A DNA stretch of 64,000 nucleotides from Qipengyuania marisflavi. Its GTDB lineage: Bacteria > Pseudomonadota > Alphaproteobacteria > Sphingomonadales > Sphingomonadaceae. Below the pieces are notes generated by a model. It worked only from the letters and a program-made list of their open reading frames with translations. It did no database searches and was not told the origin of the DNA. The stretch lies in contig NZ_VCAO01000003.1 in the NCBI RefSeq assembly GCF_005884405.1, positions 1 through 64,000 of the forward strand, written 5' to 3'. Positions 1 to 64,000 of the stretch are shown one piece after another; within the stretch, counting starts at the first letter, position 1, and the number at the start of each line of letters is the position of its first letter. A program made the position numbers and the translations under genes.

Positions 1-233
1 AAAATCTCCCTCTCCTCCTTGAGGATCCGGTTCTCCAGGCGCAGACGTTCATTCTCACGGGCCAGATCCGCCTGCGGCGCGGCTACCAGATCAGTGGGCC
101 GATATTGCGCGACCCACTTGCCCAGCGTCGACAATCCCACCCCTAAATCTGACGCAACACGCCGACGCGACAGCCCGCTGGCCAGCGCAATCCGCACCGC
201 TTCCCGCTTGAACTCTTCTGTATGCTTCATCAT
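1..233 (-). CDS. IS3-family transposase OrfA, cut by the window edge
   Basis: Start codons at 233 and 230 open a reading frame that runs off the left end without a stop (77 codons visible). The protein starts MKHTEEFKREAVRIALAS, the classic opening of the helix-turn-helix part of IS3 OrfA. It continues with SRRRVASDLGVGLSTLGKWV (the recognition helix region) and ends with ARENERLRLENRILKEE, the leucine-zipper-like segment preceding the -1 frameshift region. An AAGGAGG-like ribosome site lies about 10 bases upstream of the start. OrfA binds the terminal repeats, and the catalytic DDE domain is made by frameshifting into orfB, which is outside the window. Confidence 0.85.
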   Translation of the reverse strand, partial: MMKHTEEFKREAVRIALASGLSRRRVASDLGVGLSTLGKWVAQYRPTDLVAAPQADLARENERLRLENRILKEEREI

Positions 234-292
234 CTCGTCGGCCTCCTTGATAGAGTGTTAAACTCTCAAGTGACCGGCACAAAACCGTTACA
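1..292 (-). mobile_element. IS3-family insertion sequence, one end only
   Basis: The left edge of the window lies inside an insertion sequence whose orfA points leftwards. The likely outer end is near 292: read on the minus strand the element would begin TGTAACGGTTTTGTGC, with the 5'-TG terminus typical of IS3 elements, and the hipA-like reading frame resumes directly after it. The other end, orfB and the target duplication lie outside the window, so the exact boundary is inferred. Confidence 0.6.
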
Positions 293-776
293 AGTCCAGA
301 CGATGTTAGGCGCCCATGAAAGCGAGGTTAGCAGCTACAGCTATGCTGATCTCGCAGGCGCTATACGCCAATACGGAACGCAGGTGCGTGAGGACCTTCA
401 TGAGCTGTTCCGCCGAATGGTATTCAACATACTCGTCACCAATGATGACGATCACCTGCGCAATCACGGCTTTCTGTTCGACGGAATTGGCTGGCGCCTG
501 TCTCCGCTCTACGATGTCGTGCCCAAGCCGCAGGTTGGGCTGGAGCGACGCCTCGTACTGGGAGTTGGCCCGGAAGGCCGCAATGCAACGCTCGAAAACG
601 CGCTGGCTGGCGCGGCAGTGTTCGATCTCGGACCCGATGAGGCTTCGGCCATGGCCGAAGAATTGCGCAAGATTGTTGCAGCGCGCTGGCAGCCGCTGTT
701 CAAGGAGGCAGGGTTGAGCCCTGCTGATCAGGGCCGCTTCGCAACCTGCTTCCGGCTCGCTAGAGAAGATGGCTGA
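293..776 (+). pseudogene. hipA: HipA-like Ser/Thr kinase, 5'-truncated by the IS element
   Basis: From about 293 the frame encodes the C-terminal half of a HipA-type toxin kinase. Visible are SYADLAGAIRQYG and then the hallmark NILVTNDDDHLRNHGFL (around 430-475), the conserved D-H-x-x-N-H segment of the HipA catalytic core, followed by WRLSPLYDVVP. The N-terminal subdomain, the ATP-binding loop and the first catalytic motif are missing because the IS3 end sits directly upstream. The apparent start at 222 lies inside the IS and is not the native start. No hipB antitoxin gene is visible. Full-length HipA is about 430-440 residues and roughly 160 remain, so the gene should be inactive. Confidence 0.8.
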
Positions 777-1140
777 AGCGAACTGTGTCGCAATGCCATT
801 ACCTAGAGCGCGTCTGCCTTAATCGGAACGAGATGATCCGCAAATTTCGTTGTCCAGATTGCGGCGCGGTAACAATGTGTGCGTGCGACGAAGCATACAC
901 GGAGCGCCAATCACTTCAATCTCGAGAAAACGCAGGTTGAAAAGTCAAATTTAGAACGGTGATTGCCTGGTGATTGCTAGACTAAAATCCTGGCATGAAA
1001 ATTTCGAGAATATGATAGAGAAAACAATACGATATTGATTTTACGCGCTAAAATGTGGTATTTCCGTTTCCGGCGGCGGTAGCCCGGAACGCCCAGCCGC
1101 CCCCTGCGCTTAGGGTATGAAACCTATCAGGAGCATCGGC
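777..1140. other. Intergenic accessory stretch without a convincing gene
   Basis: About 360 bases between the hipA remnant and the next gene. It is clearly more AT-rich (especially 935-1050) than the surrounding core genome. The only coding candidate is a 35-codon frame at 833-940, listed separately. No tRNA, terminator or repeat was recognised. The base composition suggests acquired DNA continuing from the hipA remnant. Confidence 0.5.
833..940 (+). CDS. Possible 35-residue cysteine-rich peptide
   Basis: An ATG at 833 opens a 35-codon frame starting MIRKFRCPDCGAVTMCAC. The CPDC pair and a second C-x-C look like a minimal zinc-ribbon knuckle. There is no strong ribosome site, the frame is also open upstream without another clear start, and composition is AT-rich. 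It may equally be a remnant of a larger decayed gene or chance. No function can be assigned. Confidence 0.2.
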   Translation: MIRKFRCPDCGAVTMCACDEAYTERQSLQSRENAG

Positions 1141-1815
1141 ATGGCAGACAAGACAATACTTATCATCGGTGCATCGCGCGGGATTGGCCTTGGCCTGACG
1201 CGTGAATTTGGAGGCCGCGGCTGGCGGGTTATTGCCAGCGAGCGGAGCCGCAGCGCTGATCTGCATGCGCTGAGCGAAGGCAAAGATGTCACGGTCATAA
1301 CTGTCGATATGTCCGATCCCGCCAGCTTTACAGGTCTTGACCTGGCAGACGGGTCGCTGGACGCGATTGTACTGAACGCCGGGATCACCGGGGCGCAGCA
1401 TCAGTCCGCTGAAAAGGCGACTGCTGACGAAGTTGCGACAGTGATGATGACCAATGCGTTCGGCCCGGCCCATGCGGCCAAGGCTCTGCTGCCCAAGCTC
1501 AAACATGGCGGATCGCTGGGCTTCATGTCTTCGCTTATGGGCTCGATTGACGATAGCTCTGGCGGGTACGACCTCTATCGCACCAGCAAGGCCGCGCAGA
1601 ACATGCTCGCCAAGGGCATTGCCGAGCAGGACGCCGCAGCCCGAGACATCGCGGTACTTTCGCTGCATCCTGGCTGGGTGCAAACCGATATGGGCGGACC
1701 CAATGCCAAGATCACAGTCCAAGAAAGCTGCAAGGGCATGGCCGACGTGATCGAGCAGTCCGGCGGCGCGGGCTATCGTTATCTCGACTACACCGGCAAG
1801 GAACTCGCTTTCTAG
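1141..1815 (+). CDS. SDR-family NAD(P)-dependent oxidoreductase
   Basis: A 224-residue cytoplasmic short-chain dehydrogenase. The nucleotide-binding turn GASRGIGLG lies at about residues 9-17, the NAG motif (VLNAGITG) at about 79-86, and the active-site serine (MSSLMGS) is followed by YRTSK (Y-x-x-x-K) at about 149-153. The start at 1141 is chosen over the in-frame ATG at 1117 because CAGGAG lies seven bases before it and MADKTILIIGASRG is the usual SDR opening. It resembles the C-factor/YciK-like group of short SDRs that act on small carbonyls. The substrate is unknown. It converges with the malic enzyme gene, whose stop is only 7 bases away. Confidence 0.85.
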   Translation: MADKTILIIGASRGIGLGLTREFGGRGWRVIASERSRSADLHALSEGKDVTVITVDMSDPASFTGLDLADGSLDAIVLNAGITGAQHQSAEKATADEVATVMMTNAFGPAHAAKALLPKLKHGGSLGFMSSLMGSIDDSSGGYDLYRTSKAAQNMLAKGIAEQDAAARDIAVLSLHPGWVQTDMGGPNAKITVQESCKGMADVIEQSGGAGYRYLDYTGKELAF

Positions 1816-1821
1816 GCCAGC

Positions 1822-4083
1822 TTAACCCACCACTCCCGCGCTGGCGAGCACGGCCAGCGTCAGCACATCGGGGGCAATCGCGGTCATCGGGGCGATCTGG
1901 ACGGGTTTTTCCATGCCGATCATCATCGGGCCGATAGTGGCATCGCCCGCCAGTTCGCGCAGCAGCTTGGCTGACAGATTGGCCGATTGCAGACCGGGCA
2001 TGATCAGCACATTGGCAGGGCCGGACAGGCGGCTGAACGGGTACAGCGCCATCACCTTGGGGTTGAGCGCGGCATCGGGAGCCATCTCGCCCTCATACTC
2101 AAAGCCGGTGTCCTCGGCGTCGAGAATCGCCACCGCATCGCGGATATTGCCCAGCCACTGGCCCGACGGATTGCCGAAGGTCGAATAGGACAGGAAGGCG
2201 ACGCGCGGTTCATGGCCCATGCGCCGCGCCACTGCCGCCGATTCGCGCGCGATATGCGCCAGCTGTTCGGCGGTGGGGCGTTCGTTGATCGTGGTGTCGG
2301 CCAGGAAGGTGGTGTGGTTCTTGCCGATCATCATGTGAATGCCAAAGGGGATTGCGCCCGGTTTTTCGTCCAGCACCCGGCCCACTTCGCGCGCGGTTTG
2401 CGCAAAGGTGCGCGTCAGGCCCGAAATCATCCCGTCGCCATGCCCCAGCGCCACCAGCAACGCGGCAAAGACGTTGCGTTCCTGATTGACCATGCGGCCC
2501 ACATCGCGCTCGGTATAACCGCGCCGTTGCAGGCGCTTGTAGAGATAATCCACCATCGCGGGGACTTTCTCCGACACCTTGGAATTCTCGATGATGAAGC
2601 TGTCGGGATCCTCCACCGCCAGCTCGACAAGCTTTTCGCGCACCTTCTCGGTACGGCCCACCAGAATCGGTTCGCCATAGCCGAAATCGCGGAACTGGAT
2701 CGCCGCGCGCAGCATGACCTCTTCTTCCGCCTCGGCGAAAACCATGCGCTTGGGATTGCTCTTGGCCAACTCATAAATATTGGTGAGCGCCGCCGTGGTC
2801 GGGTTGAGCCGCGCCTTCAGGGAGTGGCGATATTCGTCGAAATCGGCAATCGGCGCTTTGGCGACACCCGAATCCATCGCCGCCTTGGCAACGGCGGAGG
2901 AAACCACCTCCATCAGCCGCGGATCGAACGGTGCAGGGATGATGTAATCCGTGCCGAACTGGTGGTTCACGCCGTAAGCGGCGGCGACTTCCTCGGGCAC
3001 GCGTTCCCGCGCCAGCCGGGCGATGGCCTGCGCTGCGGCGATCTTCATTTCTTCGTTGATCGCGGTTGCCTGCACATCGAGCGCGCCGCGGAAGATGAAG
3101 GGGAAGCCCAGCACATTGTTGACCTGGTTGGGGAAGTCAGAGCGTCCGGTGGCGATAATCGCATCGGGGCGGACCGCCTTGGCATCATCGGGCATGATTT
3201 CGGGTACGGGATTGGCCATTGCAAAGATGATCGGCTGCGGCGCCATCTTGCGCACCCATTCGGGCTTCAACGCGCCCGCTGCCGACAGGCCGAGGAAAAT
3301 GTCCGCGCCATCAAGCGCTTCTTCAAGCGAGGTAGCCGCAGTGTCGACCGCATGAGCGCTCTTCCACTGATCGACATTATCGCGTCCCGGAGTGATCGGA
3401 CCGGTACGGTCGCACATGATCACGTTTTCGTGCCGCACGCCCATCGCCTTCATCAGCGCAGTACAGGCAATTGCCGCTGCGCCCGCGCCGTTCACCACCA
3501 CCTTCACATCGGCGAAATCGCGCCCCGTCAAATGGCAGGCATTGAGCAGGCCGGCCGCAGTAATGATCGCGGTGCCGTGCTGGTCATCATGCATGATCGG
3601 GATATTCATCCGCTCGCGCAGGGCGGCTTCGATGATGAAGCATTCCGGTGCAGCGATGTCTTCCAGATTGATGCCGCCAAAGGTCGGCTCCATCAGCGCA
3701 ACCGCTTCGATGAACTTCTCGGGGTCTTCGGTGTCCAGCTCGATATCGATCGAATCGACATCGGCGAACCGTTTGAACAGCACCGCCTTGCCTTCCATCA
3801 CCGGCTTGGACGCCAATGCACCCAGATTGCCGAGCCCGAGGATGGCTGTGCCGTTCGAGATTACCGCCACCAGATTGGCGCGAGCGGTATAGCGCGCGGC
3901 ATTGGCAGGGTCTGCCGCAATGGCTTCGACCGGAACTGCGACGCCGGGGGAATAGGCCAGGCTGAGATCGCGCTGCGTCGCCATCGGCTTGGAGGCGATA
4001 ATCTCGATCTTACCGGGACGGATGGTCTCGTGGTAAAACAGCGCTTCGCGCGCGGTGAAGGCTGTCGTCTTATCTTTAGGCAT
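1822..4083 (-). CDS. maeB: NADP-dependent malic enzyme (MaeB type)
   Basis: A 753-residue hybrid protein that oxidatively decarboxylates malate to pyruvate and supplies NADPH. The first part (about 1-430) is the malic enzyme, with SLAYSPGVAVP, the catalytic region IMHDDQHGTAIITAAG and the nucleotide-binding VVNGAGAAAIAC. The second part (about 430-753) resembles phosphotransacetylase (NPKRMVFAEAEEE onward to PVQIAPMTA); in this family it is regulatory rather than catalytic. The start at 4083 (MPKDKTTAF) follows a strong GGGGGAGGA ribosome site; an upstream ATG at 4176 would add 31 unrelated residues. It is transcribed divergently from mutS across about 110 bases. Confidence 0.95.
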   Translation of the reverse strand: MPKDKTTAFTAREALFYHETIRPGKIEIIASKPMATQRDLSLAYSPGVAVPVEAIAADPANAARYTARANLVAVISNGTAILGLGNLGALASKPVMEGKAVLFKRFADVDSIDIELDTEDPEKFIEAVALMEPTFGGINLEDIAAPECFIIEAALRERMNIPIMHDDQHGTAIITAAGLLNACHLTGRDFADVKVVVNGAGAAAIACTALMKAMGVRHENVIMCDRTGPITPGRDNVDQWKSAHAVDTAATSLEEALDGADIFLGLSAAGALKPEWVRKMAPQPIIFAMANPVPEIMPDDAKAVRPDAIIATGRSDFPNQVNNVLGFPFIFRGALDVQATAINEEMKIAAAQAIARLARERVPEEVAAAYGVNHQFGTDYIIPAPFDPRLMEVVSSAVAKAAMDSGVAKAPIADFDEYRHSLKARLNPTTAALTNIYELAKSNPKRMVFAEAEEEVMLRAAIQFRDFGYGEPILVGRTEKVREKLVELAVEDPDSFIIENSKVSEKVPAMVDYLYKRLQRRGYTERDVGRMVNQERNVFAALLVALGHGDGMISGLTRTFAQTAREVGRVLDEKPGAIPFGIHMMIGKNHTTFLADTTINERPTAEQLAHIARESAAVARRMGHEPRVAFLSYSTFGNPSGQWLGNIRDAVAILDAEDTGFEYEGEMAPDAALNPKVMALYPFSRLSGPANVLIMPGLQSANLSAKLLRELAGDATIGPMMIGMEKPVQIAPMTAIAPDVLTLAVLASAGVVG

Positions 4084-4196
4084 CTGGTGTCCTCCCCCAA
4101 TTGCCATGGCCCTAACGCCAGTTCGCGCCAAGTCATAGGGGGAAAGGCGACAGCCGGCGCTTCCCGAATCGGACACCGCGCCGCTACGGCAGGGTG

Positions 4197-6818
4197 ATGG
4201 CCGGTAAACCCACCCCGATGATGGAACAGTATTTCGCGCTCAAGGCTCAGGCCGAGGGTGCGCTGCTGTTTTACCGGATGGGCGATTTTTTCGAGCTGTT
4301 CTTTGAAGATGCGCGGATCGCTGCGGGCGTGCTCGATATCGCGCTGACCAGCCGTGGCGAACATGATGGCGAGCCGGTGGCAATGTGCGGCGTGCCGGTG
4401 CATGCGGCAGAAGGCTATCTGGCGCGGCTGATCAAGGCGGGCTGCCGGGTCGCGATTGCGGAGCAGATCGAGACCCCCGAACAGGCGAAACAGCGCGGCG
4501 GGTCGAAAGCATTGGTGGCGCGCGACATCGTGCGCTTCGTCACCGCAGGCACGCTGACCGAAGAGGCGCTGCTCGAACCGCGCCGCGCGAATCTGCTGGT
4601 GGCAGTCGCCCCGCTGCGCGACCGGGTCGGGATCGCCTCTTGTGACATTTCGACCGGACGGATGGAGCTGGAAGACTGCGCTGCCGATGCGCTGGATGCG
4701 GTGCTGGCGCGGTTGGGGGCAAGCGAGCTGGTGGTGCCAGATGACTGGCCAAAGGACTGGCCAGATACACCGGACGAGACAATCGAACGGCCCCGTGCCA
4801 GCTTCCGCAGCGAGGATGGCGAGACGCGGCTCAAGGACATCCACGGTATAGCCACGCTTGACGGGCTGGGCGATTTTTCTCGCCCCATGCTGGCGGCGGC
4901 GGCGGGACTGGTGGCCTATCTTGATCATGCGGGACGCGGCAAATTGCCGTTCCTGCTGCCCCCGGTTGCGCGCGGCACCGGCGCACATCTGGCGATGGAT
5001 GCGGCAACGCGCGCCAGCCTAGAAATTTTGCAGGCGCAGGGCGGCGGACGCGATGGCAGCCTGATCGCCGCGCTCGACCGCTGTGTGACCGGCGCAGGCG
5101 CGCGGCAATTGGCCGAGGATCTGTCCGCCCCGCTGGCCGACCGCCGCGCCATCGAAGCGCGCTTGGCGGCAGTGCATCATGTCCACGGCGATCCGCTGCT
5201 GCGCGCCGATCTGCGCGCGCTGCTGCGGCAGGCGCCAGATATCGGCAGGGCGCTGGGGCGACTGGTAGCCGGACGCGGTAGTCCACGCGATCTGGGACAG
5301 GTCCGCGATGGTCTGGCCGAGGCGCGGCGGGTGCGCGATATGCTGGCGGCCAGCGCCGATCTACCCGATCTGCTCCAGCGGATGAGCGGCGCGCTGGGCG
5401 GTCATGCGGCACTGGTCGATCATCTGGCCCGCGCCTTGGTTGCGGCGCCCCCGACTGAGCGGCAGCAGGGCGGCTATATCGCGCCCGAATATGATCATGC
5501 ACTGGACGCCTTACGCGAAACCAGCGGCAATGCCCGCCGCGCCATCGCTGCGCTGGAGGCGAAATATCGCGGCGAAACCGATACGCCGGCGCTGAAGATC
5601 AAGCACAACAAGGTGCTGGGCTATTTCATCGAAGTGCCCGCCAAGCATGGCGACAAGCTGATGGCGGCGGACAGCGGCTTTACCCACCGCCAGACGATGG
5701 CGGGCGCGGTCCGTTTCAACAGCGTGGGCTTGCACGAGGAAGCCTCGCGCATTGCCGAGGCTGGTGCCCATGCGCTGGCCGCCGAAGAGGCACATTTCGA
5801 GGATCTGGTGGGCGAAGTGACCGCGCGGCGCGAGGCGATTGCCGCCACTGCCGCGGCGCTGGCTCGGATCGATGTTGCCGCCGCTCTGGCTGAACGGGCT
5901 GCCGAGAGCGACTGGTGTCGCCCCGAAGTTCTGGACGAGCCTTGCCTTGATGTCACCGGCGGCCGCCATCCGGTGGTCGAGGCGGCGCTGGCCCGGTCTG
6001 CCGAACGCTTTGTTGCCAATGATTGCACGCTGGGGCCGGATGACCGGCTGTGGCTGATCGGCGGGCCCAATATGGGCGGCAAATCGACCTTTCTGCGCCA
6101 GAATGCGCTGATCCTGCTGATGGCGCAGGCGGGCAGCTATGTTCCCGCCACCAGCGCGCGGATCGGTCTGGCCGACCGATTGTTCAGCCGTGTGGGTGCC
6201 GCCGACAATCTGGCGCGCGGACGCTCTACCTTCATGGTCGAGATGGTGGAAACCGCCGCCATCCTCAGCCAGGCGACACCGCGCAGTTTCGTCATTCTGG
6301 ACGAGGTCGGGCGCGGGACATCGACCTATGACGGAATGGCGCTGGCCTGGGCCGTGGTGGAGGCGGTGCATGAGCAATTGCAGTGTCGCTGCCTGTTCGC
6401 CACGCATTATCACGAGCTGTCACGGCTGGCCGAAACCTGTGACGCGCTGAGCCTGCATCATGTCCGCGCGCGTGAGTGGAAGGGCGAACTGGTGCTGCTG
6501 CACGAATTGGCGCGCGGCGGCGCGGATAGAAGTTACGGGCTGGCCGTCGCACGGCTGGCAGGGGTGCCGAAGCCGGTTATCAAGCGCGCCAAGGCTGTGC
6601 TCGACAAGTTGGAAAAAGGCCGCGCGCAAACCGGCGGGCTGGCGGCGGGTCTGGGCGATTTGCCGCTGTTTGCCGCCACCGCGCAGGAAGAGGCGGAGAC
6701 GGCACCTGATCCGCTGCGCGAAGCGGTCGAGACACTCGATCTGGATGCGCTGACCCCGCGAGAGGCGCTGGAAACGCTGTACCGGCTCAAGGCGCAGGCG
6801 GCGGAAACCAGAAATTAA
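4197..6818 (+). CDS. mutS: DNA mismatch repair ATPase MutS
   Basis: An 873-residue mismatch sensor, close to the usual MutS length. The N-terminal mismatch-binding domain contains FYRMGDFFELF (about residues 25-36) with the F-x-E mismatch wedge. The clamp and lever domains follow, with KIKHNKVLGYFIEV near 465-478. The ATPase domain has Walker A GGPNMGGKSTF near 621, the ABC signature region and Walker B FVILDEVGRGTSTYDG near 699. The GTG at 4194 immediately precedes the ATG at 4197; ATG was preferred. It recognises mismatches and recruits MutL. No mutL is nearby. Confidence 0.97.
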   Translation: MAGKPTPMMEQYFALKAQAEGALLFYRMGDFFELFFEDARIAAGVLDIALTSRGEHDGEPVAMCGVPVHAAEGYLARLIKAGCRVAIAEQIETPEQAKQRGGSKALVARDIVRFVTAGTLTEEALLEPRRANLLVAVAPLRDRVGIASCDISTGRMELEDCAADALDAVLARLGASELVVPDDWPKDWPDTPDETIERPRASFRSEDGETRLKDIHGIATLDGLGDFSRPMLAAAAGLVAYLDHAGRGKLPFLLPPVARGTGAHLAMDAATRASLEILQAQGGGRDGSLIAALDRCVTGAGARQLAEDLSAPLADRRAIEARLAAVHHVHGDPLLRADLRALLRQAPDIGRALGRLVAGRGSPRDLGQVRDGLAEARRVRDMLAASADLPDLLQRMSGALGGHAALVDHLARALVAAPPTERQQGGYIAPEYDHALDALRETSGNARRAIAALEAKYRGETDTPALKIKHNKVLGYFIEVPAKHGDKLMAADSGFTHRQTMAGAVRFNSVGLHEEASRIAEAGAHALAAEEAHFEDLVGEVTARREAIAATAAALARIDVAAALAERAAESDWCRPEVLDEPCLDVTGGRHPVVEAALARSAERFVANDCTLGPDDRLWLIGGPNMGGKSTFLRQNALILLMAQAGSYVPATSARIGLADRLFSRVGAADNLARGRSTFMVEMVETAAILSQATPRSFVILDEVGRGTSTYDGMALAWAVVEAVHEQLQCRCLFATHYHELSRLAETCDALSLHHVRAREWKGELVLLHELARGGADRSYGLAVARLAGVPKPVIKRAKAVLDKLEKGRAQTGGLAAGLGDLPLFAATAQEEAETAPDPLREAVETLDLDALTPREALETLYRLKAQAAETRN

Positions 6819-6841
6819 CCAGTTCGCGGTAACGTGTGGCC

Positions 6842-7228
6842 ATGTCAGGTCCGCGTTCTATCGTATATGTTGCACTCGGTGCCATTGTGCTGATGGCCGT
6901 GGCAGCTATTGTTTTTTCGGCGCTGGGTCGCGGTGGCGAAATGCGTAATGCCGAAGACGATTTTCAGGCCGGTCTGACCAGCACCACAGCGCCGACTGCA
7001 GCGATGCCCCCAGCCGTCCACGCAAAGATCAAAACAGCGCCCGCAGCACGGCAACAGGATCTGTCCGCATGGTACGCGGAATCAGCAATTGGGTCGGTCG
7101 ATCCCGCACCAAAAGACCCCACCCCTCCTGCTCCGCAAGGTGCCACCACAGCGCCGGTCGACGACAGCCATCTGATTAACGACACGGCTCCGCTTGTCGA
7201 TACTGCCCCGCTCGGCCAAGAACCTTAA
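6842..7228 (+). CDS. Hypothetical single-pass membrane protein
   Basis: A 128-residue protein with one hydrophobic N-terminal segment (IVYVALGAIVLMAVAAIVF, about 7-25) and then a low-complexity tail rich in Ala, Pro, Thr and Asp. The tail probably lies in the periplasm as an extended region. No enzyme motif is visible. It starts 23 bases after mutS and may be co-transcribed with it. The in-frame GTG at 6836 is an alternative start. Confidence 0.6.
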   Translation: MSGPRSIVYVALGAIVLMAVAAIVFSALGRGGEMRNAEDDFQAGLTSTTAPTAAMPPAVHAKIKTAPAARQQDLSAWYAESAIGSVDPAPKDPTPPAPQGATTAPVDDSHLINDTAPLVDTAPLGQEP

Positions 7229-7276
7229 ATCCCGAAATTCGTGGAAGATTTGGCCAATTTGCGATAGCAGGCGGAT

Positions 7277-7690
7277 ATGGCGCAGGATGATCCTGATACG
7301 GGCGACACTGACAAAAGCACCAAATGGGCTGAAAATCGCACCGATTGGGCCGAGGATCGCACGATCCTTGCTGTCGAGCGGACCTTTGCCGGGTGGATGC
7401 GCACCGCCTTTGCCGCGATCGGCATCGGTCTGGCATTTCGCGTGTTGTTTGGTGCATTCGAACCGCCGTGGCTCGCCAAGGCCATTGCCACCATGTTCAT
7501 CGCTCTGGGCGGCGCACTGGCCATCGGCGCCGAGCGGCGCACCCGCAAGGCGTTTGCCAAGCTATCATCGCATAAGGTGGTCGCGCTCGGCACGCCCAAG
7601 ATCCGCTGGATTGGGTGGCTGATCGCCGCGAGCACCATAGTCCTTATCGCGGGACTATGGGTGCTCAACGACGGTGATCTGAAAGGCTGA
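7277..7690 (+). CDS. DUF202 (YidH-like) membrane protein
   Basis: A 137-residue inner-membrane protein of the DUF202/YidH family. The signature ILAVERTFAGWMRTAFAAIGIG at about 34-55 contains the family's L-x-x-E-R-T-x-x-x-x-x-R pattern. Two further hydrophobic segments follow (IATMFIALGGALAIG and IGWLIAASTIVLIAGLWVL), giving three membrane helices. The acidic N-terminal 25 residues are cytoplasmic. The biochemical role of the family is not established. Confidence 0.85.
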   Translation: MAQDDPDTGDTDKSTKWAENRTDWAEDRTILAVERTFAGWMRTAFAAIGIGLAFRVLFGAFEPPWLAKAIATMFIALGGALAIGAERRTRKAFAKLSSHKVVALGTPKIRWIGWLIAASTIVLIAGLWVLNDGDLKG

Positions 7691-7691
7691 G

Positions 7692-7997
7692 TTAGCTGTC
7701 GTCGCCTTCGAATTCGGCATCGTGACCCTTGCCGAACTTGCCCGCGTTATCGTCCATATTGGGCTCACCCTTGAACGCCCCCATGTCGATGCGGCCTGAC
7801 GATTCCATATCGCGCATATGATCGACCAGATCCTGCGTCGAATCGCCCATCACGCCACTGTCGCCGACCTTGATGCTTTCGGTCGGGCTGGCGTTCTGTT
7901 TGGCCTGCGCATCGGCGGAAACCGTCTGCGCCTGAGACTGCGCATCGTCCTGTTCGGAATTGTGCGTTTCGGGGGCAATGTCCTTGGGGGTGGTCAT
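7692..7997 (-). CDS. Small acidic hypothetical protein
   Basis: A 101-residue protein starting MTTPKDIAPETHNSE, rich in Asp, Glu, Gln and Ser and without hydrophobic segments, so probably cytoplasmic and disordered. The start at 7997 follows AAAGGAGAA, a strong ribosome site; upstream in-frame codons overlap the 3-hydroxybutyryl-CoA dehydrogenase gene. It ends in a run of acidic residues (EFEGDDS). It lies 52 bases downstream of that dehydrogenase on the same strand. No domain is recognised. Confidence 0.6.
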   Translation of the reverse strand: MTTPKDIAPETHNSEQDDAQSQAQTVSADAQAKQNASPTESIKVGDSGVMGDSTQDLVDHMRDMESSGRIDMGAFKGEPNMDDNAGKFGKGHDAEFEGDDS

Positions 7998-8049
7998 GGG
8001 AAAATTCTCCTTTCCCGATGAACGGCCCGCGCCGGAGTCGTGTTCCCGG

Positions 8050-8922
8050 TTACCGCGTCGGAACTGGCGCCTCGCCCGAATAATCGTAAAATCCGCGACC
8101 AACCTTGCGGCCCAGCCATCCGGCTTCGACATATTTCACCAGCAGCGGCGCAGGCCGGTATTTGGTATCGCGGGTGGTCTTGTAAAGCACGCCCATGATG
8201 TCGAGGCAGGTATCAAGTCCGACAAAATCGGCCAGCTGCAACGGTCCCATCGGATGGTTGAGACCCAGGCGGCACCCCTTGTCGATATCCTCGATCCCGG
8301 CGGTCGACTGGCCCAGCACGAACACCGCCTCGTTGATCATCGGCAGCAGGATGCGGTTGACCACAAAGCCCGGCTCGTCCTGGCTCAGCACCACTTCCTT
8401 GCCCAGCCCTTCGGCAAAGGCGACCGTGCTGGCAGTGGTGGCTTCGCTGGTGGCGAGGCCGGGGATCACTTCGATCAGGCCCATGACCGGCACGGGGTTG
8501 AAGAAATGCAGGCCGATGAACCGCCCCGGATCGGGCGAGAAATTGGCCATCCGGGTGATCGGGATGGAACTGGTGTTGGACGCCATGATCGCATCATCGC
8601 GCAATTCCTTGCCCGCCGCTTCGAAGATCGCGCGCTTGATTTCCTCACGCTCGGTCGCGGCTTCGATGATGAAATCGGCTTCGCCCATGCGGGCATAATC
8701 GCCCACCGGGGTGATACGCGACAGCGCCGCCTCGGCATCGGCGACCGCGATTTTGCCGCGGCCGACCAGCTTGCCCAGCGCCTTGTCGATCCCGGCAACC
8801 GAAGCTTCGGCCACCGCCAGATCGATATCGGCGAGCAACACGGTCATACCGTGCTGCGCAATGGTCTGCGCGATGCCCGAGCCCATCTGGCCCGCACCGA
8901 TAATGGCGATTGTCGAACTCAT
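8050..8922 (-). CDS. 3-hydroxybutyryl-CoA dehydrogenase
   Basis: A 290-residue NAD-dependent enzyme that interconverts 3-hydroxybutyryl-CoA and acetoacetyl-CoA in fatty acid or butyrate/PHB metabolism. The Rossmann motif [13 protein letters not shown] is at residues 7-19. The catalytic signature includes [10 protein letters not shown] and [17 protein letters not shown] (His near 139), and the C-terminal half carries the family sequence [11 protein letters not shown]. The length is that of stand-alone dehydrogenases, with no fused hydratase. The etfAB genes often found beside it in relatives are not here; the cobalamin adenosyltransferase gene lies 70 bases upstream on the same strand. Confidence 0.93.
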
Positions 8923-8991
8923 GGAAAATACCTTCGCAAGTGCAGCAAAACGCCGCCCTAGCGAAGCGCTGCGGCGCTGGCTAGCGGGCGT

Positions 8992-9570
8992 TCAACGGTT
9001 CTGGCCGGGAATCCACGGCACGTCCTGCGCGCCATCAGCATTGGCAACGCGCGCCAGTACAAACAGATAATCGGACAGGCGGTTGATATAGGCGGTCGCC
9101 TGCGGATTGATCGGCGCGCACCCGGCCAGCGCGGTGATGGACCGTTCGGCCCGCCGCGCACTGGCCCGCGCAACATGCAGACGCGCCGCCGCCTCGGTCC
9201 CGCCGGGCAGCACAAAGCTGGTCAGCGGTTCGAGCCGTTCATTGGCCGCGTCGATTGCTTCCTCCAGCCATGTCACCTGAGCGGCCAAAATGCGCAGCAC
9301 CATTTCGGACGGGGCGAAATCTTCGCCCTCCTCAGCCGGTGTCGCCAGATCGGCGCCGAGGTCGAACATATCGTTCTGGATCCGGTACAGCGTATCGGCG
9401 TGCGCGCTGCCGACCAGCGCCACCGCCGCAAGGCCCAGCGCGCTGTTGGCTTCATCGACCGCGCCGATGGCTTCCATCCGCGGGGCGTGCTTGGCCAGCC
9501 GCGAGCCGTCGACCAACCCGGTGGTGCCATCATCGCCAGTGCGGGTGTAAATCCTGTTGAGCTTGACCAT
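8992..9570 (-). CDS. Cob(I)alamin adenosyltransferase, PduO type
   Basis: A 192-residue ATP:corrinoid adenosyltransferase that makes adenosylcobalamin. The ATP-binding N-terminus IYTRTGDDGTTGL (7-19) and the conserved core FVLPGGTEAAARLHVARASARRAER (about 120-145, here given as the region) with RLSDYLFVLAR near 170 define the PduO family. Its ATG shares one base with the stop of the upstream HIG1-like gene (TGATG), so translation is probably coupled. gluQ lies farther upstream in the same strand run. Confidence 0.93.
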   Translation of the reverse strand: MVKLNRIYTRTGDDGTTGLVDGSRLAKHAPRMEAIGAVDEANSALGLAAVALVGSAHADTLYRIQNDMFDLGADLATPAEEGEDFAPSEMVLRILAAQVTWLEEAIDAANERLEPLTSFVLPGGTEAAARLHVARASARRAERSITALAGCAPINPQATAYINRLSDYLFVLARVANADGAQDVPWIPGQNR

Positions 9571-9800
9571 CAGCTGGCCATGGCCAGAATTACCGCAACC
9601 ACCAGCACTGCCAGCGCCTGATATTTGATGCGGTTGAACATCATCTTGTTCTGCAGCAACTGCATGTCGGTGGCGTCCTGTTGCTCGCCCGTTTCCAAAT
9701 CGATCTTGGTGCTTTTCAGGAACGCGACCACTCCGCGTACGAGCGAGAAGACTACCATAACCATGGCCGCGACGAGAAGAATGATCAGGAAAGTTTGCAT
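9570..9800 (-). CDS. Twin transmembrane helix small protein (HIG1-like)
   Basis: A 76-residue membrane protein with two hydrophobic helices (FLIILLVAAMVMVVFSLV at 4-21 and ALAVLVVAVILAMAS at the C-terminus). They are separated by a polar loop containing LLQNKMMFNRIKYQ, similar to the HIG1 signature of hypoxia-induced/respiratory supercomplex factors. The stop overlaps the start of the adenosyltransferase by one base, and gluQ ends 10 bases upstream. A respiratory-chain role is inferred from the family only. Confidence 0.75.
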   Translation of the reverse strand: MQTFLIILLVAAMVMVVFSLVRGVVAFLKSTKIDLETGEQQDATDMQLLQNKMMFNRIKYQALAVLVVAVILAMAS

Positions 9801-9809
9801 GCCCCAGAC

Positions 9810-10640
9810 TTAAGCGCTGGACAGCGAAATACCAGCCGGAAATCTGTGCAACCGCAGTTGCGCGGCAAGCAACGCCCCATCCTCGCCCACCCGCCTGCGG
9901 TCGGCCAGCGATGGCGAACCGCGCCGCTTGGCCAGCTTTTTGCCGTCGTCATCCACCAGCAGCGCATGATGATGCCAGCGCGGCACGGGCAGACCGAGCA
10001 GCGCCTGCAGCACCCGGTGGATATGCGTCGCGGTGAACAGATCCGTGCCGCGCGTCACCACAGTCACACCGTCGGCAGCGTCATCAAGCGTGGCGGCGAG
10101 GTGATAGCTGGCCGGTTCTTCCTTGCGCACCAGCACCACATCGCCCAGCAGATCGGGCCGGGCCTGCTGTTCTCCGGCCAGCGCGTCGTGCCATGCCAGC
10201 GCCCCGGTCCGCTCCAGGGCTTTGGCGACATCGAGCCGCCAGGCCAGTGGCTGCCCCGCTTGCGGACCATGTACGCGGCAGCGGCCGCCATAGACCGGCC
10301 CTTCCGGCCCAATGCTCTGCGCTTCTTCCGCAATTTGCGCGCGGGTGCACGAACAGGGGTACAGCAACCCTTCCCCGCGCAAAAACTCCGCCGCCTCGCC
10401 ATAGCGCGCCAGCCGGGAACTTTGCTGCGGCACCTCGTCCCAGGTCAGGCCCAACCAGCGCAGATCATCGCGAAATTCCTGCGCCAGTTCGGCCCGGGAG
10501 CGTGCCCCGTCGATATCCTCGATCCGCAGCAGAAACCGCCCGTCCGCTGCCCGCGCCAGATCATGCGCGGTGATCGCGGAACAGGCGTGGCCAAGATGCA
10601 GCGAGCCGTTCGGACTGGGGGCGAAGCGGGTGACGATCAT
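9810..10640 (-). CDS. gluQ: Glutamyl-Q tRNA(Asp) synthetase
   Basis: A 276-residue truncated paralogue of glutamyl-tRNA synthetase, which attaches glutamate to queuosine in the anticodon of tRNA(Asp). FAPSPNGSLHLGHACSA holds the HIGH-like motif (HLGH), the zinc-site cysteines are in YPCSCTRAQI and GGRCR, and KKLAKRRGS is the KMSKS-like loop. There is no anticodon-binding domain, as expected. The start at 10640 (MIVTRFAPSPNG) matches family members; an upstream TTG/GTG extension is unlikely. It fits functionally with queC at 32.6 kb, which makes the queuosine precursor. Confidence 0.92.
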   Translation of the reverse strand: MIVTRFAPSPNGSLHLGHACSAITAHDLARAADGRFLLRIEDIDGARSRAELAQEFRDDLRWLGLTWDEVPQQSSRLARYGEAAEFLRGEGLLYPCSCTRAQIAEEAQSIGPEGPVYGGRCRVHGPQAGQPLAWRLDVAKALERTGALAWHDALAGEQQARPDLLGDVVLVRKEEPASYHLAATLDDAADGVTVVTRGTDLFTATHIHRVLQALLGLPVPRWHHHALLVDDDGKKLAKRRGSPSLADRRRVGEDGALLAAQLRLHRFPAGISLSSA

Positions 10641-10702
10641 AGGCGACTCGGGGATAATCCTCTTTCCCGGCGGTGTAACAGGGTTGACGCCCAAAGCTGT
10701 AA

Positions 10703-11359
10703 GTGCAGGATTGCATCCATCGGGAGGAACGCGATCCGTGTTGTGGGCGAGTGTATAAGGCCGATCTGATCGACGGGGCCAGCCGGTTCCGCAGCACCGA
10801 TGGCGATCCGGCGCGCAGCCTGCAATCGTGCCCGTCTCTGGTGCTCAATGCGGATTACACGCCGCTGTCCTATTATCCGCTCAGCCTGTGGCCGTGGCAG
10901 ACCGCGATCAAGGCGATTTTTCTCGACCGGGTGGATGTAATCGAAACCTATGACCGCGAGGTTCACTCGCCCAATCTGGATATGAAAATCCCCAGCGTGA
11001 TCGCGCTGCGGCAATATGTCCGGCCATCCGAATTTCCCGCCTTCACCCGCTTCAACCTGTTCCTGCGCGACCGGTTTTCCTGCCAGTTCTGCGGCAATAT
11101 GCAGCATCTGACCTTCGATCACGTGATCCCGCGGCGGCTGGGCGGCAAGACCACCTGGGAAAACATCGCCACCGCGTGTGCGCCCTGCAACATGAAAAAA
11201 GGCGGGCGCACTCCCCGGCAGGCGGGGATGCATCTTTACGCCGAACCGATCCGCCCGACGCATTGGCAGTTGCAACAGCACGGCAAGCAATTCCCGCCGA
11301 ACTACCTGCACGAGACATGGCGTGACTGGCTTTATTGGGACATCGAGCTGGAGGCCTGA
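10703..11359 (+). CDS. HNH endonuclease family protein
   Basis: A protein of up to 218 residues with a complete HNH fold near the C-terminus: CQFCG, then FDHVIPRRLGG, then NIATACAPCNMKKG. The two C-x-x-C pairs bind a structural zinc and the His of DHV is the likely catalytic general base. The region before it (LVLNADYTPLSYYPLSLWPW) is typical of a widely conserved chromosomal HNH family in alphaproteobacteria, not of restriction or homing enzymes. The start is uncertain: GTG at 10703 or GTG at 10751 (giving VYKADLIDG). It is divergent from gluQ. Confidence 0.85.
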   Translation: MQDCIHREERDPCCGRVYKADLIDGASRFRSTDGDPARSLQSCPSLVLNADYTPLSYYPLSLWPWQTAIKAIFLDRVDVIETYDREVHSPNLDMKIPSVIALRQYVRPSEFPAFTRFNLFLRDRFSCQFCGNMQHLTFDHVIPRRLGGKTTWENIATACAPCNMKKGGRTPRQAGMHLYAEPIRPTHWQLQQHGKQFPPNYLHETWRDWLYWDIELEA

Positions 11360-11582
11360 GCGCAACCGGTGGACCACCGAAGTGGGGGTTTTAAAAAACT
11401 TTCGGTGGAAAGATTGCTTAATTCTTTCAGTGCTTTGCCGCGATTTTACACCCGGCAACCGTGACCTTCGGAAAACGGGGTGGGAGGATGCAGATATCGC
11501 CATGCAGATGAGACTGGCACCAAGCCGGCCCTGTAGGAAAGCGGTTTGCGCAAAGAGGTTTTGGCCGGGATCGAATACGCGA
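11360..11582. other. Intergenic region with an imperfect stem-loop
   Basis: The 223 bases between the convergent HNH and kynU genes hold a long hairpin: CCACCGAA at 11374-11381 pairs with TTCGGTGG at 11401-11408, with the self-complementary GTTTTAAAAAAC inside the loop. It may serve as a transcription end point for the HNH gene, but there is no clean T-run immediately after the stem. No gene is seen in this stretch. Confidence 0.4.
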
Positions 11583-12806
11583 TCACGTCACCGCACCCCG
11601 CTCGCCAAATTCTGCCCGCTGCCATTCCCCCGTCTGCATAACCTCGGCCAGATTCCGCACCGCTTCTGCCATGTCCGCAAAACGAAGATAGGCAGGTGCG
11701 AAGCCGAAGCGCAGGATATCGGGATCGCGGAAGTCGCCGATGACGCCGCGCGCAATCAGCGCCTGGCAAATCGCGAAAGCTTGCGGGTGGCGGAAGGATA
11801 GCTGGCTGCCGCGCCGGGCGGGATCGGCGGGGCTGACCAGCTCCAGCTCCACACCGCTTTCGGCGAGGCACTGGCGGAAAAATTCGGACAGATGCTGTGA
11901 TTTTGCATGCAGCGGCGCGATGCCGATTTCGGCGATCAGATCCACTCCGACCTCCAGCGCCGCCAGCCCGAGGATCGGCGGCGTACCGCACAGCATCCGG
12001 TCCACACCAGGAGCGGGGCTGTAATCGTCGCTGAAGGCAAAGGGCTTGGCGTGCCCCATCCACCCGCTCAGCGGTTGCCGCAGCGCCGCCTGATGCCGCT
12101 CGGCCACGAAAGCATAGGCGGGCGCACCGGGTCCGCCATTGAGATATTTGTACCCGCAACCGACCGCCAAATCGGCCTCGCACGCGGCCAGATCGACCGG
12201 CAGCGCGCCGCCCGAATGCGACAAATCCCACAGCACCAGCGCGCCCGCGTCATGCGCTGCGCGGGTCAGCGCGATCATGTCGAACAATTCGCCGGTTTTG
12301 TAATGCGCATGGGTCAGCAGCAGCAGCGCAACGTCATCGTCCAGCGCCCCCGCCAGCTCATCGCGCGGGGCCAGACGCCGCTTGGCCAGACCCTGCTGCT
12401 CCAGCCCTTCGATCATATACAGATCGGTCGGGAAATTGCCCGGCTCGCTCAGCACCACTGTGCGCCCCGGACGCATCGCCAGCGCGGCGGAGATCAGCTT
12501 GAACAGATTGACCGACACGCTGTCGCAGGCGATCACTTCATGCGGTTGCGCGCCCACCAGCGGCGCGATCTTGGCGCCCACACGCTGCGGCAGATCGATC
12601 CAGCTGGCGCTGTTCCAGCTACGGATCAGATCCTTGCCCCATTCTTCGCGCACGACCTGTTCCAGCCGGGCGGGCGTGGCCTTGGGCAGGCAGCCGAGCG
12701 AGTTGCCGTCGAGGTAAATCACCCCCTCGGGCACCGCGAACCGCTCGCGAAAATGGCCCAGCGGGTCCGCCGCATCCAGATGCCGCGCGCGTTCGGTCAT
12801 GCTCAC
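11583..12806 (-). CDS. kynU: Kynureninase
   Basis: A 407-residue PLP enzyme that cleaves kynurenine to anthranilate and alanine. Family landmarks are IYLDGNSLGCLP (about 30-41), SVSVNLFKL, NFPTDLYM, the WDLSHSGGALP aspartate region and CGYKYLNGGPG with the PLP lysine at about K220. The GTG start at 12806 overlaps the kynA stop (GTGA) and has AGGA seven bases before it; an ATG two codons later is the alternative. Together with kynA it forms a two-gene tryptophan catabolism unit. Confidence 0.95.
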   Translation of the reverse strand: MSMTERARHLDAADPLGHFRERFAVPEGVIYLDGNSLGCLPKATPARLEQVVREEWGKDLIRSWNSASWIDLPQRVGAKIAPLVGAQPHEVIACDSVSVNLFKLISAALAMRPGRTVVLSEPGNFPTDLYMIEGLEQQGLAKRRLAPRDELAGALDDDVALLLLTHAHYKTGELFDMIALTRAAHDAGALVLWDLSHSGGALPVDLAACEADLAVGCGYKYLNGGPGAPAYAFVAERHQAALRQPLSGWMGHAKPFAFSDDYSPAPGVDRMLCGTPPILGLAALEVGVDLIAEIGIAPLHAKSQHLSEFFRQCLAESGVELELVSPADPARRGSQLSFRHPQAFAICQALIARGVIGDFRDPDILRFGFAPAYLRFADMAEAVRNLAEVMQTGEWQRAEFGERGAVT

Positions 12807-13594
12807 AGCGCGGTCCTGACGCTGAGCAGTTCGGGAAAGAAAGCCTGTTTCAGCACGCCCGCCAGATAGGGCACGCCGGGTGTCCCGCCGGTGCCGCGTT
12901 TGAAGCCGATGATCCGCTCCACCGTCTTGAGATGGCCAAAGCGCCAGCGCTGGAAATGGTATTCCAGATCGACCAGCTTTTCAGCCAGTTCGTACAGGTC
13001 CCAATGCGTCTGCGGGTCGCGGTAAATTTGCGCCCATGCAGCCTCGACCGCTGCGGAATGCTTCCACGCCGCGCCAAGATCCCGGTTCAGCACACCCTCC
13101 GGGATCGCGAACCCGCGCTGGGCCAGAAGTGCAATTGTTTCACCATAGATGCTGCGCCGGGTCAGTTCTTCGCGCAAGCCAGTGGCCACTTGCGGAGTGG
13201 CCTCATGCATCGTCACCATATCGGGATTGCGTCCGCCCAGCAGGAATTCCATCATCCGGTATTGCGCCGACTGGAACCCGCTCGACCCGCCCAGATGCGG
13301 GCGGATGGTGGAGTAATCATGCGGGGTCATCGTACTCAGCACGTCCCAGCTCTGGATCAATTGCCCCTGCGTGCGCGCCACCCGCGCCAGCATCTTGAAC
13401 GCCGGGCGCAACGTGTCTGCCGCGATGCAATCGCGCGCGGCGGTCAGTTCATGCAGGCACAGCTTCAGCCACAGCTCGCTGGCCTGGTGAACGATGATAA
13501 ACAGCATCTCGTCATGCGCGTCCGATCCGGGGTGCTGCGCACTCAGGATGCTGTCGAGGTCGAGATAGGATGAATAGGTTACGTCATCTGCCAT
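12803..13594 (-). CDS. kynA: Tryptophan 2,3-dioxygenase
   Basis: A 263-residue haem enzyme that opens the indole ring of tryptophan to N-formylkynurenine. Seen are TYSSYLDLDSILSAQ, HDEMLFIIVHQASELWLK (about 27-44), the substrate-binding FQSAQYRMMEFLLG and the C-terminal GTGGTPGVPYL loop; the distal haem ligand region FQRWRFGHLKTVERIIG is intact. It overlaps kynU downstream. A kynB formamidase is not adjacent, so N-formylkynurenine hydrolysis must come from elsewhere or be spontaneous. Confidence 0.95.
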   Translation of the reverse strand: MADDVTYSSYLDLDSILSAQHPGSDAHDEMLFIIVHQASELWLKLCLHELTAARDCIAADTLRPAFKMLARVARTQGQLIQSWDVLSTMTPHDYSTIRPHLGGSSGFQSAQYRMMEFLLGGRNPDMVTMHEATPQVATGLREELTRRSIYGETIALLAQRGFAIPEGVLNRDLGAAWKHSAAVEAAWAQIYRDPQTHWDLYELAEKLVDLEYHFQRWRFGHLKTVERIIGFKRGTGGTPGVPYLAGVLKQAFFPELLSVRTAL

Positions 13595-13630
13595 GTCCGC
13601 AGCCCTAGCGCGTGCGGACCGGCGTTGAAA

Positions 13631-14047
13631 CTACCCTTCGATAATCCGCGTCTGGGGATGATGTTTGTCGAGATGGCGCCTGATGATCCTGAGATTGCGG
13701 GTGTTCGAACGGAACGCCAGATCAAAGGCATCGCCCACCAGCGGCACAGCGCCCACGGCGGTATCGAAAGCGATATTGCCCGCCATCCGCCACAGCTTCC
13801 ACTTGGGCAGGCCAAGGTTGCGCGCCTCCCACACCATATAGGCGCCCATGGCCGCAGTGAACAGATCGCCCACCACCGGGACCAACCCGACGATCGAATC
13901 CAGGCCGACCGGATAATTCGTACCGGGAATGTGGAAACTGCGTTCCAGCACTTTCTCCAGCGCTTCGACCCGGCGGCGGATCGAGATCGGATCATTGCCA
14001 GTCGGCAGCTCGATACCAAGCGGGCGGGTAAAGTCGGGATCGGTCAT
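13631..14047 (-). CDS. DUF4112 membrane protein
   Basis: A 138-residue protein with the DUF4112 pattern: a repeated motif LDSIVGLVPVVGDLFTA and FDTAVGAVPLVGDAFDLAF, each a G-x-x-P-x-x-G-D hairpin in a hydrophobic stretch. The C-terminus FRSNTRNLRIIRRHL is basic and family-typical. The start at 14047 (MTDPDFTRP) is preferred over the upstream ATG at 14116 because that extension lies in the tail of the next gene. Function is unknown; it is probably membrane-associated. Confidence 0.8.
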   Translation of the reverse strand: MTDPDFTRPLGIELPTGNDPISIRRRVEALEKVLERSFHIPGTNYPVGLDSIVGLVPVVGDLFTAAMGAYMVWEARNLGLPKWKLWRMAGNIAFDTAVGAVPLVGDAFDLAFRSNTRNLRIIRRHLDKHHPQTRIIEG

Positions 14048-14070
14048 CAGCTCTCCAGTGCGAACCTTCT

Positions 14071-15531
14071 CTACATGGGTGCGCGGGAAAGCGGGAACAA
14101 GGGATGGAAGCTCCACGGGTTTTCGGTGAAGCCCACTGTCCCGGCGCGCACCAGCGACCAGCGGATCGGCGCGCCCAGCGGGATGTAGAAATTGGCAGCG
14201 GTCAGCAGCACCTCGGCCTCATCGAGCAGAGCGGCCTCCTCGGCCATGTCCTGCGTGGTCAGCGTGCGGGCCACCAGCGCGTCAGCCTCGACAACGCAAA
14301 CCGTGCTGGCCACGCGGCAGTTGAACTGGTTGAGGAACCAGCGCGCCGCGCCATACCGCGCCACCCGGTCGCGCAGCAACAGATCGGCTTTGGCCCCTGG
14401 TGCCACCTGCGATGCGGTGATCCCGATGGCGGCAAAATCGCGTTCCAGCGACTGGAACAGCAGGTCGGACCCCGGACCCGCGGGCAGGCTGATGCGCAGT
14501 GTCGGCGCGCCGCCATTGCCTGCCGCCCATTGCCGCACCCGCGATGCGGCCCGGGCGCGGCGCTGGTCGAGCGACATATCTTCCCAGCGTTCCGCTACGG
14601 TCTCGCTATCGCCCGGCATTCCGGGCGCGACAATTCTGGTGGTCGGGATCCAGCCACCGATATTGAACGGCGTCAGCAATTTATCCCGGTCGATCGCCAT
14701 CGCCAGCGCTTCACGGTTTTCCCGCTGCGCCAGAAACCCCTCCCGCTGGATGATATCGAGACCGAACAGACCAATTGCCGAATCGAGCCGCACGGTGCCC
14801 CGCGACAAGGCACCTGTGTCGGCGAGCGGCATGGTGGCAATTTGCCCGCCCAGCACCATGTCATATTTGCCCCCGGCAAACCCCGCAGTCGCGGCCGCCG
14901 CATCTGCGGCATAGACGCGGACCTGATGCAGATCGGCGTCCCATTCGGGTTGTATCGGCAGGCCGCGTTCCTCTGGTGCCAGCGCATTGAGCACGGCAAC
15001 ATCGCCGTCACGGACCAGCCGCATTATCCCGGTTGGCGATTTGCCCAGCACCACGCCAAGCTCTGGCTGCGCCAGCAATTGCAGCAGGCCGGGCATGGGG
15101 CTTTTCAGGCGGATTTCGATCACCCGGCCAGTCATTGCGCGAATGTCGGCAATTTTCGCCAGATCGAGCCCCATGCTGGTCCCGCCCAGACTGGTGACGT
15201 TGCGCTGCAATTCGTCACGCACGGTCTGCGCGGTCAGGCGGGTGCCGCCGGGCAGGTCGAACTCGCGGATACGGAAGATATAGCTCGCGCCGTCATCGGT
15301 AACGATCCAGCGTTCGGCGAGCGCAGGCACGACCTGTCCCGCTGCATCCAGCCGGACCAAACCCTGCGACTGTCCAGCGCGCAAATGCTGTCCGGCGCTT
15401 TCCAGCCGCACGCCTTGGGCGAACAGCGCGTCGGCGCCAGTGATAAAAGCAACATCCACCACACCATCATCGGCGCGCCCGCCGCAAGCGGTGGTGGCAA
15501 GGATCAGCAGGCAGGCAAGGGCGGTTCGCAT
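14071..15531 (-). CDS. Solute-binding lipoprotein, family 5 (peptide/nickel ABC type)
   Basis: A 486-residue protein with a lipoprotein signal (LLILATTACGG; cysteine about residue 16) and the architecture of SBP_bac_5 periplasmic binding proteins: PALAERWIVTDDGASYIFRI, an ELQRN helix, and ALAMAIDRDKLL in the middle domain. It is somewhat shorter than oligopeptide-binding proteins (about 520-540). No permease or ATPase gene is nearby, so it is an orphan binding protein. Ligand unknown. Confidence 0.82.
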   Translation of the reverse strand: MRTALACLLILATTACGGRADDGVVDVAFITGADALFAQGVRLESAGQHLRAGQSQGLVRLDAAGQVVPALAERWIVTDDGASYIFRIREFDLPGGTRLTAQTVRDELQRNVTSLGGTSMGLDLAKIADIRAMTGRVIEIRLKSPMPGLLQLLAQPELGVVLGKSPTGIMRLVRDGDVAVLNALAPEERGLPIQPEWDADLHQVRVYAADAAAATAGFAGGKYDMVLGGQIATMPLADTGALSRGTVRLDSAIGLFGLDIIQREGFLAQRENREALAMAIDRDKLLTPFNIGGWIPTTRIVAPGMPGDSETVAERWEDMSLDQRRARAASRVRQWAAGNGGAPTLRISLPAGPGSDLLFQSLERDFAAIGITASQVAPGAKADLLLRDRVARYGAARWFLNQFNCRVASTVCVVEADALVARTLTTQDMAEEAALLDEAEVLLTAANFYIPLGAPIRWSLVRAGTVGFTENPWSFHPLFPLSRAPM

Positions 15532-15596
15532 GGCACAAAACGCCTAGCAGGGCGCGCTGTGCGCGTCAGCCGCGCATTTATATGCCAGGTGCAGTA

Positions 15597-15977
15597 TTAC
15601 AGGCTGCGGATGCGGCCGGGTTCGCTACCAAATTTGTTGGGGGTCAGGCTGGCCCGGGCATAGCGGGGCGCTTCAACATCGCTGGTGCTTGCCGGAGCGC
15701 GCGCCAGAATCGGGTCGATCTGGTTTTCAAAGGCGACGCCGAAACGGTTGCCCTGCACCCACGCGACATGGCCCAGCACATCGCCGACATTGCGCAGCGT
15801 CACCTTGACCTTGTCACCGCGCGTTACTGCCAGTCCAGCTTCGGCCATCATTCCGCCAGCCGAAAGATTGCGGACCTTGACCCGCACGATCTCGACCTGG
15901 CCGTCAAACATCAGTTCCGCGAACAGGAAAAGGCTGTCACGCGCTACATTTCTGGTGTCGACAGACGACATGTCCAT
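15597..15977 (-). CDS. PilZ domain protein
   Basis: A 126-residue single-domain protein with a PilZ-like fold: ARDSLFLFAELMF, VRNLSAGGMMAEAG (the N-x-S-x-x-G part) and GHVAWVQGNRFGVAFEN. Canonical c-di-GMP binders carry an R-x-x-x-R motif before the barrel; here only a degenerate version (TRNVAR) is seen, so nucleotide binding is likely weak or uncertain. The start at 15977 was chosen among GTG 15986, ATG 15977 and ATG 15971 by an AAGG site at suitable spacing. Confidence 0.8.
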   Translation of the reverse strand: MDMSSVDTRNVARDSLFLFAELMFDGQVEIVRVKVRNLSAGGMMAEAGLAVTRGDKVKVTLRNVGDVLGHVAWVQGNRFGVAFENQIDPILARAPASTSDVEAPRYARASLTPNKFGSEPGRIRSL

Positions 15978-16115
15978 TGGCTTCACCTTCGCAATTCGGA
16001 CGCAAAATGAATGGCGCCCGATGAATTTGGTTCTGCGGAGTTAGGCGAAAGGGTTGAAGAAAAGGTAATCGCGCGCGCTGATTTTCCCGGGTGGCCCGGA
16101 AAAGAGCGTGATAAA

Positions 16116-16571
16116 TCAATCGTCGCGCGAAATCTTTTCGCGCCGTTCATGCGCTTCCTGCGCTTCGACCGTCATGGTGGCGACGGGACGGGCGATCAGC
16201 CGCATCAGGCCGATCTGTTCTCCGGTCACTTCGCAATAGCCATATTCCCCTTCGTCAATCCGGCGCAGTGCCGAATCAATCTTGGAAATCAGCTTGCGCT
16301 GGCGGTCGCGGGTGCGCAGTTCGATCCCCCAATCGGTCTCACTCGACGCCCGGTCGTTCAGATCGGGTTCGCGGATCGGGCCGTCCTGCAACAATTGCAG
16401 CGTGTGGTCGGAGGCGTTGTGGATGGTGCGCTTCCATTCGAGCAGCAGCATCCGAAAATAATCGAGCTGCTGCGCGCTCATATACTCTTCGTCGGCGCTC
16501 GGGACGTAATCCGGCTCAACCGCCGCCTTGGCCTGAGCCAGCTTTTCCAGTTCCGTGGACGCCGTGGGCAT
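16116..16571 (-). CDS. dksA: RNA polymerase-binding protein DksA
   Basis: A 151-residue TraR/DksA family regulator that enters the RNA polymerase secondary channel and works with (p)ppGpp. The coiled-coil region DWGIELRTRDRQRKLISKIDSALRRI is followed by GEYGYCEVTGEQIG. The coiled-coil tip carries D-x-x-x-x (ASSETDWGIE) instead of the classic DxxDxA spacing. The zinc finger has only one of the four cysteines of Escherichia coli DksA (Cys in YGYC), which fits the low-cysteine DksA group of alphaproteobacteria. It stands alone between the PilZ gene and the Sel1-like gene. Confidence 0.9.
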   Translation of the reverse strand: MPTASTELEKLAQAKAAVEPDYVPSADEEYMSAQQLDYFRMLLLEWKRTIHNASDHTLQLLQDGPIREPDLNDRASSETDWGIELRTRDRQRKLISKIDSALRRIDEGEYGYCEVTGEQIGLMRLIARPVATMTVEAQEAHERREKISRDD

Positions 16572-16785
16572 TTGGGCTAGTCATCCTCTTCAAAGCGACA
16601 GCAAATAACAGGCCACCCGATCAGCCCGGATTTTTCCGGTGCCTGCCTGAAACTGCTCGGCGCGGCCTATAAGCAAGGGCATTGGTGGGCACAAGCCGCA
16701 ATCCCCGATCATCCGGCATCACAGCTTCCCTTGCGGCAATCGGGTCACGCATTGCCGCTTGTGAAATCAATTCTCCGGCGCGGCG

Positions 16786-16802
16786 TTAACCATTTCTTGA
16801 CC
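16786..16802 (+). promoter_or_regulatory. CtrA-type binding site upstream of the Sel1-like gene
   Basis: The sequence TTAACCATTTCTTGACC matches the alphaproteobacterial CtrA consensus TTAA(CCAT)-N-TTAACC with a single change (TTGA for TTAA) and the correct spacing. It lies 64-80 bases upstream of the start at 16866, a promoter-proximal position. CtrA is the cell-cycle response regulator controlled through DivK, whose gene is at 20.5 kb. Confidence 0.5.
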
Positions 16803-16865
16803 ATAAACCGCGACCACTAGTGAAGCCGGGTAAGGGAAAGCCGGGCGATAGAGGGGGTACGGACA

Positions 16866-17195
16866 ATGCGACTGACTGGAATCGAAGGCGGAGCGGGCAA
16901 GATCGTTCAGGGCGGCGCTGCTGCTGCACTGCTGGCGGAATGCCTTGGAGCGTATGAAACCGGCAGCGTGGATGCGCTGTTCGATCTGGGCGTGGCATTT
17001 TCCGCTGGCGGCAACGGCGTCACCATCGACATGGTCGAAGCCCACAAATGGTTCAATATCGCTGCGGCTCAGGGGCATGAGGATGCCGCTTTCTGCCGCG
17101 CCGATGTCTCTGACGAAATGACCGCACGCGAGATTGCAGAAGCCCAGCGCCGCGCGCGCCACTGGCTTGCCGAAGGCCAGCGCAAAACCGCCTGA
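16866..17195 (+). CDS. Sel1-like repeat protein
   Basis: A 109-residue protein containing one and a half Sel1-type helical repeats: ALFDLGVAFSAGGNGVTIDMVEAHKWFNIAAAQGHEDAAF (about 38-78) shows the family pattern of small and aromatic residues (A-x-K-W-F-x-x-A-A-x-Q-G). Such modules mediate protein-protein contacts. No signal peptide is evident. Preceded by GGGGGTACGGACA as a ribosome site and by a CtrA-like box. Confidence 0.8.
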   Translation: MRLTGIEGGAGKIVQGGAAAALLAECLGAYETGSVDALFDLGVAFSAGGNGVTIDMVEAHKWFNIAAAQGHEDAAFCRADVSDEMTAREIAEAQRRARHWLAEGQRKTA

Positions 17196-18332
17196 TCACG
17201 GTTTTTTGAAGGGTGTCCGTGACCGCAGATAATTGCGGTCGGCAGCGACACCTTCACGCTCACGGTCGAGAAATTCCGCCACTGCGGCACGGAAACCGGG
17301 ATCGGCAATCCAATGTGCCGAGACGGTTTCGACAGGTTCATACCCGCGCGCCAGCTTGTGCCCGCCCTGCGCCCCGGCCTCGACACGCGCCAAGCCGCGT
17401 TCGATCGCCGCATCGATGGCCTGATAATAACACAGCTCGAAATGCAGGAAGCGCACATCGCGGGTGCAGCCCCAATAGCGCCCATACAGCGCACTCCCCC
17501 CGATAAAATTGAGCGCCCCGGCAATCGGCACATTGTCCTGATAGGCGAGCACCAGCAGCAACTGGTCGCCCATGCTTTCGCCCAGCAGGTCAAAGGCTTC
17601 GCGCCGCAGATAGGGCTGGCCCCATTTGCGCGCGCCAGTGTCCTGATAGAAATGCCAGAAGGCGTCCCAATGCTCGGCCCGGATATCGTCCCCCGCCAGC
17701 CTGACAATATCGACCTGCGCCTGCGCGGCGGCCCGTTCCTTGCGCAAATCCTTGCGTTTGCGAGATGCCAGTGTGGCGAGGAAATCGTCGAATGTTGCAT
17801 AGCCGCGATTGCGCCAGTGGAACTGGATGTCGGACCGCAGCAGCCAGCCCGCGCTGGAGAATAACGCCTGCTGGGCGGGCTCGATAAATGTCGCATGGGC
17901 GGAGGAAAACCCGTTCTGCGCGCACAATTGCTCCGCCGCCGATAGCAGCGGCGCGGCAAAGGCAGGTTCGGATGACAGGATGCGCGGCCCGGTTGCAGGC
18001 GTGAATGGCACCGCGATTTGCAGCTTCGGGTAATAGCTGCCGCCGGCCCGCTCATAGGCATCCGCCCACGCGTGATCGAAGACATATTCGCCCTGGCTGT
18101 GACCCTTTACATAGGCCGGCATCGCGGCGAGCAATGGCCCGCCATCTTCGCTGACCACAATCGGGGCCGGTTGCCAGCCGGTGCCCGCGCCGACGCTGCC
18201 CGATGTTTCCAGCGCGGCAAGGAATTCGTGACTGACGAATGGATTGTCGCGGCCCGCCAGTGCATTCCACTGGTCGCGGTCAAAAGCGCCGACCGAGCCG
18301 GAGACCTGAGCGATGAGGCTACTCTGGCTCAC
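17196..18332 (-). CDS. GNAT/FemAB-like N-acyltransferase (DUF482)
   Basis: A 378-residue protein of the DUF482 (peptidoglycan biosynthesis/recognition, FemAB-like) group. Landmarks are NPFVSHEFLAALE near the N-terminus, YVFDHAWADAYERAG, SRKRKDLRKER in the middle and YGRYWGC, LHFELCYYQAIDAAI and GGHKLARGYEP near the C-terminus, typical of double-GNAT folds. The GTG start at 18332 overlaps the stop of the upstream GDPD gene (GTGA). It is the last gene of a coupled five-gene operon. Substrate unknown. Confidence 0.88.
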   Translation of the reverse strand: MSQSSLIAQVSGSVGAFDRDQWNALAGRDNPFVSHEFLAALETSGSVGAGTGWQPAPIVVSEDGGPLLAAMPAYVKGHSQGEYVFDHAWADAYERAGGSYYPKLQIAVPFTPATGPRILSSEPAFAAPLLSAAEQLCAQNGFSSAHATFIEPAQQALFSSAGWLLRSDIQFHWRNRGYATFDDFLATLASRKRKDLRKERAAAQAQVDIVRLAGDDIRAEHWDAFWHFYQDTGARKWGQPYLRREAFDLLGESMGDQLLLVLAYQDNVPIAGALNFIGGSALYGRYWGCTRDVRFLHFELCYYQAIDAAIERGLARVEAGAQGGHKLARGYEPVETVSAHWIADPGFRAAVAEFLDREREGVAADRNYLRSRTPFKKP

Positions 18333-19090
18333 GCTATGCCGGCATCTTCGGCGATGGGGGCATCGGCAAACTTTTGCGCTCGGGCCAGCATTTCCTGCGA
18401 GGACACCGTCCAGGTCAACACCGGCAGACCATGCGCACGCAGTCCGGTCACCATCGGATTGGGCACTGCCGCGATGTGATAGGCAATAAATTCGGGCCTC
18501 GCCGCCCACAGCGCCAGCCGCCGCTGCCATGCATGCGGCGTGAAACCGACATCGTCTTCGCGCATCACCAGCCCGCGCACGGTTTGCGGCGAATACCGAC
18601 AGAACCAGCGCGCCACGCGCGGATCGAAGCTCATTACCGCATTCAGCCCGGCATAGCTCGCCAGCGCATCGCGAACCGCGCGGCAACTGTGTTCGACATC
18701 ATATCCCACACGCGATTTTATCTCGATCAGGATGGGCACTTTGCCAGCGGCCAAATCAAGCAGATCTTCGAGCCGGGCGATGCCGTGGCCCGCCTCAAGG
18801 AAAGCGATCTGCGCCAGCTGGTCAGACGTGTAATCAGCCAGCTGTCCGCTGACCCCGGTCAGCCGGTCCAGCTCCCAATCGTGGATCAGCATGGCGTGGC
18901 CATCGCGGCTGCGCTGGATATCGCATTCGATCCCCAGCCCCGCCGCTATCGCGCCGGAATACGCGGCCAGCGAATTTTCCGGGATACCGGGGCGATGCAG
19001 CCCGCGGTGGGCATAGGTCCAGTCCCGCAGCCAGCCAACCCGCGCGGGATCGGGCGCCGGGACGAACAGGCGGTCAATCGCGGAGGGCAA
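18329..19090 (-). CDS. Glycerophosphodiester phosphodiesterase family protein
   Basis: A 253-residue TIM-barrel phosphodiesterase that would release glycerol-3-phosphate from deacylated phospholipids. YAHRGLHRPGIPENSLAAY (about 26-44) carries the catalytic HRG and ENS, IECDIQRSRDGHAMLIHDWELDR the metal-binding E-x-D and the second catalytic His, and PILIEIKS the next metal ligand. The start is a TTG at 19090, 17 bases inside the RidA gene; no ATG is available in the conserved region. It is cytoplasmic, with no signal peptide. Confidence 0.9.
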   Translation of the reverse strand: MPSAIDRLFVPAPDPARVGWLRDWTYAHRGLHRPGIPENSLAAYSGAIAAGLGIECDIQRSRDGHAMLIHDWELDRLTGVSGQLADYTSDQLAQIAFLEAGHGIARLEDLLDLAAGKVPILIEIKSRVGYDVEHSCRAVRDALASYAGLNAVMSFDPRVARWFCRYSPQTVRGLVMREDDVGFTPHAWQRRLALWAARPEFIAYHIAAVPNPMVTGLRAHGLPVLTWTVSSQEMLARAQKFADAPIAEDAGIA

Positions 19091-19529
19091 CGATCGCGTC
19101 GACTTCTACCGCGGCATCCAGCGGCAGGACCGGAACGCCGACCGCGCTGCGGGCATGACGGCCAGCATCGCCGAACACTTCGGCCATCAGATCGGACGCG
19201 CCGTTCACTACCTTGGGCTGGTCGGTGAAATCGGGGGTCGAGGCGACAAAGCCGCCCAGCTTCACAATCCGCTCCACCCGTTCCAGCAATCCGGCGGCCT
19301 TGAGCTGTGCCAGGATCATCAGCCCGCAAGCGCGCGCTGCCTGCTGGCCATCCTCCAGCGACACGTCCGCGCCCAGCTTGCCGGTCACCAGCTTGCCCGC
19401 AACAAAGGGCAGCTGGCCCGACAGGTAGGCGACCCTGCCGCTCACCACCAAGGGCTGATAGCTGGCCACCGGCGCAGCGGCTTCGGGCAAGGTGATGCCG
19501 AGTTCTTCCAGACGGGCGGCGATGGTCAT
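19074..19529 (-). CDS. RidA/YjgF family protein
   Basis: A 151-residue member of the RidA superfamily, of the longer type I/II form. The sequence YLSGQLPF, the central helix QQAARACGLMILAQLKAAGL and the C-terminal SAVGVPVLPLDAAVEVDAIVALRD fit. RidA proper hydrolyses reactive enamine/imine intermediates and needs a conserved Arg; at the matching position this protein has HARSAVGVPVLP, so the Arg is present. The start at 19529 overlaps the HAD gene stop (ATGA). Confidence 0.88.
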   Translation of the reverse strand: MTIAARLEELGITLPEAAAPVASYQPLVVSGRVAYLSGQLPFVAGKLVTGKLGADVSLEDGQQAARACGLMILAQLKAAGLLERVERIVKLGGFVASTPDFTDQPKVVNGASDLMAEVFGDAGRHARSAVGVPVLPLDAAVEVDAIVALRD

Positions 19530-20155
19530 GCAATTTCCTTTTCGAGTTGCGCCTTGAGCCAAGGTAGCGCCGCTGCCCAATCATCGATCCGCGCATCGGC
19601 ATGGCCCGATGTGTGCGCGCAATCGATATGCGGGGCCAGCAGCGGTTCGCCGCACAGATGCAGCGTGGTGATATCGGGCAGGGTTTCGCGGGCCGAGCGG
19701 TGATGCTGCGCCAGATCGTCGATAAAGATCGCGCGCGACGGCTGATATTCTTCAAGAATTGCCTTGAGCGCCGGACCCTTGGGCCCCTGATTGGTGAAAA
19801 CGCGCGAGTCCAGACCGTGATCGGCCAGCTGGGCGGTCCGCATCTGCTGACGCTTGTCCACCAGATTGGTCAGGATCACAATATCGGCATGATCGCTCAG
19901 TGCGCCGATCCCTTCCAATGCGCCGGGGATTGGCGACTGGCGATGCATTTCGGTGTCAAAAAAGAGCCCGAGCATTCGCCAGATGTCATCCGGGGCCAGC
20001 ACCTCGCCCGTCTTCTGCCAGCGCAGCGCCTGGGCAAAATCATTGCCCTCCATGCAAAATTCCACGCCCTGCATCTCGGCCAGCCAGTCGCGGAACGGGG
20101 CGACCATATACAGCAGCACCTCGTCGCAATCGGAGATGATCAGCGGGCGGTTCAT
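19526..20155 (-). CDS. HAD-family hydrolase
   Basis: A 209-residue phosphatase-like protein. Motif I is ISDCDEVLLYM (D-x-D at residues 9 and 11), motif II is VILTNL near 94, and motif IV is FIDDLAQHH near 145. The cap is a helical C1 type judged from the insert between motifs I and II. It overlaps the DUF3572 gene upstream and RidA downstream by four bases each. Substrate unknown; phosphoesters of small metabolites are typical. Confidence 0.88.
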   Translation of the reverse strand: MNRPLIISDCDEVLLYMVAPFRDWLAEMQGVEFCMEGNDFAQALRWQKTGEVLAPDDIWRMLGLFFDTEMHRQSPIPGALEGIGALSDHADIVILTNLVDKRQQMRTAQLADHGLDSRVFTNQGPKGPALKAILEEYQPSRAIFIDDLAQHHRSARETLPDITTLHLCGEPLLAPHIDCAHTSGHADARIDDWAAALPWLKAQLEKEIA

Positions 20156-20442
20156 CGCGACAATTCCTGTTGAGCGGCAATCAATGCTTCAGGCGTGGTG
20201 TCCAGCGCATCGGCGGCAAGGATCAGATCGGGTTCGTACGCGGCGAGGAATTCCAGCACCGCCGCCTGCACTGCGGTGTCGGAAATGCCGCCGCGCAACC
20301 GCTCCGGCGTCAGCCCGGTCAGCGACAGCAGCCGCTCGGCCCGCCGCTCATCCGCCAGCGCCCAGCCGAGCGCTTCCAGCGCCAACACCTCGGGGGCGCG
20401 GGTCTCGCTGCCGATATTTGCTTTCGATCCGGGAATTGTCAC
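20152..20442 (-). CDS. DUF3572 protein
   Basis: A 96-residue protein with the DUF3572 pattern: ALEALGWALADERRAERLLSLTGLTPERLR followed by FLAAYEPDLILAADAL (region named, not fully quoted). It is predicted to be all-helical. The GTG start at 20442 lies 50 bases from the divergent divK start. A longer frame running into divK is not credible. It is the first gene of the five-gene overlapping operon. Function unknown. Confidence 0.8.
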   Translation of the reverse strand: MTIPGSKANIGSETRAPEVLALEALGWALADERRAERLLSLTGLTPERLRGGISDTAVQAAVLEFLAAYEPDLILAADALDTTPEALIAAQQELSR

Positions 20443-20493
20443 TGCTCCACAAACACCATAAGGTCCCCTTGCATCGCGCAAGGAGCCCCGCCC

Positions 20494-20862
20494 GTGCCAA
20501 AGAGAATCCTCGTTGTCGAGGACAACGATCTCAACCGCAAGCTGTTCTGTGACGTGCTGAAGGCCAATGGTTTCGAGGTCGTGCCCGTCGCTGACGGTCA
20601 GAATGTGCTGGCCACGGCCAAGAAATTCACACCGCATCTGGTGATCATGGATATCCAGCTGCCCAATATCAGCGGGCTGGAACTGATTGCGCAATTGAAA
20701 GCCGATGCAGCGCTGGCCGAAGTGCCGGTGCTGGCGGTGACGGCTTATGCGGGCAAGGGCGATGAAGAACGCATCCGCGATGCCGGGGCCGAGGATTATC
20801 TGGCAAAGCCGGTGTCGATCGGGCCGTTTATGGCCGCCGTGCGCGCGCTGTTGCCTGAATGA
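20494..20862 (+). CDS. divK: DivK-like single-domain response regulator
   Basis: A 122-residue stand-alone receiver domain. VEDNDLNRKLF has the acidic pocket (E9, D10), the phosphoacceptor is D53 in VIMDIQLPNISGLEL, the switch Thr is in AVTAYAGKGDEERIRDAG, and the conserved Lys is in YLAKPVS. The IQLP and KGDEERIR segments are close to Caulobacter DivK, which with PleC/DivJ sets the activity of CtrA in cell-cycle control. The GTG start at 20494 has AAGGAG nine bases upstream. PleD, often next to divK in relatives, is not here. Confidence 0.9.
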   Translation: MPKRILVVEDNDLNRKLFCDVLKANGFEVVPVADGQNVLATAKKFTPHLVIMDIQLPNISGLELIAQLKADAALAEVPVLAVTAYAGKGDEERIRDAGAEDYLAKPVSIGPFMAAVRALLPE

Positions 20863-20885
20863 AACTGGCCGAATAAACCGGCTAG

Positions 20886-21431
20886 CTAGCCGATGAACAT
20901 TTCCGCCACGAACACCACCAGTGTCACAAACAATCCGGTCATGAACATCTTGTAGGCCATCGCCAGAAAACGGTATTTCTTGCCCTGCAGCACCTTGCCG
21001 TTCTGGTACATGTCATGCGCCATGGTTTCGAACACAGCGCGGTCGGTTTCCAGCCGCTGGAGCAACTGGTCGGTCCATTCCTCCTCGTCCATCCAGGTGT
21101 AATGGCCAAAGAAAATCAAATTGGAATTGTTCAGCTTGCCATCGGGCCGTCCTACTTTGGGTAGCACGGCCATCACCGCGCATAGCGAGCTGGCGAAGGA
21201 AAACGCGGCAAGGATCATCAACGATATCGGCATCTGCCCGGTCAGTGCCCGGCTGACCGACAGCGAGAACACCAGGAAGGTCGCGCCCAACAGGATCGAC
21301 GCCTTCTGATCCGCCATCTGCGACAGCTTGAGCGTACTCATTTGCGCGGTCCGCATCAGGTGGATGGCGTGGTTCGAATAGGTGGCCTCGCGCCGCCTCA
21401 CGGCCCCCGGCCTTTCCTTCACTTCGCTCAT
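20886..21431 (-). CDS. Pycsar-effector-like membrane protein (DUF5706)
   Basis: A 181-residue protein with the DUF5706/PycTM pattern: NHAIHLMRTAQMSTLKLSQMADQKASILLGATFLVFSLSV (about 21-60) holds the family A-D-x-K-A-x-I-L segment, then a second hydrophobic helix (ISLMILAAFSFASSLCAVMAV) and a C-terminal third (FMTGLFVTLVVFVAEMF). In Pycsar defence such proteins form pores when bound to cCMP or cUMP. No pyrimidine cyclase gene is adjacent, so a defence role cannot be claimed. ATG 21431 follows a GTG at 21434. Confidence 0.72.
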   Translation of the reverse strand: MSEVKERPGAVRRREATYSNHAIHLMRTAQMSTLKLSQMADQKASILLGATFLVFSLSVSRALTGQMPISLMILAAFSFASSLCAVMAVLPKVGRPDGKLNNSNLIFFGHYTWMDEEEWTDQLLQRLETDRAVFETMAHDMYQNGKVLQGKKYRFLAMAYKMFMTGLFVTLVVFVAEMFIG

Positions 21432-21582
21432 CACTTTTCCCCCATTCGGAACAGCTGCTTGCGACCGTCAGGGAACTTGCCACTCGCACCGGCGCTTGAC
21501 AAGCACGGCTGCAAACCGCTTTGCCGCGTCATCCCTCAGGCCAGACACGCCTGCGCACAGATAAAGATTGGAAACCGCCGCC

Positions 21583-21825
21583 ATGGACCGCGCCGAAGTC
21601 GACACCACCATCCGCAAGCTGGCCGAACCCTTCAACAAGAAGGGCGTCGCCATTACCGAGACCACGACTTTCGCCGCCGATCTGGAGTTTGACAGCCTGA
21701 CGGTGATGGATTTCGTCGCCGAGATCGAGGACGAATTTGATGTCATCATCTCGATGAACCAGCAGGCCGAAATCGAAAATTACGGCCAGCTGGTCGACGC
21801 CGTTCACAAACTGCAGGCCAACTGA
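21583..21825 (+). CDS. Acyl carrier protein dedicated to serine palmitoyltransferase
   Basis: An 80-residue acyl carrier protein. The phosphopantetheine attachment serine is Ser38 in LEFDSLTVMDFVAEIEDEF, with an unusual F-D-S-L in place of the common L-D-S-L. Its stop overlaps the spt start (TGATG), strong evidence that it supplies acyl chains to that enzyme. The usual fatty-acid acpP would sit beside fabF, which is absent here. The start at 21583 is the first ATG; a TTG at 21568 is a less likely alternative. Confidence 0.9.
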   Translation: MDRAEVDTTIRKLAEPFNKKGVAITETTTFAADLEFDSLTVMDFVAEIEDEFDVIISMNQQAEIENYGQLVDAVHKLQAN

Positions 21826-23075
21826 TGAGCGAAGGCACAATCCAGCCCGACCGCCCGCAGGTGCGTACCGGCGACACCCCCGATCTGTTCAGCAAATTCG
21901 ATCCCGTGATCGCCATGCGCGAAGGGCTGCTGGCCAGCGGCGTCGAAGATCCCTTTAGCTTGGTAATGGAAAAGGTCCTCTCGCCCACCCGCGCCATCTG
22001 CAACGGGCGCGAGACCATCCTGCTGGGCACTTACAATTACATGGGCATGACCTTTGACCCCGATGTGGTTGAAGCGGGCAAGCAGGCACTGGCCGATTTC
22101 GGCAGCGGCACCACTGGCAGCCGCGTGCTCAATGGCACCTATCAGGGCCACCGTGATGTCGAGGACGCGCTGCGCGAATTCTACGACATGGACCACGCCA
22201 TGGTGTTCTCGACCGGCTATCAGGCCAATCTCGGAATCATCTCCACCATCGCGGGCAAGGGCGATTACATCGTTCTGGATATCGATAGCCACGCCAGCAT
22301 CTGGGACGGCTGCAAGCTGGGCGATGCCGAGATCGTACCGTTCAAGCACAATGATATCGAAGCGATGGAAAAACGCCTGCGCCGCATTCCCGAAGGCGCG
22401 GGCAAGCTGGTCATTCTCGAAGGCGTCTATTCGATGCTGGGCGATATCGCACCGCTGGCCGAAATGGTCGCGGTGGCGAAGAAATATGGTGCGATGGTGC
22501 TGGTCGACGAAGCGCATTCCATGGGCTTTATCGGCGACAATGGCCGCGGCGTGGTCGAACAGGCTGGAGTGATGGATGATGTCGATTTCATCATCGGCAC
22601 CTTTTCCAAAAGCGTCGGCACAGTCGGCGGGTTCTGCGTGTCGAACCATCCAAAGTTCGAAATCCTGCGGCTGGTGTGCCGTCCCTATGTCTTCACCGCC
22701 AGCCTGCCCCCCAGTGTGGTGGCAACCGCCAGCACCTCGATCCGCAAGCTGATGCAGGGCAGCAACAAGCGGGCGCATCTGTGGGAAAATTCCAAAACGC
22801 TGCACCAGGGGCTGAAAGATCTGGGCTTCCAGCTGGGCACCGACACCGCGCAAAGCGCGATTGTCGCCGTGATTATGCCCGATCTGGAGCGCGGCGCGGG
22901 TATGTGGGAGGCGCTGATCAACGAAGGCCTCTACGTCAATCTGGCCCGCCCACCGGCAACGCCTGCCAATATGACACTGCTGCGCTGCTCGCTATGCGCC
23001 GAACATTCCGAAGAGGAGGTGCATACCATCCTCGGAATGTTCGAACGCGCTGGCAAAGCGGTGGGGATTATCTAG
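21825..23075 (+). CDS. spt: Serine palmitoyltransferase
   Basis: A 416-residue PLP enzyme of the alpha-oxoamine synthase family. It condenses L-serine with palmitoyl thioester to 3-ketodihydrosphingosine, the first step of sphingolipid synthesis that gives sphingomonads their glycosphingolipid outer membrane. Seen are NYMGMTFDP, SGTTGSRVLNGTYQGH, VLVDEAHSMG with D228, and TFSKSVGTVGGF with the PLP lysine K262. The length and these motifs fit the soluble bacterial enzyme. It is preceded by its own acyl carrier protein. Its TAG stop is shared in a CTAG with the convergent gene. Confidence 0.95.
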   Translation: MSEGTIQPDRPQVRTGDTPDLFSKFDPVIAMREGLLASGVEDPFSLVMEKVLSPTRAICNGRETILLGTYNYMGMTFDPDVVEAGKQALADFGSGTTGSRVLNGTYQGHRDVEDALREFYDMDHAMVFSTGYQANLGIISTIAGKGDYIVLDIDSHASIWDGCKLGDAEIVPFKHNDIEAMEKRLRRIPEGAGKLVILEGVYSMLGDIAPLAEMVAVAKKYGAMVLVDEAHSMGFIGDNGRGVVEQAGVMDDVDFIIGTFSKSVGTVGGFCVSNHPKFEILRLVCRPYVFTASLPPSVVATASTSIRKLMQGSNKRAHLWENSKTLHQGLKDLGFQLGTDTAQSAIVAVIMPDLERGAGMWEALINEGLYVNLARPPATPANMTLLRCSLCAEHSEEEVHTILGMFERAGKAVGII

Positions 23076-24556
23076 GCGGTCTGGGCTGGTATGGTGGCTT
23101 GCGGATAAAGTTTCGCCAACACCGACCGGCCCATTTCGCGCAGCAGCGCGGTCAGCGCAGATACGGCCTCCGCCTCGCCGCCTGCCGCTGCCTTGTACAC
23201 CCGTGCCAGTTCGGTTTTTTTCGCGGCGACCGCTTCTTCGACCACTGCCTGCCAGAATTCCGGGTGCTCACCTTCGGACCATTCGCCGCGGCCGCGGCCA
23301 AAATGGGCGACGGCGAGGTAACGTAGCAGTGCAGTTACCGTCAGCCGTTCGAAGAATTCGGCGGACCACCCGACGCTTGAACCGTCTTCGCCCTTGGCCA
23401 GATTGATGCCCTTGGCCACACCGGTTGCGCCCAGCGCCCCCAGGATCGCGCCCACGATCATCCCGCCGCCCAGCGTCAGCCCGCCAGCCGCCAGATCGGC
23501 CGCCAGCCCGCCAACCGCGCCAGAAAACAGCCCGCCCAAGGCCGCCGCTGCGCCTTCGGGTGTCTTGGCGCGGTGCGCGTAATCATCGCTGACCCGTTCA
23601 AGCACCTTGCGCGCCGCCTTGCCTGAAAGCCCGTGCAGGCGGATCAGCTCGTCAGTCGAACCGGCAGTCGCTTCGGCCAGCCGCGTGGCCAATGCCGCCA
23701 TCGCCTTGCGCGCCGCGCGGTCGCCGCCCGATTTGCCGGTCAGCGCTCCGGCCAGCTTGCCCTGCCAGTCCGGCTCGTCGACCAGCTCCTTGTCCTGCGC
23801 CGCGCGGGCAAGATAGCGCCCCAGCACCTCCATCGCGGCGTCAAAGCGCGCGGTGTTGAGCTGCTCCCACCGTGTCCGCAAATCCGCCATCGCGGGGCGT
23901 TTGTCATCGGGCAGCAGCGGCGCCACCGCATCCAGCAGCGCGCCTTCCTGCACCCAGCAGCGTGCAAAGGCGTCGAGCGGCAGGATCGCCTGCACCAGCC
24001 CGCCCTCGCGAAGTCCGCCGCCGACGCCGCTCCACCGCTCGATCTCTGCCGAGGCATCTTCGCGCGGGGGGCCCATCTGGTTGAGCAGCACCACCACCGG
24101 CTTGCCGATCCAAGCGAGCACTTCCATTTCCAGCGCCACATAAGCGGCGGAATAGGGATCCTCCGCCGCATTGACCAGATAGAGGATCACATCGGCCTGT
24201 TCCCGGGCGTTCTTCACCGCTTGCTGGCTTGACCACAATGGCCGTTCGCGCCAGCGGTCCCACACCTGTTCGAGGAACCAGCCAATCGGATTGCGCGACA
24301 GCTTGAGCCGCCCCAGCAGCCGTGCGGTATCTCCAAAGCCGGGCGTATCCCACAGCATCAGCGTATCCTCGCCGCTCTGCACCAGCACATAGCCGGTTGC
24401 GAGATCGGTGACGTGGGCGGCATCGCGCACCTCACCCACATCGCGGCCCAGCAATGTGCGCGCCAGCGTGGTCTTGCCCGCATTGGTGTGGCTGATCAGG
24501 CTAAGATTGACCGTGGTGCCAGTGGCGGCTTGCACAGGGGTTTCAAGCTCGGTCAT
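23072..24556 (-). CDS. DUF3482 GTPase, partner of the DUF2868 protein
   Basis: A 494-residue protein with an N-terminal Era-like GTPase domain: G1 SHTNAGKTTLAR (about 21-32), G3 WDTPGFGDTARLL (about 67-79) and a G4-like VVLLNQMG (NQMG for NKxD, so specificity may be altered). The C-terminal DUF3482 part holds a glycine-rich, weakly hydrophobic stretch (GLTLGGGMIVGAILGALGATG, quoted here in part as GGGMIVGAILGALG) that could insert in a membrane. It overlaps the DUF2868 gene by four bases (ATGA). Function of the pair is unknown. Confidence 0.85.
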   Translation of the reverse strand: MTELETPVQAATGTTVNLSLISHTNAGKTTLARTLLGRDVGEVRDAAHVTDLATGYVLVQSGEDTLMLWDTPGFGDTARLLGRLKLSRNPIGWFLEQVWDRWRERPLWSSQQAVKNAREQADVILYLVNAAEDPYSAAYVALEMEVLAWIGKPVVVLLNQMGPPREDASAEIERWSGVGGGLREGGLVQAILPLDAFARCWVQEGALLDAVAPLLPDDKRPAMADLRTRWEQLNTARFDAAMEVLGRYLARAAQDKELVDEPDWQGKLAGALTGKSGGDRAARKAMAALATRLAEATAGSTDELIRLHGLSGKAARKVLERVSDDYAHRAKTPEGAAAALGGLFSGAVGGLAADLAAGGLTLGGGMIVGAILGALGATGVAKGINLAKGEDGSSVGWSAEFFERLTVTALLRYLAVAHFGRGRGEWSEGEHPEFWQAVVEEAVAAKKTELARVYKAAAGGEAEAVSALTALLREMGRSVLAKLYPQATIPAQTA

Positions 24557-26046
24557 CCGCGCAAAGCTCCATCGGGTAGCAGGCCGCTTTCGATCCGCTG
24601 GGCCAGCGCCTCGTCCGCCTCATGCGACAGGTCGACCCCCAGCGGGACGATGCCCGCGCTGGACAGCACGCTGCGCCATGCCTCCAGCCGGGTCGCCATC
24701 CGTTCATCCAGTCCCGCCTGCCCGGCAAAATGCGCGCGGAACGGCGTTTCGTCGAGCAATGCAGCAGTCACACAGCCGGGCGCGTCCTGCGCGATCCGTG
24801 CCGCCAGCTCATCCGCCAGCGCGCCGTGATTCTCCGCCTCGGGCGTGGCCGACAGGGTGAACAGCAGCACATGATAATCATCTTCGGGACTGGGCGGATG
24901 CGCAGTGATCCAGCCCTCCTCTGCCCCATAATCCACCGCCTCGTCAAAGCGGATCTGCGCGCCGTCACCCAGCGCATCGCGCAAAACTGCGGCCAGCCGC
25001 CGCCGGGTCTCTTCGCCCGGATGATAGGCATAGGGGGTAATGCGCGCATTGGCGGGCGGTCCGCCGGCCCCACGCAGCAGACGTCGGATGTAGAAATCCT
25101 CGCGACCCGCCACCGGGAAATGCCGGGCGAGGCGAAACGCCTTGGCACCCTGCCATGCGGCCAGCACCATGCGCGGGATTACCACCAGCGCGACCACTGT
25201 AGCGGTGTACAGATAAATCCACGGCCCGGCATTCACGCCGCCGGTCTGCGGCCCGGTCCAGCGCATCGCCGCCACTCCGGCCACATCGGGGATCGCCACG
25301 CCGGTCGCCATGCTGGCCGGGCCGAGCACGGCAGTCAGCACGGTGTTCACCGCCTCTGGTCCAAGAAATGTGCTTTCCCACCCCGCGCGGTATTCGATCA
25401 CCAGCGCGCGCAGGTAAATCCCGCCGATCAGCCCCAGCGCAAACAGCGCCGCGCCAAGGTGCAGCGTGCGCGCCGCGCGGGCCGAGGCCAGCGGAGCAGA
25501 CAGCTGCGCCCAGCGTTCTTGAAAAGCGCCGATGGCCCGGTGCAGCGGCGTGCCGCGCTCCAAATCGCGATTGCTGCCCAGCCCGGCAGCCCGCGCCGCC
25601 GTGCGCGACAGCCGCGCCGCGCCGCGATCGCCGCTTCCCGTCAGCGCAGTGACCAGCAGCCACAGATAGACCAGCACATTCCACGCAATTGTGCCCAGCA
25701 GCGGCACGGCCAGCAGGTCCAGCCGCTTGCCGGTGCCAAATTCATTGGCGAGAAACCCCGCCACCAGCGCCAGCAAGGGTAGCGCGAGCGACAGCCAGCG
25801 CGGCCAGCGGCTGCGTGCCAGCATGGCAGCGATACCGGGATGGCGGGTGGCGAGCCGGGTGGCGGCAAAGCTGCCACGCAGCGCAATGAAGCGGTCCTGC
25901 GCCTTGCGCCCCGAACCCGCTGCGCCGGCGGAACGGGCATACGCGTCAGCCTGCTCGCGGTCCTCGCGCGTCAGCAATCCGCCCTGCCGGTCTTCGACTT
26001 CGATGGCGCGGACCAGTTCGACCTGGCGCGCTTCGTCTTCGGTCAT
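24553..26046 (-). CDS. DUF2868 membrane protein
   Basis: A 497-residue protein starting MTEDEARQVELVRAIEVED, which resembles the family start, followed by several hydrophobic segments (LSLALPLLALVAGFL near 112, LLGTIAWNVLVYLWLLVTAL near 140, ALFALGLIGGIYLRALVIE near 230 and IYLYTATVVALVVIP near 310). The C-terminal third is soluble and Ala-rich. The start at 26046 is chosen because the longer frame runs into the OsmC gene on the other strand. The pair DUF2868-DUF3482 recurs in proteobacteria. Confidence 0.85.
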   Translation of the reverse strand: MTEDEARQVELVRAIEVEDRQGGLLTREDREQADAYARSAGAAGSGRKAQDRFIALRGSFAATRLATRHPGIAAMLARSRWPRWLSLALPLLALVAGFLANEFGTGKRLDLLAVPLLGTIAWNVLVYLWLLVTALTGSGDRGAARLSRTAARAAGLGSNRDLERGTPLHRAIGAFQERWAQLSAPLASARAARTLHLGAALFALGLIGGIYLRALVIEYRAGWESTFLGPEAVNTVLTAVLGPASMATGVAIPDVAGVAAMRWTGPQTGGVNAGPWIYLYTATVVALVVIPRMVLAAWQGAKAFRLARHFPVAGREDFYIRRLLRGAGGPPANARITPYAYHPGEETRRRLAAVLRDALGDGAQIRFDEAVDYGAEEGWITAHPPSPEDDYHVLLFTLSATPEAENHGALADELAARIAQDAPGCVTAALLDETPFRAHFAGQAGLDERMATRLEAWRSVLSSAGIVPLGVDLSHEADEALAQRIESGLLPDGALRG

Positions 26047-26198
26047 TCGCGCTCCCCTGCCGCAGCTACGGCTCTTATCGCCGAGCCTGCCATCAGAAAC
26101 AATGGGCTGCACCGCCCGGTTCCGGGCTGGCCACGGTTTGCGCCAAGCGGAACTGTTGCCCCTCCCCGCTCGTCTGATTGGCAACAAGGAGATTCCCC

Positions 26199-26630
26199 AT
26201 GACAATCGTCAAGCAAGGCAGCGCATCGTACAAAGGTTTGGGCAAAGAGGGCAAAGGCCACGTCAGCACTGGATCGGGCGCGCTGGACAACCAGCCTTAC
26301 GGTTTCCAGACGCGGTTCGAAGACAAGCCCGGCACCAATCCCGAAGAGCTGATCGCCGCAGCGCATGCCAGCTGCTTCACCATGGCGCTCAGCTTCGCGC
26401 TGGCGAAGGCGGGGCACGAAGATGGCACGCTGAAAACCACTGCCAAGGTCAGTCTGGAAAAAGATGGCGACGGGTTCACAGTGACCCGGTCGGACCTGAC
26501 GCTAACGGGCAAAGTCGCGGGCATCGACAAGGCGGAGTTCAACGAACTGGCGAACGAAGCCAAGGCAAACTGCCCGATTTCCAAATTGCTCAACGCCGAA
26601 ATCGCGCTCGACGCCAGCTTCGACAGCTGA
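26199..26630 (+). CDS. osmC: OsmC/Ohr-family peroxiredoxin
   Basis: A 143-residue thiol peroxidase. It contains the two redox cysteines in HASCFTMALSFALAKAG and NCPISKLL, the arrangement of OsmC family enzymes that reduce organic hydroperoxides, and the family NPEELIAAAHASC segment. AAGGAG lies eight bases before the ATG at 26199. OsmC rather than Ohr is suggested by the KGLGKEGKGHVSTGSG N-terminus. Cytoplasmic. Confidence 0.92.
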   Translation: MTIVKQGSASYKGLGKEGKGHVSTGSGALDNQPYGFQTRFEDKPGTNPEELIAAAHASCFTMALSFALAKAGHEDGTLKTTAKVSLEKDGDGFTVTRSDLTLTGKVAGIDKAEFNELANEAKANCPISKLLNAEIALDASFDS

Positions 26631-26631
26631 G

Positions 26632-27270
26632 TCAGCTAGCCTCAATCTGGGTGGCGGCGGCGCATTTTTCGCTCGCCTCGCCGTCACCGCCGCCCAGGAA
26701 GGTCAGCGCCAGAAAACCGGCGACCACGATGGCGACAAAGCCGATAGTGACCAGCCCGAGATATTTGTCGATGAAGCGCTTGATCGGCGCCCCGAACACG
26801 CGGAACAGCACACCCACGATCATGAAGCTGATCGCGCGGCTGAGCAGGCTGGCGAGGATGAACGGCACCAGCGCCATGCCGATGAATCCCGCGGTGATCG
26901 TCAGCAGCTTGAACGGGATCGGCGTCGCGCCCTTCACGATCAGGATTTCCACGCCATATTCGCGCAGATAGCAGGCGGCCTGCGGAAAGCTTTCGGACAG
27001 CCCCAGCCAGCGCAGCAGATCCTGCCCGACGGTGTCATACAGACCCCAGCCGATCGCATAGCCCAGCAATCCGCCCGCCACCGATGCCACCGTGGCAATC
27101 GCGGCAAAGCGGATCGCCTTCTTGGGCTCGGCCAGACACATCAGCCCCAGCAGCGGATGCGGCGGGACGGGGAAAAAGCTCGCTTCGACAAACGCAAACA
27201 CCGCCAGCCACCACGCAGCGTGCGGATGCGCGGCCTTTTCCAGCGTCCAGTCGTATAGCTTGCGCAGCAT
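26632..27270 (-). CDS. YqaA/DedA-like membrane protein
   Basis: A 212-residue integral membrane protein of the SNARE-associated/VTT (DedA-like, YqaA) family. FAFVEASFFPVPPHPLLGLM carries the F/P-rich re-entrant loop, and KGATPIPFKLLTITAG is the second signature loop with the conserved K-x-x-P-x-P-F-K. Four to five hydrophobic helices are visible. Family members take part in lipid or proton-linked transport. Start at 27270 (MLRKLYDWTLE) fits relatives. Confidence 0.88.
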   Translation of the reverse strand: MLRKLYDWTLEKAAHPHAAWWLAVFAFVEASFFPVPPHPLLGLMCLAEPKKAIRFAAIATVASVAGGLLGYAIGWGLYDTVGQDLLRWLGLSESFPQAACYLREYGVEILIVKGATPIPFKLLTITAGFIGMALVPFILASLLSRAISFMIVGVLFRVFGAPIKRFIDKYLGLVTIGFVAIVVAGFLALTFLGGGDGEASEKCAAATQIEAS

Positions 27271-27375
27271 GAGCGTCCCTTCGCCCCTTTCATCCACACC
27301 GGGGTTTTGCCGCGCTTAGGGCAGCACGGCAGCACAGGCAAGCCACCATCAATTATCCTATATGGTTATTTTCTA

Positions 27376-27404
27376 TTGACATCGTGACGCTGTTTGGTTA
27401 GACA
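27376..27404 (+). promoter_or_regulatory. Candidate sigma-70 promoter before the GTA remnant
   Basis: TTGACA at 27376-27381 and TAGACA at 27399-27404 are separated by 17 bases. The -35 is an exact consensus, rare in this genome region; the -10 matches at four of six positions. A transcript would start near 27411 and run straight into the hairpin at 27437-27478 before reaching the terminase-like gene. Confidence 0.5.
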
Positions 27405-27436
27405 AATGAAACATCGCGATAGTGTGATTCGCCATC

Positions 27437-27480
27437 AAGGGCGGCCCCGACCTCACCAGGTCCACGGGCCGCCCTTTTGC
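27437..27480 (+). terminator. Rho-independent terminator or attenuator upstream of the terminase-like gene
   Basis: AAGGGCGGCCC at 27437-27447 pairs with GGGCCGCCCTT at 27466-27476, followed by TTTTGCG. The 18-base loop contains CCTCACCAGG. It lies in front of, not behind, a plus-strand gene and directly after a strong-looking promoter, so the 65-70-base transcript could be a small RNA or an attenuated leader. Confidence 0.6.
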
Positions 27481-27515
27481 GTTGGCGATCCCGCAATTCA
27501 CAAGGAGATGCTGCA

Positions 27516-28223
27516 ATGACCAAGGACGCGGAACAGGCCGCGCCGGAATGGGCCGCGCGCTTTCTGGCCGCGCTGCGTGCCGGAAGCGGTGTCCGCGCCG
27601 CCGCCCGCGCCGCAGGGGTGACCAGTTCGACCCCCTATCACCGGCGCACCGCCAATGCGGATTTCCGCAAGGCCTGGGATGCAATCAAGCCGGTCGACGA
27701 TCGCCGCAAACGCAAATCCGGCCCCCCGGCGCAGCGCGGCGCAGCGAAGATCGACCGCTTTCTGGAAGAGCTGGCGGCCACCTCCAATGTCGCGGCCGCA
27801 GCGGACACGGCAGATATTGCAACCGCCACGGTCTATCGGCTGCGGCGCGACGATCCCGATTTCGCGCGCCGTTGGTACGCGGCGCTGGCCGAGGGGTATG
27901 ACAATCTGGAAATGGAATTGCTCCAGCATCTGCGCCGCGGGGAAAGCACCGGCGATGCCGCCGCCAAATCCGCAGGCAGCAGCGCCGACCGGGGCAAGTT
28001 CGATATTCCCAATGCGCTGCGCTGTCTGACCGCGCACCGCGACACCGTGGCACGCGAAAAAGGCCGGCGCACCTTGGCAGAGGAGGTTACGACCATCGCC
28101 GCGATCAACACCAAGATCGACGCGATGCGCGCCCGCGCCAGGGAAAGCGAGGCCGCCATCCGCAAGGCGCGCAAATCCGCGGCGGCGGGGAAACCACAGC
28201 GGGACACGCACGGTGACGCATAA
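27516..28223 (+). CDS. Terminase-small-subunit-like protein, first gene of a GTA/prophage remnant
   Basis: A 235-residue basic protein. It has two helix-turn-helix-like repeats: GVRAAARAAGVTSSTPYHRR (about 24-43) and NVAAAADTADIATATVYRLRR (about 88-108), a pattern of small terminase subunits that bind packaging DNA. The C-terminal half is charged and helical. AAGGAG is nine bases before the ATG at 27516. Its stop overlaps the start of the terminase remnant. Assignment to the gp1-like terminase of gene transfer agents is inferred from position and motif. Confidence 0.65.
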   Translation: MTKDAEQAAPEWAARFLAALRAGSGVRAAARAAGVTSSTPYHRRTANADFRKAWDAIKPVDDRRKRKSGPPAQRGAAKIDRFLEELAATSNVAAAADTADIATATVYRLRRDDPDFARRWYAALAEGYDNLEMELLQHLRRGESTGDAAAKSAGSSADRGKFDIPNALRCLTAHRDTVAREKGRRTLAEEVTTIAAINTKIDAMRARARESEAAIRKARKSAAAGKPQRDTHGDA

Positions 28224-28690
28224 CCGGCGTATGCCATCGCGCGGCAGCTGGTTGCGGCGGGCAGGCACCCCGGCGGATGCCGATCGCGAGGAGCTGGCGC
28301 GGCAACTTGCACCGCATGAACTGGCCGCGCTGGGCAGCTATTACTGGGAAGGCTGGGCGCGTGATGCACAATTGCCTCCGCGCGAGGCATGGCGCACCTG
28401 GCTGATCTGCGCCGGGCGCGGTTTCGGCAAGACCCGCGCGGGCGCCGAATGGGTGCGCGATGTGGCGCGCAGCGACGGCAAAGCGCGGATTGCGCTGGTC
28501 GGCGCCAGCCTGTCCGAAGTGCGCAATGTCATGGTGGAGGGCGACAGCGGCGTGCTGGCCGCTGCACCGGGCGCACTGGCCCCGCAATTTGAACCGTCGC
28601 TGCGCAAGCTGACATGGGAAAACGGTGCTGCTGCCTGGCTGTATTCGGCGGGCGAACCCGATAGCCTGCGCGGTCCGCAGCACAGTCACG
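28213..28690 (+). pseudogene. Large terminase subunit, truncated after its N-terminal third
   Basis: The frame from GTG 28213 (or ATG 28231) encodes the ATPase part of a phage/GTA large terminase. WLICAGRGFGKTRAGAEWVRD is the Walker A loop (about residues 63-83) and later SGEPDSLRGPQHSHA is the conserved motif that in intact terminases continues with the W-x-D-E Walker B segment. Here homology stops at 28690. The frame continues only as out-of-frame sequence of the next remnant up to 28776. The nuclease domain is absent, so it cannot package DNA. Confidence 0.85.
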
Positions 28691-29092
28691 CTTGCCGGAC
28701 AGGCGCAGAAGGAATTTTTCGTCAACGAGAGCCTCGCGCGGATCGATATGCTGCTTCACCCGGCGGTCGCTGGTGAAAGCGCAGCCCCGCCCGCATCTCC
28801 CAGTGCGGGCGAATGCTGGCTGGTCGGCGAAACCGCAACTGGCGACTGGGCGGGGCAGGAACATTGTCTGGCGAGCTGGGATGGCACCCAATGGACCTTC
28901 GCCTCGCCAACAACCGCGATGACCGTACGCGAGGTTAGTAGTGGAACACTGATCCGTTACAATGGCGCGTGGCAACGCATTGCGCGCCCTGTAAATCCCT
29001 CCGGTGGGAGTACGGTAGACAACGAGGCGCGTGGCGCAATTGTCACGCTAATTGACCTATTGACTGAGTTCGGGGTTTTTTCCGCCCCATAG
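28688..29092 (+). pseudogene. DUF2793 (GTA tail-region) protein, 5'-truncated
   Basis: From 28688 the frame encodes TLAGQAQKEFFVNESLARID, the near-N-terminal signature of DUF2793 proteins (usually A-L-P-L-L-x-A-G-Q-A-Q-K-E-x-x-x-N-E-A-L). It continues through GECWLVGETATGDWAGQE and WDGTQWTFASP to an apparently complete C-terminus ending in FGVFSAP. No start codon of its own is present. In alphaproteobacterial GTA loci DUF2793 genes lie at the far end of the cluster. Here it is joined to the terminase remnant. Confidence 0.8.
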
Positions 29093-29211
29093 TTGGAACA
29101 AGGTTCGAGGTGGTCCGTTCGCGGTGTTCAGGACGGTGTCCGAATTTCATGGATATCGACAATCGCACGGGAAAAGCGGCATAATTGCAACAGTTCCCGT
29201 ACATTGCCTGC

Positions 29212-29240
29212 TTGCCACCGATTGGCGGAAAAGTTAGATA
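29212..29240 (+). promoter_or_regulatory. Candidate promoter of the OmpA-like gene
   Basis: TTGCCA at 29212-29217 and TAGATA at 29235-29240 with 17 bases between them, 45 bases before the start at 29285. This is a reasonable sigma-70 match in the AT-rich leader of an abundant outer-membrane protein. The surrounding 29093-29284 stretch has no credible gene. Confidence 0.4.
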
Positions 29241-29284
29241 TGCTGTATTCGGTGGTACTAATTCGTAAAAAGGGGAATTAACTA

Positions 29285-30397
29285 ATGCGGAAACTAGTCA
29301 TAGGTATGGCGATGGCCTCTACGGCCCTAGCTTCGCCCGCTCTCGCTCGCGACAACTCATGGTATGTCGGTGGCGAATTCGGTCCGATGCTGGTCGAGGA
29401 TATCGACTTCGATCTCGATCCCGATGGTGTTGCTGACAATCTCGGCGTCTCCACCCACGCAGGCGTAGATGGCGGCGGTTTTGTCGGTTACGATTTCGGC
29501 GCATTCCGCCTCGAAGCCGAAGCCAGCTATCGCACTGCCGATCTCAACGAGATTACTGTTGGTACGACCGGTCTCGCTAATGGCGTCCGTCTGGCACCGG
29601 CCGGTATCTACGGTACCCGTGACAGCGATCTCAGCATCCTTTCGTTCATGCTCAACGGCCTGTTCGACTTCGGTCCCGACGATGGCCTTCAGGGCTATGT
29701 CGGTGGCGGTATCGGTGTTGCCCGCACTTCTTTGGAAGCACGGTTTGGTTCGGCTCCCTCGGTTGACGATTCGGACAGCGGCCTCGCCTGGCAGTTGCTC
29801 GCAGGCGTCAATGCTCCGATCAGTGACAACCTCGATGTTGGTCTGCGCTATCGTTACTTCAACGCTGAAGATGTTGATCTGGTAACGCTTGGCGGTCGTG
29901 ATGCTTCGGACACGATCAGCACACACTCCATCATGGGTACGCTGACATACAACTTCGGCGCTCCTGCTGTGGTCGTTCCGATTGCACCGCCGCCGCCACC
30001 GCCGCCGCCGCCGCCGCCTCCTCCGCCGCCCCCGCCACCAATGGCGTGTGCTTCGGGCCCGTACATTGTCTTCTTCAACTGGGACAAATCGGACATCACT
30101 CCGGAAGCAGCGACGATCCTGGACAACGCGGTATCGGCTTACGCCAACTGCGGTATGGCTTCGGTCATGCTGGCAGGTCACACCGACCGTTCGGGTTCGA
30201 CGGCCTACAACATGGGTCTCGCAGAGCGTCGTAACTCTTCGGTACGCAGCTACCTCAGCGGTCGCGGCATTCCCGATGGGCGTATGAACAGCCAGGCGTT
30301 CGGCGAATCACAGCCGCGCGTTCCGACAGCTGACGGTGTTCGCGAACTTCAGAACCGCCGGGTGGAAATCACCTACGGTCCGGGTTCGGGCATGTAA
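29285..30397 (+). CDS. OmpA-family outer membrane protein with a polyproline linker
   Basis: A 370-residue porin-like protein. A signal peptide (MRKLVIGMAMASTALASPALA) is followed by an 8-stranded beta-barrel part (SWYVGGEFGPML to MGTLTYNFGAP), a linker with about 18 consecutive prolines (around 236-253), and a C-terminal OmpA domain (FFNWDKSDITPEA, LAGHTDRSGSTAYNMGLAERR, QNRRVEITY) that binds peptidoglycan. Codon use is less GC-biased than its neighbours, as in highly expressed genes. AAGGGGAATTAACT precedes the ATG. A strong terminator follows. Confidence 0.93.
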   Translation: MRKLVIGMAMASTALASPALARDNSWYVGGEFGPMLVEDIDFDLDPDGVADNLGVSTHAGVDGGGFVGYDFGAFRLEAEASYRTADLNEITVGTTGLANGVRLAPAGIYGTRDSDLSILSFMLNGLFDFGPDDGLQGYVGGGIGVARTSLEARFGSAPSVDDSDSGLAWQLLAGVNAPISDNLDVGLRYRYFNAEDVDLVTLGGRDASDTISTHSIMGTLTYNFGAPAVVVPIAPPPPPPPPPPPPPPPPPPMACASGPYIVFFNWDKSDITPEAATILDNAVSAYANCGMASVMLAGHTDRSGSTAYNMGLAERRNSSVRSYLSGRGIPDGRMNSQAFGESQPRVPTADGVRELQNRRVEITYGPGSGM

Positions 30398-30424
30398 GCT
30401 TCGCGACATTCGCGATAAAGAACG

Positions 30425-30453
30425 AGGGGCCGGAGCAATCCGGCCCCTTTTTC
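30425..30453 (+). terminator. Rho-independent terminator of the OmpA-like gene
   Basis: GGGGCCGGA at 30426-30434 pairs with TCCGGCCCC at 30439-30447 over a GCAA loop, followed by TTTTT. The nine-pair stem and U-run make it one of the clearest terminators in the window. Confidence 0.9.
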
Positions 30454-30487
30454 GTTGTCAGGACGAGATCACAAACTGGGGAATGGA

Positions 30488-31027
30488 ATGATGAGAACTG
30501 GCATAAGAATTCTGGCCCCGCTGATGGCTCTTGCGGCTGTGCCCGCTTGCACCACGATCTATGATTTGCAGAGCCAGACTGTCGGCACGGCAGTGCTCAG
30601 CTTCGCTGACGGCACGCCAGCCGGTACAGCGCAGCTCTTGGCCAAAGGCGACCAGCTCTCTCTGGCGATCTCCGTGACTGCAGTGGCTCCCGGCCCGCAC
30701 GGCTTTCATCTTCACAGCGTCGGCAGCTGCGTCACGCCAGACTTCAAGAGCGCGGGCGGTCATCTCAACCCCTTCACCAAATCGCACGGTTCATTGTCTG
30801 CAAATGGCGCGCATCTTGGCGATTTGCCCAATCTACAGGTCGGGGCCAGCCAAACAGCCAGCACAGAGGTGGACTTGGCGGGCAATGCCGCAAACCTGCT
30901 CGACAAGATTCTCGACGCGGACGGTACTGCCGTGGTCATCCACGCGGGCGCAGATGATTATCGCACCGATCCCTCCGGCAATGCTGGTGGCCGGATCGCC
31001 TGCGGCGTGCTCAGCCGCGCATCGTAA
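30488..31027 (+). CDS. sodC: Cu/Zn superoxide dismutase, probable lipoprotein
   Basis: A 179-residue periplasmic superoxide dismutase. The signal ends in a lipobox (LAAVPACTT), so it should be lipid-anchored. All metal ligands are seen: GFHLHSVGSC (two His), GGHLNP, KSHG, GAHLGDL with the zinc Asp, and VIHAGADDY. The disulphide cysteines are in VGSC and RIACGVL. It dismutes extracytoplasmic superoxide. Starts at 30488 or 30491 are indistinguishable. It follows the OmpA gene after a terminator and is convergent with the MFS gene. Confidence 0.93.
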   Translation: MMRTGIRILAPLMALAAVPACTTIYDLQSQTVGTAVLSFADGTPAGTAQLLAKGDQLSLAISVTAVAPGPHGFHLHSVGSCVTPDFKSAGGHLNPFTKSHGSLSANGAHLGDLPNLQVGASQTASTEVDLAGNAANLLDKILDADGTAVVIHAGADDYRTDPSGNAGGRIACGVLSRAS

Positions 31028-31030
31028 GCT

Positions 31031-32641
31031 TTAATCGATAATTTCGCCCGCCGCCTTGGCGCGCGACACGACGCTGGTGGCCGCAGCAGGCACCAGCTTC
31101 AGCGCGAACAGCAGCAGGACAAAGCCGACCGGCACCGCGACCAGCGTGGACAACACGCCGGTCGACAGATCATCACCATTCCGCGCAGATACATAGCCTG
31201 CAAGGAACGGCCCAAGGCCCAGCCCGATCAGGGTTGTCGCCAGAAAGAACGTCGCCGTGGCCAGCCCGCGCATCCGCGGCAGGACCAGCGCCTGGCTCGA
31301 TGCCGCCGCTGCGCCCAGCGCCGAAGCACTTGCCATCTGCGCGATGAAGCTGGCGATGTAGAAGGTGACCGTGTCGCTGGTGGTATAGGCCACAAGGATC
31401 GCTGGCACCGGGGCGAGCAGGCCGAACAGAATCACCCAGACCCGGCCTGCCGGTCGCTTGAGCAGCAGATAATCTGCCATGCGGCCTCCAAGGATCACGC
31501 CGATGAAGCCTGCCACCGCACTGGGTGCCCCGAGGAACCAGCCCAAATCCGATTTTGACACGCCCAGCGCCCGCTCGGCATAAGGCGCGCCCCAATATGA
31601 GCTGGCATAGGCCATGAATGCGACGGTCCCGTAACCAAGGATCACGCACAAGAATGCCGGTGACCCCCAGGTCAGGCGGAAGGTGGGCAGATCCCGCTCC
31701 TTCAAGCCCATCGCCCAGCTGAACACCGCGTAATAACCGACCGCGAGGAACAGCCATTGGTCTGACACCACACCGGGCAGGATCGCGTCGCTGGCCGGGG
31801 CAAGCCGCGTCATCAGCATGGCAAGCGCCGTAAACCCAGCCACACCCGCCAGATTGACCAACAGCGCGCCTGCACCTCGCTGTGCAGCACCCAATATCGT
31901 GAACGGCGGGATGACCTGAAAAAGTTCGCGGACAAATCCGCTGAACGGTGCAGGATCCTCAGGTGTCGGGATGCCATCAATAGCGCCGCGGATTGGCTCA
32001 CGCAGGGTTAGCACCCACAGTGCCAGCACCAGTCCGGGAATGCCGACGGATAAGAAAGCCGCCTGCCAGCCGACGATGCCATACAGACCGTCAGGATATG
32101 CGCCGTTCCAATTCTCGACGATCAAGCCGCCAATCAGCAGCGAAATGCCGCCGCCAATATAAAGCCCGGAGGAATAGATCGCGAGTGCGGTGGCGCGCAG
32201 CCGCGCCGGAAACCAGTCCGAAATCAACGAATAGGCTGAGGGGCTGGCAGTCGCCTCGCCCACACCCACGCCGATCCGTGCGACGGTCAGCATTCCTGCA
32301 TTGCGCGCAAAGCCCGACAGGGCCGTCATGGTTGACCACAGCGCCAGCCCGATTGCCATCAGGCGGACACGCTTCCAGCTGTCAGCCAGCCTGCCCAGCG
32401 GAATACCGAACAGCGCGTAAAATACCGCGAATGCAGTGCCATAAAGAAAGCCGAGGAAGTCATCCTCGACGCCAAGGTCGGCCTTGATGTCATTCGCCAG
32501 GATCGACAGGATCTGGCGATCGACAAAGTTCAGGACATAGATGAGGACCAGGACGCCAAGCGCATACCAGCTGTATGCCGGAACCGGATCGTTTTCGCGC
32601 GAGCGTGAAACAGCTGGTTCGGCATCGGTGTGGTCGACCAA
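31031..32641 (-). CDS. MFS transporter (spinster-like)
   Basis: A 536-residue 12-helix major facilitator transporter. LIYVLNFVDRQILSILA (helix 1) and GRLADSWKRVRLMAIG (the loop 2-3 signature) place it in the group related to Spinster/NarK-like MFS common in sphingomonads. ARIGVGVGEATASPSAYSLISDWF is also family-typical. The start is TTG at 32641, only 4 bases after the queC stop, with GGAG seven bases before it, so it is translated together with queC. Substrate unknown. Confidence 0.88.
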   Translation of the reverse strand: MVDHTDAEPAVSRSRENDPVPAYSWYALGVLVLIYVLNFVDRQILSILANDIKADLGVEDDFLGFLYGTAFAVFYALFGIPLGRLADSWKRVRLMAIGLALWSTMTALSGFARNAGMLTVARIGVGVGEATASPSAYSLISDWFPARLRATALAIYSSGLYIGGGISLLIGGLIVENWNGAYPDGLYGIVGWQAAFLSVGIPGLVLALWVLTLREPIRGAIDGIPTPEDPAPFSGFVRELFQVIPPFTILGAAQRGAGALLVNLAGVAGFTALAMLMTRLAPASDAILPGVVSDQWLFLAVGYYAVFSWAMGLKERDLPTFRLTWGSPAFLCVILGYGTVAFMAYASSYWGAPYAERALGVSKSDLGWFLGAPSAVAGFIGVILGGRMADYLLLKRPAGRVWVILFGLLAPVPAILVAYTTSDTVTFYIASFIAQMASASALGAAAASSQALVLPRMRGLATATFFLATTLIGLGLGPFLAGYVSARNGDDLSTGVLSTLVAVPVGFVLLLFALKLVPAAATSVVSRAKAAGEIID

Positions 32642-32645
32642 ATCT

Positions 32646-33365
32646 CTACTCCATCAGCGCGGGGGCATCCTCCGCATATGCCGTGGTATCGGCAAGCCCC
32701 GCATCGGCAAAGCCTTTTCGGCGCAAGCGGCAGGAGTCGCAGGCCCCGCAGGCCAGCCCCGACGCGGTCGGGTCGTAGCAGGACCAGCTCCATGCCGGGT
32801 CGAGCCCGAGCCGGTGACACTCGCGCGCGATGTCAGCCTTGCTCATATGCTGGAGCGGGGCATGGATCGTGAAGGGCTGTCCCTCCACGCCCTGCTTGGT
32901 GCCAAGCCGCGCAGTTTCGGCGAAGCTGGCGATGAATTCCGGGCGGCAATCGGGATAGCCTGAATAATCGAGCGCATTCACGCCGATGTAGATATCGCTG
33001 GCACCGGAGCTTTCGGCAAAGGCGGTGGTCAATGCCAGGAACACCAGATTGCGCGCCGGAACGTAGGTGACCGGTATATCATTGCTGACCCCGCCCTTGG
33101 GCACTGCAATTTCATCCGTCAGCGCAGAGCCGCCAAATGCACGCAGGTCCAGCGGTAAAACGATATGTCGCGTAATTCCCAGCTTGTCTGCAATCGCCTG
33201 AGCGGATTGCAATTCACGGACGTGGCGCTGACCGTAATTGATTGTCAGCGCATGAACGGCGAACCCCTGCTCGCGCGCCAGTGCCGCGCTCACCATGGAG
33301 TCCAGCCCACCGGACAGCAGGACTACTGCGGCAGGATGTGCGGTGTCAGAATTTTCGTTTGTCAT
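32646..33365 (-). CDS. queC: 7-cyano-7-deazaguanine synthase
   Basis: A 239-residue ATP-dependent enzyme that converts 7-carboxy-7-deazaguanine to preQ0, the precursor of queuosine. The PP-loop is LLSGGLDSMVSA (about 16-27), INYGQRH follows, and the zinc site is the cysteines of WSCYDP and LACGACDSC. Starts at 33365 (MTNENSDTA); longer frames overlap the next gene. The other queuosine genes (queD, queE, queF) are not in this window; gluQ at 9.8 kb belongs to the same modification. Confidence 0.95.
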   Translation of the reverse strand: MTNENSDTAHPAAVVLLSGGLDSMVSAALAREQGFAVHALTINYGQRHVRELQSAQAIADKLGITRHIVLPLDLRAFGGSALTDEIAVPKGGVSNDIPVTYVPARNLVFLALTTAFAESSGASDIYIGVNALDYSGYPDCRPEFIASFAETARLGTKQGVEGQPFTIHAPLQHMSKADIARECHRLGLDPAWSWSCYDPTASGLACGACDSCRLRRKGFADAGLADTTAYAEDAPALME

Positions 33366-33405
33366 AAGCCGACCCGCTAGGACGGATCGGGCGTGCTCGC
33401 AACGC

Positions 33406-33816
33406 TCAGCTGCAGGCCCCGGTGCGGCGCGCTTCGGCAGAGAACTGGAACGGTTTGCCATCGGCAATTCCCTGGCTGTCGATCTGCACCAGTGACGGCG
33501 TTTCCTTGCGGATGCTGGTGCGGCCATAGCCGTTGCCGCGGCAAGTATATTGCACCGTTACCTCGGCAGCTCCGTCTTCGACAACGAACCGGTTGCAGTT
33601 GTTGCCGCGATGACGCAGCTGGAGGAGATCGCGGCCGTTGCGCAGGCAGACCTTCCCGGCCCCTGCGCTATCGCGGTAGCGAACTTCCCAGCCACCGGGG
33701 TTGAGCGTGTCCAGCATCGCCAGTGACGCCTGCGCCAGCAGCGGCGCGGCTGACATTGCTATGGGCAGGCCGACCAGGCCAGCAAGGCCCATTTTTGCAG
33801 CTCGTTTACCGCGCAT
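33406..33816 (-). CDS. Secreted DUF3617-like protein
   Basis: A 136-residue protein with a signal peptide (MRGKRAAKMGLAGLVGLPIAMSAAPLLAQ, cleavage likely after AQA or LAQ). The mature part has GGWEVRYRD, KVCLRNGRDLLQLRH, VTVQYTCRGNGYGRTSIR and a C-terminal RRTGAC, with four cysteines likely forming two disulphides. This resembles DUF3617, a periplasmic family of unknown role. GGAGGGACAT precedes the ATG at 33816. The gene is 40 bases upstream of queC on the same strand. Confidence 0.65.
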   Translation of the reverse strand: MRGKRAAKMGLAGLVGLPIAMSAAPLLAQASLAMLDTLNPGGWEVRYRDSAGAGKVCLRNGRDLLQLRHRGNNCNRFVVEDGAAEVTVQYTCRGNGYGRTSIRKETPSLVQIDSQGIADGKPFQFSAEARRTGACS

Positions 33817-33918
33817 ATGTCCCTCCGTAACCGTGGTTAGTGACATGGTCCGCCTCACCGATTCGCAGCAGGTCTAGCGCAAACCGAAAAGGTTTTGTTG
33901 TATGGAATCGCCATGAGG

Positions 33919-34818
33919 TTACAGCGTGATCGCGAACTGCTTGGAACAAAAGGCGCAATCGACGGGAATAATTCCATCTTCATTGCGCATGTCCATGCGG
34001 TCTGCCTCTGGAAACCGTTTTAGCACGGTTTCGTAATGCGCGACACTACAGCGGCATCCGCGCGCGATTCGCGTGCCTGGCTGCACGCGGACCTCCTGTT
34101 CCTCATGGAACAGCCGCCAGACAATTGCTTCCAGCGAAAGGTTGCGGTCGAGCAGTTCCTCGTGCCGGGTCGATCCCGCCATGACCGCCACATGTTCCCA
34201 TTCGGGATGGTCGAGCCTGGTGTGCAGCCGCTCTCGCCCCTCTTCGCCCTCGGCAAGATGCTGGACCAGCAGCCCGCCTGCATGGCAACCATCGGGGCCA
34301 GAGCGCACAGCGCAGCGAATCAGCGTCGGCAATTGTTCTGATTGCGCGAAATAGGTTTCGCAGGCCTGCGCGATGCTTTCGCCTTCCAGCGGGACAATCC
34401 CCTGATAACGCCCCTTGTCGCCCGCCAGATCGAAAGTCAGCGCAAGATAACCCTTGCCGAACAGCGCGAACAGCGAAGGGTTGGCGCCAAGGTCGGCAAG
34501 CTGACCAGCGTCGAAATCGACATAGCCGCGCAATTCGCCGCCGCGATAATCGCAGACCAGCAATTTGACCGCGCCCGCTTCGGTTTGCGCCTGCATCGTG
34601 ACCTGCGAGCCATCATCCTTGAGAAGGCTGCCCACCAGCGAGATCACCAGCAATGCTTCGGCCAGCAGATGGGTGATCGGCGGCGGATAGTCATGCGCAG
34701 CGAGAATGGTGTCGAGCGTATCGTCGAGCCGGATCACCCGCCCGCGCGCGTGCCGTGACGGGATGGTGAAGCCAAGCACCTGCCCGGCAAATGTTTCTGC
34801 GTTATTCGTGTCGTCCAT
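33919..34818 (-). CDS. hslO: 33 kDa redox-regulated chaperonin Hsp33
   Basis: A 299-residue holdase chaperone activated by oxidation. The N-terminal folding domain contains GRVIRLDDTLDTILAAHDYP, and the C-terminal redox switch has the zinc-binding cysteines C-x-C (GCRCS) and C-x-x-C (DCAFCSK) near residues 254 and 290. When oxidised these cysteines form disulphides and the protein unfolds to bind clients. It lies downstream of argF on the same strand with a 51-base gap, so possibly co-transcribed with argD-argF. Confidence 0.95.
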   Translation of the reverse strand: MDDTNNAETFAGQVLGFTIPSRHARGRVIRLDDTLDTILAAHDYPPPITHLLAEALLVISLVGSLLKDDGSQVTMQAQTEAGAVKLLVCDYRGGELRGYVDFDAGQLADLGANPSLFALFGKGYLALTFDLAGDKGRYQGIVPLEGESIAQACETYFAQSEQLPTLIRCAVRSGPDGCHAGGLLVQHLAEGEEGRERLHTRLDHPEWEHVAVMAGSTRHEELLDRNLSLEAIVWRLFHEEQEVRVQPGTRIARGCRCSVAHYETVLKRFPEADRMDMRNEDGIIPVDCAFCSKQFAITL

Positions 34819-34869
34819 TCCGGCAATATGGGATGCAGCCGCGCAATTGTTAGAGGTGCGCAGCGCGGA

Positions 34870-35829
34870 TCAGATCTTGCCGAAACACCACAAAAGCACC
34901 GATTTCTGGGCGTGGATGCGGTTCTCTGCCTCGTCGAACACGATCGACTGCGGGCCTTCGAACACTTCCTCGGTAACCTCGTCACCGACATGCGCGGGGA
35001 GACAGTGCAGAAACCGCGCATCCGGCTTCGCAAGCGCCATCAGCGCGGCATCGACACGAAACGGTTCGAGCGCGGCGATTTTGTCGGCCGCATGATCCTG
35101 ACCCATCGAAATCCAGGTGTCGGTGACAAGGATATCGGCACCGCGTGCAGCCTCTGCGGGCTTGTCCGTCAGCGTCACCTCGGCCCCGCCAGCGCGCGCC
35201 ATCGCCACAAATTCATCGTCAGGGGGAAACCCTTGCGGGGTCGCGACGCGGACGTTGAACTTCATCAGCCCCGCCGCTTCGAGGATCGAGTTCAGGACGT
35301 TGTTGCCATCACCCAGCCACGCCAGCTCAAGACCCGGAAGCGGTTTGCCGTGTTCGATCACGGTCAGCAAATCCGCCACGATCTGGCACGGGTGCGAACG
35401 ATCGGTCAGCCCGTTTATCACCGGAACATGCGCGTAATGCGCCAGCTCTTCAGCCTTGGCGTGGTCATCGGTGCGGATCATGATGGCATCGACCATCCGG
35501 CTGAGCACGCGCGCGGTATCGGCGATGCTTTCGCCGCGACCGAGCTGTGTGTTCGAGGCGTCCAGCACCAACGCGCTGCCGCCCAATTGGCGCATCGCAA
35601 TGTCGAAGCTGACCCGCGTACGGGTCGAGCTTTTTTCAAACACCATGCCCAGCACATGGTGCGCCAGCGGCGTATCGGAATCGGCGCGGCCCTTAGGCCA
35701 GCCGGCGCGCGCAGCCTTGCGATCAAGCGCATCGGCCAGCATGGCGGCAATCGCATCGCCGCCCGCATCGCCCAGATCGAGGAAGCTCCTCACCCCCGGC
35801 GCCAGATCGCGCGCATCGCCCTCTGCCAT
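34870..35829 (-). CDS. argF: Ornithine carbamoyltransferase
   Basis: A 319-residue enzyme that makes citrulline from ornithine and carbamoyl phosphate in arginine synthesis. The carbamoyl-phosphate loop is [13 protein letters not shown], the second motif [11 protein letters not shown] and the ornithine-binding [11 protein letters not shown] are all intact. Its ATG shares one base with the TAA stop of argD (TAATG), so translation is coupled. Confidence 0.96.
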
Positions 35830-37022
35830 TACGCGGCCTGAGGCACCGTATAACTTGCCGCACCCGCCGACAGCTTGTCGAAAAATTCGTCGAATTCCGC
35901 ATCGTCAGCAACCAGCGGCGGCAGTACACGCAGCGTGTTGTCGCCCGCAGCCACGGTCAGCAGCTGGTGGTTGTCGCGCAGATGGACGAAGAACGGACGG
36001 CTTTCGACTTTCATCTTCAGGCCCAGCATCAGCCCCTTGCCGCGCACCAGTTCGAACAGCTCGGGATAATTGCCGATAAACTGTTCAAGCCGCGCGCGCA
36101 GCCGTTCACCCTTCGCGGTGACTTCGGCGAGAAATTCGTCATTAGCGACCGCATCCATGACCGCCATCCCGGCGGCCATTGCCAGCGGGTTGCCGCCATA
36201 AGTCGAGCCATGCGTGCCGAAACCCATTCCGCGCGCCGCCTTTTCCGTGGCGAGGCAGGCACCGAACGGGAAGCCCCCGCCGATCCCCTTGGCGGTGGCC
36301 ATGATGTCGGGGGCGACACCGTAATGTTCATAGGCATACAGCTTGCCAGTGCGCGCCACGCCGCACTGCACTTCGTCAAATGCCAGCATCAAATCATGCT
36401 CGTCGCACAGCGCGCGCAGGCCGCTGATGAAAGCTTGTGAGGCCGGTCGGATGCCGCCTTCGCCCTGGATCGGTTCGACCAGGAAGCCCGCAGTTTTGGG
36501 CCCGACCAGCGCCTTGGCCGCTTCAAGATTGTCGAACTCGGCATATTGGAAGCCCGCCAGCAGCGGCTTGAAGCCCTTGTGCATCTTTTCCTGATTCGAC
36601 GCGCTGATCGTGGCCATCGTGCGGCCGTGGAAGGCGTTGGTGAAGGTGATCAGCTCGGTCCGCTCGGGATTGCCGTCTTCATGCTGGTGATAGGCGCGCG
36701 CCGCCTTGATCGCGCATTCGACTGCTTCGGCACCCGAATTGGTGAAAAACACCGTATCGGCAAAGGTCTTTTCGACCAGCTTCGCAGCCAGTTCCTCACC
36801 CTGCGGACTGCCGTAAAGGTTTGACACGTGCATCAGTGTTTCGGCCTGCCGCTGGATCGCGCCGATCAGGCCCGCATGGCTGTGGCCGAGCAGATTGACC
36901 GCGATACCGCTGGCGAAATCGAGATAGCGCGTGCCGTCCTCGTCAATCAGATGGCAGTGCTCACCGCGCACCGGGCGTACGCCGCAACGGGGATAAACGG
37001 GCATCAGCGGGCTAATCGACAT
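35829..37022 (-). CDS. argD: Acetylornithine aminotransferase
   Basis: A 397-residue class-III PLP aminotransferase for arginine (and possibly lysine) synthesis. Seen are [57 protein letters not shown] and the PLP lysine in [24 protein letters not shown] precedes the ATG at 37022. It forms a unit with argF. It begins 28 bases after the terminator of the cold-shock gene. Confidence 0.96.
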
Positions 37023-37049
37023 GGGGCCTCCAACAGCAACAAAGCAGAA

Positions 37050-37091
37050 TTTAAAAAGACAAATGGCGGCCCCTTGGAGGAACCGCCATTT
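37050..37091 (-). terminator. Terminator of the cold-shock gene
   Basis: On the minus strand AAATGGCGG (37091-37083) pairs with CCGCCATTT (37069-37061) and is followed by GTCTTTTTAAA (37060-37050). It separates the cold-shock protein gene from argD, which follow each other on the same strand. Confidence 0.8.
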
Positions 37092-37155
37092 GCGTGTTCG
37101 TCAGCGATCTATTGCACCCGCCGCTGCGGGTCAAACCTTCAGCGGCGGCGCTTCC

Positions 37156-37923
37156 TCATTCCTGTACGGGAACGAGGTTGACCGCCGAATATTTGCCGCG
37201 CTGATCGACCTGCACATCGAAGGTGTAACGTTCCCCTTCGTTGAGCGTGGTCAGATTCGACCGTTCGACCGCGCTGATGTGGACAAACGCATCGGGTTGC
37301 CCATCTTCGCGTGTAAGGAAGCCGAAGCCCTTCATCGCGTTGAAGAACTTGACCGTCCCGGTCGCCTTGTCTCCAGTCAATTCGCGACTCGGAGCGCGTT
37401 CTTCACGGGCCGGGGCTGCGATCACGTCACCGACGATCTGCAGATCCTGCGCGGAAACCTTGCCGCCGCGGTCAACCAGATTGAACTCCAGTTCCTGACC
37501 TTCGGCAACGCTTTCCAGACCCGCACGTTCGACCGCGCTGATATGGACGAAGACGTCTTCGCCGCCGGTTTCCTGCTGGATAAAGCCGAAGCCCTTTTGC
37601 GCGTTGAAGAACTTTACAGTTCCCTTGCCGGTTCCAACGACCTGGGCAGGCATACGTGCGCCGCCACCGCCGCCGCCAGCACCGCCGCCGCTGAAGCCAC
37701 CGCCTCCGCCGCCGCGATTGCCGCCGCCGCCGCCGCCACGGTTGCCGCCGCCGAAGCGATCGCCGCCTCCGCCGCCACCGCTGTAGCGATCACCGCCGCC
37801 GCCGCCAAAATCATCGCGCGGGGCAAAGCCACCGCTGGAGGGGCCACCGAACGGATCGAAGCTTTCCTCGCCAAAGCCATCGCGCTTGTCCTTGCCGCGA
37901 CGGCGACCTCTGTCGTAACCCAT
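37156..37923 (-). CDS. Twin cold-shock-domain protein with Gly/Arg-rich N-terminus
   Basis: A 255-residue nucleic-acid-binding protein. Residues about 25-90 are a low-complexity Gly-rich region with RGG-like repeats. Two CspA-type domains follow: the first with [17 protein letters not shown] and [14 protein letters not shown] (about 100-165), the second with [17 protein letters not shown] and [14 protein letters not shown] (about 187-250). Both keep the RNP1 (K-G-F-G-F-I/L) and RNP2 (V-F-V-H-I) motifs. The Gly-rich N-terminus is longer than in the usual 150-200 residue two-domain members of alphaproteobacteria. Role: RNA chaperone. Confidence 0.92.
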
Positions 37924-38181
37924 AACCTGCCGAATACCTTGTCGTGCGGCCCTACACCACGATTGCGCCGGCACGAGGGCTGCATTGCGTGCCACACGCG
38001 AGCGGAGCTTGGCAGAAGCCACGACCCACCCCTGATCCGAGCCGTCATAGCGCGAAATTGCCCCGCTTGCGAATAATTTAGTATTCGCCCGGCTGCGAGC
38101 ATCACATTGTGACATTTTGGCAAACGGCGGGACAGCGTACGAACCCTTGATTCGGCGGCGCTTCATGGGCATTCGCACCGC
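37924..38181. promoter_or_regulatory. Divergent intergenic region of the cold-shock and terC genes
   Basis: The 258 bases between the two divergent starts contain no gene. A long untranslated leader upstream of the cold-shock gene is plausible, as cold-shock mRNAs often carry one, but no box or structure could be assigned with confidence. Confidence 0.3.
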
Positions 38182-38988
38182 ATGGATTTTATCGCTCTGC
38201 TCTCCGACCCGGCCACCTGGCTGGCCCTGCTCACCCTGATCGCGCTGGAGGTGGTGCTGGGGATCGACAACCTGATTTTCATCGCGATCCTGTCGAACAA
38301 ACTGCCCGAACACCAGCAACAGCGCGCCCGTAAGATTGGCCTGGCGCTGGCGCTGGTGATGCGTATCGGTTTGCTGCTGCTGATCGGGTGGCTGGTCACC
38401 CTGCAGACGCCGCTGTTCGATATGGGAATCGTGGGTGCGCCCAATGCCTATGGCGAGCCAAGCTTTGAAACCGCGTTTTCGGGCCGCGATCTGATCCTGC
38501 TGGTCGGCGGGCTGTTCCTGCTGTGGAAGGCCACCAAGGAAATCCACCATTCGATGGAGCCCGATGACGATTCGGGCGAATTGCTTGACAAAACCCCCGG
38601 CGTGGCTGCCGCTGCCACGGCCACATTCGGCACCGTCATCGCGCAGATCGTGGCGATCGACCTGGTGTTTTCGGTCGATTCGATCCTGACCGCTGTGGGG
38701 ATGACCGATGTCATTCCAATCATGGTGGCAGCGGTGGTGATCACTGTCGGCATCATGATGGTAGCGGCTGATCCGCTGGCCAAATTTATCGAGAAAAACC
38801 CGACGTTGGTGATGCTGGCGCTGGCGTTCCTGGTGATGATCGGACTGGTGCTGATTGCCGACGGTTTGGGCTTCCATGTCCCCAAGGGCTATATCTACGC
38901 AGCGATGGGCTTTTCGGTCGGCGTCGAATTGCTCAACATCATCCAGCGCAACCGGCGCATGGCCAAGGCGAAGGCGAAAGCAGCATGA
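38182..38988 (+). CDS. TerC family integral membrane protein
   Basis: A 268-residue membrane protein of the TerC/YjbE family. The signature [19 protein letters not shown] (about 22-40) and the second half-repeat [18 protein letters not shown] (about 160-177) both carry the intramembrane acidic residues (E-x-x-x-G-x-D-N and D-x-x-F-S-x-D-S). About seven helices are seen. Members export manganese or participate in tellurite resistance; no ter operon is here, so metal efflux or protein-secretion metalation are the likelier roles. It overlaps the next gene (ATGA). Confidence 0.9.
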
Positions 38989-39425
38989 CAGGCTTCAAGA
39001 TACTTTCCGAAACCATGATGGTCAGCCCGCAGATCACGGCTCAGGATGTTGCCACTGCGCAGCAGCAGGGGGTGACGCTGGTCATCAACAACCGCCCCGA
39101 TGGCGAAGCACCCGACCAGCCCGCGGGTGAGGGCATCGCGCAGGCGGCGCGCGATCTGGGCATGGATTACTGCGCTATCCCGGTCACGCAGGCCGGCTTC
39201 AGCGTGCCGCAGGTCGAACAGATGGCACAGGCGATGGCCGAGACTGCCGGCAAGACGCTGGCATTCTGCCGCTCAGGCACACGCTCGACATTCCTGTGGG
39301 CACTGGCCGAGGCAAAGGCAGGCCGCAGCCCGCAGGAAATCACCGCCGCGGCGCAGCAGGCGGGTTATGATGTCGGTTCCGTCAGGGCGACCATGGATAT
39401 GCTGGCCTCCCAGACCGGCAGCTAA
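38985..39425 (+). CDS. TIGR01244 family sulfur transferase/phosphatase-like protein
   Basis: A 146-residue single-domain protein of the DUF442/TIGR01244 family (the N-terminal domain of Blh). The dual-specificity phosphatase-like loop is [14 protein letters not shown] (C-x5-R). Such proteins are linked to sulfide or persulfide metabolism in related bacteria. It starts within the terC stop, so the two proteins are made together. It is convergent with the M20 peptidase gene, one base apart. Confidence 0.85.
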
Positions 39426-39426
39426 C

Positions 39427-40875
39427 TCATTTGCGGAAATCCAGCGGCGGATCGCGGTCACCCAGCAGCGAGACATATTTATAGTCCGCACCCCGGGCAG
39501 CATCAAATTCGGCCCGGGCCGCAGCGCGCAATTCTGGATTGGTGAACAGCTCTGCTGCCATCAGCGTCAGCGTCCGGGACGCTGCTTGCGCTCCCTTGAA
39601 GCCGATCGACGACCCGCTGGCCGCCACCGCCTGCCAGCTGTGCGCGCTGGTGCCCGGCACCCAGGTTGCGGTGCGCAGCCCGACTGTCGGCGTGGCCCAC
39701 GACACATCGCCGACATCGGTGGAGCCATAGCCAAGCGACTTCTCATACGGCTGGATCTGCGCGGCGCTGTCCAGCGGCTTGGCATTGTCGCCAAAGCTTT
39801 CGGAAATCGTCGCTGCCCAGGCGCGTTCTTCGGCGGTATATTCCACCCCGCCAACCCGGCGCAGCTTCTCCTCCATCACCCGCGCCAGCGTTTCGTTTAC
39901 CAGCAGCGGATTGTTGCCGTGGATAATCTCCCATTCCACTTCGGTCCCGGTGCCCAGCGCCGCACCCTTGGCGGTGGCCTCCAGACGGGTCCACAGGGCA
40001 CGCACTTCGTCGGCCTCGGAATGGCGGACGTAATAGAACACCTCGGCGAAATCGGGCACCACATTGGGCGCAGCACCGCCTTCTGTGATCACATAATGGA
40101 TGCGCGAGTCCATGCTGGTGTGCTCGCGCATCATATTGACCATCATGTTCATGGCCTCCACCCCGTCCAGTGCCGAGCGGCCGCGTTCGGGGGCCCCGGC
40201 GGCGTGGGCGGAAATCCCGCGAAACCGGAACTTGGCAGACCGATTGGCCAGACTGGTGCGCGCCGCCGCGCTGTTTTCGTCATCGGCGTGCCAGTGCAGC
40301 GCGACATCGACATCGTCGAACAGACCCGCGCGCGCCATATAGACCTTGCCCGAGCCGCCTTCTTCCGCAGGTGTACCGTACAGCCGGATGCGTCCCGGCG
40401 TGCCGCTCTTCTCCAGCCAGCGCCGCACGGCAATGGCCGCCGACAGCGACCCTGCGCCAAACAGGTTGTGCCCGCAGGCATGGCCGGCGTGTTTGTCCGC
40501 CAGCTGGTTGCGGGTGGCAGAGGTCGATTGCGAAATCCCCGGCAAGGCATCGAATTCAGCCAGGATCGCGATCACCGGACCGCCGCTGCCCCATTCGGCA
40601 ACAAACGCAGTCGGGATGTTGGCAACGCCGGGGGTCAGGCGAAAGCCTTCCTTGGTCAGTTCGTCCTGCAGCAGCCCGCTCGACTGCGTTTCAAGATAGC
40701 CCAGCTCGGCATAGTCCCAGATCTGTTTGGCCACCCGCTCGGTCCGGTCATCCTGCGCCGCAGCTTCGGCCAGAAGATCGCTGGCGGGATCGGCAGTCTG
40801 GGCGGCAAGAGTGGTGGGCGCGAGCGCGAGGAGCGCGGCGATATTGGCGGCACGGATGCTGGTAATACGGATCAT
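39427..40875 (-). CDS. Secreted M20-family amidohydrolase (AbgB-like)
   Basis: A 482-residue zinc hydrolase with a signal peptide (AANIAALLALAPTTLAAQ). The M20 motifs are ILAEFDALPGIS, GHACGHNLFGAGS (C-H ligand region), GTPAEEGGSGK (catalytic Glu) and WHADDEN. It resembles the p-aminobenzoyl-glutamate hydrolase subunit B group (AbgB), which removes acyl groups from amino acids. The start at 40875 follows GGGAGGGAACCC. Periplasmic location is predicted. Substrate unknown. Confidence 0.88.
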   Translation of the reverse strand: MIRITSIRAANIAALLALAPTTLAAQTADPASDLLAEAAAQDDRTERVAKQIWDYAELGYLETQSSGLLQDELTKEGFRLTPGVANIPTAFVAEWGSGGPVIAILAEFDALPGISQSTSATRNQLADKHAGHACGHNLFGAGSLSAAIAVRRWLEKSGTPGRIRLYGTPAEEGGSGKVYMARAGLFDDVDVALHWHADDENSAAARTSLANRSAKFRFRGISAHAAGAPERGRSALDGVEAMNMMVNMMREHTSMDSRIHYVITEGGAAPNVVPDFAEVFYYVRHSEADEVRALWTRLEATAKGAALGTGTEVEWEIIHGNNPLLVNETLARVMEEKLRRVGGVEYTAEERAWAATISESFGDNAKPLDSAAQIQPYEKSLGYGSTDVGDVSWATPTVGLRTATWVPGTSAHSWQAVAASGSSIGFKGAQAASRTLTLMAAELFTNPELRAAARAEFDAARGADYKYVSLLGDRDPPLDFRK

Positions 40876-40940
40876 GGGTTCCCTCCCTGGTCGCACCTGC
40901 TTGCCGGATTAGTGTCGCCGTGCCAATCCCCGCAGCCGCG

Positions 40941-41345
40941 ATGACAGTTCCGCCCGCCCTGCTGCAGTTCCTTGCCTCGCTGGCCGCCGTTCTGGTGGTG
41001 GGCGGCATTGTCTGGTGGCTGAAGCTTGGCCCCGAACGCACGCTGACCAGCGATGCCGAGGCGCGCATTGCCGCCAATGAAGCCGTGGACGGGTTTGATC
41101 CGGTGGCAGTGTCGTTGGACAAGGACGGGCGCGGCGCCTTGCTGCGTGATGCCAGCGGCCAGATCCTGCTGCTTCGCCCGCATGGCACGCATTTCGCCGG
41201 GCGGCTGCTCGGCCCCGCCGCCAGTGCGCAACTGGATGGTGAGGCGCTGATCGTCGACAGCGGCGAACGGCGGTTTGGCAGCCACCGGCTGGCGCTGACA
41301 GATGCTTCAGCTTGGATGCAGGCGATTGCGGCGATAGAAGGCTGA
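40941..41345 (+). CDS. Hypothetical membrane-anchored protein
   Basis: A 134-residue protein with one N-terminal helix (PALLQFLASLAAVLVVGGIVWWL) and a C-terminal region that looks like a small beta domain (GALLRDASGQILLLRPHGTHFAGRLL). The GTG at 40920 is an alternative start. It is divergent from the M20 gene and ends 5 bases before the sterol desaturase gene, with which it may be co-transcribed. No family recognised. Confidence 0.6.
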   Translation: MTVPPALLQFLASLAAVLVVGGIVWWLKLGPERTLTSDAEARIAANEAVDGFDPVAVSLDKDGRGALLRDASGQILLLRPHGTHFAGRLLGPAASAQLDGEALIVDSGERRFGSHRLALTDASAWMQAIAAIEG

Positions 41346-41350
41346 CAGTC

Positions 41351-42298
41351 ATGCCCGATTTTTCTCCCACCGAACTGGCCGTGCCCGGTTTTGTCGCCCT
41401 CGTGCTGATCGAGATGGCGTGGGCGTGGAAGAAGCGCCCGTCGGCTTACGAATCCAGGGACACGCTGACCAGTCTGGGCTTCGGCCTGGGCAGCACGGTT
41501 GCGGGCCTGATTTCGGGCGGCGCGTTTCTGGCGCTGTTTCTGTGGCTGTGGCAGTTCCGGATGTTCGACGTGCCGTGGGTGTGGTGGGCGTGGGGCCTGT
41601 GCTTCGTGCTCGACGATCTGGCCTATTACTGGGTGCACCGCTTTGGCCACCGCGTGCGCTGGTTCTGGGCGAGCCACGTCAATCATCACTCCAGCCAGCA
41701 TTACAATCTGTCGACCGCGCTGCGCCAAAGCTGGACGGGTTTCCTGACATTGGGTTTTGTCTTCAAGCTGCCGCTGGTGTTGTTGGGGTTTCACCCCGTG
41801 ATGATCGCGATCTGCGCGGGCTTCAATCTGGTGTATCAGTTCTGGATCCATACCGAGGCTATCGGACGGATGCCCCGCTGGTTCGAAGCGGTGATGAACA
41901 CCCCCAGCCACCACCGCGTGCACCACGCGACCAACCCGCGCTATCTCGACCGCAATTACGCCGGGGTTTTCATCGTCTGGGACAGAGTGTTCGGCACGTT
42001 CGAGCCTGAGAGAGATGACGAGACGATCCGTTATGGCATCGTCAAGCAGCTGGGCAGCTTCAATCTGGTGTGGGCGGTGTTCCACGAATGGGTCGGTATT
42101 GCACAGGACATGCGGCGCGCGCCGTGGCGGCACAAGCTGTCCTATCTGCTGCGCGCGCCGGGCTGGACCCACGATGGCAGCCGTGAAACCAGCGACCAGA
42201 TCCGCGCCAAATGGCTGGCCCGGCAAGGCGGGGAGTCGCCCTCCCCAGATCCAGTTGCAAACAAGAACGCGATTGCAGCATCCCGCAGGTCTGCCTAA
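41351..42298 (+). CDS. Sterol desaturase/fatty acid hydroxylase family protein
   Basis: A 315-residue di-iron membrane oxygenase. The histidine clusters are [26 protein letters not shown] and [13 protein letters not shown] (H-x3-H, H-x2-H-H and H-x2-H-H), spaced as in the FA_hydroxylase family, plus several hydrophobic helices. Substrates in this family include sterols, carotenoids and fatty acids; no carotenoid gene cluster is adjacent. The start ATG at 41351 is the first conserved methionine. Confidence 0.9.
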
Positions 42299-42323
42299 AC
42301 CTCTCGCGCGGAGAGGAATTGCA

Positions 42324-43910
42324 ATGGATGAGTTCGACGTAATCGTGGTCGGCAGCGGCAGCGCGGGCAGCGCGGCTGCAGGACGGCTGGCGGAAGCGGG
42401 CAAGAGCGTGTGTTTGCTGGAGGCTGGCGGGCGCAACGAACATATGTTCACCCGCACACCGGGCCTGCTGGCGATGATGCCGAAGAAAAGCCTCTATGAA
42501 TTCGATACCGAACCGATGGAGGGACTTGGCGGGCGTGTCGGCTTCCAGCCGCGGGGGCGCGGATTGGGCGGATCGAGCGCAACCAATGGCATGGTCTATA
42601 TTCGCGGCAATTCCTGGGATTATGACAATTGGGCTGCGCTGGGCTGCACGGGCTGGGCTTGGGACGATGTGCTGCCGGTGTTCAAACGGGCAGAAGATAA
42701 CCAGCGCGGGGCCGATGCCTTTCATGGTGTCGGCGGGCCGCTGCATGTGCGCGAGCAAGTGTCGCCAAGCGCAGTGGGCGAAGCTTTTGTCGAGGCGGCA
42801 GGACGGCTCCAGCTGCCGCTGAACGATGACTTCAACGGCCCGCGCCAAGAGGGCTTCGGCCTGTATCAGGTAACCCAGAACAATGGCGAGCGCTGGTCTT
42901 CCGCGCGCGCTTTCGTGCATCCCAATGAAGGGCGCGAGAATTTGCACCTGCGGACCGATGCGCTGGTGGAAAAGATCATCATCGAGGCCGGGCGCGCGGT
43001 GGGTGTGCAGGTACGGCGCGGCAAAAAGGTGGAGACGCTGCGCGCGCGCGGCGGCGTGGTGCTGTCAGCGGGAGCCTTCGGATCGCCGCAAATCCTGATG
43101 CTGTCGGGCATCGGCCCCCGCGGGCAATTGCAGGAACACGGCATCGAATGCCTGATCGATAAGCCTGCCGTGGGCGACGACCTGCAGGACCATTGCGATT
43201 ATATCGTCGGCTATGATCTGGATGATCCATCGCTGTTTGGCGGCTCGCTGAAAACCGTGCTCCGTGTTGCGCAAGCCTTTGTCGAGCATCGCCGTCACCG
43301 CACCGGGATGCTGACCACCAATTATGCCGAAAGCGGCGGCTTTGTGACACTGGGCAAGAATGCCCCCGCGCCCGATATCCAATATCACTTCATCCGCGCG
43401 ATCATCCAGAACCACGGCCGCGACAAGGTGGCGGAACGTGGGTTCTCGCTCCATGCATGCGTGCTGCGGCCTGAAAGTCGCGGCTGGGTCAAACTGGCCA
43501 GCGCGGACCCCGCCGCTGCGCCTGCCATCAATCCCAATTTCCTGTCCGACCAGCGCGATATGGACTTGCTGAAGGAAGGCGCGCGGCTGATGAACCGGAT
43601 TGCGCAGACCCCGCCGCTGTCCGATCTTGGCGCGCGCGACCGGACGCCTGTCGACTATGATGACGATGCCGCGCTGGAGGCCCGCATTCGCGAGGTTTCG
43701 GACACGATTTACCACCCGGTCGGCACCTGCCGCATGGGCAGCGACGATGCCAGCGTGGTCGATCCCCGGCTCAAGGTGCGCGGCGTGGACGGTTTGTGGG
43801 TAGCTGATGCCAGCATCATGCCGCGGCTGGTTTCGGGCAATACCAACGCCCCCAGCATCATGATCGGCGAACGCTGTGCGGGCTTTGTGACCGAGGCGCT
43901 TGCTGGATAA
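42324..43910 (+). CDS. GMC-family FAD-dependent oxidoreductase (choline dehydrogenase-like)
   Basis: A 528-residue flavoenzyme. It opens with the FAD motif [19 protein letters not shown] (about 6-24), continues with [18 protein letters not shown] (GMC signature 1) and [16 protein letters not shown] (signature 2), and ends with the catalytic HPVGTCRMG and the [14 protein letters not shown] tail. The alcohol substrate is unknown; no betaine genes are near. AGAGGAATTGCA precedes the ATG. YkvA follows with an overlapping TTG start. Confidence 0.92.
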
Positions 43911-44268
43911 GCTGAAACTGTGGGCACTAGCCCTCAAACGCGACGCGATCGCGCTGTATATCGCTGCGCGCGACCGGCGCACGCCAATGGCGGCGCGGCT
44001 GCTGGCGGCGGCCACGGCGGCCTATGCGCTCAGCCCGATCGACCTGATCCCCGATTTCATTCCCGTGCTGGGCTTGCTCGACGATCTGATCATTGTGCCG
44101 CTGGGTATCTGGCTGGTGATCAAACTGATCCCTGCCGAACTTATGGCCTCCTACCGCGAGCAGGCAGCACGCTTTGCCGACCGCCCGACCTCGACCGCAG
44201 GCGCGGTGTTCGTAATTGCGTTGTGGCTGCTGTCTGCCGCGATTTTAGGGCTGGTGTTCCTGCGATAA
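43900..44268 (+). CDS. YkvA-like DUF1232 membrane protein
   Basis: A 122-residue membrane protein. The signature [31 protein letters not shown] contains the family [11 protein letters not shown] and D-D motifs (about 42-72). One further helix closes the protein. The start is a TTG at 43900, 11 bases inside the GMC gene; no better start exists before the conserved region. Function unknown. Confidence 0.82.
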
Positions 44269-44273
44269 AGGAA

Positions 44274-44300
44274 GGGGGCCGAAGCTCGTGCCCCGCCCCC
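44274..44300. terminator. Possible bidirectional terminator hairpin
   Basis: GGGGGC at 44274-44279 and GCCCCC at 44295-44300 can pair between the convergent YkvA and TonB-receptor genes. There is no T-run on either side, so it is a weak candidate. Confidence 0.3.
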
Positions 44301-44322
44301 CTCCAGACCCGTCCAGGGCGTG

Positions 44323-46728
44323 TCAGAAGCTCTGGCGCACAGTGATCCCGTAAGTGCGCGGCGTGTTGACGCTATAGGCCAGCCGCGCCCGTCCGCCGCG
44401 TTCACGGTCAAAACTAAGCAGAGCGTTCTCGTCGAACAGATTGTTAACATAGCCGACCAGCGACAGCCCGCTGTCAAAGTCTACGCCCACGCTCATATTG
44501 ACCAGATCATAGGACGGCAGCAGCAGATCGACCGTAGTCGCCGCCGTGGCCGGAGCCCCGCCAAACGGCAGGCCATGCACGAAAGTACGCGGGTTGTTTT
44601 CCTGATCCGCAGGCTGCGTATAGCGCGTGCCGATATGGCTATACGTCGCCGAGATATAGGCATCCGCACTATCGCCGACGGGGAATTCATAGCTGCCCGA
44701 AGCCGAGACCTGGAACTTGGGTACCGACGGCAGGCGATTGCCTTCACGAATACCCGTGGCGGTAGTCAGCGCGCCGGGCAGCGTGGTGTCAAACTCGGCC
44801 TCAATCAGGCTTCCCGATACGCTGAGATCAAGCCCGGTAACAGGAGTGAAACCAAACTCGGCCTCCAAACCCATCGTATGCGCATCGGGCACGTTAAAGA
44901 CGATCCGCGAGGAACAGCTGCCCGCATCCAAGGTGACCTGCAGATTGCTGATGTCGTTATAGAAGCCTGCGACGTTGGCGTAGAAACCGCGACCACTAGC
45001 CTTGGCGCCGACTTCGTAATTCCACAGCGTTTCGTCATCATATGACTGGAACGAGCCAAACAGCGCCGCATCGGGGCCACCTGGAACACCGCCATCGCAG
45101 AGACGAATGTTAAGCGGATCGTTCACGCCGCCAAGCCGGAAGCCCTTCGACGCCTGCGCATTGAGGGTGACAGAATCGTTGATATCATAACTGAGCAGAA
45201 CGCGCGGGCTGAACCCGTCTGATGTCGTCTTGTCCCGGCGGTTATCGCCATTGGCAAACAACCCGCCCGAAATAAACCGGCGCTCTTCGACGAAGTCGTA
45301 ATAGCGCAGGCCCACGGTCACATCGAAGGCATCGGTGAGCGCGTAAGTGCCCTCGCCAAAAATTGCGATCTGCTTGATGTTGTAGGGCAAGTCGGCGTTG
45401 TATGGCGAATTGAGGTTGTCAAAGCCATTAGCGACCGCTGCCGAGGTTCCGGCCCCCAACGTCGCATCTGTCACCGCCGCATAGCCCGGCGTGGGCAGGC
45501 GCTGGCGATAGAAACGGTCGGTGGCCGAATAAAATCCGCCGAGAACCCATTGGAACGGACCGTCATAGTCCGAAGAGAACCGCAGTTCCTGCGTCAATGA
45601 TTGAACATCGGTGGTATCGCGCAAATTGGAAGGCAACAGCACGCCCGCATTCGGATAGCCTAGATCGACCGAGACTGAACCGGTCAGTGCGCTGGCATCG
45701 CGGCTCACCAGGATTTCGCGGTCGGTATAGGATGTTACTGAGGTAATGACGATATTGTCGAGCGCCGCCTCAACCACCAGATCGGCGATCCAGGTTTCGT
45801 CCTCGAACCCTTCGCGCAACAACAGATATTGCTCGCGCTCGTCGAAGTTCACCTGCGGGCGAGTAGTGGTGAAATCGTTGGCGTAAAGATTGTAGATGTC
45901 CTGCCGATTGAAGCCGTTGCTGCGGACCTTCTGATAAATGATTCGCGGCGTGATGCTGACATCGGGGCTGGCCTCGAACCGCACCGCGATACGGCCGCCA
46001 TAACGCTCGCCATCATTGACATCTTCACCGCCAGCCGGGCCGATCGCGTTGATGAAGCCGCCATATTGTGTGTAATACCCAACCGCGCGGATCGCCGCGT
46101 TTCCGGTGAGCGGGACATTGACTGCCCCTTTGAGGTGATAGCCAAAATCATCGCCATCCACGAGATTGACATTGGCCTCGACCAGACCCTCGGTCACACC
46201 CATGATCGGCTGATTGGTGATGTAACGGATCGTGCCGCCGACAGAGCCTGAACCGAACAGCGTGCCCTGCGGACCGCGCAGCGTCTCAACCCGGTTGAGA
46301 TCGAACAGGTCAAGATCGGGTGTGAATAGCGACAGCGAGATCACAGATTCGTCGAGATAGACGCCAACCTGTTCCTTCACGCCCGGCTGGTCACGCACAA
46401 CCTGGCCCGCCGACACACCGCGTACCGACACCTGGCTCTGGCCGGGGCCGAGGTTCTGTACCGACAGGCCCGCCACATTGCGCGACAGATCTTCTAGCGT
46501 TCCGGCACCCGATTTCTGAATGTCTTCCTGAGTCTGCGCATTGATCGAGAAAGGCACGTCCTGGATCGTCGAATCGCGCTTGGTCGCGGTCACGATAATG
46601 ACATTTTCGTCGACTCTTTCGGCATCGGCCTCCTGTGCCAAGACAGGGGTTGCAGTCACCGCCATCGCGCTGGCACCCAACAGGGCGGCGCGGATGGTAA
46701 AGCGGCAAAGTGTCGGAGCGTTTGTCAT
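44323..46728 (-). CDS. TonB-dependent receptor
   Basis: An 801-residue outer-membrane receptor. The signal peptide ends ATPVLAQ, then the TonB box region ENVIIVTATKRD, the plug with DVPFSINAQTQEDIQKSG and RVETLRGPQGTLFGSGSVGG, and a 22-strand-like barrel ending in YGITVRQSF. The long extracellular loops are variable. Sphingomonads carry many such receptors for iron complexes or sugar oligomers; no ligand can be inferred here. GAGGAGGAAACT precedes the ATG at 46728. Confidence 0.93.
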   Translation of the reverse strand: MTNAPTLCRFTIRAALLGASAMAVTATPVLAQEADAERVDENVIIVTATKRDSTIQDVPFSINAQTQEDIQKSGAGTLEDLSRNVAGLSVQNLGPGQSQVSVRGVSAGQVVRDQPGVKEQVGVYLDESVISLSLFTPDLDLFDLNRVETLRGPQGTLFGSGSVGGTIRYITNQPIMGVTEGLVEANVNLVDGDDFGYHLKGAVNVPLTGNAAIRAVGYYTQYGGFINAIGPAGGEDVNDGERYGGRIAVRFEASPDVSITPRIIYQKVRSNGFNRQDIYNLYANDFTTTRPQVNFDEREQYLLLREGFEDETWIADLVVEAALDNIVITSVTSYTDREILVSRDASALTGSVSVDLGYPNAGVLLPSNLRDTTDVQSLTQELRFSSDYDGPFQWVLGGFYSATDRFYRQRLPTPGYAAVTDATLGAGTSAAVANGFDNLNSPYNADLPYNIKQIAIFGEGTYALTDAFDVTVGLRYYDFVEERRFISGGLFANGDNRRDKTTSDGFSPRVLLSYDINDSVTLNAQASKGFRLGGVNDPLNIRLCDGGVPGGPDAALFGSFQSYDDETLWNYEVGAKASGRGFYANVAGFYNDISNLQVTLDAGSCSSRIVFNVPDAHTMGLEAEFGFTPVTGLDLSVSGSLIEAEFDTTLPGALTTATGIREGNRLPSVPKFQVSASGSYEFPVGDSADAYISATYSHIGTRYTQPADQENNPRTFVHGLPFGGAPATAATTVDLLLPSYDLVNMSVGVDFDSGLSLVGYVNNLFDENALLSFDRERGGRARLAYSVNTPRTYGITVRQSF

Positions 46729-46869
46729 AGTTTCCTCCTCGATCACCCTGACCGTGCGGCCAAGGGAACGCGATTGTGAATCCTCATCACGCGGCTGGCA
46801 ATCCATGAACCAGAAAGAACTGTGTCATTTCATATAGTGTGTCACCTGCCTGCCACACCGCACTTTGCC

Positions 46870-46904
46870 AAAAAAGGGGCCGGACCCGCTATGGAATCCG
46901 GCCC
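46870..46904 (-). terminator. Terminator of the glnK-amtB operon
   Basis: On the minus strand GGGCCGGA (46904-46897) pairs with TCCGGCCC (46884-46877), then comes CTTTTTT (46876-46870). It lies 87 bases past the amtB stop. Confidence 0.8.
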
Positions 46905-46937
46905 TTAAAAGGTGTGTTCGCAGGTGGAACATGGGGA

Positions 46938-46978
46938 GGCGGGGCCGCCGAGGAGAGAGTAAAATTGGCGGCCCCGCC
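46938..46978. repeat. 12-base inverted repeat just after amtB
   Basis: GGCGGGGCCGCC at 46938-46949 and GGCGGCCCCGCC at 46967-46978 are perfectly complementary over 12 bases, with a 17-base loop. It lacks a T-run. It sits between the amtB stop and the true terminator and may stabilise the mRNA 3' end or act as a protein-binding palindrome. Confidence 0.6.
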
Positions 46979-46990
46979 AAACTGGTTGGG

Positions 46991-48337
46991 TCAATAATTG
47001 TAAGCGCGCTCGCCATGCTCTCCCAGATCGAGACCTTCGCGCTCAACTTCTTCGGAAACCCGCAGGCCAGTGGCCAGCCGGGCGATGGTGAAGGCGATGA
47101 ACGAACCGGCGGCGGCCCAGACAATTACAATCGCGACCGCGATCACCTGCGTCAGCAACTGCGCGCCAAGATCGTAATCATCACCGGCAATCTGGGCATA
47201 AGTGAAGGCCGTGCCGATCGAGCCGACGATACCGCCGATCCCGTGAATGCCAAAGGCATCCAGCGAATCGTCCAGCTTCAGTCTCGGCTTCACCGACACC
47301 ACGAACAGCGCGCAGATGACCGCCGCAGCCGCGCCCAGCACAATCGCGCCGAACGGACCCGCATTGCCCGCCGCCGGAGTGACTGCGACCAGACCGGCGA
47401 TGGCACCCGAACAGGCCCCCAGCAGCGATCCCTTATGGCCCAGTGCCCGCTCGGTCAGCATCCAGAACAGCACGCCTGATGCGGTGGCGACAAAGGTGTT
47501 GATCAGCGCCAGTCCGGCCGAACCATTGGCCTCCAGCGCGCTGCCTGCATTAAAGCCGAACCAGCCCACCCACAGCAGCCCGGTGCCGATTAGCGTCATG
47601 ACCAGCGAATGCGGGGCCATCACGTCCTTTTTATAACCAAGACGCGGCCCCAGCAGCATGGCCCCGACCAGCGCGGACACACCCGCATTGATGTGGACCA
47701 CCGTGCCGCCCGCAAAGTCCAGCGCGGCAGGTTCCCAATTGAACAACAGGCCATTGCCCGCCCACACCATATGCGCGACCGGGAAATAGACGATGGTCAG
47801 CCACACGGCTGCAAAGATCATCAGCGCGCTGAATTTCAGCCGCTCGACCAGTCCGCCGACCACCAGGCTCACGGTGATCGCGGCAAAGGTCATCTGAAAA
47901 GCGATGAAGACATATTCCGGGATCTCCACCCCATCGGTGAAGGTTGCCACGGTGCTGTCAGCGGTCACACCGCTGAGGAAGGCTTTGCCGAAGCCGGAGA
48001 TGAAAGCATTGCCGCCATCACCAAAGGCCATCGTGTAGCCGTAAGTGACCCAGATGATCATGGCCAGGCTGGCCACCGCGATGATCTGGGTGAGCACCGA
48101 GAGCATATTCTTGGTGCGGACCAGACCGCCGTAAAACAGCGCAAGTCCGGGCACGATCATGGCCATGACCAAGACGGTTGCCACCATCATCCATGCAGTG
48201 TCGCCCTTGTCGACAGTGGCTACCACCGCATCGGCAGCAGCCGGGACGGCATCCTGAGCCAAGGCTACGGCGGGCGCGAAAAGCGCAAGGCTGGCGGCGC
48301 CTGCGCGGGTGCCGACGCGTGTGAAAGTTCGAAACAT
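46991..48337 (-). CDS. amtB: Ammonium transporter AmtB
   Basis: A 448-residue ammonium channel with a cleaved signal peptide (LALFAPAVALAQ) and eleven transmembrane helices. Typical segments are LALFYGGLVRTKNMLSVL, VIHINAGVSALVGA (written VVHINAGVSALVGA), HSLVMTLIGTGLLWVGWFGFN with the first pore His, and DAFGIHGIGGIVG with the second. The start at 48337 is supported by GAGGGA; an ATG at 48358 is possible. It follows glnK by about 30 bases in the same operon. Confidence 0.96.
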   Translation of the reverse strand: MFRTFTRVGTRAGAASLALFAPAVALAQDAVPAAADAVVATVDKGDTAWMMVATVLVMAMIVPGLALFYGGLVRTKNMLSVLTQIIAVASLAMIIWVTYGYTMAFGDGGNAFISGFGKAFLSGVTADSTVATFTDGVEIPEYVFIAFQMTFAAITVSLVVGGLVERLKFSALMIFAAVWLTIVYFPVAHMVWAGNGLLFNWEPAALDFAGGTVVHINAGVSALVGAMLLGPRLGYKKDVMAPHSLVMTLIGTGLLWVGWFGFNAGSALEANGSAGLALINTFVATASGVLFWMLTERALGHKGSLLGACSGAIAGLVAVTPAAGNAGPFGAIVLGAAAAVICALFVVSVKPRLKLDDSLDAFGIHGIGGIVGSIGTAFTYAQIAGDDYDLGAQLLTQVIAVAIVIVWAAAGSFIAFTIARLATGLRVSEEVEREGLDLGEHGERAYNY

Positions 48338-48369
48338 TGTGGAATCCCTCTTGTCCATCGAAGCGCGCC

Positions 48370-48708
48370 TCACAGCGCGGTGTCGCCGGTTTCACCGGTG
48401 CGGATGCGCGTCACTTCGGCCAGTTCGAGCACGAATATCTTGCCGTCGCCGATGGCCGACGTGCTGGCGGCTTGCTGGATCGTTTCGACCGCCTGCGCCG
48501 CCAGATCATCAGGCACCGCCACTTCCAGCTTCACCTTGGGCAGCATGTTGGTCGAATATTCAGCCCCGCGATAAATTTCTGTCTGGCCTTTTTGTCGGCC
48601 GAAGCCTTTGACTTCGGACACGGTCATGCCCGCCACGCCAATGACGCCGAGCGCTTCGCGCACTTCGTCGAGCTTGAACGGTTTGATGACTGCGATGATG
48701 AATTTCAC
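48370..48708 (-). CDS. glnK: Nitrogen regulatory protein P-II (GlnK type)
   Basis: A 112-residue signal protein that blocks AmtB when nitrogen is plentiful. The N-terminus MKFIIAVIKPFKLDEVREAL is typical, the uridylylation tyrosine is Y51 in the T-loop (RGAEYSTN), and the B-loop and C-loop are GDGKIFVLELAEVTRIRTGE. ATP/ADP and 2-oxoglutarate set its state. It is expressed from a sigma-54 promoter with amtB. The linkage with amtB argues for GlnK rather than GlnB. Confidence 0.97.
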   Translation of the reverse strand: MKFIIAVIKPFKLDEVREALGVIGVAGMTVSEVKGFGRQKGQTEIYRGAEYSTNMLPKVKLEVAVPDDLAAQAVETIQQAASTSAIGDGKIFVLELAEVTRIRTGETGDTAL

Positions 48709-48758
48709 GCACGCCCCCTATTCCTGCGCCAGTCCCGAATGCTGACCTTCGCACCTGC

Positions 48759-48774
48759 AGCAATTTCCGTGCCA
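48759..48774 (-). promoter_or_regulatory. Sigma-54 promoter of glnK-amtB
   Basis: On the minus strand TGGCACGGAAATTGCT fits the consensus TGGCACR-N4-TTGCW without mismatch. The GC element is about 26 bases from the expected transcription start near 48747, and glnK starts at 48708. It implies control by NtrC and RpoN under nitrogen limitation. A possible enhancer palindrome GTGCAAGCGCAC lies 25-36 bases further upstream. Confidence 0.88.
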
Positions 48775-48848
48775 AGTGCGAGAGGAGGGGTGTCAGCGGT
48801 GCAAGCGCACTGTCAGGCAAGAATATTGCCCAAAAATTGGGCGCGTGC

Positions 48849-49559
48849 TTATTTTGTGCGCATTTCCAGTTCAGCAACGACCGGAAGATGATCCGATGCG
48901 GTCGCGGACAGCCGCGTGTGGTGCACATGCGCGCCGTGGCAATGCCAGTGCGGCGAGGCGACAATGCGGTCGAGATGCGCCACAGGTTGGCGGCTGGGAT
49001 AGCTTTTGCCCGGTGTGATCAATTGCCAGCCATCGGCAAATTCACGCATCGCGCCGGTGGTGCGGCCCCATTGGTTGAAATCGCCCATAATGATTGTCGG
49101 GCAATCCCCGTCGCAGCCATCGACAAACCCCAGCAGCGAGCGGATCTGCTCGCGCCGGCGCAGTCCCGACAGATCAAGATGCGTGCCCAGCACCCGGATC
49201 GGCTGGCCATGACAGACAATGTCGGCGCAGGCGGCACCGCGCGGCTCCAGCGTGGGCAAATCGACCGCATGGCAGTCCCCCACCAAAAACTCCCGCCGCA
49301 CCAGAATCGCATTGCCATGCCAGCCGATACTGCGCGGGCGCTTCGCCAGCTGCGCCACACGCCAGGGCGAATCATCAATCTCGGAGCGCGGAAGCACGCT
49401 GGCCCGCTCGCCAATCCGCCGGTCAGCTTCCTGTAGAGCAATCACATCGGCATCGATTTCGTGCAGCACTGCCATGATCCGTTCGGGATCGCGGCGGCGG
49501 TCCATGCCCACGGCCTTGTGAATATTGTAACTGGCGAATGTGAGTTGCACCCGTGTCAA
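48849..49559 (-). CDS. Endonuclease/exonuclease/phosphatase family protein
   Basis: A 236-residue metal-dependent hydrolase of the EEP superfamily. Seen are FASYNIHKAVG (N ligand), VIALQEADRRIGER (catalytic Glu), VLGTHLDLSGL, MGDFNQWGRTT and ATASDHLPVVAELE with the catalytic DH. Start TTG at 49559 overlaps the previous stop (TTGA); GTG 49550 is an alternative. DNA, phospholipid or other phosphoesters are possible substrates. No signal peptide is visible. Confidence 0.9.
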   Translation of the reverse strand: MTRVQLTFASYNIHKAVGMDRRRDPERIMAVLHEIDADVIALQEADRRIGERASVLPRSEIDDSPWRVAQLAKRPRSIGWHGNAILVRREFLVGDCHAVDLPTLEPRGAACADIVCHGQPIRVLGTHLDLSGLRRREQIRSLLGFVDGCDGDCPTIIMGDFNQWGRTTGAMREFADGWQLITPGKSYPSRQPVAHLDRIVASPHWHCHGAHVHHTRLSATASDHLPVVAELEMRTK

Positions 49560-50113
49560 TCGCCGCCAATGAAGCGGTCGGTGGGCCGGGTTGGCAAACC
49601 GTCAATGCTGGTGACGCGCGTTTCCATCTTTGTGACCCACTCATCGGGATCGGATTGCGCATGGGCTTTCTTGAGAGTCGCGCGCTCGTCACGATATTCC
49701 ATGAACGGCACACCCCAGCCGCAGCTGGTCTGGACGCTTTCAACCGCGATATCGAAAATCTGCCTGGTGCCCGGTAGCAGCGTGAAATGCTCTGCAAGGC
49801 CGGCCCATTCGGCATCCTGCGGCAACACCGCGCGCCCCTTGCCATAAATGCGTAGAATCAGCGCCGGGCGGTCAAAATTGCAGAACATCAGCGTGATCCG
49901 CCCATCGGCAGCCAGATGCGCATGGGTTTCATTCCCCGATCCGCCAAGGTCGAGATACGCCACCCTGTCCGGTGCAAGCACGCGGAAAGCGTCATAGCCC
50001 TTGGGGCTGAGGTTGATCCGCGCATCCGCCGCCGCCGTGGCCACGAAAAACACCGGCTGCTTCCCGATCATCTCTACGTGCCTGGCATCGAGCTGATCGG
50101 AAAAGTCGGCCAT
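49556..50113 (-). CDS. Pyridoxamine 5'-phosphate oxidase family protein
   Basis: A 185-residue split-barrel flavin-binding protein. PVFFVATAAADARINLSPKGYDAFRVL (about 20-46) and VAYLDLGGSGNETHAHLAADGRITLMFCNF are typical of PNPOx-like proteins that use FMN or F420, but the specific PdxH residues are not recognisable. Its start overlaps the stop of the alpha/beta hydrolase gene by one base (TGATG), and its own stop overlaps the exonuclease gene. Substrate unknown. Confidence 0.87.
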   Translation of the reverse strand: MADFSDQLDARHVEMIGKQPVFFVATAAADARINLSPKGYDAFRVLAPDRVAYLDLGGSGNETHAHLAADGRITLMFCNFDRPALILRIYGKGRAVLPQDAEWAGLAEHFTLLPGTRQIFDIAVESVQTSCGWGVPFMEYRDERATLKKAHAQSDPDEWVTKMETRVTSIDGLPTRPTDRFIGGD

Positions 50114-50997
50114 CAGAGAAATTCCCCAATCGTTTTCATAAACAGGTCAAACTGGTCGTGATGCAGCCAGTGACCGGCCCTGGCGAATTCCACCACGCGG
50201 GCGTTGGCGAAATGATCCAGCCGCCCGTCACCCTCGGGGTTCGATGCCCAGCTGTCCGCGCCATACAGCAGCAGCGTCGGCGCCGTAATCGCACCCCAGG
50301 TCTGATGAAGGAATTCATCCGCAATATCCTCGACCGGCCAGACGTTGAGATGCGGGTCAAATTTCCAGCTGAAGGTGCCGTCTTCATTGCGGTTGACGCC
50401 GTGAATGGTCAGATGCCGCGCCTGCGCCTGCGTGAGGTAACTGTTCTCCTCGATCATCCGCGCAAAGGCATCCTCGATGCTGGCATATTTGCGCGGAGTG
50501 CGGCCCGATGCGGCGCGTTTCTTGCCGATCCATTCGTTCAGCCGCTGGGGATAGGGTACTGCGCGTTCTTCCGCCTGCCGCGACGGGCTGGGGCCAAGCC
50601 CTTCGATCGCCACGATCTTGCGCACCGTCTCGGGAAACGTCCCGGCATAGCGCAGCGACACATTGCCGCCCATCGAATGGCTGACAATCGTGACCGGCCC
50701 CACGCCCAGCTGATGCACCAGCTGCGCCAGATCATAGACCATGTCGTTCGACTGATAATTGCCATCGCTAACCCAGTCGCTGTCACCGTGCCCGCGGTGA
50801 TCCATCGCCACCACATGCCAGTCTTCGCGCAGCTGCTCTGCCACCCAATCCCAGCTGCGCGCATGATCGCGCCCGCCGTGGACCAGAACCAGCGGCGGTT
50901 TCTCGCGCCCCTCTGCATCGAATTGGCCCCAATCGAGATAATGCAGCCTCAGCCGCTGCGAGATAAAGGTCTGCGAAGTCGGTCCGGCGCGCATCAT
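50113..50997 (-). CDS. Alpha/beta hydrolase
   Basis: A 294-residue alpha/beta hydrolase. The oxyanion motif is LVLVHGGRDHARSW (about 35-48), the nucleophile elbow SHSMGGNVS near 112 with Ser in G-x-S-x-G-like spacing, the acid probably in LLLYGADSW and the catalytic His in AGHWLHHDQ near 280. It is the first gene of a three-gene overlapping run. Esters or epoxides are possible substrates. Confidence 0.9.
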   Translation of the reverse strand: MMRAGPTSQTFISQRLRLHYLDWGQFDAEGREKPPLVLVHGGRDHARSWDWVAEQLREDWHVVAMDHRGHGDSDWVSDGNYQSNDMVYDLAQLVHQLGVGPVTIVSHSMGGNVSLRYAGTFPETVRKIVAIEGLGPSPSRQAEERAVPYPQRLNEWIGKKRAASGRTPRKYASIEDAFARMIEENSYLTQAQARHLTIHGVNRNEDGTFSWKFDPHLNVWPVEDIADEFLHQTWGAITAPTLLLYGADSWASNPEGDGRLDHFANARVVEFARAGHWLHHDQFDLFMKTIGEFL

Positions 50998-51034
50998 GGC
51001 GCCCCCATGCGCAAATCCGCGCCCGCCCGCAAGC

Positions 51035-52558
51035 CTACCGCTCCTTGGTGGCGGAGAAGGCCAGCTCGGGGTTCTTTTCCTGCTGGTAGGTCACATCCCA
51101 CGGGCTCTTGGCCAGAAACACCAGATCGCCATCGCGGTCGCGTGCCAGTGTGGCGCGGTTGAACTTCTCGAATTCGTCGAGCGCCTTTTCCTCGCCCTTG
51201 AGCCAGCGGGCGGTCGCGTAAGGCGAGGCTTCGAGATGCGCGGCAACCTTATATTCTGCCTCCAGCCGCGACACGAGCACTTCAAGCTGCAACTGGCCGA
51301 CCACGCCGATGATCCACTGTCCGCCGATCTCGGGATAGAACACCTGGATCACGCCCTCTTCGCTCAGATCGTCGAGCGCCTTGCGCAATTGCTTGGTCTT
51401 GGTCGGATCGGCCAGCACCACGCGGCGCAGGATTTCCGGCGCGAAATTGGGCAGGCCGGTGAAACGGATCTGGTTTTTCTCGCTCAGCGTATCGCCCACC
51501 CGCAGCGTGCCGTGGTTGGGAATGCCGATGATATCGCCCGCCTCGGCAGTGTCTGCCAGCTCGCGGTCCTGCGCGAAGAACAGGATTGGAGAGTGGATCG
51601 CGATCGGCTTGCCCAGACCGCTGGGCGTCAGTTTCATGCCGCGTTTGAAGGTGCCCGAAACCTGCCGCATAAAGGCAATCCGGTCGCGGTGGTTGGGGTC
51701 CATATTGGCCTGCACCTTGAAGATGAAGCCGGTGACCTCGTCACGGTCAGGGCTGATCACCTCCTCGCCAGCGGGCTGAGGGCGCGGCGGGGGGGCGTAT
51801 TTGGCAATCGCTTCGATCAGCTCGGTAACACCGAAATTCTTCAGCGCTGATCCGAAATACACCGGCGTCAAATCGCCATTCCGGTAAGCTTCCAGATCGA
51901 ATTCGGGATAGCCGATCTGCGCCAGCTCGGCCTCTTCGGCGAATTGTTCGGGCAGCACCGCATCGGCGTCGCGCGTGCCCAGGAATTCCTTTGAGGGGCC
52001 TTCCGGGCGCGCGATGGCGCCGGTTGCGTAATCGAGGATGCCTTCGAACTGTCCGCCCATGCCCACCGGGAACATCTGCGGACTGACATCCAGCGCCAGC
52101 ATATCCGCGATCTCGTCCAGCAGCTCGAAAATCGGGCGGCCTTCGCGGTCGACCTTGTTGACGAAGGTGATAATCGGGACATTGCGCAGGCGGCAGACCT
52201 CGAACAATTTGCGCGTCTGCGGCTCGATACCTTTGGCCGCATCGATCACCATGATTGCCGAATCGACCGCCGTCAGCGTGCGATAGGTGTCTTCGGAAAA
52301 GTCTTCATGCCCCGGCGTGTCGAGCAGGTTGAAGGTAATGCCTTCGCGCTCGAACGTCATGACCGAGCTGGTAACCGAAATCCCGCGCTGCTGTTCGATC
52401 TTCATCCAGTCCGAACGCGCCCGCCGCGCGGCCCCGCGCGCCTTAACCTCGCCAGCAAGATGGATCGCGCCGCCCTGCAGCAACAGCTTTTCAGTCAGCG
52501 TGGTCTTACCCGCGTCGGGATGCGAGATGATCGCGAAGGTGCGGCGATTGGAGGTCAT
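51035..52558 (-). CDS. prfC: Peptide chain release factor 3
   Basis: A 507-residue translational GTPase that recycles RF1/RF2. G1 is SHPDAGKTTLTEKLL, the switch region includes RGISVTSSVMTF, G3 is LLDTPGHEDFSEDTYR and G4 FVNKVDREGR, all intact. It lies 15 bases after the SDR gene, so pheS-pheT-SDR-prfC read as a unit. It is close to the usual 525-residue length. Confidence 0.96.
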   Translation of the reverse strand: MTSNRRTFAIISHPDAGKTTLTEKLLLQGGAIHLAGEVKARGAARRARSDWMKIEQQRGISVTSSVMTFEREGITFNLLDTPGHEDFSEDTYRTLTAVDSAIMVIDAAKGIEPQTRKLFEVCRLRNVPIITFVNKVDREGRPIFELLDEIADMLALDVSPQMFPVGMGGQFEGILDYATGAIARPEGPSKEFLGTRDADAVLPEQFAEEAELAQIGYPEFDLEAYRNGDLTPVYFGSALKNFGVTELIEAIAKYAPPPRPQPAGEEVISPDRDEVTGFIFKVQANMDPNHRDRIAFMRQVSGTFKRGMKLTPSGLGKPIAIHSPILFFAQDRELADTAEAGDIIGIPNHGTLRVGDTLSEKNQIRFTGLPNFAPEILRRVVLADPTKTKQLRKALDDLSEEGVIQVFYPEIGGQWIIGVVGQLQLEVLVSRLEAEYKVAAHLEASPYATARWLKGEEKALDEFEKFNRATLARDRDGDLVFLAKSPWDVTYQQEKNPELAFSATKER

Positions 52559-52572
52559 CGGATAAGGGGCAA

Positions 52573-53325
52573 TCAGCTTTCGCGCGCGATCTGGAAACCG
52601 GCATAGCTCTGGCTCACCGGCATCAGTTCGAGCGTGTTGATATTGAGGTGCGGGGGCAGCTGCGCCACCCAGCGGACGGTTTCCGCGATATCGTCGGCGG
52701 TCATGGGATCAGCCCCGCCATACAGCTTCTGATGCGCTTCGGCATTGCCGCCGGTGCGCACCATTGTGAATTCCGTTTCCACCATGCCCGGCTCGATCGA
52801 GGTGACACGCACGCCGGTGCCGTGCAGATCGCTGCGCAGGCCGAGCGTGAACTGGCGCACAAACGCCTTGGTCCCGCCGTAAACATTGCCACCGGGATAG
52901 GGGTAATTCGCCGCGACCGAGGACAGATTGATCACCGCACCATTGCGTTCGATCAGTGCCGGCAGAAGCTTGTGCGTCAACGACACCAGAGCGGTGACAT
53001 TGGTGTCGATCATGGTCTTCCACTGGTCCAGATCGCTACCCTGCGCAGGCGCAGTGCCCAGCGCCAGCCCGGCATTGTTCACCAGCAGATCAATCCCGGC
53101 AAAGCTGGCGGGCAAATCGGCCAGCGCCGCATCGCGCGCGGCTTCGTCGGTCACGTCGAAACAGGCCGCATGGACCTTGTCAGCACCCAGCTCCGCGACC
53201 AGCGCTGTCAGCCGTTCCGCGCGGCGTCCGGTGGCAATACAGCGCCAGCCATGAGCAACCATATTGCGCACGCAGGCCTCGCCAATTCCGGCGGTCGCTC
53301 CGGTGATCAGGGCAGTGCGGCTCAT
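52573..53325 (-). CDS. SDR-family oxidoreductase (YdfG-like)
   Basis: A 250-residue short-chain dehydrogenase. TGATAGIGEACVR is the cofactor turn (about 8-20), VNNAGLALG the NNAG motif, SSVAANYPYPGGNVYGGTKAF the Ser-Tyr-Lys region (Y-x-x-x-K) and the C-terminus NTLELMPVSQSYAGF closely matches YdfG 3-hydroxy acid dehydrogenases (L-allo-threonine, serine, 3-hydroxypropionate). It overlaps pheT by four bases and is translated with it. Confidence 0.9.
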   Translation of the reverse strand: MSRTALITGATAGIGEACVRNMVAHGWRCIATGRRAERLTALVAELGADKVHAACFDVTDEAARDAALADLPASFAGIDLLVNNAGLALGTAPAQGSDLDQWKTMIDTNVTALVSLTHKLLPALIERNGAVINLSSVAANYPYPGGNVYGGTKAFVRQFTLGLRSDLHGTGVRVTSIEPGMVETEFTMVRTGGNAEAHQKLYGGADPMTADDIAETVRWVAQLPPHLNINTLELMPVSQSYAGFQIARES

Positions 53326-55712
53326 CCGCGCAGCTCCGCGCCGTGTTTGGCGGCGGCGGCGATCACATTGTCGGAAATGGTCTTGATCTCGTCATCGGTG
53401 AAGCTTTTATCGCCCGGCTGCAGAACCACTTCGACAGCCATCGATTGCTTGCCCTCAGGCACGCCCTGTCCGGCAAAAACGTCAAACACGCGGGCATCGA
53501 CGATGGCCTGTTTGTCCGCGCCGCGCACGGCTTTCACCAGATCGCCAGCGGCCAGTTCGGACGGCACCAGAAAGGCGAAATCGCGGGTGATGGCTTGCAG
53601 CGCGGGCGGCGCGTAGGGGGGGCGGGCAAAGCCGACCGCGCCCTTGCGGGCGGGAATGGCGTCGAGGAATATCTCCACCGCCATGACCGGGCCATCGACA
53701 TCGAAGGCCTTCAAGGTGGCCGGATGCAGCGCGCCGAACCGGGCCAGCACATTCTTCGGGCCAAGCCGCAATGTGGCCGACTGGCCGGGATGGAACTGAC
53801 TTCCCGCCTCACCCATCACCATCAGATTGGCGGCAGGTGCACCAGCCGACTCAAGCAGCGCCAGTGCCTCCGCTTTGGCATCGAAGGCGCCGAATTGTTC
53901 GGCCTTGCCACTGGCCCAGCCGCGCGGGGTCTTCTCGCCAGCCAGGATCACGCCCAGCGTCGGTTTTTCGTCGCTCCCCCCCTGCGCTCCGCGAAAATAG
54001 CGGCGGCCGATTTCGAACAGCCGCGATCCCGCCGCACCGCGATCGGCATTGCGTTTGGCGGCGGTGATCAGGCCGGGGAGCAGCGATGGCCGCATGACCT
54101 TCATGTCTTCGCTGATCGGGTTGTCGAGCGCCCACAGATCGGCGCCGTCGGCGAAATGCCCGGCGGCGTCAGCGGGGAGGAAGGACCAGGTGATGGCTTC
54201 GTTCAGCCCGCGCGCCGCAGCGGCGCGGCGCAATCTGCGTTCGCGCTGCTGCTGCGGGGTTGCGGTCGGCCTGGCGACGCCGCGCGCACGCGGCAGGGCG
54301 ACGCTTGCCACCTTGTCCAGCCCGTGGATGCGGACCACTTCCTCGACCAGATCGGCAGGGCCTTCAATGTCATGGCGGCGCGGCGGGCAGGTAACCGTCC
54401 AGTCGTCGCTGACCGAGAAATCAAGTGCTTCGAGGATCGCGCGCTGCTGTTCCTGAGCAACGCTGACCCCGCCGAGGCATTCGGTCAGGCCCGTGTCAAA
54501 TTTGATCACCTTGCCGTCACTTGGCGGCGATCCCGCGCGGACAATCTCGCTGGGTTCACCGCCGCAGGTCCGCACGATCAGATCGGTCAGCAGTGCCAGC
54601 CCGTCGTCGAGGAAATCAGGATCGACACCGCGCTCGAACCGCGTACGCGCGTCAGAGGCGAGGCCCAGCCTGCGCCCGGTGACGCCAATGCTCTCAGGAG
54701 CGAAATAAGCGATTTCCAGCAGCACGTCGGTGGTCTCGGTCGTCACGCTCGAATGTTCGCCGCCCATGATGCCCGCAATGTCATGCACGCCATTATCGTC
54801 GGCGATCACGGTCATCGTGTCGTCCAGCGTGTAGGTTTTCTCGTTCAGCGCCGCGAATTTTTCGCCATCGTGCGCACGGCGCGCCCTGACCGCACCGGAC
54901 AGCTCGGCGAGGTCATAGACGTGGGCCGGGCGGCCAAATGCCAGCATCAGATAATTGGTGGCATCGACCAGCGCCGAGATCGGGCGCTGCCCCGCTGCGA
55001 GCAGGCGGCGCTGCATCCAGCCGGGGCTTGATCCATTGGTGACGCCGCGAATGACGCGGCCATAAAAGGCCGGGCAGCCTTGCGCATCGTCGGTGCGGAT
55101 TTCGACCGGGCAACGGCCCGTTCCCGCAATTTTCGGGATTTCGACCGGCTTGAAGGTGCCAATGCCTGCCGCCGCAAGGTCTCGCGCGATGCCCATCACG
55201 CCCATACAGTCGGGCCGGTTCGGCGTGATCGCCACGTCGAACACGGGCGATGCCTGCGTGTAATCGGCGAAGCTCTGGCCGACTTGAGCGCTTTCCGGCA
55301 ATTCGATGATGCCGTCATGCTCGTCGCCCAGCTCGAGCTCGCGCACCGAACACATCATGCCGTTTGATTCGACACCGCGGATCGCGCTCTTGCGCAGTTC
55401 CATGCCATTGGCGGGGACCACCGCGCCCGGCAGACCGAGCACGCCGAGCATTCCGGCGCGCGCATTGGGCGCGCCGCACACCACCTGCAACGGGTCACCC
55501 GCGCCGGTATCGACCGAAAGAACCTGCAGCTTGTCGGCATCGGGATGTTTGGCCGCGGTCAGGACCTTGGCAATGCGGAAGCCATCGAGCTTCTGCGCCG
55601 GGTCTTCGATCCCCTCAACCTCGTGACCGATTGCGTTCAGCGCGGCAGCGATGTCCGGCACGGTCGCTTCGGTGTCGAGGAAGTGCTTGAGCCATTCGAG
55701 CGAGAACTTCAT
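53322..55712 (-). CDS. pheT: Phenylalanyl-tRNA synthetase beta subunit
   Basis: A 796-residue subunit, near the normal length. The N-terminal tRNA-binding (OB) domain has [21 protein letters not shown], then the B3/B4 editing domain ([25 protein letters not shown]), B5, the catalytic-like core and a C-terminal ferredoxin-fold anticodon-binding domain ([21 protein letters not shown]). The start at 55712 ([16 protein letters not shown]) is family-typical and overlaps pheS (ATGA). It pairs with PheS in an alpha2-beta2 enzyme. Confidence 0.97.
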
Positions 55713-56869
55713 GCCGCTGCTCCCACACCGCCGGAAAGGGTCGGCTGGTCGAATGCCGAAAAGCCGTAATGGTCCAGCCAGCGCTGGTCGCCGTCGAAGA
55801 AGGCGCGCAGATCGTCCATTCCGTATTTCAGCATGGCAAGCCGGTCGACGCCCACGCCAAAGGCAAATCCCTGCCATTCGTCAGGGTCCAGCCCGGCAAA
55901 GGTGATGACCTTGCGATTGACCATGCCGCTGCCCAGCAATTCCATCCAGCCGTGACCCGGCGCATCGCCATCCCCGCCCAGCACGCGGCGGGAGCCATTG
56001 GGCCCCTTGACGTCCTGCCAGCCGACATCGACCTCGACACTGGGTTCGGTGAACGGGAAGTAGCTGGGACGCAGGCGCAGCACGATATCGTCACGCTCAA
56101 AAAATGCCTTGAGGAAGGTTTCCAGCGTCCATTTCAAATGGCCGAGGTGGATATCCTTGTCGATCACCAGCCCTTCGACCTGATGGAACATCGGCGTGTG
56201 CGTGGCGTCGCTGTCACTGCGATAGACCCGGCCCGGCGCAATAATGCGGATCGGTGCGCCCTGCTTCATCATGCTGCGGATCTGCACCGGACTGGTGTGT
56301 GTGCGCAGCAACATGCGGGAGTTGTTTGCAGCAGTGTTCGCCCCAGTGTTCGGCGCCTGATCAAGCGCTTCATCCGCACCCTCTTGCGGAAAATAGAACG
56401 TGTCATGCATGGCGCGTGCGGGGTGCGTTTCGGCCATGTTGAGCGCAGTGAAATTGTGCCAGTCGTCCTCGATCTCAGGCCCGGTGGCGACTGAGAAACC
56501 CAGATCGGCAAAGATTTCCGCCAGCTCGTCCATCACCTGGCTGACCGGATGCACCGATCCGCGCGGAGCCTCTGGCGCGGGGAGCGTGAGGTCGAGCGTC
56601 TCGCTCGCCAGTCGCCGCTCAAGTTCTTCAATTTCCAATGTTTCTTTGCGCGCGGCCAATGCATCTGCAACCGTAGTGCGCAGCGCCTGAATAACGGGAG
56701 CCTGCGCCTGACGTTCCTCGGGCGACATCTTGCCCAGCGTCTTCATCAGCGCAGAAATCGAACCCTGCTTGCCCAGATATTCGATCCGCAGCGCTTCCAG
56801 CGCCGGGGCATCTGTGGCGGCAAGAATGCGCGCCAGCGCTTCGCTCTGCAATGTGTCGTTGGTGGTCAT
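55709..56869 (-). CDS. pheS: Phenylalanyl-tRNA synthetase alpha subunit
   Basis: A 386-residue catalytic subunit. An N-terminal coiled-coil ([24 protein letters not shown]) precedes the class II core: motif 1 region [18 protein letters not shown], motif 2 [26 protein letters not shown] and motif 3 [17 protein letters not shown]. The start at 56869 ([10 protein letters not shown]) has an AAAGGA-like site upstream. The pheS leader attenuator and rplT, which lies upstream of it in many bacteria, are not adjacent; two AraC genes intervene. Confidence 0.97.
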
Positions 56870-56952
56870 AGGAAAATGTTTCGGTGATTGCGGGGAAAAA
56901 CGTGCTGCGCCCCTAGCGCTTCGCGCGCCCGTGCCCAAGCCCCAATCGGCGG

Positions 56953-57849
56953 TTACGCCGGGCGGGCGGGCCGATGCAGCCCCTGCACTGCTTCACCCGC
57001 CACCGACTTGCGCACCTGTGCTGCGGCCATCATCACGGGATGCGGCAGAGCGGCATATTCGGACGGCGTCATTGTCATGAAGCGCTTGAAATCGCGGACG
57101 AAATGCGCCTGGTCATGGTAATGTGTGTCCAGCGTCTCAATCCATTTCAGCGACGGGTCGAGCATGAAATGTGCAAGACTGCGCAGGAACCGCTGACGGC
57201 GCAGCAGCATTTGCGGCGTAAACCCAAAGGCGGAGGCGCAGAACCTTTCAAGAGTGCGCGGCGTAGTCGCGACAGCGGCGGCCAGCCCGGCAACATCCTT
57301 GATCGCCGGATCGACCAGCGCCGCCTGCAACCGCACCAGTTCTGTTTCGCGCCGTGGCGGCGGGTCTTCAAGCAGGCGGGTCAGATAGGCGACGATTGTA
57401 TCGCGATCTTCGGCAACGGTGCGGCCGGGGGCGTGCAGCCGCCTTGCCAGCGGCCCCAACCGGGCCATCGCCGGATCGCTTTCGGCGTTGCAAAGACGAT
57501 CCGCATAATCCTTCGCCGAAGCACCCACGAACCGTGCCCAGCCAAGCGGCAACAGGCCGATCCCCCAGCTCTTCACATTGCTGGTACGGAACAGGGTGGC
57601 ATAGCTGGTCGGCCCCGCCGCAACCGCGCGCGGCATCATCGCGACCGGCTGGGTGCCGATCGCTGCTTCCACCGAACGGCGATTGAAGATGCGCAGATTG
57701 GCCCATTCGGGGTGTAGCCAGTCTTCAATCGGATTTGCCGCCTCGCCCGAAACTTCCATATAATACAGCGTTGTGATGAAAGGCTTCAGCTGCTCCGGCG
57801 GCAGGAAAAAGCGCAGGGTCACACAGTCATCGGGCTGAGGACGGCTCAT
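56953..57849 (-). CDS. AraC-family regulator, copy 1
   Basis: A 298-residue regulator. The N-terminal effector domain (DUF6597-like) contains [19 protein letters not shown] and [17 protein letters not shown]. The C-terminal two-helix-turn-helix HTH_18 domain runs from [40 protein letters not shown] to [23 protein letters not shown]. It stands next to a related copy and is probably a tandem duplicate. Effector and targets unknown. Confidence 0.9.
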
Positions 57850-57946
57850 ACAGGCGCGATCCTGTGATGATGTGCAAGAAGCTTTATCGTACCAAGAACA
57901 GCCATTGACCTGATCAGGTGTCGTAAAGATGCATGGTCTTCAAGCG

Positions 57947-58846
57947 TTATTTCGGCTTATCGAGGGTTTGCACTGCGGACCCCATAACCCGCTGCCGCTC
58001 GGTCATGATTGCTGTCATGATCGGGCGCGGAGCCTCGACATATTCGCTGGGGCTGACCCCCATGAAAGAATGAAACTCGTGAACGAAATGGGACTGGTCA
58101 TGATATTGTCTGTCGATGGCATCCGACCAGGTGCTTTGCGTATCGAGCATAAAGGCACTCAGGCTACGCATCAGCCGTTGGCGGCGCAGCAACACATGCG
58201 GTGAGAAGCCGAAATGCCTGAGACACAGCCGCTCTAGCGTGCGTTTGGGCACCCCGGCAGTGGCGGCCAGATCGGCCACTTGCATTTGACCGGGATCGAC
58301 CCGTGCGGCGTGAACCGCCAGCAACCGCGCCGCATTGCGCGGCTCACGCCCGATCCCGCGAAAGAATGAAACCAGCGCTGCAAATTGCCGGTCGTCGTCG
58401 GCCGGACCGCGGCACAAATGGGCGCACAGCGGCGCGAATTTCGCAAACTCAGCAGTTGTCTCGCCATCGGCAAGCGTGTCGGCGAAATTGCTGGCCTTCA
58501 CCCCCACAAAACGCGTCCAGCCGAGCGGCAGCAGCCCGATGCCCCACATTCGGGTTCGGCCAACAGAAAAGTGGGTTGGCCGCGAACTGGGGCCTGAGAC
58601 GACGAAGCGCGCACCGCTTAACGCAGGGTTGTCACCGATTTTCCCAGACGGGAGATGGGCGGTGAAAAAGCGCAGCGTGCCCCATTCGGGTTGCAGCTGC
58701 TCGGTGACCTTCCGACCCTTGGGCACATCGATGTCGAACCGGATGAAGGTCGTGAAATAGGGAGCAAGATCCTCTGGTAGCGCAAAAAAACGCATATCAA
58801 TCCGGCAATCCTGATGCAAGTGCGCCCCCTTAATCGCGCCCCACAT
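57947..58846 (-). CDS. AraC-family regulator, copy 2
   Basis: A 299-residue paralogue of the previous gene. FFALPEDLAPYFTTFIRFDI and [16 protein letters not shown] match the same N-terminal domain, and the HTH region ATAGVPKRTLERLCLRHFGFSPHVLLRRQRLMRSL the same C-terminal domain. ATG 58846 is preferred over the TTG at 58870. The two share a strand, 97 bases apart. A third member of the family begins at 63405. Confidence 0.9.
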   Translation of the reverse strand: MWGAIKGAHLHQDCRIDMRFFALPEDLAPYFTTFIRFDIDVPKGRKVTEQLQPEWGTLRFFTAHLPSGKIGDNPALSGARFVVSGPSSRPTHFSVGRTRMWGIGLLPLGWTRFVGVKASNFADTLADGETTAEFAKFAPLCAHLCRGPADDDRQFAALVSFFRGIGREPRNAARLLAVHAARVDPGQMQVADLAATAGVPKRTLERLCLRHFGFSPHVLLRRQRLMRSLSAFMLDTQSTWSDAIDRQYHDQSHFVHEFHSFMGVSPSEYVEAPRPIMTAIMTERQRVMGSAVQTLDKPK

Positions 58847-58895
58847 CCGGCTGTAATAACGCGCCAACACATTGCAAATAAATACCGACCGACAT

Positions 58896-58931
58896 GAAAA
58901 AAGGGGCGCTCCTCACCGGAACGCCCCTTTT
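58896..58931 (-). terminator. Terminator of rpmI-rplT
   Basis: On the minus strand AAAAGGGGCG pairs with CGCCCCTTTTTT across a 13-base loop (stem arms 58922-58928 and 58902-58908). It lies 25 bases past the rplT stop. The T-run on both strands makes it able to act in either direction. Confidence 0.85.
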
Positions 58932-58955
58932 CAAATTGTCTGCGATGGCAGGGCC

Positions 58956-59315
58956 TTAGGCGGGAAGCGCCTTCTTGGCCTGTTCGATGATCGTCTTGAA
59001 GGCAGCGCCTTCGTTCATCGCCAGATCGGCCATCACCTTGCGGTCCAGCTCGATGCCGGCCAGTTTGGTGCCGTGCATGAACTGCGAATAGGTCAGGCCT
59101 TCGGCCCGGACCGCAGCATTGATGCGCTGGATCCACAGGGCGCGGAAGCTGCGCTTCTTAACCTTGCGGTCGCGATATGCGTACTGGCCAGCCTTTTCGA
59201 CTGCCTGGCGCGCAACGCGGATGGTATTCTTGCGGCGGCCGCGATAGCCTTTGGCCTGCTCGAGAAGCCGCTTATGTTTGGTACGGGTGGTTACACCGCG
59301 TTTGATACGGGACAT
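58956..59315 (-). CDS. rplT: 50S ribosomal protein L20
   Basis: A 119-residue ribosomal protein. [29 protein letters not shown] is the basic N-terminus, and [25 protein letters not shown]-like sequence (here MHGTKLAG) is the conserved globular domain. It binds 23S rRNA early in assembly. It follows rpmI by about 30 bases, the standard rpmI-rplT order; infC is not seen upstream in the window. Confidence 0.98.
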
Positions 59316-59344
59316 GCTCTAGTACTCCTGAAAAACAGACGGGC

Positions 59345-59548
59345 TCAACCGAGGCCGTAGGGGGCCCATTTCTTCACCGCTTTGAAATCGCATTCGGCGA
59401 GAACGGAAGTGCCGCGGTTCTGGCGGATGTACTTGGCATTGTGGCTCATCAGACGGTGGCGCTTACCAGCGACGCCGTGCTTGATCTTGCCCGTAGCGGT
59501 AATCTTGAAGCGCTTCTTGACGCCGCTCTTGGTCTTCAGCTTGGGCAT
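59345..59548 (-). CDS. rpmI: 50S ribosomal protein L35
   Basis: A 67-residue ribosomal protein: [33 protein letters not shown]. The ribosome site decides the start: AAGGAG directly abuts the ATG at 59554, leaving no spacing, whereas the ATG at 59548 is six bases further, so MPKLK is the true N-terminus and the longer reading is an annotation trap. Confidence 0.97.
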
Positions 59549-59671
59549 TTTCATCTCCTTGGTCAGAGACACGTCGAACCAGCCCTGGCAGCCCTTGTCG
59601 CCAGGCCGGCACATAAATCACGTGTCGGTGAAGCGCGCGCTCCTAGCGAAACTGGCCAGGAATGCAAGCTT

Positions 59672-60415
59672 TCAGAAGTGGGCGAGATAGCCGCCATCGA
59701 CCGCGATCGTATTGCCGGTGACATAAGATGCTTCGTCGGAGGCGAGAAAGGCGACCGCGCCCGCCACTTCGTGCGGTTCGCCCCAGCGGCCCAGCGAAGT
59801 GCGCCGCGCCAGATGCGCGGCAATCTCGCGGTCGGCCACCATGTCGCGATTCGCTTCGGTGGCGAAGTAACCCGGTGCGACTGCGTTCACAGTGATTCGC
59901 GCGGACCCAAGCTCCGCCGCCAGCGCGCGGGTCAGCGCGGCCAGTCCGCCCTTGCTGGCCGTGTAAAGCGCATCGCCGCGCGCGATTTCCGCCGCGATGG
60001 AGGTGATGTTGATAATACGCCCGGCCTTTCGCGCCGCCATCAGCACCGCAGCGCGGCGCGCAAGGTCGAAGGGCGCGACAAGATTGGTCTCCAGCATCGC
60101 CCGCATATCATTGCGGTCAAGCTGGCCCAGCGGCCTGCGGTCACGGTTGCCGGCATTGTTGACCAGGATGTCGAGCCCGCCCTCTGTCTCCAGGCGCGCG
60201 ACAGCTGCTGCGGTCGCCGCGTCATCGGTGATGTCGAAAGGCAGCGACTGCGTATTACCGCCGATTCGCTTCGCCGCTTCATCCAGCGCCGCAACACCGC
60301 GCCCGCCCAGCCACACCTGCGCACCGTGCTGCGCCAGACGCTCGGCAATGGCGAACCCCAGCCCCCGCGCCGCGCCGGTCACCAAAGCGACCTTACCTTG
60401 CAAACTCTCTGTCAT
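59672..60415 (-). CDS. SDR-family oxidoreductase (FabG/gluconate dehydrogenase-like)
   Basis: A 247-residue short-chain dehydrogenase. VTGAARGLGFAIAERLA is the cofactor turn (about 13-29), VNNAGNRDRRPLG the NNAG motif and FITSIAAE-like NITSIAAEIARGDALYTASKGG carries Ser and Y-x-x-x-K. The C-terminal ASYVTGNTIAVDGGYLAHF is typical of 3-oxoacyl reductase-like SDRs. Sequence resembles gluconate 5-dehydrogenases, but no sugar-acid genes are near. Minus strand, alone between rpmI and the sulfatase. Confidence 0.9.
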   Translation of the reverse strand: MTESLQGKVALVTGAARGLGFAIAERLAQHGAQVWLGGRGVAALDEAAKRIGGNTQSLPFDITDDAATAAAVARLETEGGLDILVNNAGNRDRRPLGQLDRNDMRAMLETNLVAPFDLARRAAVLMAARKAGRIINITSIAAEIARGDALYTASKGGLAALTRALAAELGSARITVNAVAPGYFATEANRDMVADREIAAHLARRTSLGRWGEPHEVAGAVAFLASDEASYVTGNTIAVDGGYLAHF

Positions 60416-60458
60416 CGCCGCTTGTTAGTCGATCCGGGCCGCCTTGCCACGGGCCAAT

Positions 60459-62441
60459 TCAGCGCCGCGAATGTTCGCGCCAGCGCTCGCTACCCCAGCG
60501 TGCGATGGCCACATCGGCGCGCTGGCGGTCTTTCCCAGTCAAATCCTCATAAGGCGCGCAGCGGTTCGCCTCGACGAAACACGCCAGCCCCGTATCCAGC
60601 CGCAGACTGGTGAGCGCGCCATTTGGGCCGGACAATCCAATGGCGGTCGGGGCATCGAGCGAGCCGATATGCAGGAACGGCGGCACAGTGGGTACTTCTG
60701 GAGTTTTGCCGCGCAGCGCAGCCAGCGCAATCGCCCGGATATCGGACAGGCCAATCGGACCGTCAGGCAGCACCCCGGGCCGGTTCGCCACCAGCAAGGT
60801 CGCGAACTGGCGCGTGTTGATGATATGGCCGTGGCCAAGGAACCCGCCTTCGAACAGATCCTCACCATGATCGCCGGTCACCAGTAGCAGCGTGTTGTCC
60901 CACACTCCCTGCGCCTTGAGGCGCGCGATCAGCGTCCCCAGCGTAGCATCGGCATGGGCCACCGCGTTCCAATAGGTGGCCGCGACCTCCTGCGCCCGTT
61001 CAGCGGATATCTCCGCGCGATCGAGCGGCTCCGCCACCAGCCGAGGCGCGACACCTTCATGGAAATAGGGGAAATGCGCCGACTGGAAATTGAAATAGAG
61101 GAAGTGCGGTTGCTCCCAAGCTATGCCGCCCAGCGCCGCATCAAAGGCGGACAACAGGTGGCTCTCATCGACCAGCAGCGACCCCTTGGCGGCAAACTCA
61201 AAGGCCCGCTTTTCCCTGAGCGCTTCGGCATCGACGAACACATCCGCCGCGCTCCGCATCGCGACCGTCGCGGCGATGTCGCCAAAATCCTCGGGCTGGC
61301 CCGAAAACACGCCGATCCGGTAACCGCTGGCATCCAGATCGGTGAACAGCGAAGCATCGCCGCGGCGCGGGGCAAGCTGTCCGGAGAACAGCGATTTGAG
61401 GCTCTCGGTCGTAAATCCGACATGGCTGTACACCGGCCGCGCGACATCGCCGGTTTGCGCCAGAGCTTCGAGATTGGGCGCCACCACCTTGCCGCCGATC
61501 CGCTTGCCCAGCACATCGCCCCGCGTCGATTCAAGCACGACAATGATCAGATTCGTCCGCGTGCCGGCCAGCCGCTGCGGCCCCTGTGGCGAGCTTAGCG
61601 GGACCAGCACCAGATCGCCGCCATAGCCGTCTTCGTCCACGCCATTGCCCGGAATATCCAGCGCCAGCGGGTGGCGCGTATCATCCAATGGTGCCGCATC
61701 ATGCTGGACCGCGAACAGGCCATAGCCATCGCGGTCGACATCGCTGAGCGTGTTGAGTGCGCCATTGGCCGCTGACCAGCCCAGCATCCGCGCCAGCCCA
61801 AAAGGCGCATCGGTTCCGCTCCGGTTTGCCGTCCAGCTCAGCCCGGCGAACAGCGCTGCGGCAATCACCAACCAGCGCCCGCGCGAAGGCCGGGCGGCGG
61901 GCATATCGGCGGGAAAAACGCGGCGCGCGGCGCGCCACAGCACAAAGGCCGCCAGCGCCAGCACAGCCAGCGCCAGCAGTGCCATCCCGATCTCGCTCAG
62001 TCCGAACAGCAGCGCATCGGCCAGGCTGCCCCCACCCAATTGCTTGAGCAGGGCAAAACCGACCGCATCGCTGAAAAAAGAAGCCAATTGATACTGCGCT
62101 GCCAGAATAGCCAGAAACAGCGCGCCGTTGATCAGAGCGAACAGGAAGCACACCGCCCACGCGGGCCGAGACCGCGCCAGCCTGGTGGCCAGCCACCACC
62201 CGGCCAGCCCGATCAGCGCCTGAGCGACGAAATAGCCGCTGAAAAACCATGCGAGGTCAGCCGCGCTATCAACCGCGCGCGATTGCCCGAAACCGCCGGT
62301 AAAAATGCCGTATTTGCGGTCTGCCAGTGCCAGCTCGATGGCCGTGACAGCCGCCATGACAAACAACGGAAACGCCCGCAAAGCGCGCGACATTGCGTCG
62401 CTTGGGCCAGCCGATGCTGAATTGTCCGCGCCTGCTGTCAT
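60459..62441 (-). CDS. Membrane-anchored sulfatase/phosphotransferase-like protein
   Basis: A 660-residue protein with about five N-terminal transmembrane helices (FPLFVMAAVTAIELAL, VCFLFALINGALFLAILAAQ, ALAVLALAAFVLW and others) and a C-terminal alkaline-phosphatase-fold domain. The nucleophile region is NLIIVVLESTRGDVLGKRI (Thr in ESTRGD, in the place of the formylglycine Cys/Ser), and the second metal site is LLLVTGDHGEDLFEGGFLGHGH. The topology recalls lipid-A phosphoethanolamine or LTA-synthase-type enzymes, so transfer of a phosphoryl or sulphate group at the cell surface is likely. Substrate unknown. Confidence 0.82.
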   Translation of the reverse strand: MTAGADNSASAGPSDAMSRALRAFPLFVMAAVTAIELALADRKYGIFTGGFGQSRAVDSAADLAWFFSGYFVAQALIGLAGWWLATRLARSRPAWAVCFLFALINGALFLAILAAQYQLASFFSDAVGFALLKQLGGGSLADALLFGLSEIGMALLALAVLALAAFVLWRAARRVFPADMPAARPSRGRWLVIAAALFAGLSWTANRSGTDAPFGLARMLGWSAANGALNTLSDVDRDGYGLFAVQHDAAPLDDTRHPLALDIPGNGVDEDGYGGDLVLVPLSSPQGPQRLAGTRTNLIIVVLESTRGDVLGKRIGGKVVAPNLEALAQTGDVARPVYSHVGFTTESLKSLFSGQLAPRRGDASLFTDLDASGYRIGVFSGQPEDFGDIAATVAMRSAADVFVDAEALREKRAFEFAAKGSLLVDESHLLSAFDAALGGIAWEQPHFLYFNFQSAHFPYFHEGVAPRLVAEPLDRAEISAERAQEVAATYWNAVAHADATLGTLIARLKAQGVWDNTLLLVTGDHGEDLFEGGFLGHGHIINTRQFATLLVANRPGVLPDGPIGLSDIRAIALAALRGKTPEVPTVPPFLHIGSLDAPTAIGLSGPNGALTSLRLDTGLACFVEANRCAPYEDLTGKDRQRADVAIARWGSERWREHSRR

Positions 62442-62489
62442 GCCGCTCCCTCTGCTTGCCGCTGATAGCAGATCGCAATTGCCGAAGCG

Positions 62490-63293
62490 CTAATGCGTGT
62501 GGTCCTGCATACCCATCGCTTCCAGCGCGTCCTCCAGCCGGGCCGGTTCGCCCAGCGCCAGCACCTCACCGCTGCTTTCGGCGTGGAGGGGTTCGCCCGC
62601 CCAGTCGCACATCAGCCCGCCTGCCCCCTCGACGACGGGCACCAGTGCCGCGAAGTCGTGGATTTTCAGGCCCGCCTCGCAGATCACATCTTGATGGCCC
62701 GAAGCGAGCAGACCGTAATTGTAGCAATCGCCGCCATAGACGATCATGCCCTGCTGCGCGCCGCCGCCAACCGCTTTGGCCAGCGCCATGTAATGATCGG
62801 CCTGATGCGCGGTGAAGTAATGCGGGCTGCTGGTGGCCAGCGTTGCCGCCTCCAGCGACCGGCAGCGCCGCGTCTGCACCGGCTTGCCGTTGAAAGTTGT
62901 GCCCTGACCGATGCGGCCAACCCAGCGCTCGGCCGTTATCGGCTGGTCGATAACGCCCAGCACCGGCCAGCCATCCTGCATCAGCGCGATCAGTGTGCCG
63001 AAGATCGGGCGGCCCGACATGAAACTGATCGTGCCGTCGATGGGATCGAGCACCCATTGCCGCGCGGCAGCTTCATTAAGCGTACCATATTCCTCGCCGA
63101 TAATCCCGTCGCTGGCGGCCTCGCCTTCAAGCAGCGTGCGCATCGCGGCCTCGGCGGCGCGGTCGGCTTCGGTGACGGGGGAGGCGTCGGATTTGCGTTC
63201 ATCGCTCCAATCGCCGCGAAACAGCGGTTTGATCACTGCGCCAGCGGCATCGGCAAGGCGGTTGGCAAGGGCGAGATCGCGGGAAGTGGCCAT
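62490..63293 (-). CDS. hisN: Histidinol-phosphatase, inositol monophosphatase type
   Basis: A 267-residue magnesium-dependent phosphatase. IIGEEYG (metal Glu), WVLDPIDGTISFMSGRP and CEAGLKIHDFAALVPVVEGAGG are the conserved inositol-monophosphatase motifs, in the version typical of HisN, the alphaproteobacterial histidinol-phosphatase for the penultimate step of histidine synthesis. Other his genes are not near. A general inositol-phosphatase role cannot be excluded. Minus strand, 49 bases upstream of the sulfatase gene. Confidence 0.88.
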   Translation of the reverse strand: MATSRDLALANRLADAAGAVIKPLFRGDWSDERKSDASPVTEADRAAEAAMRTLLEGEAASDGIIGEEYGTLNEAAARQWVLDPIDGTISFMSGRPIFGTLIALMQDGWPVLGVIDQPITAERWVGRIGQGTTFNGKPVQTRRCRSLEAATLATSSPHYFTAHQADHYMALAKAVGGGAQQGMIVYGGDCYNYGLLASGHQDVICEAGLKIHDFAALVPVVEGAGGLMCDWAGEPLHAESSGEVLALGEPARLEDALEAMGMQDHTH

Positions 63294-63404
63294 GCGCCGC
63301 CCGCTATCAGCCCTGACTGGAGCGGCCTAGCCTTTTGTGCTGCTTGTCGAATCGCTGCCAAACTGTACAAATGCGACAGTCCGAGGGCCGCAGCATTCGG
63401 GGGC

Positions 63405-64000
63405 ATGGGATTGCACCAGCACAATGATACCGGCGCCAAGCCGGACAATCTGGTATCGCATACTGGTCAGACACGGGACGGCCATCCGCTGGCGTTCAAC
63501 CACGCGCCTGCAGAAGACTTACGGCCCTGGTTCACATGGTTCAGCGCGACGGATGCCACATTGCCTGATGGTGCCGAATTGCAAGGCAGCATGCTCAATG
63601 ATCTGCCCTGCCTGCGCATCATGTTCGGCGGCAAATCGCGCGCCGAAACCCGCGACGGCACAGTTCCTCTGGAACCCGGCATTGACGGCGGGGCATATTA
63701 TTTCGGCCCGCACAGCCGCGCGATGCAGATTACGATGTCAGGCACGATCAAGGTCATTACGGTGCAGCTTGGCCCCGGCGCGGCGACGGCGATGGGCGGG
63801 CCTGCACAGCCGGATATGATCGACCGGATTGTCGAGCACAGCAAGCTGGTGGGGCATGGCGAATTGGCGAGGCGGTTTTGCCCGGACGACACGCCGGACA
63901 AATGGCTCGCCGCGCTCGAGCGCGAATTGCGCAAATTTCTCGGCAAATTCGGGGCCAGATCGCCTGATCCCATCACGCAGGCCTTTGAAATGGCCACGTT
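63405..64000 (+). CDS. AraC-family-like regulator, third copy, cut by the window end
   Basis: The frame from ATG 63405 runs to the end of the window without a stop (198 codons). Its N-terminal part, APAEDLRPWFTWFSATDA and GAYYFGPHSRAMQITMSG, fits the effector domain seen in the two tandem AraC genes (DUF6597-like). The expected helix-turn-helix lies beyond 64000. No clear Shine-Dalgarno is seen (GGGGGC is closest). Family assignment is by layout similarity, not by visible DNA-binding residues. Confidence 0.6.
   Translation, partial: MGLHQHNDTGAKPDNLVSHTGQTRDGHPLAFNHAPAEDLRPWFTWFSATDATLPDGAELQGSMLNDLPCLRIMFGGKSRAETRDGTVPLEPGIDGGAYYFGPHSRAMQITMSGTIKVITVQLGPGAATAMGGPAQPDMIDRIVEHSKLVGHGELARRFCPDDTPDKWLAALERELRKFLGKFGARSPDPITQAFEMAT

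Follow-up and report, generated by a model that had tools for sequence, protein, structure and literature searches.

In the 64,000-nucleotide stretch of Qipengyuania marisflavi DNA analyzed here (the window), the beginning of a gene transfer agent (GTA) large terminase gene runs directly into the end of a DUF2793 gene, which raises the question of what was removed between the two and by what process. The first-pass annotation, made from the sequence alone, had read the locus as a GTA or prophage cluster collapsed by one internal deletion between terminase and DUF2793. For RcGTA-type clusters in Alphaproteobacteria, loss, pseudogenization and 'cheater' lineages have been described (PMC10883770), and it is an open question how GTAs are maintained when non-producing cheaters would be expected to outcompete producers.

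The scar of an RcGTA-type cluster

The locus, on contig C12 of the window genome (G000), is what remains of an RcGTA-type cluster that has lost its body from inside gp2 to inside the DUF2793 gene, and a single deletion of approximately 13 kb accounts for its structure (Table 1). The initial assignment of a terminase-like first gene followed by the Walker A part of a large terminase held. The Pfam Sf6_terminase match to the gp1-like ORF falls slightly below cut-off, and Terminase_6N matches the gp2 ORF (28213-28776, E 2.8e-8) over its N-terminal portion only. The stump comprises the first 159 codons of the large terminase, shares 90% amino acid identity with the intact gp2 of G003 and is cut directly 5' of the WCDE motif, where intact gp2 reads on as ...HAWCDEIAKW. 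Read base by base, gp2 continues to ...LRGPQHSH (codons to 28689) and GC (28690-28691), followed by TT and then by DUF2793; the breakpoints first placed at 28690 and 28688 held to within 6 nt. The proposal that DUF2793 runs to a natural C-terminus was also borne out (normal stop at 29090-29092), as was the offset of the two frames at the join, from which the absence of a fusion protein in the DUF2793 frame had been argued. The statement that DUF2793 begins without a start codon needs correction: a GTG at 28625, upstream in the DUF2793 frame, opens a 155-codon ORF, though the normal N-terminus is missing.

Table 1. Features of the collapsed locus and its flanks, in window positions
Feature	Position	Strand	Basis or remark
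VTT/DedA-like flanking gene	26632..27297	-	same neighbor beside the intact G005 cluster
gp1-like gene (small-terminase-like), first of the GTA cluster	27516..28223	+	ORF; PHROG 4044 terminase small subunit, E 4.7e-19
GTA gp2 (large terminase), N-terminal part, Walker A to LRGPQHSHA	28213..28691	+	Terminase_6N
Two-base core of the join, TT, DUF2793-type	28692..28693	+	collapsed joins compared with intact gp2 and DUF2793 sites
Out-of-frame tail of the truncated gp2 ORF, 27 codons and stop	28693..28776	+	tails vary among collapsed genomes
DUF2793 (tail fiber) gene, 3' part, without N-terminus, natural stop	28694..29092	+	PF10983, E 5.9e-23; intact homolog L062:1592-2212
OmpA-like flanking gene	29285..30397	+	same neighbor beside the intact G005 cluster

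When the locus is compared by synteny with its relatives, a GTA is found at this site and both flanks match gp2 and the DUF2793 gene, the latter called the RcGTA tail fiber protein (PMC10883770). In 17 of the 28 same-genus genomes with both genes placed, gp2 and DUF2793 lie 12.2-14.1 kb apart. The intact cluster of G005 sits between the same two genes and the same VTT-domain and OmpA-like flanks, and its content by Pfam and NCBIfam includes terminase, portal, S78 protease, HK97 capsid, tail completion, tail tube, GTA-gp10, TAC, an Rcc01695-family tail protein, the GTA baseplate hub and DUF2793, with the megatron below its curated cut-off and weak matches to connector and NlpC/P60. Head-tail genes are therefore present at the same site in relatives and the body genes are missing in G000, where neither the capsid nor the megatron protein of G005 finds a match; because of this, the collapsed-GTA account is right. 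None of the findings named as refuting it (relatives without a GTA, flanks from an unrelated prophage, an assembly gap at 28690) applies. Relocation of the GTA body elsewhere in the genome was considered and rejected: the G005 capsid was unmatched in 30 of 32 collapsed genomes tested, the remaining two (G145 and G423) giving only a 40-47% hit, and all five intact controls matched (G016 in two pieces).

The gp2 stump of the window (gp2N, 28213-28689) is 90% identical to that of G441, a genome of another genus code. Against the 30 same-genus species with a match, identity is 54-67% in 23 and 81-90% in the other seven, a mixture that could reflect old allele lineages or an exchange of GTA loci.

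Recurrence and fine structure of the join

Many lineages have undergone this deletion at the same bases, which the first-pass annotation did not anticipate. Our set of distinct collapsed loci numbers 55, with pairwise identity around the join never above 93%. Exactly one register is shared by 50 of them; of the other five, two (G028 and L092) are shorter by 2 nt and three (G291, G133 and L111) are longer by 1 nt. None of the 55 makes an in-frame gp2-DUF2793 fusion. The join readings, core counts and stop counts omit Novo_STE139, Novo_BIN27 and Porphyrobacter_AAP82, which duplicate G-numbered genomes.

In the window and nine other species of the genus, the gp2N and DUF2793 matches lie 29-34 nt apart. 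The distance is exactly 31 nt in eight of the 28 genus genomes (nine with G021, whose profile match begins one codon late) and 29 nt in G028; one genome has 3.7 kb and 17 are intact. A family sample of 397 genomes contained gp2N in 308 and DUF2793 in 339, and in a partial comparison of genomes with both on one contig (n=47) they were separated by 31 nt in at least seven, 1.7-10.5 kb in at least seven and 12.6-15 kb in at least 33. These distances cover only a subset of the genomes with both gp2 and DUF2793 matches and set aside six with the two on separate contigs. A pattern scan of one genome per species (84,980 species), with the spacer free to vary from 5 to 35 nt, returned 37 stretches, of which 35 had the same spacer length, under titles naming Erythrobacter, Porphyrobacter, Qipengyuania, Novosphingobium, Tsuneonella, Alteripontixanthobacter, Altererythrobacter, other Sphingomonadales, Sphingomonadaceae, Erythrobacteraceae and unassigned Alphaproteobacteria; the scan undercounts because one arginine codon was fixed in the pattern. 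The same join is present in the single-contig genomes G014, G019, G027 and G015, which together with the 37 public-record stretches excludes chance and assembly error. A search of the open-access literature (titles and the starts of abstracts) found no description of a gp2-DUF2793 junction.

Collapsed and intact species alternate on trees of both gp2N and DUF2793, requiring 26 state changes on the former (85 rows) and 29 on the latter (82 rows). After branches with support below 95 are contracted, at least 14 and at least 12 changes remain, respectively. The trees keep 47 collapsed and 38 intact loci, 82 of these rows being in the DUF2793 tree. They omit 19 names (three duplicates, partial or other deletions, loci lacking a DUF2793 match or lying at a contig edge, and two collapsed loci interrupted by stops) as well as loci with fewer than 420 nt upstream, six of them collapsed; an earlier 97-row tree, with partial and broken clusters scored as not collapsed, gave 30 changes. 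That removal at the same bases recurs many times independently in this bacterial family is strongly supported by these results, and ordinary random deletion does not explain near-identical breakpoints in many related species whose losses appear independent.

The collapsed genome G020 and the intact G005 share 96% identity to either side of the join, and their alignments reach the join and overlap by two bases. Across six collapsed/intact pairs there is no consistent drop in identity beside the join; in G034/G031 and G139/G207, identity over the 30 nt immediately left of the join is slightly lower than over the following 270, but within the range seen further out. At third positions, collapsed alleles near the join are no more alike than intact ones, although saturation makes this a weak test. 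Both observations argue against import of the junction together with its flanking DNA, although imported stretches as short as a few tens of bases remain possible.

To the left of a two-base core all sequence is gp2, and to the right all is DUF2793. In the 50 in-register joins the core follows a gp2 pattern (CT 17, GT 2, AT 1) or a DUF2793 pattern (TC 17, TT 9, AC 3, TA 1), AT and TT being attributable to either parent. A CC core is never seen in the 50; a crossover placed freely over three positions predicts 7.6 (P of none 0.0003), whereas inheritance of the pair as a unit predicts 1.1 (P of none 0.32), these expectations being drawn from the pool of intact sites and not from each genome's own parent. 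The two middle bases thus appear to derive from one parent as a unit. In five close pairs (those of G020, G014, G252, G015 and G006) the product core is one parent's pair, although in G020 a mixed pair would be indistinguishable. The register is exact in 50 of 55 joins and CC is absent, yet in five other pairs (G034/G031, G139/G207, G419/G096, G280/G437 and G133/G253) the product core matches neither sister, so that in a break-and-join view later mutation or divergence of the sister must account for it.

The two sites offer little likeness that could guide their joining. The gp2 core is mostly CT and the DUF2793 core mostly TC or TT, meaning that the cores usually differ, and no recognizable motif is common to both sites. 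Over 38 intact loci, in-register identity between them is 0.254 against 0.260 in shifted controls, showing no homology, and their likeness as inverted repeats is 0.326 against 0.267, with 13 of 80 shifts as high. The suggested junction microhomology at CACGCTTGCC failed: in intact relatives no more than 3 nt at the join are common to the two ends (mean 1.47 over the 38 loci; shifted controls 1.34). The longest word shared within 60 nt of both sites is 13 nt in the best of the 38 loci and 7.2 nt on average, and of the 50 direct-repeat families of G005, the 20 inspected include none that links the two deletion ends.

Candidate mechanisms and rival explanations

We lean towards reading the pattern as resembling a sequence-specific break-and-join with a 2-nt stagger. 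Our main interpretation, to which we assign a probability of roughly 0.55, is that each collapse was such an event, deleting the GTA body; this is inferred, and no enzyme has been identified. In this view gp2 would be cut directly after CAYGC, and DUF2793 directly before codons that are usually GCN-GGN-CAR, with a 2-nt stagger. The outer ends would be joined with the two overhanging bases mispaired, after which replication or repair would settle the core as the gp2 pair (CT) or as that of DUF2793 (TC or TT). The responsible activity would be distinct from the resident enzymes tested and may be present only at times, carried for instance by a mobile element. The predicted outcome is a GTA-less cell that would be spared the cost of particle production and may still receive particles. 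A bolder reading, which we advance only tentatively and think rather more apt to be wrong than right, is that sphingomonads meet a dedicated, unknown cutting or recombining system that recognizes two conserved coding sites in GTA loci and deletes between them by a 2-nt staggered exchange, serving as a GTA off-switch or as another element's anti-GTA weapon. If an enzyme is responsible, it removes 13 kb flanked by two unrelated coding sequences in the absence of homology, and such an activity would be new.

Known systems provide partial parallels. Programmed excision (skin, the nifD element, prophage excision) removes a defined block at fixed ends and leaves one clean join. The GTA collapse shares the fixed ends and clean join; in contrast, there are no matching att sites, no recombinase was found in the block, its ends lie inside conserved coding sequence and the join restores no gene. 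Serine-recombinase exchange uses a 2-bp core inherited as a unit, as the two bases of the GTA joins may be, but at the GTA sites the two core pairs are usually unlike each other, a mismatch that normal serine recombinases are not known to tolerate, and the gene family (PF00239) is absent from three of 15 collapsed genomes (and four of 15 intact ones). The expectations of an identical core, related arms and a cognate gene are therefore not met, although a transient enzyme is not excluded. Ku is absent from eight of 20 collapsed genomes, including G020, and from eight of 15 intact ones, and IS110 transposase (PF01548) is present in five of 15 collapsed and none of five intact genomes, with none in the other ten collapsed; the genes required for Ku-dependent end joining and IS110 bridge-RNA recombination are thus not consistently present. 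The collapsed genome G015 lacks all three families, and the scanned ORFs of the G005 cluster matched no recombinase family. As the tested families are missing from some collapsed genomes, the agent is unidentified, acts transiently or belongs to another family. IS110 transposases are present in the collapsed G020 and G139 and were not found in their intact sisters G005 and G207.

Viral contigs contained no exact match to the junction pattern, and carriage of the junction by viruses, phages or plasmids was rejected, as two phage and nine plasmid records were only partially similar, within the terminase part.

The strongest rival, which we still consider unlikely, is that one old deletion allele spreads horizontally by recombination from collapsed cells into intact relatives, since short fragments can remove a 13 kb block but not restore it. 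A comparable process is chromosomal curing by transformation, in which deletion alleles spread by short fragments; the same deletion in many strains is common to both, but the GTA case has no evident imported flanks. Horizontal spread would explain the fixed register without an enzyme, both ends lie in well conserved stretches, and GTA alleles may cross genera, as the likeness of the window gp2N to that of G441 allows. The com and dprA genes serve RcGTA DNA uptake (PMC10883770), which also fits, and the shortest tracts are not excluded. Against it stand the lack of a consistent import tract in the six pairs and of extra likeness among collapsed alleles near the join (with the caveat of saturation), and the retention of local codons beside the core: g58 genomes carry AAQ, VAQ or SAQ, and in g69, G322 and G383 have AC-CCC and G286 has TAC-CCG. 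In addition, G161 shares the gp2 end only. An ordinary deletion at a homology or microhomology hotspot, frequent because GTA loss is favored, finds support in the other, scattered-end deletions and in the 13-nt shared word, but microhomology at the join hardly exceeds that of shifted controls (1.5 against 1.3 nt) and no inspected repeat family of G005 links the ends; we regard it as very improbable.

There is similarly little to recommend the idea that the truncated gp1-gp2N-DUF2793 module is useful and its exact join selected. Few stops in the stumps and the low dN/dS of collapsed pairs (given below) speak for it, but neither the tails nor the starts at the join are conserved, the register is shifted in five of 55 loci, G011, G029 and G022 carry other, perhaps later, deletions, and recent repeated collapse accounts for the open frames equally well. 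Creation of a start codon as the selected property was rejected: 16 of the 33 G-numbered collapsed genomes have CAC before the join, a codon that gives no ATG, against 11 of 52 not collapsed. An assembly or database artefact is all but ruled out. Contigs do break at the join in G294 and G200, but the join occurs in single-contig genomes, named strains and metagenome bins, and relatives that are 96% alike differ cleanly.

Fate of the stump and other deletions

Stops occur in the last 125 codons of gp2N in two of 49 collapsed loci examined, and in the first 75 DUF2793 codons in two of 52. The dN/dS of gp2N is 0.09-0.24 in nine collapsed pairs and 0.05-0.16 in eight of ten not-collapsed pairs; the two outliers (G343/G394, 0.78; G007/G035, 0.67) are read as misalignment because the comparison was ungapped. 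A mostly open gp2N with low dN/dS, if slightly higher than in most intact pairs, indicates that the collapses are young or that the stump is kept, and repeated recent loss fits the open stumps best, in line with the published GTA-cheater view (PMC10883770). That work likewise describes repeated loss of GTA genes, but by pseudogenization, complete loss and deletion bias, whereas the present case is one base-precise, recurrent deletion. A base-precise, family-wide deletion is a countable cheater mutation with a known address, whose rate, timing and cause are measurable by PCR or read mapping.

Deletions with scattered ends are found in the same clusters in G441, G448, G126, G352, G182, G103, G064 and G309. 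Three genus members have other joins from gp1 or gp2 to DUF2793, namely G011 (L070), whose join keeps gp2 in frame with the end of DUF2793, G029 (L071) and probably G022 (L072); these may represent later erosion of a collapsed locus. In G161 (L197, around position 2745, reverse strand) gp2 is cut within about 3 nt of the common point and joined to the stretch before a tail gene, the intervening genes being lost, as though the gp2 site could also use a different partner. In G294 (L116/L186) and G200 (L184/L185), the bases at which an intact form like that of relatives would diverge from a collapsed one coincide with the end of the gp2 contig and the start of the DUF2793 contig. We read this as an assembly fork arising from both forms in the sample, an inference drawn from contig ends, not reads, and with the genomes' own intact sites unknown; capsid and megatron are absent from both assemblies.

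Between gp2 and portal, the G005 cluster carries a small GIY-YIG nuclease gene (L062:14819-15121, + strand), also found in nine other not-collapsed loci of the 42 (L064, L152, L073, L148, L170, L063, L153, L137 and L132). The L064, L152 and L073 copies share 91-93% identity with the G005 gene, which therefore looks mobile. It was rejected as the cutter: beyond its presence in only these 10 of 42 loci, it occurs in only three of 12 sisters of collapsed genomes (G005, G016 and G129), giving no association. The same G005 cluster contains, at L062:7797-11205, intergenic repeat modules of approximately 60-130 nt that are 64-95% alike.
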